From the NCBI GenBank assembly GCA_027036355.1, contig JALVQZ010000165.1, positions 1-34,028 on the forward strand: a DNA stretch of 34,028 nt, in the 5' to 3' direction. Below are positions 1 through 34,028 of this stretch, piece after piece. A program made the translations under genes and the position numbers. Position 1 is the stretch's first letter. The number at the start of each line of letters is the position of its first letter. A model generated the notes under the pieces. That model did no database searches. It was given only the letters and a program-made list of their open reading frames with translations, and had not been told where the DNA came from. The DNA comes from Acidimicrobiia bacterium (GTDB lineage Bacteria > Actinomycetota > Acidimicrobiia > Spongiisociales > UBA5794).

Positions 1-435
1 CCCCGCCCCGACCCGACCGGACGGGAGCGGACCCGACCCTCGGGCCCGCCATGCAGCCGCTCCCTCGGACGGCCCGGGGCGGACCGAGCCGTCGCCGACC
101 CCGAGATCGAACACGATGGCCGATGGGACGATCGGGACCGGTCCCGCCGGCGTCGGGGTTCCCCGACCGGCCTCTTCGAGCTCACCCACGACCCCGTCGG
201 CGGCCGCCAACCCGAACGCGCTCCCACCCGACAGGACCACGGCGTCCACGGACACCGGCCTCATCGCCGCCCCGAGGACGTCGGTCTCTCGCGTTCCGGG
301 CGCCCCGCCCCGGACATCGACGACGGCGACGTTGGGCGTCGGGAACGCCACGACCGTGACCCCCGTCCTGGCTGCAGAGTCGGTCCAGTGGCCGACCTCG
401 ACGCCCGGAACGTCCGTCACGCATCCCTCACTCAC
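1..435 (-). CDS. P1 family peptidase (DmpA/S58 type), N-terminal part
   Basis: Partial gene running off the left edge; 145 codons are visible and contain no stop. The translation opens VSEGCVTDVPGVEVGHWTD and continues with VDAVVLSGGSAFGLAAADG and a later GRVGAG, which are typical of the S58/P1 peptidases (DmpA aminopeptidase/esterase, archaeal and bacterial homologues). These are self-processing Ntn-type hydrolases; the autocleavage serine lies beyond the window. I chose the GTG at 435-433, which overlaps the alr stop by 8 nt and implies translational coupling; GTG at 420 is the in-frame alternative. The family releases N-terminal residues from small peptides or amides, but the physiological substrate is not known from sequence. 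It sits where tsaE/tsaB often follow alr in actinobacteria, so the order is altered here. Confidence 0.85.
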   Translation of the reverse strand, partial: MSEGCVTDVPGVEVGHWTDSAARTGVTVVAFPTPNVAVVDVRGGAPGTRETDVLGAAMRPVSVDAVVLSGGSAFGLAAADGVVGELEEAGRGTPTPAGPVPIVPSAIVFDLGVGDGSVRPGPSEGAAAWRARGSGPLPSGRVGAG

Positions 436-1549
436 GGTTCGCTCCCCGATAGCGGCGCGGGAGGCGAGGGCCGAAGCGAGTGACCACCTCGTAGTTGATC
501 GTGTCGAGACGCTGCGCCCATTCCTCGGCGGTGATCTCGTCGTCGCCCTGCCGTCCGAGGAGCACCACCTCGTCGCCGACGGCGGCATCGGTGTCGCCGA
601 TGTCGACGACGAGCTGGTCCATCGTGACCGTGCCCGCCATGGGGAACCGACGACCGCCGATCAGCACCTCGCCACCGGTCGGCCCGTATCGACGAGGCAC
701 ACCATCGGCGTAGCCGATCGGGACGGTGGCCACCGTCGAGGCCGCCGCCAGTTCGCGAACGCGCCCATAGGAAGGACGCGCCCCGGCCGGGAGTCGGCGG
801 AGGTACGAGATGTGGGACACGACCCGCATCGCCGGACGGAGCTCGAGGTCGGTGGCGATACCCGGAGCCGGGCGAAGCCCGTAGATCCCGAGCCCGACAC
901 GGACCAGGTCGAATCGGGACGCCGGGATCGCCAACGACGCCGCGGTGTTGGCGGCATGGACGACCGGCACCTCGATGCCCTCCGCCGCCAGCGCGTCCTT
1001 GAACCGACCCAGCGCCCGAACCTGACGCAACGTGTAGTCGCCGTCGGCTTCGGAGACGGGGAAGTGCGTCCAGATCGCGCCGAGGGACAGGCGCCGGTCG
1101 GCGGCGACCGCACGAGCGACCGCGAACGCCTCGGTCGGAGCGGCGCCCACCCGATGCATCCCGGTGTCGACCTTCAGATGCACGGCGAACCCGGAGGCAG
1201 GCCGCTCACCGACCGCGTCCGCGATCCGGGCAACGGTCTCGAGCCGGTACACCGTCGGGACGATCCCGAGACGAACGACGACGTCCAGGTCCGAGGGGTC
1301 GGGTTCCGACAGCAGGAGGACCGGCGCATCGATCCCGGCCTCTCTGAGACGAACCGCCTCCTCGACGAGCGCGACCGCCAACCCGGCCGCACCGGAACGA
1401 AGCGCCGCCTCGGCGACCGGGACGTCTCCATGGCCGTAGGCGTCGGCCTTCACCACCGCCCACAGCGCAGCGGGAGCCACGGCGTCGGCGATCGTGGCGA
1501 CGTTGTGGGCGACGGCATCGAGATCGATCTCGATCCACGACGGACGCAC
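428..1549 (-). CDS. alr: alanine racemase
   Basis: PLP enzyme interconverting L- and D-alanine to supply D-Ala for peptidoglycan; cytosolic. From GTG at 1549 the protein is 373 residues, the usual Alr length. The N-terminal barrel motif AVVKADAYGHG carries the PLP lysine at about residue 34; the C-terminal domain shows PIGYADGVPRRY and the GTVTMDQLVVDIGD block typical of the family. The reading frame stays open to an ATG at 1726, but the extra 59 residues are Arg/Pro-rich and resemble no Alr; GTG 1549 has a clean GGAGGAG four bases upstream. It is transcribed away from the respiratory block and coupled to the downstream peptidase gene. In related genomes alr normally follows nnr directly, so the plus-strand block 1699-11499 appears to separate former neighbours. 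Confidence 0.95.
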   Translation of the reverse strand: MRPSWIEIDLDAVAHNVATIADAVAPAALWAVVKADAYGHGDVPVAEAALRSGAAGLAVALVEEAVRLREAGIDAPVLLLSEPDPSDLDVVVRLGIVPTVYRLETVARIADAVGERPASGFAVHLKVDTGMHRVGAAPTEAFAVARAVAADRRLSLGAIWTHFPVSEADGDYTLRQVRALGRFKDALAAEGIEVPVVHAANTAASLAIPASRFDLVRVGLGIYGLRPAPGIATDLELRPAMRVVSHISYLRRLPAGARPSYGRVRELAAASTVATVPIGYADGVPRRYGPTGGEVLIGGRRFPMAGTVTMDQLVVDIGDTDAAVGDEVVLLGRQGDDEITAEEWAQRLDTINYEVVTRFGPRLPRRYRGANRE

Positions 1550-1638
1550 GCTGCTCCTCCCGGCGGGTACGGGGGAACGGTAGTCAACCGGCGGCGGCCA
1601 GGTGCCACACCCGAGCGTCGAGCGACCCGACCGCGTCT

Positions 1639-1668
1639 CCGACAGGCCGTCGGCTCTTCGTCTAAGGT
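1639..1668 (+). promoter_or_regulatory. candidate promoter for the oxidase operon
   Basis: CCGACA (1639-1644) and TAAGGT (1663-1668, TAnnnT form) are separated by 18 bases. A start near 1675 would give a short leader carrying AAGGAGGAG at 1684-1692 before the first oxidase gene. This is sequence pattern only; the -35 is poor. Confidence 0.3.
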
Positions 1669-1698
1669 GCCGCCCGAACGACCAAGGAGGAGCGAACG

Positions 1699-1848
1699 AT
1701 GGCCGACGATCGGCCAGACGTGGCATCCACCGAGGAGGGAGAGCCGGAACATCCCCGAGGGACCGTGTTCCTCATGATGATGTTCCTCCTGCTCCTCATC
1801 GCCACATGGCTGTACACGTACACGACGCTGGTGAGCAGAGGGATCTGA
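1699..1848 (+). CDS. small membrane subunit of ba3-type oxidase (subunit IIa-like)
   Basis: A 49-residue protein: a charged, acidic N-terminus (MADDRPDVASTEEGEPEH) followed by one hydrophobic helix, about residues 23-38 (TVFLMMMFLLLIATWL), and a short tail. It has a strong Shine-Dalgarno sequence AAGGAGGAG and its TGA stop lies one base before the ATG of the subunit II gene. In ba3 oxidases such as the Thermus enzyme, a single-helix subunit IIa (CbaD) is encoded directly before subunits II and I. Size, topology and position match; sequence identity to known IIa subunits is too weak to judge by eye, so the assignment rests mainly on context. Confidence 0.75.
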   Translation: MADDRPDVASTEEGEPEHPRGTVFLMMMFLLLLIATWLYTYTTLVSRGI

Positions 1849-1849
1849 C

Positions 1850-2368
1850 ATGGCGACCCTGAAGATCGAGAAGTGGGAGCGGTGGTTCCTGTACGCCTCG
1901 GTGGTCATCCTCGTCGGTTTCCTCGTGGCCATCTTGGCGTCCATCGGGGAAGCCGGGATCCATCTCCCCACCGACGAGGGCTCACTCGACCCCAACAAGG
2001 TGGCCGAGACCCCACCGTTCGACAACCCGGGGCTCCGCCAGACCGGCGATGGAGCGTACGAAGCGGTCATGGTCGCCCGCACGTGGCAGTTCACCACCGG
2101 CGAGACGGACGCCGACGGGATCCCGACGATCACCGTGCCCGCCGGATCCGAGGTCACGTTCATCGTCACCTCCGGGGACGTCATCCACGGCCTGTACATC
2201 CCCCAGACCGACGTCAACGCCATGATCATCCCCGGCCGGGTCACGAAGATCAGCCAGAAGTTCGAAACGCCGGGTGAGTACACGTTCCTCTGCCACGAGT
2301 TCTGCGGTCTCGCCAACGAGCAGATCGGACACCATTCGATGTACGGAAAGGTGGTGGTGCAGCCATGA
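1850..2368 (+). CDS. cytochrome c oxidase subunit II, ba3 (B-family) type
   Basis: CuA-bearing subunit that accepts electrons from cytochrome c and passes them to subunit I. 172 residues: one N-terminal membrane helix (about 14-33) and an extracytoplasmic cupredoxin domain. CuA ligands visible: the His of DVIHGLY, the CHEFCG pair of cysteines, and the final HHSM. The short single-helix form is typical of B-family enzymes. Oddity: canonical subunits have CxxxCGxGHxxM, whereas here CHEFCG is followed by LANEQI before GHHSM, an insertion of about five residues between the second Cys and the His. The gene overlaps subunit I by four bases (ATGA). Confidence 0.93.
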   Translation: MATLKIEKWERWFLYASVVILVGFLVAILASIGEAGIHLPTDEGSLDPNKVAETPPFDNPGLRQTGDGAYEAVMVARTWQFTTGETDADGIPTITVPAGSEVTFIVTSGDVIHGLYIPQTDVNAMIIPGRVTKISQKFETPGEYTFLCHEFCGLANEQIGHHSMYGKVVVQP

Positions 2369-4023
2369 CGACGACCGCCCGCCCACCGGCGGATCTCGGC
2401 ACGGCCGAGATCGCGCAGAAGAAGTGGGCCAAGTGGCAGCTCTACCTCGGGTTCGTCGGGTTCTTCCTCGGGCTGCTGATGGGTCTGCTCCAGGCCCTCG
2501 ATCGGATGGGCTTCTACCTGTACAAGGAAGCTCAACTCTCCTCGTACTACCAGGGGCTCACCCTCCACGGCGTCTCGATGGTGTTCATCTTGACGTTCGC
2601 CTTCGGCAACGCGTTCCTCACCCTCGGGGTGATGCGGAGCCTGGAACGTCCGATGGCCAGCACGATGCTCGTCGCGGCGTCGTTCTGGTCGGCCGCGATC
2701 GGTGTGGCCCTGGCCGCCTGGGCGATCCTCGCCAACCAGGCGACGGTGCTCTACACGATGTACTCGCCGCTGCGTCCCCACGTGGCGTTCTACATCGGGG
2801 CCGTGCTCCTGGTCATCTCGACGTGGATCGTGCTCCTCAATCAGCTCCTCACGTTGCGGGCGTGGCGGAAGGACCACCCCGGCGAGCCGATCCCCCTGCT
2901 GGCGTTCGTGTCGGTGGTCACCTACATCATGTGGTTCATCGCCTCGCTCGGCGTCGCCATCGAGGTGCTCGTGTTCCTCATCCCGTGGTCGCTGGGGCTC
3001 GTCCAGAACACCGACCCGCTCCTGAACCGCATCCTCTTCTGGTTCACGGGCCATCCGATCGTGTACTTCTGGCTGCTGCCGGCCTATGTCTCGTGGTACA
3101 TCACCGTCCCCAAGATGGTCGGCGGACGGCTCTACTCCGACGGCGTCGTCAAGGGCGTGTTCATCCTGTTCCTCTTGTTCTCGACGCCCGTCGGACTGCA
3201 CCACCAGTTCACCGACCCTGGCGTCGACGAGGGCCTCAAGCTGCTCCACATGCTGTTCACCTTCGCGGTGTTCTTCCCCTCCCTGGTGACGGCCTTCACG
3301 CTGATGGCCGCGCTCGAGGACGGCGCCAAACACAACGGCGGCAAGGGGCTCGTGGCGTGGATCAGGCAGCTCCCGTGGGGCAACCCGTCGGTCGTGGCGC
3401 AGCTCTTCGCGATGCTGGGCTTCGTCCTCGGCGGCGTCAGCGGCCTCATCAACGCCAGCGCGACCGTGAACCTCGTGGTGCACAACACGTCGTTCATCCC
3501 CGGCCACTTCCACCTGACCGTCGGCACCGCGGTGGCCCTCACCATCATGGGCGTGTCGTACTGGCTCGTGCCGTACCTGACGGGCAAGAAGCTGTGCTGC
3601 CGTCGCCTCGCCGTGGCCCAGTCCTGGCTGTGGTTCGGCGGGGTGATGCTGTTCTCGCGGGGCCTCATGGCCGCCGGCATCGAGGGTCAGCCGCGTCGGG
3701 TTCCGGTCGGGCTCATGACCTACGCCGAGGAGAGCTGGAAGCTGTGGGACATCGTCACCGGCATCGGCGGCACGCTGATGGTGACCAGCGGAACGATCTT
3801 CTTCATCGTCATCATCGGCACGCTGCTGCGGAAGAAGGGCTCGGCAGGCGCCGTCGAGTTCCCGATCGCCGATACCGTCTACGGGCCCGAGCAGAGCCCG
3901 GCGATCCTGGACCGGCTCGGCCTGTGGACGGCGGTGAGCGTCGTGCTGATCCTCATCGCCTACGTGCCGGTCTTCGTCTCGCACTACTACAACTTCACGT
4001 CGCCGGGGTTCGTCCGCTGGTAG
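2365..4023 (+). CDS. cytochrome c oxidase subunit I, ba3 (B-family) type
   Basis: Catalytic heme-copper subunit that reduces O2 and pumps protons in the cytoplasmic membrane; 552 residues with about 13 hydrophobic segments. Visible ligands: LHGVS (low-spin heme His), GHPIVYFWLLPAY (CuB His and the cross-linked Tyr four residues later), GLHHQFTDPG (two CuB His), IPGHFHLTVG (high-spin and low-spin heme His). The region around GHPIVYFWLLPAY closely resembles the Thermus ba3 enzyme. Retention of the HPxVY tyrosine argues for O2 reduction rather than a nitric oxide reductase of the same superfamily. The start overlaps the subunit II stop; the stop codon lies inside a perfect hairpin. No subunit III or heme A synthase gene is in the window. 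Confidence 0.95.
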   Translation: MTTTARPPADLGTAEIAQKKWAKWQLYLGFVGFFLGLLMGLLQALDRMGFYLYKEAQLSSYYQGLTLHGVSMVFILTFAFGNAFLTLGVMRSLERPMASTMLVAASFWSAAIGVALAAWAILANQATVLYTMYSPLRPHVAFYIGAVLLVISTWIVLLNQLLTLRAWRKDHPGEPIPLLAFVSVVTYIMWFIASLGVAIEVLVFLIPWSLGLVQNTDPLLNRILFWFTGHPIVYFWLLPAYVSWYITVPKMVGGRLYSDGVVKGVFILFLLFSTPVGLHHQFTDPGVDEGLKLLHMLFTFAVFFPSLVTAFTLMAALEDGAKHNGGKGLVAWIRQLPWGNPSVVAQLFAMLGFVLGGVSGLINASATVNLVVHNTSFIPGHFHLTVGTAVALTIMGVSYWLVPYLTGKKLCCRRLAVAQSWLWFGGVMLFSRGLMAAGIEGQPRRVPVGLMTYAEESWKLWDIVTGIGGTLMVTSGTIFFIVIIGTLLRKKGSAGAVEFPIADTVYGPEQSPAILDRLGLWTAVSVVLILIAYVPVFVSHYYNFTSPGFVRW

Positions 4024-4035
4024 CGGACGAACCCC
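4005..4035 (+). terminator. perfect hairpin overlapping the subunit I stop codon
   Basis: Fourteen-base arms (4005-4018 and 4022-4035) are perfect complements with a 3-base loop, and the TAG stop (4021-4023) lies in the loop and right arm. No T-run follows, as is common for high-GC actinobacterial terminators. It would end or attenuate the oxidase transcript before the cytochrome c gene. Confidence 0.7.
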
Positions 4036-4123
4036 TCCTCGGGCAGGGCCGAAGGACCCTAGAGCACGGATCGATCACTCCTTAGGGTCTGGTCAGGAAT
4101 CCAACGACCGTGGAGGTAGGCGC

Positions 4124-4552
4124 ATGCGCCGACATCTGGTAGTGCTGGTCGTGCTCGTGGCGTTGGTCGCCGCGGCGTGCGGCGGGAGCAGCGGCGGGGA
4201 CACCGGCGGCGGCTCGGCGACGACGGTCGCCACGACCGCGCCCGGCGGCGACGGCGGAGGCGGCGGTGGCGCCGGCGACGCCGCCAACGGGGAGAAGCTG
4301 TACCAGGGGACGTGCGTCGCCTGTCACGGCCCCGACGCCAAGGGCGTCACCGGCCTCGGCAAGGACCTCACGACGAGCGAGTTCGCCAAGGGCCTCAGCG
4401 ACGAGGAGCTCGTGGCGTTCCTCAAGACCGGCCGTCCTGCGTCGGATCCGGCCAACACCACCGGCGTGGACATGCCCCCCAAGGGCGGCAACCCGTCGCT
4501 GTCCGACGACGACCTCCTCGACATCGTGGCGTACCTGCGCACCCTCGAGTGA
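4124..4552 (+). CDS. lipoprotein cytochrome c (class I, mono-heme)
   Basis: 142 residues. Signal peptide with lipobox LVAAAC (Cys 19), then a flexible Gly/Ser/Thr-rich linker (about 20-55), then a compact cytochrome c domain with CVACH at residues 64-68 and a probable axial Met at 117 (VDMPPKGG). Predicted to be lipid-anchored on the outer face of the membrane, carrying electrons. GGAGG at 4112-4116 supports the start. It lies between the ba3 oxidase and the nos operon with its own upstream gap and a downstream terminator, so it could donate electrons to either enzyme; clade II nos clusters often encode dedicated c-type cytochromes. The donor role is inference from position. Confidence 0.9.
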   Translation: MRRHLVVLVVLVALVAAACGGSSGGDTGGGSATTVATTAPGGDGGGGGGAGDAANGEKLYQGTCVACHGPDAKGVTGLGKDLTTSEFAKGLSDEELVAFLKTGRPASDPANTTGVDMPPKGGNPSLSDDDLLDIVAYLRTLE

Positions 4553-4581
4553 CCCGAACGGCCATCGCCGCTCGACGGAAT

Positions 4582-4603
4582 GGGACCGCCCCCGGGCGGT
4601 CCC
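4582..4603 (+). terminator. terminator hairpin after cytochrome c gene
   Basis: GGGACCGCCC (4582-4591) and GGGCGGTCCC (4594-4603) are perfect complements with almost no loop, 30 bases after the cytochrome c stop. No T-run. It separates this gene from the regulator-nos transcription unit. Confidence 0.65.
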
Positions 4604-4665
4604 GTCGCGTCAGGGACTTTCGGCCCTGGGCCGGCCTCGTGCGCTCTGGCACCCTGCGAGCAGGA

Positions 4666-4690
4666 ATTCCATAGTCCCATACTCAGGGAT
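4666..4690 (+). promoter_or_regulatory. candidate operator/promoter for the Rrf2-nos operon
   Basis: An imperfect dyad: ATTCCATAGT (4666-4675), 5-base spacer, ACTCAGGGAT (4681-4690); 7 of 10 positions are complementary. It lies just before the Shine-Dalgarno sequence (GAAGAAGGG, 4696-4704) of the Rrf2-type gene and overlaps a plausible -10 (CATAGT, 4670-4675) with CTGGCA 18 bases upstream. Rrf2 regulators bind similar A/T-edged dyads, so this is a reasonable autoregulatory site, unproven. Confidence 0.35.
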
Positions 4691-4708
4691 TACGCGAAGA
4701 AGGGCGCG

Positions 4709-5127
4709 ATGCGACTCGAAGTCACCAAGAAGACCGATCTCGCGCTCCAGGCCATGAAATGCCTCGGAGAGGGGACCCTTCCGGGACCCGAGCTGGCCAC
4801 GCGCATCGGCGTGACGATCAGCTACCTGCCCCAGATCATGAACCCGCTCGTCAGGGCCGGATGGGTCGAATCCGCCCCCGGCCGCAACGGGGGGTATACG
4901 AGAACCATCACGCTCGAGCAGGTGTCGACGCTCCAGTTGATCGAAGCGATCGAAGGACCGACCGACACCGGCCGGTGCGTGTTGAAAGGCGGTCCGTGCC
5001 CGGATGAGGAGCAATGCGCATTGCATCTCCCGTGGTCCCGGGCACGGACCGCGCTGTTGGCAGAGCTCGGCAGAACGTCTCTCGCGGAGGCGTACCAGCC
5101 GTGCACCTACACGGAGGAGGCTAAGGC

Positions 5128-5131
<4 letters not shown>
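4709..5131 (+). CDS. Rrf2 family transcriptional regulator, probable Fe-S sensor (NsrR-like)
   Basis: 140 residues from ATG 4709, the usual Rrf2 length; a longer open frame to 4580 adds only low-complexity residues and lacks a ribosome site. The N-terminal winged helix (MRLEVTKKTDLALQAMKCLG..., with ISYLPQIMNPLVRAGWVES as recognition and wing region and GRNGGY) is followed by cysteines 90, 97 and 103 (C-x6-C-x5-C), placed like the Fe-S ligands of NsrR and IscR; NsrR proteins use C-x5-C-x5-C. NsrR-type members sense NO, others iron-sulphur status or redox. Its TGA overlaps the nosZ ATG by four bases, so it is co-transcribed with nosZ and most likely controls the nos operon. The signal sensed is inferred, not shown. 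Confidence 0.88.
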
Positions 5132-7179
<2,048 letters not shown>

Positions 7180-7191
7180 GCACCGACACCT

Positions 7192-7224
7192 GGAGGGGTC
7201 GCCCCGCACCGGGGCGACCCCTCC
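7192..7224 (+). terminator. strong intercistronic hairpin between nosZ and nosB
   Basis: Perfect 14-base arms (7192-7205 and 7211-7224) with a 5-base loop, 12 bases after the nosZ stop and 23 before the nosB start. There is no T-run and the next genes are on the same strand with no obvious promoter. It may be a partial terminator or a 3' stabiliser giving more nosZ than accessory mRNA. Confidence 0.6.
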
Positions 7225-7247
7225 CCGACAAGGGAAAGGACACGACG

Positions 7248-7919
7248 ATGGCGAGCCTGAGGGATCGGATCCTGGGACCGCCCGTTCCCAAGGACGAGCT
7301 GGCGGAACATGCCCCTCGGTACCGCAAGCCGATGCTGTTCTTCGGGGTGGCGGCCCTCCTCCTCGTGGTCTCGCTGTTCCTCCCCTATTGGATCCTGAAG
7401 CTCCAGGCGCCGCAGTTCCCCGACGGCCTCACGGTGAGCGCGTACGTGAACCGCCTCGAGGGCGACGTGGAGATCCTCGAAGGGCTGAACCACTACGTCG
7501 GCATGCCGTCGTTCGAACACGGAGCCGTGCTCGAACGGTCGGTCTCGATCATCGCCATCATTGTGCTCGCCGGACTGTTGCTGGCGGCGTTCTTCATCCA
7601 CAGCCGCTGGGTCGTCCTCCTCGCCCTCCCGGCGCTGTTGTTCCCCCTCGCGTTCCTCGCAGATCTCCAGTTCTGGTTGTGGAGGTACGGCCACAGCCTC
7701 GACCCCCGAGCGCCCCTGGCCAACGCCGTGGGAGAGTTCACTCCACCGATCTTCGGCCCCGCGAAGATCGCCCAGTTCCACACCCTGGCGCTTCCCGGCC
7801 CCGGCTTGATCCTGGCGTTCATCGCCTCCGTCCTGGTCGGCTTCGGTCTGTACCACCACCGCAAGGCCTACAAGCCGCTCCTCGACCGGATCCTCGCCGA
7901 GGAGCACGCCAACCCATGA
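7248..7919 (+). CDS. nosB: NosB-like integral membrane protein of clade II nos clusters
   Basis: 223 residues from ATG 7248 (AAGGGAAAGGA upstream). Four membrane helices are evident: about 28-50 (MLFFGVAALLLVVSLFLPYW), 104-124, 127-151 and 183-208. Between helices 1 and 2 is an outside loop with PQFPDGL and GLNHYVGM, motifs I associate with the membrane protein that follows nosZ in clade II clusters. Its exact biochemical role is not established; position directly after nosZ and before nosD is diagnostic. The open frame extends upstream to 6585 but that is only the antisense-free shadow of nosZ. The stop overlaps the nosD start by four bases. Confidence 0.8.
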   Translation: MASLRDRILGPPVPKDELAEHAPRYRKPMLFFGVAALLLVVSLFLPYWILKLQAPQFPDGLTVSAYVNRLEGDVEILEGLNHYVGMPSFEHGAVLERSVSIIAIIVLAGLLLAAFFIHSRWVVLLALPALLFPLAFLADLQFWLWRYGHSLDPRAPLANAVGEFTPPIFGPAKIAQFHTLALPGPGLILAFIASVLVGFGLYHHRKAYKPLLDRILAEEHANP

Positions 7920-9283
7920 GAACCCGGATCGTGACGATCGCCCTCCTCGCCTGGGGGCTCGTCTCCGTAGCCCCTTCCCTGGCGGCGCAGGAGCCAACCG
8001 ACCTTCAGGCGCTCATCGACGACGCGGCCCCCGGAGCCGTCCTGGACCTGGCCGCCGGCACCTACCGAGGCGGGGTCACGATCGACAAGCCGCTCACCAT
8101 CCGCTCGGACGGCGCCGCGGTCATCGATGGAGGCGACGACGATACCGTCATCACGGTCGAGGCTCCGGACGTCACGCTCGAAGGTCTCGTCGTTCGCGGT
8201 TCGGGCGACACGTTGGACCGCGAGGACTCCGGGATCTACGTCAAGGCACCACGCGTCCGGATCGTCGACAACCGCCTCGAGGACGTCCTCTTCGGCATCT
8301 TCCTCCACCAGGCTCCCGACTCGGTGGTCGAACGGAACGTCATCGGAGCCAAGGACGTGTTCGTCGCCCGTCGCGGCGACGGGATCCGGCTCTGGGAGTC
8401 GCATCGAACGGTCGTCGCCGACAACGTCGTCGACGGAGGCCGGGACGCCGTGTTCTGGTTCTGCGACGACCTCGAGATCCGCGGGAACCGGATCTCGAAC
8501 GGCCGGTACGGGTTGCATTTCATGTACAGCGACCGGGCGCTGGTCGAAGCCAACGCACTGATCGACAACAGCGTCGGTTCCTTCCTCATGTACAGCAAGG
8601 ACCTCGTGCTCCGCCGCAATCTCATCTCCGGGAACAACGGACCGAGCGGCTACGGCGTCGGCCTCAAGGACATGGACGGAGCGAGGCTCGAGGACAACCT
8701 CCTCGTCGGGAACCGGGTCGGCGTGTTCCTCGACAACTCGCCCCAGACCGTGGGCATCGAACAATGGTTCCGGGGCAACCTGTTCGCGTACAACCAGATC
8801 GGCGCCCTCTTCCTCCCGTCGGTCAAGAACAACGTCTTCTGGGAGAACTCCTTCGTCGACAACACCGTGCAGGTCACCGTCCAAGGCGGCGGTCGCTTCT
8901 CCGGCAACCGATGGACGAACGACGGCGTCGGGAACCACTGGTCGGACTACGCCGGCTACGACGCCGACGGCGACGGGATCGGAGACGTTCCCTACCGTCT
9001 CGACGACCTCTACGACCACCTCCTCGATCGGAACCCCGAGATCATGTTGTTCAGCGAGACGCCGGCGGCACGCGCCCTCGATCTGGCCGCCCGGGCGTTC
9101 CCGGTCATCAAACCCCGGCCCAAGGTCGAGGATCCGGCGCCGCTCATCCGCCCGCCCGCTCCGCCGGAGCCGCCGTTCGATCTCGGGGTCCAACCGAGCG
9201 CGACGTTGCTGGTCGGCTCCATCGCCATGATGGCATTCGCCGTCGTGGTCGTGCTCTCCACCCGTCGAAGGAGGTCCCTGTGA
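7916..9283 (+). CDS. nosD: NosD, copper-site maturation beta-helix protein
   Basis: 455 residues. Cleavable-looking signal peptide (about 1-25, ending PSLAAQ), then repeated right-handed beta-helix rungs of the CASH/NosD type (for example GNRISNGRYGLHFMYS, LVGNRVGVFLDNS), a GNHWSDYAGYDADGDGIGD segment typical of NosD, and a C-terminal membrane helix (about 428-450) ending in a basic tail RRRRSL. NosD works with NosF and NosY in delivering the copper-sulphur centre to NosZ outside the membrane. The C-terminal anchor suits a cell with no closed periplasm. Coupled to nosB (ATGA) and to nosF (TGATG). Confidence 0.93.
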   Translation: MRTRIVTIALLAWGLVSVAPSLAAQEPTDLQALIDDAAPGAVLDLAAGTYRGGVTIDKPLTIRSDGAAVIDGGDDDTVITVEAPDVTLEGLVVRGSGDTLDREDSGIYVKAPRVRIVDNRLEDVLFGIFLHQAPDSVVERNVIGAKDVFVARRGDGIRLWESHRTVVADNVVDGGRDAVFWFCDDLEIRGNRISNGRYGLHFMYSDRALVEANALIDNSVGSFLMYSKDLVLRRNLISGNNGPSGYGVGLKDMDGARLEDNLLVGNRVGVFLDNSPQTVGIEQWFRGNLFAYNQIGALFLPSVKNNVFWENSFVDNTVQVTVQGGGRFSGNRWTNDGVGNHWSDYAGYDADGDGIGDVPYRLDDLYDHLLDRNPEIMLFSETPAARALDLAARAFPVIKPRPKVEDPAPLIRPPAPPEPPFDLGVQPSATLLVGSIAMMAFAVVVVLSTRRRRSL

Positions 9284-10137
9284 TGATCCACATCGAGGAG
9301 TTGACGAAGCGCTACGGCAACCTGACCGTGCTCGACCGGTTCGCCATGGACGTCGCCGAGGCCGAAGCCGTCGCCTTGTGGGGTCCCAACGGCGCGGGCA
9401 AGACCACGGTGGTTCGTTGCATCCTCGGTCTCGTCGACTACGACGGAACGGTCGAGGTCGACGGGCTCGACGCCGTGTCCCGCGGCAAGGCGGTCCGAAG
9501 CCGGGTCGGCTACGTCGCCCAGGAGCTCTCCTTCTACGACGAGATGGCGGTCGTGGACGTCCTCGACTTCTCGGCGTCGCTGCGCGGGTTCGGTACCGAA
9601 CGGGTCGACGAGGTCATCGACCTGTTCCATCTCGGCGATCACCGGCTCAAGCGGATCGCGGAGCTCTCCGGCGGACTCAAGCAGCGGCTCGCCCTCGCCT
9701 CGGCGCTCATCCCCGACCCGCCCATCCTCCTCCTCGACGAACCGACGTCGAGCCTCGACGCCCACAGCCGGGAGGAGGCGATCGAGCTCTTCGAACGGCT
9801 TCGCGACGAAGGTCGCACGATCCTCCTCACCACCCACCACATGGAGGAGATGGGCATGCTGGTCGACCGGGTGATCGCCATGGAGGGCGGTCGGATCGTC
9901 ACCGAATGCGCTCCGGCGGCGCTCGCCGACGAACTCGGGCTCCGTGTCTGGTTGCACATCCTCGTCGATGCCGAGAACACCGCCAAGGCGCAAGAGGCCC
10001 TGGCGGCCGACGGGTTCGACTCTCGCCTCAACGCGGCAGGGATCGTCGTCGAGGTGCCGGCGCAACGGAAGGGAGAGGCCCTCAAGGTGCTGTATCGCGC
10101 CGGGGTGGAGATCGAGGACCTGGAGGTGTGGTCATGA
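9283..10137 (+). CDS. nosF: NosF, ABC transporter ATP-binding protein for NosZ maturation
   Basis: 284 residues. Walker A GPNGAGKTT (34-42), Q-loop near AQELSF (79-84), signature LSGGLKQR (128-135), Walker B ILLLDEPTSSLD (148-159), switch His in LLTTHHMEEMG. Cytoplasmic ATPase partner of NosY; together with NosD it drives assembly of the Cu4S site, the transported species being uncertain. Start chosen at ATG 9283 (GAAGGAGG just upstream); GTG 9280 is the adjacent alternative. It shares one base with the nosD stop and overlaps nosY by four bases. Confidence 0.94.
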   Translation: MIHIEELTKRYGNLTVLDRFAMDVAEAEAVALWGPNGAGKTTVVRCILGLVDYDGTVEVDGLDAVSRGKAVRSRVGYVAQELSFYDEMAVVDVLDFSASLRGFGTERVDEVIDLFHLGDHRLKRIAELSGGLKQRLALASALIPDPPILLLDEPTSSLDAHSREEAIELFERLRDEGRTILLTTHHMEEMGMLVDRVIAMEGGRIVTECAPAALADELGLRVWLHILVDAENTAKAQEALAADGFDSRLNAAGIVVEVPAQRKGEALKVLYRAGVEIEDLEVWS

Positions 10138-11018
10138 CCGCGATCGTCGCGCCCAACGCCGAACGCGTCGCCGACGTCCCGGAGCGGGCGCAGCGACGTG
10201 CGATCGTCGCCATCGCCCGCAAGGAGCTCGGCGATGCCGTTCGGAGCCGCTGGTTCTGGATGTGGGCCATCGCCTTCGCCCTCCTCGCGGCCGTCCTGGC
10301 GAGCGTCGCCCTGCCCGGATCCCGCATCGCGGGCTCGGCCAGCTTCGGACGGACCGCGGCGTCGCTCGTCGCCCTCGTCCAGATCATCGTTCCGCTCATG
10401 GGGCTGACCCTCGGTGCCCAGAGCATCGCCGCCCAGCGCGAGAGCGGCGCCCTCCGGTTCCTCCTCAGCCACCCGGTCAACCGCACCGAGGCCTTCTGGG
10501 GCATCCATCTCGGCCTCTCGGTCGCCCTGCTGGCGGCGGCATCGGCGGGCTTCGGCGCCGCCGGTCTGGTCACCGCCATCCGCAGCGGGGGCGCCCAGGC
10601 CGGCGCGTTCCTGCGCATCACGGTGCTGGCGTGGGTCCTGGTGATCGCGATGTTGGGCGTCGGGATGCTGATCAGCGTGTTCGCCCGTCGAGCGTCGGCG
10701 GCGCTCGGGATCGCGGTGTTCGTATGGCTGGCCTTCGTGTTCCTCGGCGACCTCGGGCTCATGGGGACCGCAGTCGCCACCCGGATGCCCGTCGACGCCC
10801 TGTTCTTCGCCACGGTGGCGAACCCGATCGAAGCGTTCCGTCTCGCCGCCCTCGGTTCCTTCGTCGGGTCGCTCGACATCCTCGGACCCTCCGGTACCTA
10901 CGCGGTCGATGCGCTCGGACCGGCGCTCATGCCCGTCATCGTGGGCGTCCTCGTCCTCTGGATGATCCTCCCCGCCGTCGGCGCCTGGATCCGCTTCCGC
11001 ACGGCGAAGGACGTGTGA
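10134..11018 (+). CDS. nosY: NosY, ABC-2 type permease for NosZ maturation
   Basis: 294 residues, six hydrophobic helices. After a short cytoplasmic N-terminus comes the typical ABC-2 entry IARKELGDAVRSRWFWMW, then helices near 47-65, 84-102, 133-157, 163-188, 195-217 and 260-285; ESGALRFLLSHPVNRTEAF is the conserved cytoplasmic coupling segment of NosY proteins. Membrane partner of NosF. The start overlaps nosF by ATGA and the stop is followed after one base by nosL. Confidence 0.93.
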   Translation: MTAIVAPNAERVADVPERAQRRAIVAIARKELGDAVRSRWFWMWAIAFALLAAVLASVALPGSRIAGSASFGRTAASLVALVQIIVPLMGLTLGAQSIAAQRESGALRFLLSHPVNRTEAFWGIHLGLSVALLAAASAGFGAAGLVTAIRSGGAQAGAFLRITVLAWVLVIAMLGVGMLISVFARRASAALGIAVFVWLAFVFLGDLGLMGTAVATRMPVDALFFATVANPIEAFRLAALGSFVGSLDILGPSGTYAVDALGPALMPVIVGVLVLWMILPAVGAWIRFRTAKDV

Positions 11019-11019
11019 C

Positions 11020-11499
11020 GTGACCCGTACGGCGCTCCTCCTCCCGATCGTTGTCATCTCCCTGCTCGCGGCCGGCTGTGCCCGGTCGGGACCGAGCACC
11101 GGGCCGCCCGAGATCGCCTACGGCCGGGACCTCTGCGTCGAATGCGGGATGATCATCTCCGAACCGAGGTTCGCCGCCGCCTACCGACTCCCGGACGGGA
11201 CCGAGGCGAAGTTCGACGACCTCGGCGGCCTGCTCATCCACGGCCACGAGACCGGCGAGCTCGACGAAGCGACCGTATGGGTCCACGACTACGACACCGA
11301 GGAGTGGATCGAGGCCGAGGCTGCGTTCTACGTCGTGACCGGAACCGGCGCGACCCCGATGGGGTACGGCATCTTCTCGTTCGCCGACCGGGCGACAGCC
11401 GAGCGGTTCGCGGCCGAAGCGGACGGGGCGGTCATGACCTGGGAGGAGCTCACGGCGATCCCCACCGACCAGATCGGGACCTCTGGATCACACCCCTGA
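11020..11499 (+). CDS. nosL: NosL, copper chaperone lipoprotein
   Basis: 159 residues from GTG 11020. Signal peptide with lipobox LLAAGC (Cys 20), then the Cu(I)-binding motif CVECGM (Cys 39, Cys 42, Met 44) conserved in NosL, followed by the two-domain fold with KFDDLGGLL and VHDYDTEEWI. NosL delivers copper for NosZ. It ends the nos operon and its 3' end overlaps the convergent nnr gene by 12 bases. No nosR, nosG, nosC or nosH is seen, so the electron path to NosZ must involve other proteins. Confidence 0.94.
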   Translation: MTRTALLLPIVVISLLAAGCARSGPSTGPPEIAYGRDLCVECGMIISEPRFAAAYRLPDGTEAKFDDLGGLLIHGHETGELDEATVWVHDYDTEEWIEAEAAFYVVTGTGATPMGYGIFSFADRATAERFAAEADGAVMTWEELTAIPTDQIGTSGSHP

Positions 11500-12903
11500 G
11501 CGCCCGACCTCACGGGCGAGCTCCTCGGCGGTGACGACCCGGCGGGTGGCGAGACGACGCCCCGCCACCCCGTGGTGGTAGGCGGCCGAACGGGCCGCCT
11601 CCTCGATCGGCGACCCGGCCGCCGCGAAGGCGCCGATCATCCCTGCCAGCACGTCGCCGGTCCCGATCGTCGCCAGCTCCGGTCCGCCGCTGGTGATCGC
11701 CCAACGCCGGCGTCCGAGTACGAACGTGGGATTGCCTTTGAGGAGCACGACGGCGCCGGTCGCCGCGACCAGCTCGAGGGCGGCCCGGTACGACGCGGGA
11801 CGACCGGCGAACCGCTCGAACTCGCCCGCATGGGGAGTGATCACGATCGGCCCATCCCGCTCCAACAGGACGCCGGGCGACGACAGCGCGTTGATGCCGT
11901 CCGCATCGAGAACCACGGGACCTGACCATCGTCGGAGCAACTCGACCACGAAGGTCTCCGGCACCGAACCGAGGCCGGGCCCGACGACGAGGCTGTCGTA
12001 CCGATCGACGTGGGCCAGGATCCCCGAGGCGTCACCGCCGAACCGGGACCCCTCTTCAGCCGCCACGGTCAGCAGGCCTGGACGCATCGCGGCGTACAGC
12101 GGCTGGAGGTCTTCGGCGCAGGCGATGCCGACCGCACCGGCGCCGGCATGCAGCGCACCGTCGGCGGCCAGCACCGCGGCACCCGTCGTCCCCGGCGCTC
12201 CCCCGACCACCAGCACCGAGCCCGCCGACCACTTGTGGGCGGTTCGGGGCCGGACCGGGCGGGGGGCGTCCACTTCCTCCGCCACGAGGAACTCGGGACG
12301 CTCGCCGGCCAGGCCGATGTCCACGACATCGATGCGACCGCACCGGTCGGGACCCTCGCCGAGGAGCTGACCGGTCTTGAAGGCATGGAACGTGACGGTC
12401 CTGGCGGCGGTGAAGGCCGGACCGGCGACCTCGCCGGTGGCAGCGTCGAGGCCCGAGGGCACGTCGACGGCCAGCACCGGGACAGGGAGCTCGGTCCATG
12501 GGTGCAGCGCCTCGGGAAGCACCCCGTGGAAGCCGGTCCCGAACACCGCGTCGATCACCAGATCCCAGTGCCGGTCGGGGCGACCCAGCGGCTCGACGAC
12601 GACCCCGGATCGCACCGCGGCGGTCGCTGCTCTGCGCGCAGGCGAGAAGTCACCCTTGGGGAACCCGACTGACCGGACGGTGACCTGTGCACCCCGCCGC
12701 GCCAGGTAACGTGCGGCGACGTACCCGTCGCCACCGTTGTTGCCGCGACCGGCCAGCACGACGACCTTCGATCCGTATCCGATCCCCATCTCGGCGGCCA
12801 CCCGAGCGACCCCGAATCCGGCCCGGTCCATGAGGATGTCGACGGGAACGACCGACTCGGCATCCAGACGGGCCGCCTCCTCCGGCGTGATGACGGGTTT
12901 CAC
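11488..12903 (-). CDS. nnr: bifunctional NAD(P)H-hydrate epimerase / ADP-dependent dehydratase
   Basis: Repairs hydrated NADH and NADPH: the N-terminal YjeF_N domain epimerises NAD(P)HX, the C-terminal ribokinase-like domain dehydrates the S form. 471 residues from GTG 12903, the normal size of the fused enzyme. N-domain: VVLAGRGNNGGDGYVAARYL (about 46-65) and DAVFGTG, DVPSGLDA. C-domain: VVGPGLGS, VLDADGINALSS, ITPHAGEFERF, LLKGNPTFV and TIGTGDVLAGMI, with the catalytic Asp in GTGD. The start overlaps the acpS stop by four bases (GTGA), which decides it over the longer open frame to 13068. The gene is the last of the left-running operon before the respiratory block. Confidence 0.95.
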   Translation of the reverse strand: MKPVITPEEAARLDAESVVPVDILMDRAGFGVARVAAEMGIGYGSKVVVLAGRGNNGGDGYVAARYLARRGAQVTVRSVGFPKGDFSPARRAATAAVRSGVVVEPLGRPDRHWDLVIDAVFGTGFHGVLPEALHPWTELPVPVLAVDVPSGLDAATGEVAGPAFTAARTVTFHAFKTGQLLGEGPDRCGRIDVVDIGLAGERPEFLVAEEVDAPRPVRPRTAHKWSAGSVLVVGGAPGTTGAAVLAADGALHAGAGAVGIACAEDLQPLYAAMRPGLLTVAAEEGSRFGGDASGILAHVDRYDSLVVGPGLGSVPETFVVELLRRWSGPVVLDADGINALSSPGVLLERDGPIVITPHAGEFERFAGRPASYRAALELVAATGAVVLLKGNPTFVLGRRRWAITSGGPELATIGTGDVLAGMIGAFAAAGSPIEEAARSAAYHHGVAGRRLATRRVVTAEELAREVGRSGV

Positions 12904-13283
12904 GGCGAGTGCTCCGCCAGCGACACCGCGAACACGAGGGCCTGCGAATCGGTGTGGGTGATGGTGATCTTCACGTCGACGACCCCCAACATGGACGCAC
13001 GCTCCAGCGCGGTCCCGGCCAGCCGCACCCGCGGTGGCCCGCCGCCGGTGATCTCGATGTCGGTCCACCGCAGGCGGCGCCAGCCGGTCCCTAGGCTCTT
13101 CATGACCGCCTCCTTACCGGCGAACCGGGCAGCCAGACGGGCGGACGGGTCAACGAAGCGGTGGGCGTACGCCCATTCATGATCGGTGAAGCAGCGTTCC
13201 TTGAACCGCTCGCCGTACCGGTCGAGGAGACGACGGACGCGGCTCACCTCGGCGAGGTCGACGCCCAGCCCGACGATCTCCAC
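12900..13283 (-). CDS. acpS: holo-[acyl-carrier-protein] synthase
   Basis: Transfers 4'-phosphopantetheine from CoA to acyl carrier protein in fatty-acid synthesis. 127 residues from GTG 13283, with AAGGGAG a few bases upstream. Metal-binding motifs: GLGVDLAEVSRV near the N-terminus (Asp) and RFAGKEAVMKSLGTG (Glu and Lys), then the C-terminal strand pair with THTDSQALVFAVSL. The frame is open upstream to 13373, but those 30 residues overlap the glmS 3' end and lack similarity. It lies 19 bases after glmS and is coupled to nnr. Confidence 0.95.
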   Translation of the reverse strand: MEIVGLGVDLAEVSRVRRLLDRYGERFKERCFTDHEWAYAHRFVDPSARLAARFAGKEAVMKSLGTGWRRLRWTDIEITGGGPPRVRLAGTALERASMLGVVDVKITITHTDSQALVFAVSLAEHSP

Positions 13284-13302
13284 GGCGCTCCCTTCGGGTG
13301 AT

Positions 13303-15123
13303 CTACTCGACGGTGACCGACTTCGCCAGGTTCCTCGGCTGATCGATGTCGTGACCCCGCAGCCGGGCGACATGGTACGCGAGGAGCTGGAGCGGAACGA
13401 CGGCGGTGACCGGAGCGAGCAGATCCTCGCCCTCGGGGATCCGGAGGACGACGTCGGCGAACTTCCCGATCTCGGCGTCCGTGTCGTAGGCGACGGCGAT
13501 CACCCGCGCACCTCGCGCCTTGACCTCTTGGACCGCAGACAGCGTCTTGTCGTACACGTCGCGCTGGGTGATCACCACGATGACCGGCACCCCCTCGGTC
13601 ACCAACGCCAGCGTGCCGTGCTTGAGCTCGCCGGCCGGCATCGCCTCGGAATGCAGGTAGGAGATCTCCTTCAGCTTCAACGATCCCTCCATGGCGACGG
13701 CGTAGTCGAGGCCGCGCCCGATGAAGTAGACGTCGTCGGCGTCCACCATCGACTCGGCCGCCGCCATCACGTCCTTCTCGCTCCGCAGGACCTCTTCGAC
13801 CATCTCCGGCAAGCGGCGAAGGCCGGCGGTGACCCGCCGGGCGACCTCCTCGTCGAGGACACCCCTCGCCCGGCCGAGGCGCAGCGCCAGCAGGTACTGG
13901 CCGATGAGCATCGCCAAGTAGGCCTTCGTCGACGCCACCGAGATCTCCGGACCGGCGCGGGTGTACACGATGTCGTCGGCGTCCCGGCTCAGGGTGCTCC
14001 CGACGACGTTCGTGAGAGCCAGCACGCGAGCCCCCAACTCGCCGGCCAGGCGGGCAGCGGCCAAGGTGTCGGCGGTCTCCCCCGACTGCGAGATCGCCAC
14101 CGCCAGGTCCCCCGGCGCGACGAGCGGATCGCCGTACCGCATCTCGTGCGCGTACTCGACTCGGGTGGGGATCCGCAACGTTCGGCGGAACACCTCGGCA
14201 CCGACGAGACCGGCGTGGTACGCCGTCCCGCAGGCGGTGATCCACAGCGTCCCGATCCCACGGGCGAAGTCGTCGTCGAACGCCGCGTCCTCGAGGACCA
14301 CCCGATCGTCCTCGAGCCGCCCGGCGATGGTCTCGGAGACGACGGACGGCTGCTCGTGGATCTCCTTCAGCATGAAGTGCTCGAACCCGGCCTTCTCGGC
14401 CTGTTCGGCGTCCCACGACACGTGGAAGACCTCCCGCTGCACCGGATCGCCCGAGATCGTCTCGATCGACGCCCCGTCGGCGTCGATGACCACCAGCTCG
14501 TCGTCCTCCACGATGAGGAAGTCGCGGGTCCGATGGAGGACGGCCGGGATGTCCGACGCCAGGTAGTTCTCTCCGTCGCCGAGGCCCACGACGAGGGGGC
14601 TGATCTTGCGGACGGCGACGATCGTGCCCGGCTCGGCCTTCGCCATCACCACCAGGGCGTACGCGCCCCTGGCGCGGGCGACGGCCTTGCGCACCGCGGC
14701 CACGAGATCGCCGTCGTACTCGGAGGCGACGAGATGGGCGAGGACCTCGGTGTCGGTGTCGGAGGCGAACGATGCTCCCGACGCTTGCAACTCCTCACGC
14801 AACGCGTAGAAGTTCTCGATGATGCCGTTGTGGACGACGACGAAATCGCCGGTCGGATCCGCGTGGGGATGAGCGTTGCGATCCGACGGCGGACCGTGGG
14901 TGGCCCAGCGGGTGTGCCCGATGCCGGCGTTGCCGGCGATCGGCTCCGAGTCGATCAGCGCGGCCAGGCGCTCGATCTTCCCTTCGGCCTTGCGGATCTC
15001 GATCCCCCCACCGGCCACGGCGATGCCCGCCGAGTCGTAGCCGCGGTACTCGAGCCGGGTGAGCCCGTCGAGCAGTATCGGGGCCGCCTGCTGGGGCCCA
15101 ACGTATCCCATGATCCCGCACAC
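13303..15123 (-). CDS. glmS: glutamine--fructose-6-phosphate aminotransferase (isomerizing)
   Basis: Makes glucosamine-6-phosphate from fructose-6-phosphate and glutamine, the first step of aminosugar synthesis for the cell wall. 606 residues. N-terminal Ntn glutaminase with catalytic Cys 2 after the start (VCGIMGYVG), RLEYRGYDSAGI and THGPPSDRNAHPH; C-terminal paired SIS domains with GTAYHAGLVGAEVF, SQSGETADTLAA and the terminal KSVTVE. GTG 15123 is chosen so that Cys follows directly, as needed for the N-terminal nucleophile; GGGAGGT precedes it. Upstream lies a glmS ribozyme, so the expected control is cleavage of this mRNA when its product accumulates. Confidence 0.98.
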   Translation of the reverse strand: MCGIMGYVGPQQAAPILLDGLTRLEYRGYDSAGIAVAGGGIEIRKAEGKIERLAALIDSEPIAGNAGIGHTRWATHGPPSDRNAHPHADPTGDFVVVHNGIIENFYALREELQASGASFASDTDTEVLAHLVASEYDGDLVAAVRKAVARARGAYALVVMAKAEPGTIVAVRKISPLVVGLGDGENYLASDIPAVLHRTRDFLIVEDDELVVIDADGASIETISGDPVQREVFHVSWDAEQAEKAGFEHFMLKEIHEQPSVVSETIAGRLEDDRVVLEDAAFDDDFARGIGTLWITACGTAYHAGLVGAEVFRRTLRIPTRVEYAHEMRYGDPLVAPGDLAVAISQSGETADTLAAARLAGELGARVLALTNVVGSTLSRDADDIVYTRAGPEISVASTKAYLAMLIGQYLLALRLGRARGVLDEEVARRVTAGLRRLPEMVEEVLRSEKDVMAAAESMVDADDVYFIGRGLDYAVAMEGSLKLKEISYLHSEAMPAGELKHGTLALVTEGVPVIVVITQRDVYDKTLSAVQEVKARGARVIAVAYDTDAEIGKFADVVLRIPEGEDLLAPVTAVVPLQLLAYHVARLRGHDIDQPRNLAKSVTVE

Positions 15124-15178
15124 GGCGCGACCTCCCATCGTCGAGGGGGTCGGAGGAGCGGGAACGGGATGGGTCCCG

Positions 15179-15323
15179 TTTCACACCGATGCGGCCTCTG
15201 TGCCGGGATCGCTCCCGGTTTTGCTCCGCATCGTCACGACCGTGAACGGCCGAGAGGGCATCCGCCGACGGTTCGATACTCCCTCTTCCTCGTCTCCTCA
15301 CCCTGGGGATGAGGGCAGGCGCT
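15179..15323 (-). ncRNA. glmS self-cleaving ribozyme (glucosamine-6-phosphate activated)
   Basis: In the leader of glmS. Predicted cleavage A15323|G15322 in GGA|GCGCC. P1: eight pairs, 15314-15307 with 15303-15296, loop CCA. Conserved core: GACGAGG (15294-15288), TATCGA (15278-15273) and TCGGCGGATG (15268-15259). P2: AGAGGG (15286-15281) with CCCTCT (15258-15253). P2.2: CGCC (15321-15318) with GGCG (15266-15263). P3: TTCAC (15246-15242) with GTGAA (15184-15180). P4: GATGCGG (15232-15226) with CCGCATC (15194-15188), capped by a six-pair stem and GCGA tetraloop (15218-15203). Order, spacing and core match the known class; in Bacillus the ribozyme cuts the glmS mRNA when glucosamine-6-phosphate binds. 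A further hairpin (15180-15163) follows before the GTG. Confidence 0.92.
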
Positions 15324-15390
15324 CCAGAGACAGCTCGTCCGACCCGGCTTCGGTTGTGACCCCAGGTTACCCGAGGATCCGTCGAAGGCC

Positions 15391-16713
15391 TCAGTGCCGT
15401 CCGATCCGGCGACCGACGACCTCCGCGATCGAATCGGCGACCGTCGCCGCCTGGTCCTCGGACGGTGCTTCGACCATGACCCGGACGAGCGGTTCGGTGC
15501 CCGACGCCCGCACGAGGACGCGGCCGTGATCGCCCAGCGTCCGCTCCCCCTCGGCGATCGCCTCGGCGATCTCGACGTCCTCTCCGAGACGATCCTTGTC
15601 GGCAACCTCCACGTTGCGGAGGACCTGCGGATAGACCGTCATGACCTTGCGCAGCTCCCGCAGCTCCCGGCCGGTGGCCGCCATGACCTCCATGAGACGC
15701 AGCGCCGTGCGGAGCCCGTCGCCCGTCGTACGATCCTCGAGTAGCACGTGTCCCGACTGCTCACCGCCGATCACCGCTCTCGTCCGTCGCATCGCCTCCA
15801 GGACGTAGCGGTCGCCCACCGCGGTCTGGATCACCTCGACGCCGATCGCCCGCATCGCCTCGTGGAACCCGAGGTTGGACATCACCGTGACGACGACCGT
15901 GTCGCTCTGCAGCCGTCCCTGTTCGTGCAGCCAGTTGGCGAAGATCGCCATCAACACGTCCCCGTCGACGACCTCGCCGTCCTCGTCGACGGCGATCAGT
16001 CGATCCGCATCGCCGTCGAAGGCGAGCCCCACCCTCCCCCGCGCCACGGCGGCGACCGCCTCGGGCCGGGTGGCACCGCAGCCGTCGTTGATGTTCATCC
16101 CGTCGGGTTCGTCGTTGATGATCTCGACGGTCGCTCCGACCCTGTCGAACAGCAACGGGGCAGCCCGGAAGGCGGCACCGTTGGCGCAGTCGACGACGAA
16201 CTCCAGCCCTCGCATGGAGTACCGGACCGTCGCCGCGAGCCGGTCCACGTAGCGTTCGGTGGCGTCCGCCATCACGGTCTGGATCCCCACCGCCGAACCG
16301 ACGGGGACACCGGTGCGGCGGTCACTGCGATAGGCCGCCTCGATGGCGGCCTCCTCCTCGTCGGACAGCTTCGTCCCGTTCCGTCCGAAGAACTTGATCC
16401 CGTTGTCCTCGGCGGGATTGTGCGACGCGCTGACCATGACGCCGAAACCGGCGTCGATGTCGCGACCGAGCCGCGAGACGGCGCCGACGGGCACGATACC
16501 GAGATCGACGACGTCGACACCGACCGAGTTGAAGCCGGCCATCAAGGCCGCGGCGAGCATCGGGGACGACCGTCGAGGGTCGCGGCCGATCGCCACCGGG
16601 AGATCGGTCATCGCGCCGGCCGCCCTGGCCAGCCCGACCGCGAGGTCGACGGTCAGTTCCGAGTTGGCCCGGCCTCGCACGCCGTCGGTGCCGAACAACG
16701 TCCGTTCGGTCAT
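15391..16713 (-). CDS. glmM: phosphoglucosamine mutase
   Basis: Interconverts glucosamine-6-phosphate and glucosamine-1-phosphate, feeding UDP-GlcNAc for peptidoglycan. 440 residues. N-terminal LFGTDGVRG, the phosphoserine loop VSASHNPAEDNGIKFFG (active Ser about residue 97), the metal loop AFDGDADRLIAVDEDG, the sugar loop GEQSGH and the C-terminal phosphate site VRASGTEPLVRVMVEA are all present. ATG 16713 is preceded by GGAAGGGG. It follows rpsI by 64 bases; the 267-base gap after its stop is filled by the glmS ribozyme leader. Confidence 0.98.
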   Translation of the reverse strand: MTERTLFGTDGVRGRANSELTVDLAVGLARAAGAMTDLPVAIGRDPRRSSPMLAAALMAGFNSVGVDVVDLGIVPVGAVSRLGRDIDAGFGVMVSASHNPAEDNGIKFFGRNGTKLSDEEEAAIEAAYRSDRRTGVPVGSAVGIQTVMADATERYVDRLAATVRYSMRGLEFVVDCANGAAFRAAPLLFDRVGATVEIINDEPDGMNINDGCGATRPEAVAAVARGRVGLAFDGDADRLIAVDEDGEVVDGDVLMAIFANWLHEQGRLQSDTVVVTVMSNLGFHEAMRAIGVEVIQTAVGDRYVLEAMRRTRAVIGGEQSGHVLLEDRTTGDGLRTALRLMEVMAATGRELRELRKVMTVYPQVLRNVEVADKDRLGEDVEIAEAIAEGERTLGDHGRVLVRASGTEPLVRVMVEAPSEDQAATVADSIAEVVGRRIGRH

Positions 16714-16777
16714 GGATGGACCCCTTCCGCCGCTCGGCCCGGCCCCATCGCCTCGACGACCGACGCTCGGACGCCCG

Positions 16778-17176
16778 TCAACGCTTCGTGAACTGCGGTG
16801 CCCTTCGGGCCTTGCGGAGCCCGTACTTCTTGCGTTCGACGACGCGAGCGTCGCGGGTCAGCATGCCTTCACGCTTCAGCGCGGGACGCAGGTCCGGATC
16901 GATCGCCACCAACGCCCGAGCGATGCCGAGGCGAAGCGCATCGCTCTGGCCCGTCGGTCCGCCACCTTCGAGCTTGGCGTGAACGTCGTAGCGGCCTTCG
17001 GCGTTGACGACCTTGAACGGCTCCTTGACCCTGATCTGGTGGGTCGGCTCGGGGAAGTACTCCTCGAGCTCCTTGCCGTTGAGCACCATCTTGCCGTCCC
17101 CGTGGTAGAGGCGGACACGCACGACCGATCGCTTGCGGCGGCCGGTCGCCTGGGTCAGCGGTTTCGGCTTGGCCAT
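16778..17176 (-). CDS. rpsI: 30S ribosomal protein S9
   Basis: 132 residues beginning [21 protein letters not shown]; the C-terminus ends [11 protein letters not shown], the basic tail that reaches the ribosomal P site. The family core [19 protein letters not shown] is intact. The ATG shares one base with the rplM stop (TGATG), the standard L13-S9 coupling. The longer open frame to 17671 only reads through rplM in another frame. Confidence 0.98.
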
Positions 17177-17640
17177 CAGGAACCGACCTTTCCGTAGCTG
17201 ATCTCGAGCGGCTCGGGCGATTGGGCTCCGTGGGGATGGTCCGGACCGCCGTACACCTTGAGCTTCTTGATGATCTTCCGACCGAGCTTGTTCTTCGGGA
17301 GCATGCCTCGGACGGCGGACTCCACGAGACGCTCGGGGTACTTCCGTCGCACCTCGCCGAGGGCCTCGGCGCGGAGCCCACCCGGGTAGCCCGAGTGTCG
17401 GTAGTAGACCTTGTCGGTCTCCTTGTTGCCCGAGACGCGGATCTTGGCGGCGTTGACCACGATCACGAAGTCGCCGCCGTCCACGTGGGGGGCGAACGTC
17501 GGCTTGTGCTTGCCCCGGAGGATCTTGGCGATCTCCGACGCCAACCGGCCGAGGGGCGCGTCGGTCGCGTCCACCACGTACCAGGTGCGTTCGATGTCCG
17601 CCGGCGTGGGCGTGAACGTTCTCTGCAGTTTGGCTCTCAT
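17176..17640 (-). CDS. rplM: 50S ribosomal protein L13
   Basis: 154 residues from ATG 17640: [20 protein letters not shown], with the family motifs [34 protein letters not shown] and [13 protein letters not shown]. An early-assembly 50S protein. The N-terminus is several residues longer than the common form but alignable. Its leader is very short and folds into two mutually exclusive hairpins, one overlapping the GAGGA ribosome site. First gene of the rplM-rpsI-glmM-glmS-acpS-nnr run. Confidence 0.98.
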
Positions 17641-17646
17641 CAGGTC

Positions 17647-17692
17647 CTCGGGAGACGCGGCGTGAAGACACTCCCGAGACGAGGTCCGGGAG
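17647..17692 (-). promoter_or_regulatory. candidate switch in the rplM-rpsI leader (alternative hairpins)
   Basis: On the minus-strand RNA three arms compete: CTCCCG (17692-17687), CTCGGGAG (17678-17671) and CTCCCGAG (17654-17647). The middle arm can pair with the first (6 pairs, 10-base loop) or perfectly with the third (8 pairs, 16-base loop). The third arm covers the first bases of the GAGGA site (17649-17645) of rplM, so the distal hairpin would reduce translation. L13 leaders acting in autoregulation are known in Firmicutes; this one is not evidently homologous. Confidence 0.5.
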
Positions 17693-17700
17693 CGGTGCCC

Positions 17701-17731
17701 TATGCTATCGGCTCCGCCGTTCAATGACCAA
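17701..17731. promoter_or_regulatory. overlapping divergent promoters of rplM and the beta-CASP RNase
   Basis: Minus strand: TTGGTC (17731-17726), 18-base spacer, TAGCAT (17707-17702), predicting a start near A17696, right at the first leader hairpin of rplM. Plus strand: TATGCT (17701-17706) reads the same bases in the other direction, giving a leader of about 33 bases to the RNase gene. The two -10 elements share DNA, so both cannot be occupied at once. Confidence 0.45.
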
Positions 17732-17745
17732 CCGGAGCGTCGCCG

Positions 17746-19167
17746 ATGGCCCGAACACCACCCCATGGAGCCACGCTCACGATCCACGGCGCCGCCGGAG
17801 AGGTCACCGGCTCGTGCCATCTCCTGGAAGCCAACGGCGTCCGCATCCTCGTCGACTGTGGGATGTTCCAAGGCAGCGACGACCTCGAACACGACAACGA
17901 GCAACCCTTCGGCTTCGACCCGGCAGCCATCGACGTGCTCGTGCTCACCCACGCCCACCTCGACCACTGCGGCCGGATCCCCCTGCTGGTCAAACGCGGG
18001 TTCCGAGGCGAGATCGTGGCCACCTCGGCCACCAGGGAGCTCGCCGAGCTGGTCCTCCTCGACGCCGCCAAGCTCCAGGAGGAAGACGCCGAACGCGACG
18101 CCCGCAAAGCCCGCAGGGAGGGCAGGGAGCCGAAGGAGCCGCTCTACACCACCGCGGACGCCGCCTGGGCGATGGGGTTCTTCGGCCGCAACGCCACCTA
18201 CGGTGAGGCGATCCGGATCGGCCCCGGCATCGACGCCACGTTCCTCGACGCCGGCCACATCCTCGGCTCCGCCACCGTCGTGGTCGACGTCACCACCGGC
18301 GACGAGGTGCGCAGGATCACCTTCTCGGGGGACATCGGCAACCACGGGCGGCCGATCATGCGGGACCCCACCCCACCTCCGCCGTCGGACTACGTCGTCA
18401 TGGAGTCGACCTACGGGGACCGCCGCCACAAGTCGGTGCAGGCGTCGGTGACCGAGCTGTACGAGGCGATCGACGACACGCTCCGGCGCGGCGGCAACGT
18501 CATCATCCCCACCTTCGCCCTCGAACGGGCCCAGGAGGTCCTCTACTTCATCCGCGAGGCGTGCGAGGACGGGCGACTCCCCCGCGCGATGCCCGTCTAC
18601 CTCGACTCCCCCATGGCGATCAGCGCCACCGAGATCTACCTCCACCACCCCGAAGCGGTCGATCCCGATACGTACCGTCAACTTCAGAAAGGCGACGACC
18701 CGTTCCGGCCACCGGGCCTCCAGATGACCCGCGACGTCCAAGCCTCGATGCAGATCAACCACGTGCACGGCGGTGCCGTGATCCTGGCGGGCTCCGGCAT
18801 GGCGACCGGCGGGCGCGTGAAGCACCACCTCAAGCACAACCTGTGGCGGGAGGAATGCAGCGTCGTGTTCGTCGGCTATGCCGCCAAGGGGACGCCGGCG
18901 AGGGCGATCATCGACGGAGCCGACGAGATCCGGCTGTTCGGCGAGGAGATCAAGGTTCGGGCTCGCATCTACACCATCAACGGCTTCTCCGCGCACGCCG
19001 ACCACGACGAGCTCATCGAATGGGTCTCCCATGCCGGCACACCGCGTGAGGTGTTCCTCGTCCACGGGGAACGTCACCGGGGCATGGACGCCCTCGCCCA
19101 CGATCTGCGCGCCAAGGGCTACCGGGTCGGCGAACCCAAGGCCCACCATCCCTACCGACTGACGTAG
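17746..19167 (+). CDS. MBL-fold beta-CASP ribonuclease (YSH1/CPSF73-like)
   Basis: 473 residues. Metallo-beta-lactamase motifs: THAHLDHCG (His 69, His 71, Asp 73, His 74), DAGHILGS (His 171), SGDIGNHG (Asp 196); then the beta-CASP insert with [36 protein letters not shown]; then [14 protein letters not shown] and LVHGERH near the C-terminus. This is the zinc-dependent RNase class related to archaeal and eukaryotic CPSF73, found in many bacteria; it is shorter than and distinct from RNase J, which is not in the window. Likely a cytosolic RNA-processing or decay enzyme. It is divergent from rplM and converges on truA with a 3-base gap, an insertion between two genes that are usually adjacent. 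Confidence 0.92.
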
Positions 19168-19170
19168 CCG

Positions 19171-19941
19171 TCAACGGTCGGCGAGCCACGCCGGCGGCCG
19201 CAGCTCCTCGCCTGGATACCCCACCCCGACCAGCGTGAGGCCGTGCGCGGGAGCAGCTCCCTTCGCCCTGGCCCGGTCCCGCGCCGCCAGGATGGCCGGC
19301 ACGTCGTCGACGGCGACCCGGCCCCGTCCCACCTCGAGCGACAGGGCCACGATCGAACGCACCATCTGATGGCAGAAGGAACTCGCCCCGATCGACAGCT
19401 CGACGATGTCACCCACCCGTCGCCATCCCGCCCACCGGACCTCCCGCACCGTCACCTTCCCCTCACGGTTGCGACAGAACGAGGCGAAGTCGTGCTCCCC
19501 CACGAAGGCACCCATGGCCCGGTCCATCGCGTCGGCGTCGAGTCGCGTCGGGAAGTGCAACGTGGTGCGAGCGGCGAACGGATCGGGCGCCTCCCGATCG
19601 AGGATCCGGTAGCGATAGGCGCGGCCGGTGGCGGAGAACCGGGCATGGAACCCGTCGGGGACGAACGCCGCTCCCAGGACCGCGATCTCGGGCCCCAGAC
19701 GCCGGTTGAGCGATCGGCGGATCCGGTCGAGATCGACGGGACCGGGGGTCACGAACGAGACCACCTGGCCGTCGGCGTGGACGCCTCGGTCGGTCCGTCC
19801 GGCGACGACGGTCTCGAGCGGCGAGACGAACGGCGCGAGCGCGTCCTCGAGCTCCCCCTGCACCGTCCGCACCCCCGGCTGGCGGGCGTAGCCGTGGAAG
19901 TCGGTGCCGTCGTAGGCGAGGTCGAGGCGGACGGTCGACAT
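19171..19941 (-). CDS. truA: tRNA pseudouridine(38-40) synthase
   Basis: 256 residues from ATG 19941 (MSTVRLDLAYDGTDFHGYAR). The catalytic Asp is in AGRTDRGVHADGQVVSF (about residue 50); FHARFSATGRAYRYRI and SFCHQMVRSIVALSLEVG are further family motifs. It isomerises uridines 38-40 in the anticodon stem. The open frame upstream to 20415 is a shadow of the next membrane protein. Normally follows rplQ in actinobacteria; here a 5-kb accessory block lies between. Confidence 0.97.
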   Translation of the reverse strand: MSTVRLDLAYDGTDFHGYARQPGVRTVQGELEDALAPFVSPLETVVAGRTDRGVHADGQVVSFVTPGPVDLDRIRRSLNRRLGPEIAVLGAAFVPDGFHARFSATGRAYRYRILDREAPDPFAARTTLHFPTRLDADAMDRAMGAFVGEHDFASFCRNREGKVTVREVRWAGWRRVGDIVELSIGASSFCHQMVRSIVALSLEVGRGRVAVDDVPAILAARDRARAKGAAPAHGLTLVGVGYPGEELRPPAWLADR

Positions 19942-19946
19942 CGCCG

Positions 19947-20474
19947 TCAGAAGACGATCCCGCCGCTGAAGATCGCCGACACGATGATCCAGCCGATGAG
20001 GCCGAGCACGGCCGACGCAGCCGCCTTCTCGAGGGGCAGGTCGGCCACGTAGTGGACGCCGTAGGCGACGATGGCCAGCAGCCACACCGCGCCCAGGATG
20101 AACGAGAGGAGCCCCGCCGACGGCAGCAAGCGAGTCGTGAACAACAACAGGAGCAACGTCGGGTAGGCGAAGCCGGCGATGCGCAGCACCGTGGCGTACC
20201 CGAGATGGCCCGAGAACAGGTACCGACTGGCCGCGTAGGTGATCCCCGAATAGACGAGCCAGAAGACGATGGCGCTCAGCAAGGACCCGATGACCTGGTT
20301 GAATCCCAACGCCAGCCCGAAGAGCGACTGACCGTTCCCGAGCAGCAGAAGGATCTGGGTGACCACGACCAGGATGAGCCCGTCGCCGGTGGCCCGGTCG
20401 TTCAGGTCCATCCACACGAAGGCGTCACGCTCGAAGCGCAACGTCTGCAGTAGGCGATGAAGCACGGCTCCCAC
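19947..20474 (-). CDS. Yip1-like multispanning membrane protein
   Basis: 175 residues from GTG 20474, with CAGGGAG six bases upstream. A short soluble N-terminus (RLLQTLRFERDAFVWMDLNDRATG) precedes five hydrophobic helices, about 33-50, 56-80, 96-115, 120-140 and 152-174. The N-terminal pattern and helix layout resemble the bacterial Yip1/DUF1282-type family. No enzymatic motif is seen and the function is unknown. It runs into truA with a 5-base gap, so truA may be transcribed from the promoter of this gene. Confidence 0.65.
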   Translation of the reverse strand: MGAVLHRLLQTLRFERDAFVWMDLNDRATGDGLILVVVTQILLLLGNGQSLFGLALGFNQVIGSLLSAIVFWLVYSGITYAASRYLFSGHLGYATVLRIAGFAYPTLLLLLFTTRLLPSAGLLSFILGAVWLLAIVAYGVHYVADLPLEKAAASAVLGLIGWIIVSAIFSGGIVF

Positions 20475-20522
20475 ACGGGACTCCCTGTCGCTGGCCGGTC
20501 AGGTTACCGGGGCGGAAGCTCC

Positions 20523-20528
20523 TAGCCT
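20523..20528 (+). promoter_or_regulatory. candidate -10 of a leaderless NUDIX transcript
   Basis: TAGCCT ends 8 bases before the ATG at 20537 and there is no Shine-Dalgarno sequence, so transcription would start at or very near the start codon. No convincing -35. Confidence 0.4.
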
Positions 20529-20536
20529 CGTCTTCG

Positions 20537-21097
20537 ATGACCGACCGACCCGATCTCGACCACCGGCGCAACGGGCTCATCGCTTCCTTGGAACGGTTCG
20601 TCGACGACCCCGAGGTGCGAGACCGCATGCTGGCGCTGGCCACGACGAACCGGCACCCGTGTTCCCGGTCGTTGTTCGTACCCGGACACTTCACGGCGTC
20701 GGGCTTCGTCCTTTCTCCCGATCGCCGTTCGGTCCTCCTCATCGAGCATCGGCGGCTCCGTCGATGGCTCCAGCCCGGAGGGCACATCGATCCGTCCGAT
20801 CGCTCTCCCGAGGCGGCGGCTCGCCGGGAGGTCGCCGAGGAAACGGGCGTCGCCGACCTGACCCTCCTCGTCGACGGGCTCTTCGATCTCGACATCCACC
20901 CGATCCCGCCCCGATCGAACGAGCCCGAGCACGAGCACTTCGACCTCCGCTACGCGTTCGTCGCGGCGAGCGGCGACCTCCGGGTGGACCCGGAGGTCGC
21001 CGACGCCCGCTGGGTGCCCTTCGGTGAACTCGATCCGTACGACCTCGACCGATCGACCCGACGCGCCATCGGCCGCCTCGCTTCCTTCGGCGCCTGA
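20537..21097 (+). CDS. NUDIX hydrolase
   Basis: 186 residues. Nudix box in the variant form [25 protein letters not shown] region (start near residue 81), with the REVAEETG core intact; the first acidic position is Asp and one extra residue precedes the core, as in the common GGHxxPxD subgroup. The N-terminal 45 residues form a helical lead-in ([15 protein letters not shown]), then [17 protein letters not shown]. The family hydrolyses nucleoside diphosphates linked to another moiety; the substrate cannot be told. Probably leaderless. Divergent from the Yip1-like gene. Confidence 0.88.
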
Positions 21098-21141
21098 GTC
21101 TCGGGAACGACGAACTCCTGCAGGGCACGGGTCGCTGCGGG

Positions 21142-21147
21142 TATGCT
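21142..21147 (+). promoter_or_regulatory. candidate -10 upstream of dctP
   Basis: TATGCT lies six bases before an in-frame GTG (21154), so a leaderless product is possible, while the preferred ATG at 21208 has its own strong ribosome site. GTCGCT-type -35 is weak. Confidence 0.45.
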
Positions 21148-21207
21148 GCGGCGGTGTCCGATGCAGGCGCACCGGATGCGCGGGAACGGTTGGACGAGGA
21201 GGAGCAC

Positions 21208-22362
21208 ATGGGCAAGAACGTCGACCCGGACAAGGTCGCCTTCGACCGACGCAAGTTCCTCACCACGGCTGGCGTTGCCGCCGTCGGTGGGATGACCTTG
21301 GCGATCGCAGGGTGTTCGGCCAACGAGGCGAGCGACGCGGCGGCTTCCGACAGCAGCCTGCCGACGATCGAGTGGGACATGGCAACGAGCTGGCCGCGAG
21401 GCCTCGACACGATCTTCGGCGGTGCCGAGACGTTCGCCGAGACGGTCAAGATGCTCAGCGGCGGCAAGTTCACGATCAACGCCCGCGAGGCGGGCGAGCT
21501 CGTCGGCGGCCTCGAGGTGCTGCCGTCGGTGCAGGAAGGCGGCGTCAAGGCCGGGCACACGGCCTCGTACTACTACATCGGCAAGAGCCCGATCACCGCC
21601 TTCGGGACCACGCTGCCGTTCGGATTCACGAGTCGCCAGCAGAACGCCTGGTTGTACGAGGGCGGCGGCCTGAAGATGCTCCAGGACCTCTACGCCGAGA
21701 AGTTCAACACGATCCAGTTCCCCGCCGGGAACACCGGCACCCAGATGGGTGGCTGGTTCAACAAGGAGATCAACAACGTCGGCGATCTCCAAGGGCTCAA
21801 GATGCGGATCCCGGGTCTCGGCGGCAAGGTGATGGAGAAGCTGGGGGTCCTCGTCCAGGTCCTGCCGGGCGGTGAGATCTTCCAGGCGCTCCAGACGGGC
21901 AACATCGACGCCACCGAGTGGGTGGGACCCTACGACGACACGAAACTCGGGTTCAACGAGGTCGCCAAGTTCTACTACTACCCGGGTTGGTGGGAGCCGG
22001 GCCCGTCCCTCGAGGTCCAGATCGGGCTCAACGAGTGGAACAACCTCCCCGAGGAGTACCAGGCCATCGTCGAGGCCGCGGCGTACGTGGCGAACATGAC
22101 GATGATGGCCCGGTACGACGTCCGGAACCCCGAGGCCCTCCAGGAGATCATCGACGGCGGCAACGTCACGATCCTGCCCTTCCCCGACGAGGTCATGGCC
22201 GCGTCGAAGGAAGCCGCCGATGAGCTCATGGATGAGATGAAGGGACAGGACGCCGACTTCGCCGCGGTGTTCGAGCAGTGGGACGCGTTCCGCAAGTCCA
22301 GCTACCAGTGGCTCGGTCTCGCCGAACTCGGCATGCTCCAGACGAGCACCCTGCAGACCTGA
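21208..22362 (+). CDS. dctP: TRAP transporter substrate-binding protein, TakP-like
   Basis: Extracellular receptor of a tripartite ATP-independent periplasmic transporter. 384 residues from ATG 21208 (GAGGAGGAG three bases upstream). Twin-arginine signal [10 protein letters not shown] (Arg 14-15) with lipobox LAIAGC (Cys 36), so a Tat-exported lipoprotein is predicted. The mature part closely follows TakP-type receptors of 2-oxo acids: [53 protein letters not shown] (ligand Arg), [14 protein letters not shown] and [11 protein letters not shown]. Substrate is likely a 2-oxocarboxylate or lactate, by family. An in-frame GTG at 21154 would add 18 residues. Its membrane partners dctM and dctQ are on the opposite strand, tail to tail. 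Confidence 0.92.
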
Positions 22363-22381
22363 CCCGCGACCGACGAGAACC

Positions 22382-22413
22382 ACGTGGGGGCGGCCGTTCG
22401 GCCGCCCCCACGT
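22382..22413. terminator. bidirectional terminator between dctP and dctM
   Basis: Perfect 14-base arms (22382-22395 and 22400-22413) with a 4-base loop, in the gap between two convergent genes. GC-rich, no T-run in either direction; symmetric, so it can serve both transcripts. Confidence 0.75.
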
Positions 22414-22475
22414 CGCGTCGGGATCCTTCGGGGCGGGGCACCGGGAGCGGACACCCCTCGACGACCGCGAGCGTG

Positions 22476-23813
22476 TCAGGTGGTGGCGCGCGAGAGCTGG
22501 ACGAGCCAGTCGACGGTGATCGGGAACAGCATCACGATGACGAGCGCCACCCCCTGGAGGGCCATGAACGGTAACGCGCCCTTGTGGATGTCCCCGGTCT
22601 TCACTTCAGGTGGTGCCACCGATTGGAGGTAGAACAACGAGAAGCCGACCGGCGGCGAGATGAACGCCATGTTGAGGTTGATGGCGACCAACACGAGGAA
22701 CCAGATCAGGTTGACGTCCAGTGCGACGGCGGCGGGGATGAAGATCGGCATGGCGATGAAGGTGATCTCGATGAACTCCAGGTTGATGCCCAGGATGAAG
22801 ATGGCGATCATCGACGTGATGATGAACCCCCACTTGCCGCCCGGCAGGTCCGTCAGCAGGTTCGTCGCGAACCGCTGACCCCCGAGTCGATCGAACACCA
22901 GGGCGAAGAACGTCGACGCGAACAGGATCATCAGCACCAGGGCCGTGATGTCGGCCGTCGCCCGACCCGACCCCTTGATCACCTCCCAGGTGAGGTTGCG
23001 GTTGACGAAGGCCAAGAACGCGGCGCCGAAGGCGCCCACCGCTCCGGCCTCGGTCGGTGAGGCGATCCCGAAGAAGATGCTGCCCAACACGGCGAAGATG
23101 AGCAGCAGCGGAGGCACGACCGCCACCATGGCCTTGCGGGCCAGCGCCCAGCCGTGGTGGGTTCGCTCCTCGGGCGGCATCGGCGGCGCCTTGTGGGGCT
23201 GGAGCACGGCGACGACGAAGGCGTACAGGGCGTAGAGACCCGACAGGATGATGCCCGGGATCAACGCCCCGAGGAACAGGTCCCCCACCGACACGCCGGC
23301 GACCCCGGCGAGCAGGACGAGCACCAGGCTCGGCGGCACGAGCTGGGCCATCGTCCCCGACCCCACGATGACTCCCGTCGCCAGCTTGTGGTCGTACCCG
23401 TGGCGCACCATGACCGGCAGGGCGAGCAGCCCCATCACGATGACGGTCGCCGCCACGACACCGGTCGCCGCCGCCAGCAGCGTCCCGACGAACACGACCG
23501 TCAACGCCAGCCCGCCTCGGATGGGCCCGAGGATCATGGCGATCGTCGTCAGGAGCTCCTCGGCGAGGCCCGACCGCTCGAAGATGGCCCCCATGAAGAC
23601 GAAGAAGATGATCGCCAGGAGCGTGAAGTCCGACATCGCGCCGAACCAGCGGTTGGGGAGCAACCGGAGGAAGGTCGTGTCGATGACCCCCAGCGCCACG
23701 CCGAGGAACGTGAACACGACGGCGGTCCCGGCGAACGAGAACGCCACGGGGTAGCCCACGAGGAGCAGGACGAGGAAGAGCACGAACATGATGACGGCCA
23801 ACCAACCACCCAT
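22476..23813 (-). CDS. dctM: TRAP transporter large permease subunit
   Basis: 445 residues, about 12 hydrophobic helices, the ion-coupled transport channel. Family markers: [14 protein letters not shown] near the N-terminus, [55 protein letters not shown], and [18 protein letters not shown] with [18 protein letters not shown] towards the C-terminus. Lies 12 bases after dctQ; expected to use a sodium or proton gradient to import the ligand bound by the neighbouring TakP-like receptor. Confidence 0.95.
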
Positions 23814-23825
23814 GCCCGGCCTCCT

Positions 23826-24485
23826 CTACTCGATCCTCATCGGTGCTTCGTGCTCCACGGGCAGCTCCACCCAGTCCTCGTGCCCGGCGAGAACGGCGGT
23901 CAGCTTCACCATCTCGGCGAGGGACTGGAGGAACAACAGTCCGAAACCGACGAGGATCATCGCCTTGATGGGGGCCCGCGGAAGACCACTGGGGTCGGGA
24001 CTGTTCTCCCAGATGGTCCAGATCTTCCACGTGGTGAAGCTGCCGGTCTGCGACGTGAACGAGCTGAGGACCCAGCTCAGGCTCACCCACAACCCGACGA
24101 TGGTGAAGGGGATGAGGGCGATGATGTGGCCGATGAAGTCGATCCACACCTTGGTCCGCAGCGGCTGCTCCGCCCACCAGAAGTCGACCCGCACGTTGAT
24201 CTGGTGCTTGAGGATGTAGCCGAACCCGAGCAGGAACACGAGCGAGTACATGTACCACTGCGACTCGAGCCAGTAGTTGTTGACCAGCCGGGTCTCGAGG
24301 AACCGGCCGAGGTAACGGAGCACGACGTTGGTGAAGCCGACGGTGACGACGACGATCACGATGTACGGGGTGATCGAACCGGCCTTCTCGTTGATGGTGT
24401 CGACGACCCGTTCGTAGGCGAGGGCGGCGCGCCACAATCCGGTCGCCTCCTGCCCCTTCCGTTCCGACGTCGAGGCGTCGGTCAT
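23826..24485 (-). CDS. dctQ: TRAP transporter small permease subunit
   Basis: 219 residues from ATG 24485 (GGAGGA at 24500-24495); the upstream ATG at 24539 has no ribosome site. Four helices, about 38-58, 76-94 (WYMYSLVFLLGFGYILKH), 113-135 and 175-198. The motif INVRVDFWW is typical of DctQ. Larger than classic DctQ, as is usual for TakQ-type partners. Forms the membrane complex with DctM. Divergent from the universal stress gene. Confidence 0.92.
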   Translation of the reverse strand: MTDASTSERKGQEATGLWRAALAYERVVDTINEKAGSITPYIVIVVVTVGFTNVVLRYLGRFLETRLVNNYWLESQWYMYSLVFLLGFGYILKHQINVRVDFWWAEQPLRTKVWIDFIGHIIALIPFTIVGLWVSLSWVLSSFTSQTGSFTTWKIWTIWENSPDPSGLPRAPIKAMILVGFGLLFLQSLAEMVKLTAVLAGHEDWVELPVEHEAPMRIE

Positions 24486-24579
24486 CGGCTGCCGTCCTCC
24501 ATGTGCCGAGAGACTAGACGGCGCCGAACGGCCGCGCACGCCTGCGGGTAACCTGCGGCGGACGAGCGAAGGAGCGCCG

Positions 24580-25041
24580 ATGCGAATGGTGATCGCGACC
24601 GACCTGACCCGTGCGTCCGTGGACGCCGCCCGCTACGCGATGGCGCAGGCTCGGCGGGTCGGAGCGGATCTGATCGTCGCGCACGTGGTCGGGTCCAGCG
24701 AGATCGACACCGCCCCCGTCGCCGCCTACCGCTATCAGATCCACGAGCCCGAGCCCGACGCCCGACCCGTGGTCGACGAGTACCAGCGGGAGAAGCTCGC
24801 GGCGGTGAAACGCTGGTTCCATGAGGCCGTCGGCGACACCGACGGGGTGATGGTCTCGTACGAGATCGCCTTCGGGGACCTTCCCGAGGTGCTCCGGTCG
24901 ATCGTGACGGACGCCGCCGCGGAATCCCTCACCGTCGGCGTCCGAGGCCACGACAGCGTCGGCCGGCGCCTGTCCCGGATCCTGCTGGACGCACCGGTCC
25001 CGGTCGTCGTCGTCCGCGAAGGCATCCTGGGAAGCGACTGA
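24580..25041 (+). CDS. universal stress protein family, TRAP-associated
   Basis: 153 residues: MRMVIATDLTRASVDAARYA opens the UspA fold, and the C-terminal half has GDLPEVLRSIVTDAAAESLTVGVRG. The ATP loop of the family is G-x2-G-x9-G-(S/T); here Gly 120 and Gly 123 are present but the third position is Arg 133 and the following loop is shortened, so ATP binding is doubtful. GAAGGAG supports the start, with TAACCT (24549-24554) a possible -10. UspA proteins often accompany TRAP genes (TeaD of Halomonas modulates its transporter); a similar role is plausible here but unproven. Confidence 0.85.
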   Translation: MRMVIATDLTRASVDAARYAMAQARRVGADLIVAHVVGSSEIDTAPVAAYRYQIHEPEPDARPVVDEYQREKLAAVKRWFHEAVGDTDGVMVSYEIAFGDLPEVLRSIVTDAAAESLTVGVRGHDSVGRRLSRILLDAPVPVVVVREGILGSD

Positions 25042-25056
25042 CCGTCCGCGGATCGA

Positions 25057-25407
25057 TCAGACGAGTTCGATGAGGGCCATCTCCGAACCGTCGCCGCGGC
25101 GAGGTCCCAGTTTGGTGATGCGCGTGTAGCCGCCCGGCCGTTCCGCGTAGCGGGGGCCGACCTCGTCGAAGAGCTTCGTGACGACCTCGGTGTCCCCGAC
25201 CTTGGCGAGGACCGTGCGACGAGCATGGAGGTCGCCGCGCTTGGCCTTGGTGATCATCTTCTCGACGTACGGCCGCAGGAGCTTCGCCTTGGCCTGGGTC
25301 GTCGTCACGCGTTCGTGCACGATGAGCTGACCGGCCAGGTTCGCCAGGATCTTGCGCTGATGCGACGGGCTCCCACCGAGGCGGGGACCCTTCTTCGGCC
25401 TCGGCAT
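25057..25407 (-). CDS. rplQ: 50S ribosomal protein L17
   Basis: 116 residues: [42 protein letters not shown] and the terminal [12 protein letters not shown] are standard L17. The ATG shares a base with the rpoA stop. It ends the alpha-operon run and converges with the universal stress gene 15 bases away; no terminator hairpin was evident. Confidence 0.98.
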
Positions 25408-26360
25408 CAGACGCCACCTTCGCTGTCCTGGGCGGACTTCAGCGAGAAGCCGAGCTCGTCGAGCTTGGCCGTAACCTCCTCGAGGCTCTTCTGGCCGAAG
25501 TTCGTGATGTTGAGCAGATCGTCCTCGGTCTTCTCGATGAGCTCGCCGACGGTCTGGATCTGAGCGCGGCGGAGACAGTTGCGGGGACGCTCGGACAGGT
25601 CGAGCGCCTCGATCGGCAGATCCAGGTGCTCCTGGCCGGAGATCTCCTGCTGCACCATGTCGTCGGGCACGAGCGCCTGGTAGTCGTCCATGTCGGCGAT
25701 CAGCTCGAACAGGTTGCGCAACGTCCCGCCCGCCGACGACATCGCCTCCGACGGCGTGACCGATCCGTCGGTCTCGACATCGAGGACGAGCTTGTCGAAG
25801 TCGGTCATCTGCCCGACCTGGGTGCTCTCGACCCGGTACGAGACCTTCCGCACCGGCGAGAAGATCGAGTCGATCGGGATGATCCCGATGGCTTCGGCCT
25901 TCTTGTTCTTCTCCGCCGAGCGGTACCCGACGCCGCGTTCGGCGGTCATCTCCACCTCGAGCTTGCCGGAGGCCGACATCGTGGCCAGGTGCATGTCCTT
26001 GTTGACGACCTCGACGCCGGCGGGCACCTTCAGGTCGCCGGCGGTGACCTCGCCCTTGCCCTTGGCGGACAGGTACAGCGTCTGGGGCTCCTCGACGTCG
26101 ATGCGGAGGACGACCTGCTTGAGGTTCAGGATGAAATCGACGACGTCCTCGACGACGCCCTCCATGGTGGAGAACTCGTGCTGGACGCCTTCGATCCGAA
26201 CGGACGTGATGGCCGCACCGGGGATCCGGGACAGCAGCGTCCGACGCAGGGTGTTCCCGAGCGTGTACCCGAAGCCGGGCTCCAGCGGTTCGACGATGAA
26301 CCGCGACCTGGTGTCGTTGACGCTTTCCTCTTCGATGGCGGGTCGCTGCGTGATGAGCAC
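25407..26360 (-). CDS. rpoA: DNA-directed RNA polymerase subunit alpha
   Basis: 317 residues from GTG 26360 with AGAGGAG upstream; the open frame reaches 26522 only as a shadow of rpsD. N-terminal assembly domain ([24 protein letters not shown]), then the linker and C-terminal DNA-binding domain with [20 protein letters not shown] and [12 protein letters not shown]. Complete core polymerase subunit in the expected place between rpsD and rplQ. Confidence 0.98.
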
Positions 26361-26407
26361 GGCGGACTCCTCTACTGCTCTACTGCGTGATTCGGTCTGG
26401 GCTACTG

Positions 26408-27013
26408 CTACTTCGAGTACAGCTCGACGACGAGCTGCTCTTGGATGTCGGTGTCGATCTGTTCCCGACTGGGGAGATCCTTGACGACGATCTTGCGCTC
26501 GTCCTTGTCGACGTCGAGCCATTCGGGAACGGGGCGATCGACGGTGTCGACCGAGTGCAGGATCGGGAGGACGTCCTTGCTGCGTTCCTTCACCGTCACC
26601 ACGTCACCGGCGCGGACCTGGTAGGACGGGATGTCCACCTTCTTGCCGTTCACGAGGAAGTGGGCGTGGTTGACGAGCTGGCGGGCCTGGGGCCTCGTCG
26701 CGGCCAGCCCGGCGCGGTACACGACGTTGTCGAGCCGGGCCTCGAGGATCTGGAGGAGGTTCGTCCCGGTGATGCCCTTCCGACGGGCCGCTTCCTTGTA
26801 GTAGCGACGGAACTGCTTCTCGAGGACCCCGTAGATGTGCTTGAGCTTCTGCTTCTCACGGAGCTGCACCATGTACTGGGACTCGCGGATGCGGCCCCGG
26901 CCGTGCTCGCCGGGCGGGTACGGGCGACGATCGAAGTACTTGGCCTTGTTCTCGTCGAGGAGCTGGCGAGCTCGACGGCTGACCTTGGTTCTCGGTCCGG
27001 TGTAGCGCGCCAT
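26408..27013 (-). CDS. rpsD: 30S ribosomal protein S4
   Basis: 201 residues: MARYTGPRTKVSRRARQLLD, then PPGEHGRGRIRESQYMVQL and the S4 domain (ARLDNVVYRAGLAATRPQAR, NGKKVDIPSYQVRAGDVV). No N-terminal zinc cysteines, so the C-minus form. The 47-base gap to rpoA contains two near-repeats of CTACTGC around 26373-26405 and no other signal. Confidence 0.98.
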   Translation of the reverse strand: MARYTGPRTKVSRRARQLLDENKAKYFDRRPYPPGEHGRGRIRESQYMVQLREKQKLKHIYGVLEKQFRRYYKEAARRKGITGTNLLQILEARLDNVVYRAGLAATRPQARQLVNHAHFLVNGKKVDIPSYQVRAGDVVTVKERSKDVLPILHSVDTVDRPVPEWLDVDKDERKIVVKDLPSREQIDTDIQEQLVVELYSK

Positions 27014-27016
27014 CGC

Positions 27017-27403
27017 TCAGCCCCGCTTCCGCTTCTTGGGGCGACATCCGTTGTGTGGGATCGGCGTGACGTCGCGGATGCCGGTGACCTCGATGCCCAT
27101 GTTCTGGAGGGTGCGGATGGCGGTCTCGCGTCCCGAACCGGATCCCGACACGATGACGTCGACCTTGCGCATCCCCATCTCGCCGGCCTTGCGGGCAGCC
27201 TGCTCGGCGGCGACCTGGGCGGCGTACGGCGTCGACTTGCGGGAGCCCTTGAACCCCACCGAACCGCCCGACGACCAGCCCACGACCTTGCCATCGAGAT
27301 CGGTCAGGGTGATGATCGTGTTGTTGAACGTGGCCTTGATGTGGGCCTGTCCGTGGTGGATGTTGCGCTTGACGCGGCGCCGTCTTCCCTGCTGTTTCGC
27401 CAT
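27017..27403 (-). CDS. rpsK: 30S ribosomal protein S11
   Basis: 128 residues. Typical core [40 protein letters not shown], and the C-terminal tail [19 protein letters not shown]. The ATG shares a base with the rpsM stop (TAATG); rpsD follows after 3 bases. Confidence 0.98.
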
Positions 27404-27780
27404 TACTTCTTGACCTTCTTCTTTCCGGCGATCGGTGCCCGCCGACCCTTCCGGGTCCTGGCGTTGGTGTGCGTCCGCTGTCCACGGACGGGCAGGCCGC
27501 GGCGATGCCGCAGACCCTGGTAGGAGCCGATCTCGATCTTGCGCTTGATGTTCTGGGCGACCTCACGACGCAGATCGCCTTCGACCTCGAAGTTGGCGTC
27601 GATGAACTGGCGGATGCGCAGCACCTCGGAATCCGTGAGATCACGGACCTTCGTGCTCGGATCGATCTCGAGCGCCTCGACGATCTTGGATGCCGAGCTG
27701 CGTCCGATCCCGTAGATGTACGTGAGGGCGATATCGATCCGCTTGTCTCTTGGAAGGTCTACACCGGCGATCCGGGCCAT
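27403..27780 (-). CDS. rpsM: 30S ribosomal protein S13
   Basis: 125 residues from ATG 27780: [33 protein letters not shown], then the C-terminal [20 protein letters not shown] and the basic tail [15 protein letters not shown] precedes the start; the longer open frame to 27846 overlaps rpmJ and is rejected. Confidence 0.98.
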
Positions 27781-27787
27781 TTCGCTC

Positions 27788-27904
27788 CTACCCCTGACGC
27801 TGCTTGTGCCGCGGGTTGCGCGGGCAGATGACCCACACCCGACCATGCCGCCGAACGATCCGGCAGTGCTCGCACATCTTCTTGACTGACGCTGAGACTT
27901 TCAT
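27788..27904 (-). CDS. rpmJ: 50S ribosomal protein L36
   Basis: 38 residues: [19 protein letters not shown] and the rest of the L36 fold. Zinc ligands Cys 11, Cys 14, Cys 27 and His 33 are present (C+ form). The frame is open upstream to 28021 with an in-frame ATG at 27991, but L36 length is very constant, so ATG 27904 is preferred despite a weak ribosome site (ACAGG). rpsM follows after 7 bases. infA, usually just upstream, is missing. Confidence 0.97.
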
Positions 27905-28028
27905 CGGTACCTGTCGCTGATCGGTCGGGGCGGTCGGACGTCGCTCCGCCCGGAACAGGACGTTCGGGAGCGGCTCGACGGCGGTCCGCATCGACGCGTC
28001 GTCGTCTTCCTTCTGCCACACAGGAACA

Positions 28029-28046
28029 CGGCCCGGCTCCGGGCCG
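28029..28046. terminator. palindromic hairpin between the Thr-rich lipoprotein and rpmJ
   Basis: CGGCCCGG (28029-28036) and CCGGGCCG (28039-28046) are perfect complements with a 2-base loop. It may terminate the lipoprotein transcript (stop at 28094); it also begins right at the predicted start of the rpmJ transcript, so it could be a 5' protecting hairpin. Confidence 0.5.
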
Positions 28047-28053
28047 AGACGGA

Positions 28054-28083
28054 ATCATAGGGATGGCCCGAGGCTAACGGCAA
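28054..28083 (-). promoter_or_regulatory. promoter of the rpmJ-rpsM-rpsK-rpsD-rpoA-rplQ operon
   Basis: TTGCCG (28083-28078), 18-base spacer, TATGAT (28059-28054) on the minus strand: the best vegetative promoter match in the window. The start would be near 28047, giving a leader of about 143 bases to rpmJ. It overlaps the region just after the lipoprotein stop. Confidence 0.6.
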
Positions 28084-28093
28084 ATCCCGTCGA

Positions 28094-28867
28094 TCACTCC
28101 CCGCAGCCGCTGCCGCCGTTGATCGACGTGACGAGGTCGTCGTCGCCCAGGCCGGTGGTGTAGCCCCAGAGACCGGTCGAGGGGTAGAGGAGGACGGACC
28201 AGAACCCCGTCGATGGATCGAAGGACGCCTCCTCGAGCGCCAGGTCGGGTCCGTACGCGGCGCGGAGCTCGGCGACGGTGGAGCCGACGGTGATGCCCTC
28301 CGGCGTCGCCGCCGCCGGCGGTGCGCCCGTGTACGAGAAGGCGAAGAAATGGGGTACGCCGCCGAGCCAGAAGTCGGTGTCGGCCGTGGTGAGGAACATC
28401 GACAACCCGCCCCACCGGACGACCCGCACCTCGGGCGGAGGGCACACACCGAAGGGCGAGGACAGGGCGTCCACCCAGCCCGAGTCCTCGTCGGGGGCAT
28501 CGAGAACGGCCGACACCGCGGCGACCGCCTCGTCGGCGGGAAGACCGAAGTAGACCCACTCCGGGCCGGAGAAGACCCACTCCGGAGCGGCGGAGATACC
28601 CTCGCGCGTCAGGGTCACGGCGGGCGGCGCCGTCGTGGTCGTGGTGGTGGTCGTCGCGACGGAGGTCGTGGTGGTGGTCGCGGCCGTCGTCGTCGTCGGC
28701 GGCGGCGGCGTCGTCGTGGTGGTCGGCGCGGCGGTCGTGGTGGTCGGCGCCGTCGTCGTGATGGTGGGCGCCGTGGTCGTGGTGGTCGGCGCGACGCTGG
28801 TTCCGGTGTCGGCGGCCGAACCGCATGCGGCCACCAGGAGCGCGAGGACGACGAACGTTCGGATCAC
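28094..28867 (-). CDS. hypothetical lipoprotein with Thr-rich linker
   Basis: 257 residues from GTG 28867 (AGGGGGGAG upstream). Signal peptide with lipobox LLVAAC (Cys 15), a spacer of about 55 residues that is mostly Thr broken by Ala and Pro (residues 27-82), then a globular domain of about 175 residues with EWVFSGPEWVYFGLPADEAV, two cysteines (FGVCPPP and GGSGCGE) that could pair, and VGSTVAELRAAYGPD. Predicted surface-anchored protein held off the membrane by the linker. No known domain is recognised. It sits where infA would be expected, transcribed in the operon direction but with its own divergent promoter region (TAGGGT at 28906-28901). Confidence 0.85.
   Translation of the reverse strand: MIRTFVVLALLVAACGSAADTGTSVAPTTTTTAPTITTTAPTTTTAAPTTTTTPPPPTTTTAATTTTTSVATTTTTTTTAPPAVTLTREGISAAPEWVFSGPEWVYFGLPADEAVAAVSAVLDAPDEDSGWVDALSSPFGVCPPPEVRVVRWGGLSMFLTTADTDFWLGGVPHFFAFSYTGAPPAAATPEGITVGSTVAELRAAYGPDLALEEASFDPSTGFWSVLLYPSTGLWGYTTGLGDDDLVTSINGGSGCGE
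28622..28789 (-). repeat. Thr-codon low-complexity tract
   Basis: In-frame run of ACC/ACG-type codons encoding residues 27-82 of the lipoprotein; about 35 of the first 53 residues are Thr. Nearly alternating gtc/gtg/ggt text on the plus strand gives spurious open frames. Such linkers are common in actinobacterial surface lipoproteins. Confidence 0.9.
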
Positions 28868-28927
28868 GGGTGACTCCCCCCTCTCGGTTCGGACGGCAGC
28901 ACCCTACCGCCTCCGGTGCCGATGGGG

Positions 28928-28933
28928 TAGCGT
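28928..28933 (+). promoter_or_regulatory. candidate -10 of a leaderless HAD transcript
   Basis: TAGCGT ends 6 bases before ATG 28940, with no ribosome site between, so the transcript would begin at the start codon. Confidence 0.45.
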
Positions 28934-28939
28934 TCGAGC

Positions 28940-29602
28940 ATGCATCGGGTGGTCGTCTTCGACGTCAACGAGACCCTCCTCGACCTCGCCCCGATCCGGC
29001 GGGGCTTCGCCGAGCTGTTCGGGGACGAACGCCTCGCCGGCGATTGGTTCCGCACGCTCCTCCAGCTCTCCTTCGTCTCCGTCATCGTCGAGGACCATCG
29101 CCCCTTCACGGAGCTGGCCGCCGCCGCCTTCGACATGACGGCGCAGCGAATCGACCGCTCCGTCGATCCCGCCGAACGGGACGCGGTCCTCGGCCGGATC
29201 CGGGAGCTCCCACCCCATCCCGACGTGCTCCCCGCCATCGAACGCCTCGCCGCCGCCGGGATCCCCATGGCGGCGCTGACCAACTCGCCCCAGGCGACGG
29301 CCGAGGCACAGCTCACCAACGCCGGGATCGCCCCCTTCCTCTCGCACATCATGTCCGTCGACCTCGTCGGGCGCTTCAAGCCGCACCCCTCCGTCTACCG
29401 GACCGCCGCCGCTCGACTGGCGATCCCGATCGATCACATGGTGATGGTGGCCGCCCACGACTGGGACGTCGCCGGAGCGATGCATGCCGGCGCGGCGGGA
29501 GCGTTCGTGGCCCGACCCGGGCAGGTCCTCAGCCCGTTGCAACCCGAGCCGGCGTTCGTCGTCGCCGACCTCGGTCAGCTCGCCGACGCCCTCGGCGCCT
29601 GA
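28940..29602 (+). CDS. haloacid dehalogenase-like hydrolase (type II family)
   Basis: 220 residues. HAD motif I FDVNETLLD (nucleophile Asp 8), alpha-helical cap (about 15-90), motif II ALTNSP, motif III KPHPSVYRTAA (Lys), motif IV AAHDWDVAGAMHAG. The pattern matches proteins annotated as haloacid dehalogenase type II, with the nucleophile preceded and followed as in that group. Whether it dehalogenates or acts as a phosphatase is not decidable; the SSNGWD of proven dehalogenases is AAHDWD here. Probably leaderless; followed by tandem hairpins. Confidence 0.88.
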   Translation: MHRVVVFDVNETLLDLAPIRRGFAELFGDERLAGDWFRTLLQLSFVSVIVEDHRPFTELAAAAFDMTAQRIDRSVDPAERDAVLGRIRELPPHPDVLPAIERLAAAGIPMAALTNSPQATAEAQLTNAGIAPFLSHIMSVDLVGRFKPHPSVYRTAAARLAIPIDHMVMVAAHDWDVAGAMHAGAAGAFVARPGQVLSPLQPEPAFVVADLGQLADALGA

Positions 29603-29610
29603 TCGCGGAA

Positions 29611-29647
29611 GGTCCCACGTCCGGGGACCGGTCGGGACGTTCGTCCC
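29611..29647 (+). terminator. tandem hairpins after the HAD gene
   Basis: GGTCCC (29611-29616)/GGGACC (29624-29629) and directly after it GGGACG (29634-29639)/CGTCCC (29642-29647). Both are perfect six-base stems with small loops, 8 bases after the HAD stop. Likely a terminator region without a T-run. Confidence 0.5.
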
Positions 29648-29674
29648 TGGTCGCCGGCCCGTGGCGATGGTTCG

Positions 29675-30922
29675 ATGAGGGGAACGAGGAGGTGTCCCCT
29701 GATCGCCCGTTTCGATCTCTTCCCGGTCGCGTCCCCGATCCACGACGCCGCCGCGCTGGAGACGATCGTCGCCCGCTACCGCGACGTCGTCGAGCGGCTG
29801 GGCGGGCGGCTCGTCGACGTCCTCGATCCCTCCGGACCTCCGACGATGCTCTTCGTCCTCACCGGCGGCACCGAGCATCGGATCCTGGAACTGTGGGACC
29901 GTGAGCTCGGACGCCACCGCTTCGTGACCCTCGCGGCCCATCCCGACCAGAACTCCCTCCCGGCCGCCCTCGAGGCCCTGGCCCGGATCCGCCAGCTCGG
30001 CGGCCGGGGACGCATCGTGTACCTGCCCGGCCCCGATCGAGCCGCTCCGCTCCTCGACGAGGCCGTCCACGACCTCGCCGTCGACGACCGCCTGCGCAGG
30101 ACCAGGATCGGTCTGATCGGCCAGCCGTCGGACTGGCTCGTGGCTTCGAATCCCGACCCGAAGATCGTGCGACGCGTCTGGGGCCCCGAGCTGGTGTCGA
30201 TCGACCTCGAGCGGGTGTACGACCGGTTCTCGCCCGACGCGGCGATGGCCGCCGATCTGCTGTCGGGAGCCGCCGCATCCGATCGACCGCTCGGCGAGAT
30301 GGACCGCGCCGGCGGGATCTACGACGCCCTCCGGGACCTGATCGACGAGGAACGCCTCGACTCGATCTCCCTCCGCTGCTTCGACCTGATCTCGGTCCTC
30401 GGCACGACCGGCTGCGTTGCGCTCTCCGAGCTCAACGACGAAGGCCTCACGGCAGGATGCGAAGGAGACGTGGTCTCCACCGTCGGCATGCTGTGGACGC
30501 GGCTCCTCCTCGGAACGGTCCCGTGGATGGCGAACCCTGCCCGGATCGACGTCGACGCTTCCACCGTCCTGCTCGCCCACTGCACGGTGCCCAGGAAGCT
30601 CGTCACCTCGTATCGACTCGAGACCCACTTCGAGTCGGACCGGGGAGTCGGCATCGACGGGACGATCCCGCCCGGCCCGGTGACGCTGCTGCGGATCGGC
30701 GGAAAGGAGCTCGACCGCCTCTGGCTCTCGCAAGGAACGATCGTTCCGTCGGAGCACCCCGACGGCCTGTGCCGCACCCAGATGACCGTCGAAGTGACCG
30801 AGGGCGACGGGCTCGACCAGGTCCTCGACGACCCGCTGGGGAACCACATCGTCGCCGTGGTCGGGCATCACGCGGAACGACTCCGCGCCTGGTGGCGTCG
30901 GTTCGTCGCCCCGGTCGACTGA
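29675..30922 (+). CDS. L-fucose/L-arabinose isomerase-like protein, function unknown
   Basis: 415 residues from ATG 29675. The two-domain sugar-isomerase-like layout is suggested by an N-terminal Rossmann-type half (TMLFVLTGGTEHRILEL, IGLIGQPSDWLVASN) and a C-terminal half with GCVALSELNDEGLTAGCEGD, LWTRLLLGTVPWMANPARID, LAHCTVPRKL and HTVGIDG-like segments; CEGD plus the downstream HC are placed as in FucI-type proteins that bind metal at Glu, Asp and His. The substrate is unknown. Start uncertain: no ribosome site precedes ATG 29675, whereas GAGGAGG (29686-29692) sits six bases before an in-frame CTG (29699). No sugar-pathway partners nearby. Confidence 0.6.
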   Translation: MRGTRRCPLIARFDLFPVASPIHDAAALETIVARYRDVVERLGGRLVDVLDPSGPPTMLFVLTGGTEHRILELWDRELGRHRFVTLAAHPDQNSLPAALEALARIRQLGGRGRIVYLPGPDRAAPLLDEAVHDLAVDDRLRRTRIGLIGQPSDWLVASNPDPKIVRRVWGPELVSIDLERVYDRFSPDAAMAADLLSGAAASDRPLGEMDRAGGIYDALRDLIDEERLDSISLRCFDLISVLGTTGCVALSELNDEGLTAGCEGDVVSTVGMLWTRLLLGTVPWMANPARIDVDASTVLLAHCTVPRKLVTSYRLETHFESDRGVGIDGTIPPGPVTLLRIGGKELDRLWLSQGTIVPSEHPDGLCRTQMTVEVTEGDGLDQVLDDPLGNHIVAVVGHHAERLRAWWRRFVAPVD

Positions 30923-30949
30923 CGACGGGACCCGGCCCGCGGCCGAGAC

Positions 30950-31672
30950 CTACTCTCCGGCGAGTCGTTCCACCGCCGCTGCGAGCCTGGCCACCTCGGC
31001 ACGCAGCAACGCGATCTCGGCCTGCTCCTCGGCGACCTCCTCGCCGCCGAACATCGACGCCAGCGCTCCGGCGACGGTCCCGAGGGCGGCGAGACCGACG
31101 AGCATCATGATCACCCCTGCGAACCGACCGATCGGGGTCGTCGGGACGAGATCGCCGAACCCGACCGTCGTGAACGTGACGATCGACCACCAGAGGGTGT
31201 CCCCCAGGGTCCGGAAACCGGCCTCGGGTGGCTCGGCCCGCAGCAGGATGATCGACGACACGAACGACGACCCGGCCAGGACGATCGCCATCGGCCCGAG
31301 GCGGTCCAGCAGGAACCGCAGCCGCTCACCGAGTCGGGTCGCGGTGGCGAGCCGGAGCAGCCGGGCGAGACGGAACACCGCCAGGAACGCCGTGTTGCCG
31401 ACCGCCGGCACGACGTACCAAGGGAACGTGAAGACGACGATGAACAGGTCGAACAGACCCACGCCCGAGCGCAGGTACCGGCGATCGAGACGCAGCCGCA
31501 CGGCGAGGTCGACGACGAACACGGCCCATGCCGCGAGGTCGACGACGAGCAACAGGCCGATCCGGCCGGCCGGGAGCACCACGGCGGCGACGAGCGGAGC
31601 CAGCGCCGCGACGACGATGGGCCCCCGCGCGCGCCGATCCCAGCGAACGAGCGCCTCGGAGGGTGCGGCCAT
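30950..31672 (-). CDS. voltage-gated-type potassium channel
   Basis: 240 residues. S1-S4 region: helices at about 17-35, 38-60 and 74-90, then an Arg-rich S4 (FRLARLLRLATATRLGERLRF, residues 100-120), S5 (127-144), pore loop with selectivity filter TTVGFGD (168-174) and S6 (184-206). The C-terminus (about 212-240) is a heptad-like helix rich in Ala, Glu and Leu, a probable tetramerisation coiled coil. This is the compact six-helix bacterial Kv architecture. Converges with the isomerase-like gene; map lies 46 bases upstream on the same strand. Confidence 0.92.
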   Translation of the reverse strand: MAAPSEALVRWDRRARGPIVVAALAPLVAAVVLPAGRIGLLLVVDLAAWAVFVVDLAVRLRLDRRYLRSGVGLFDLFIVVFTFPWYVVPAVGNTAFLAVFRLARLLRLATATRLGERLRFLLDRLGPMAIVLAGSSFVSSIILLRAEPPEAGFRTLGDTLWWSIVTFTTVGFGDLVPTTPIGRFAGVIMMLVGLAALGTVAGALASMFGGEEVAEEQAEIALLRAEVARLAAAVERLAGE

Positions 31673-31718
31673 GCGGGCGAGGATATCGACGACGCCGGCG
31701 CCGCCAAAGGACCCGGCG

Positions 31719-32498
31719 TCAGAGCAGGACCGGCTCGGGGAGCGTCGACACCTTCGGTCCCTCGGGGGTGATGAGCACGGTGTGTTCGAAGTGCGCCGAC
31801 AGGCTCCCGTCGGCGGTCACCACGGTCCATCCGTCGTCGAGCACGGCCGTTTCGGCGCCGCCGAGGTTGAACATCGGCTCGATGGCCAGGGCCCATCCCT
31901 CCTTCAGCTTCATCCCCTTGCCCGGCTTGCCGTAGTTGGGAACGTTGGGCGCCTCGTGCATCTGGCGCCCGATCCCGTGGCCGATGTACTCGCGCACGAC
32001 ACCGTAGCCGTGAGGTTCGGCGGTCGTCTCGATCGCGTGCCCGATGTCCCCGAGACGGTTACCCGCCTTGGCCTGCCGGAGCCCGTTCCACAGCGCCTGT
32101 TCGGTCGCCACGAGCAGCTCCCGCACCTCGTCGGGCACCTCCCCGATCGCCATCGTGAAGGCGGCATCGCCATGCCATCCTTCGTAGATGGCGCCGGCGT
32201 CGACCGACAGGATGTCACCTTCCCGGAGCCGGTAGTCGCCCGGGATGCCGTGCACGATGATGTTGTTCGGCGACGTGCAGATGGTCGCCGGGTAGCCGTG
32301 GTAGCCCAGGAACGACGGCCGGCAACCGTGTTCGCCGATGACCTCGGCGGCGATCGCGTCGAGTTCCTTCATCGACACGCCCGGTTCGGCAGCCCGACGC
32401 ACGGCTTCGTGAACCGCCGCGACGCACCGACCGGCGACCTCCATCTTGGCGAAGTCGTCGGCGGACTTGGTGGTGATGACCTTGGTTCCGAGGCTCAT
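31719..32498 (-). CDS. map: methionine aminopeptidase type I
   Basis: 259 residues. Removes the initiator Met from nascent proteins. Metal ligands: LSVDAG and WHGDAAF (two Asp), GHGIGRQMHEAP (His), LAIEPM (Glu), HFEHTVLIT (Glu). No N-terminal zinc finger, so the class Ia form. The start overlaps the adk stop by ATGA, giving the classic secY-adk-map order; the following infA is absent. Confidence 0.98.
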   Translation of the reverse strand: MSLGTKVITTKSADDFAKMEVAGRCVAAVHEAVRRAAEPGVSMKELDAIAAEVIGEHGCRPSFLGYHGYPATICTSPNNIIVHGIPGDYRLREGDILSVDAGAIYEGWHGDAAFTMAIGEVPDEVRELLVATEQALWNGLRQAKAGNRLGDIGHAIETTAEPHGYGVVREYIGHGIGRQMHEAPNVPNYGKPGKGMKLKEGWALAIEPMFNLGGAETAVLDDGWTVVTADGSLSAHFEHTVLITPEGPKVSTLPEPVLL

Positions 32499-33058
32499 GG
32501 GGTTCTCGCGAGGGTGAGGACGATGCGGGCGAACACGTCCTCGATGGTACCGACCCCGTCGACCCTGACGACACGGTCGCCGTAGTGATCGACGAGCGGT
32601 TCGGTCTCCTCGCGATACACCTGCAGCCGCCGCCGGATGGTCTCCTCCGTGTCGTCCGCCCGCCCCTGCTCGCGTGCCCGATTGAGCAGACGGGCGACGA
32701 GCTCGTCCTCGGGGACCTCGAGGAGCAACGCGATCTCGATGGCGCCTTCGCCGACGGCTTCGTCGAGCGCCTCGGCCTGATCGATGGTGCGAGGGAAGCC
32801 GTCGAGCAGATAGCCGCAGGCGGCGTCGGGTTCGGCGAGCCGTTCCTCCACCAGGGCGACGACGAGGTCGTCGGGCACCAGGTCGCCGCGGGCCATGATC
32901 GCCTCGGCCCGCCGCCCGAGGTCCGTACCGGCCGCCACGGCGGCGCGCAGCATGTCCCCGGTCGAGATGTGCGGGACCCCCAGCGCTCGAGCCAGCATCG
33001 ACGCCTGGGTTCCCTTCCCGGCCCCGGGGGGCCCGAGGAAGAGGATGCGGCGACCCAT
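32495..33058 (-). CDS. adk: adenylate kinase
   Basis: 187 residues: P-loop LGPPGAGKGTQA, ISTGDMLRAAV, LLDGFPRTIDQAEAL, and the short lid form RAREQGRADDTEETIRRRL without a zinc-binding insert. Interconverts ATP, AMP and ADP. Lies 13 bases after secY and is coupled to map. Confidence 0.98.
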   Translation of the reverse strand: MGRRILFLGPPGAGKGTQASMLARALGVPHISTGDMLRAAVAAGTDLGRRAEAIMARGDLVPDDLVVALVEERLAEPDAACGYLLDGFPRTIDQAEALDEAVGEGAIEIALLLEVPEDELVARLLNRAREQGRADDTEETIRRRLQVYREETEPLVDHYGDRVVRVDGVGTIEDVFARIVLTLARTP

Positions 33059-33071
33059 CAGTCCACCACCA

Positions 33072-34028
33072 TCAGGACAGGAAGCCCTCGTAGTTCCGCA
33101 TCATCAGCTGCGACTCGATCTGCTTGGTCGTCTCCAGTGCGACCCCGGCCACGATGATGATCGACACGCCCGACAAGCCCACCGGGACGTTCCACAGGTA
33201 GCCGAAGAGCGAGGGGGTGATCGTCACGACCGCCAGGTACAGGGCTCCGGGGAGGGTGATGCGGCTCAGCACGTGTTCGAGGTACCGCACCGTCGCCCGT
33301 CCCGGCCGGATGCCGGGGATGAAGCCGCCCTGGCGTTGGATCATGTCGGCCTGACGCTCGGGGTCGAACTGGATGGCCGTGTAGAAGTAGGTGAAGAAGA
33401 CCACGAGCAGGGCCAGGACGAGGATGTACCAGATCGAGGGAGAGAACCCGCCTCCCGCACCGGACGACAGCAGGTTGTTGTTGATCCAGTTCCGCACCGA
33501 GTTGCCCCAACCCGTCGGAGGGAGCACCGAGGCCATCAGCGCCGGGAAGTACATGATGCTCGTGGCGAAGATCACCGGGATCACGCCCGCCATGTTGACC
33601 TTCAGCGGGATGTAGGTCGACTGCCCGCCGAGGACCTTGCGACCCCGCACCCGGCGTGAGAACTGCACCGGGATCCTCCGCTGCCCTTGCTCGATGAAGA
33701 TGATCCCCACCGTCAAGGCGAGCATGACCGCCAGGATGACGATGAACTGGTAGGGCTGGGAGTTCACGCGCAGGATCCCGAGCTGGGACGGGATCTGGCT
33801 GACGATGCTGACGAAGATGAGCAGCGACATGCCGTTGCCGATGCCTCGCTGGGTGATCAGCTCGCCCATCCACATGAGCAACGCCGTCCCGGCCGTCATG
33901 GTGACGACGATCAGGATGATATTCCTCGTCGTGAAGTCGGGGACCAGATCCACCCCGTTGGTGAGCTGTCCGGAGTGGAACAGGAAGGTGAAGCCCATCG
34001 ACTGGAGCAGCGCCAAGATGACCGTGAC
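33072..34028 (-). CDS. secY: preprotein translocase subunit SecY, C-terminal part
   Basis: 318 codons visible before the stop; the N-terminal part lies beyond the right edge. The visible protein covers about helices 3-10: VTMTAGTALLMWMGELIT, QRGIGNGMSLLIF, GQRRIPVQFSRR, YIPLKVNMAGVIPVIFATS, PERQADMIQRQGGFIPGIRP and the C-terminal IESQLMMRNYEGFL. Core channel of the Sec machinery in the cytoplasmic membrane. Nothing unusual. Confidence 0.98.
   Translation of the reverse strand, partial: VTVILALLQSMGFTFLFHSGQLTNGVDLVPDFTTRNIILIVVTMTAGTALLMWMGELITQRGIGNGMSLLIFVSIVSQIPSQLGILRVNSQPYQFIVILAVMLALTVGIIFIEQGQRRIPVQFSRRVRGRKVLGGQSTYIPLKVNMAGVIPVIFATSIMYFPALMASVLPPTGWGNSVRNWINNNLLSSGAGGGFSPSIWYILVLALLVVFFTYFYTAIQFDPERQADMIQRQGGFIPGIRPGRATVRYLEHVLSRITLPGALYLAVVTITPSLFGYLWNVPVGLSGVSIIIVAGVALETTKQIESQLMMRNYEGFLS

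Follow-up and report, generated by a model that had tools for sequence, protein, structure and literature searches.

In ribozymes of the glmS family, glucosamine-6-phosphate (GlcN6P) acts as a cofactor, and cleavage leaves a 2′,3′-cyclic phosphate on the upstream piece and a 5′-hydroxyl on the downstream one. The element analyzed here resembles the glmS ribozyme of Bacillus subtilis in the order of its motifs, in its helices, including P3.1, and in its position in the glmS leader; the B. subtilis ribozyme also sits downstream of glmM. It differs by its GC-rich helices, its short P1 and its host, an uncultured member of the Actinomycetota rather than the Bacillota, and its cleavage is predicted. 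Ribozymes of other Actinomycetota and of Chloroflexota (families f76, f82, f66, f104 and others) belong to the same RNA family, yet most of them have A-U as the basal pair of P1, whereas it is C-G in the class studied here; moreover, other actinomycetotes carry a GlmS of the native type, while that of the present genome is of the Bacillota type. In B. subtilis, A40, G41, G42, C54 and G67 position or catalyse cleavage (PMC11602151), and RNase J1 degrades the 5′-hydroxyl glmS fragment (PMC3328962).

The whole stretch of DNA that we analyzed, hereafter the window, comprises 34,028 nt from an Acidimicrobiia bacterium. A first-pass annotation had proposed a glmS ribozyme upstream of glmS, and scanning with the RF00234 covariance model bears this out: cmscan returned a full-length match on the minus strand between glmM and glmS (window 15334-15178, model 1-167 of 167), whose 96.3 bits (E 1.9e-21) lie above the family's gathering score of 37 bits and which is the sole Rfam match in the whole window. 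The boundaries first given, 15179-15323, run from the cleaved A to 1 base short of the model end. The element scores 135.2 bits with a covariance model built in this analysis, the training set of which includes the window element itself. We are highly confident that it is a genuine glmS ribozyme, predicted to cut the glmS leader under GlcN6P control. It is an ordinary-looking glmS ribozyme, a known kind of RNA in a less studied part of the family's range; what this analysis adds is how widely it occurs and that the histories of ribozyme and enzyme appear to be uncoupled. The features of the locus, in window coordinates, are as follows.

13303-15123, minus strand: glmS, glutamine--fructose-6-phosphate transaminase (isomerizing); TIGR01135, 778 bits against a cut-off of 418; Bacillota-type in phylogeny
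15178-15334, minus strand: glmS ribozyme, RF00234 (cmscan, full length)
15180-15246, minus strand: P3.1 pseudoknot; loop-tail complementarity covarying across 82 elements
15188-15232, minus strand: P4 (15232-15226 with 15194-15188) and P4.1 with a GCGA tetraloop (15218-15203); cmscan alignment, covariation
15237-15252, minus strand: P3 hairpin (15252-15247 with 15242-15237); cmscan alignment, covariation
15253-15286, minus strand: P2, enclosing the TATCGA and TCGGCGGATG core segments; six pairs, covariation
15288-15294, minus strand: GACGAGG core, invariant in the alignment; matches B. subtilis A40, G41 and the active-site G42 by presumed motif numbering
15295-15315, minus strand: P1 hairpin; cmscan alignment, covariation (85 elements)
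15322-15323, minus strand: predicted cleavage site A15323/G15322; AGCGCC motif against the Rfam cleavage context
15391-16713, minus strand: glmM, phosphoglucosamine mutase; TIGR01455, 498 bits against a cut-off of 447.6; groups with glmM of the whole order

The ribozyme lies within the 267-nt gap between glmM and glmS, with the glmM stop codon 67 nt before the cleaved A and 54 nt between the model end (15178) and the glmS start. For the latter we rejected the ATG at 15138 in favor of the GTG at 15123, directly before the catalytic Cys codon (MCGI N terminus) and preceded by a Shine-Dalgarno sequence, GGGAGG, at about 15136-15131. The minus-strand gene order is rpsM, rpoA, truA, rplM, rpsI, glmM, ribozyme, glmS and an NAD(P)HX epimerase/dehydratase gene; this order looks typical of an actinobacterial genome, and glmM and glmS are probably cotranscribed. 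On the opposite strand between truA and rplM, near the ribozyme operon, window 17746-19167 (+) encodes a Beta-CASP metallo-beta-lactamase ribonuclease (Pfam Beta-Casp and RMMBL; partial matches to aCPSF1 and type VII Cas14 models, below their cut-offs), a different protein from the RNase J encoded on contig C197. The nitrous-oxide reductase NosZ, of the Sec-dependent kind, is encoded at window 5128-7179 (+; 807 bits), close to cytochrome c and ABC transporter genes.

The core motifs had been reported in the order of the family, and all of them were located and intact on the minus strand: A15323/GCGCC (GCGCC at 15322-15318), GACGAGG (15294-15288), TATCGA (15278-15273) and TCGGCGGATG (15268-15259). 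In an alignment of 30 elements, the A and GCGC at the cleavage site are invariant, and the conserved core (A/GCGCC, GACGAGG, AUCGA and CGGCGG), complete in the window, is invariant or nearly so. Assigned by motif, the window's GACGAGG, TATCGA and TCGGCGGATG segments would correspond to those holding A40, G41, G42, C54 and G67 in B. subtilis. The two stems described at the outset are also present, P1 with seven pairs and one C.A mismatch at its base (15315-15308 with 15302-15295) and P2 with six perfect standard pairs (AGAGGG 15286-15281 with CCCTCT 15258-15253), and the P3-P4 domain was located as P3, P4 and P4.1. To this earlier list we add the P3.1 pseudoknot, in which the loop UUCAC (15246-15242) can pair with GUGAA (15184-15180) in the 3′ tail; the last C of this loop and the closing pair of P3 may be in competition. 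The sequences of the P2.1/P2.2 core double pseudoknot are present and nearly invariant across elements, so that covariation says little about them; the L024 element carries a matching double change in this core (GCGCU with CAGCGG).

That covariation supports the structure, as proposed on first inspection, was confirmed on 85 distinct elements, in which 88.2% of the cells are paired and 30 of the 36 pairs show changes in both partners. The covariation score was 0.589, compared with 0.178 for shuffled alignments and at most 0.145 for slid registers, a figure that leans towards the assumed structure because the alignment was made with the model built here and fitted to that structure. Over the same elements, the outer helix of P1 is 99.3% paired, with changes on both sides in four of five pairs, and P2 is 96% paired, with such changes in all six. 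The pairing of P3.1 is conserved across relatives through changes on both sides, its longest loop-tail helix averaging 5.35 pairs in 82 elements against 4.51 with shuffled partners (best of 1000 shuffles, 4.87). The P2a pairing of our own model R1 (helix 4, 51% paired) was out of register and was dropped from the evidence.

An actinobacterial host had been suggested from the DNA, and named genomes agree: the same family contains Actinomycetota metagenome-assembled genomes such as "Actinomycetota bacterium M_MetaBat.3" (L021/G420 = G024), and the same class holds "Actinobacteria bacterium ATB1" (L039/G434 = G115). When related genomes were searched for the element, RF00234 scored over its cut-off in 90 of 99 relatives, in 125 of 394 genomes of the class, in 68 of the 396 Actinomycetota genomes sampled and in 70 of 251 sampled from the Chloroflexota; no glmS ribozyme was found at named loci of Streptomyces, Rhodococcus, Mycobacterium, Corynebacterium and similar genera. 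At 83 of the 85 measured loci of Actinomycetota and Bacillota, the ribozyme ends 22-311 nt before glmS. Two of the families with the element are probably Actinomarina-like (f12, genome ~1.1 Mb) and Rubrobacter-like (f76). The literature searched, on glmS with Rubrobacter or Acidimicrobiia and on riboswitches in Acidimicrobiia, yielded nothing relevant, the McCown 2011/2012 distribution surveys lying outside its scope.

Absence of a match among the relatives mostly does not mean true loss. Genomes of the order without an RF00234 match mostly have no canonical glmS match either (G036 has a truncated glmS only), the element of G083 is cut by a contig end, and G103, with a weak score under strict filters, turned out to carry a full match of 62.9 bits. 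G096 is a real absence, a loss within the order: its glmS is present (L219, C1:1316354-1318171), and the glmM-glmS gap gave no RF00234 match up to E 10. The ribozyme is therefore not indispensable. Second matches also occur, one below threshold in a genome that has a full one (G005:C72:18760-18922, 26.3 bits), and two per genome in the Chloroflexota sample (G949 and G980).

The enzyme encoded behind the ribozyme is not of one kind in the order. Identity to the GlmS of the window is 62-96% in families f1, f4, f6, f7 and f8, versus 48-50% in f2, f3 and f5, and families f1-f8, with both kinds of GlmS, all have ribozymes. Phylogenetic analysis of 81 GlmS proteins groups the window type, together with f12, with all Bacillota rows (100/100), most of which have the ribozyme, and all other actinomycetote GlmS lie on the opposite side, f2, f3 and f5 being of the native actinobacterial type. 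Forcing the GlmS of the order into one clade costs 148 log units and is rejected (p-AU 5.7e-5), while a single clade is compatible with the glmM data (p 0.43), in which the order and f12 stand apart from 34 other rows (100/99). Vertical descent of the whole glmS unit is thereby ruled out. An assembly or binning artefact is likewise excluded, since many genomes, drawn from five families, share this element and this GlmS type. In the RpoB tree, the order plus f12 (100/100) and the order itself (98/95) are recovered, and a single clade of window-type families is borderline (p 0.041); because f2, f3 and f5 are nested among the window-type families, this tree implies about two changes of GlmS type. 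In one reading, a Bacillota-type glmS was gained by the ancestor of the order and f12, and f2, f3 and f5 went back to the native type. We infer the direction and number of these swaps from the trees.

The ribozymes themselves are arranged otherwise. In a tree of 81 elements, the 46 elements of the class, of both GlmS types and including f11 and f12, form one group (99/95) in which the types intermix; for instance, an f3 element (native type) lies among f6 elements (window type). Since both kinds of GlmS sit behind ribozymes that form a single class-wide group, it is the RNA that appears to have stayed and the enzyme that appears to have been exchanged. Accordingly, we lean towards a ribozyme that was resident before the families of this lineage diverged and was kept as a Bacillota-type coding sequence took the place of the glmS behind it. 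By the same leaning, the ribozyme held its position between glmM and glmS throughout the order, and the enzyme was exchanged between the actinobacterial and Bacillota types once or more, the two having separate histories. Comparison of the sequences thus suggests, with moderate confidence, that the ribozyme follows the organism rather than the enzyme.

The main competing explanation, which we regard as possible although considerably less probable, is that transfer into the ancestor of the window-type families delivered a Bacillota-type glmS along with the ribozyme. The two adjoin and would move together, and the enzyme nests with Bacillota GlmS that mostly bear ribozymes themselves. The ribozyme tree rejects such a joint arrival weakly: placing the window-type elements with those of Bacillota gave p 0.02, or 0.047 with f12 included, and 0.05-0.07 with three Bacillota rows, in a tree of 143 columns with many weak inner forks and with the compared groups named after the trees had been seen. 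A GC-rich composition could also draw elements together in this tree, although f76, despite being GC-rich, remains separate, and f12, whose elements are AT-rich, joins the class. Against joint arrival stands the 46-row group in which families of both enzyme types intermix, and both types share C-G as the basal P1 pair, as well as ACAGAG, which replaces ACAAAG in most of the class; these two traits are uncommon outside it. Furthermore, sister families with a native GlmS, as well as other actinomycetote families, have the ribozyme too. The first-pass annotation had left wider distribution, transfer and deep ancestry side by side: the counts establish wider distribution, deep ancestry within the class is favored for the RNA, and transfer is assigned to the glmS coding sequence instead of the RNA.

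It is very improbable that the element is a decayed remnant incapable of cleavage, or one that binds GlcN6P without cutting. The basal C.A mismatch in the window's P1 would fit such decay, but none of the catalytic-core motifs is disrupted, and the element has been kept with covariation across the order. Chance likeness of a GC-rich sequence to the glmS family can be dismissed given the E-value of 1.9e-21, the position before glmS, the 90 of 99 relatives with a match and covariation far above that of shuffles and slid registers.

With a resident, functional ribozyme as the preferred reading, a mechanism can be proposed by analogy with B. subtilis, from which the ligand, the cleavage and the decay route in the window RNA are extrapolated. 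GlcN6P, the product of GlmS, would bind the ribozyme as a catalytic cofactor, and the RNA would then cleave its own chain at A15323/G15322. The glmS mRNA beyond the cut would be left with a 5′-hydroxyl and then be degraded, probably by RNase J, so that the supply of this cell-wall sugar enzyme would drop when GlcN6P is plentiful; the glmM coding region on the upstream piece would survive cleavage. The nuclease that had been postulated for the 5′-hydroxyl fragment has a candidate, an RNase J homologue encoded in the same genome (G000:C197, 477.6 bits).

Two other arrangements were seen around glmS. In family f87 (L213:1001-2689 and L214:1001-2686, from G476 and G606), a ribozyme lies between glmM and glnA, a type I glutamine synthetase gene (TIGR00653, 524-533 bits), and glmS comes directly behind glnA in the gene order. 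Judged from their sequences, these elements (~33% GC, in genomes of 1.0-1.4 Mb) are of uncertain activity, having the core AGCGCA and extra hairpins near P2; one ribozyme may control glnA and glmS jointly, tying glutamine supply to GlcN6P. Families f9, f10, f14, f17, f18 and f27 of the same class (L181, L183, L197 and others) have neither the ribozyme nor a canonical GlmS and encode a GlmS-like protein of 1120-1200 aa, below the TIGR01135 cut-off, with an MCGI start, a long insert before the remaining glutaminase domain, a SIS domain and a C-terminal extension. At L181, the gene for this oversized protein lies directly after glmM.

Taken together, these results give a catalytic riboswitch a firm place among deep-branching Actinomycetota, most of them uncultured, and in many Chloroflexota, which makes the view of a mainly Firmicutes device too narrow and renders an old origin in Terrabacteria testable. 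Within the order, genomes can be paired that share the ribozyme but have non-orthologous GlmS enzymes, a natural setting in which selection on the control RNA can be tested independently of the enzyme. GlcN6P mimics that trigger the ribozyme would be expected to affect these bacteria too.
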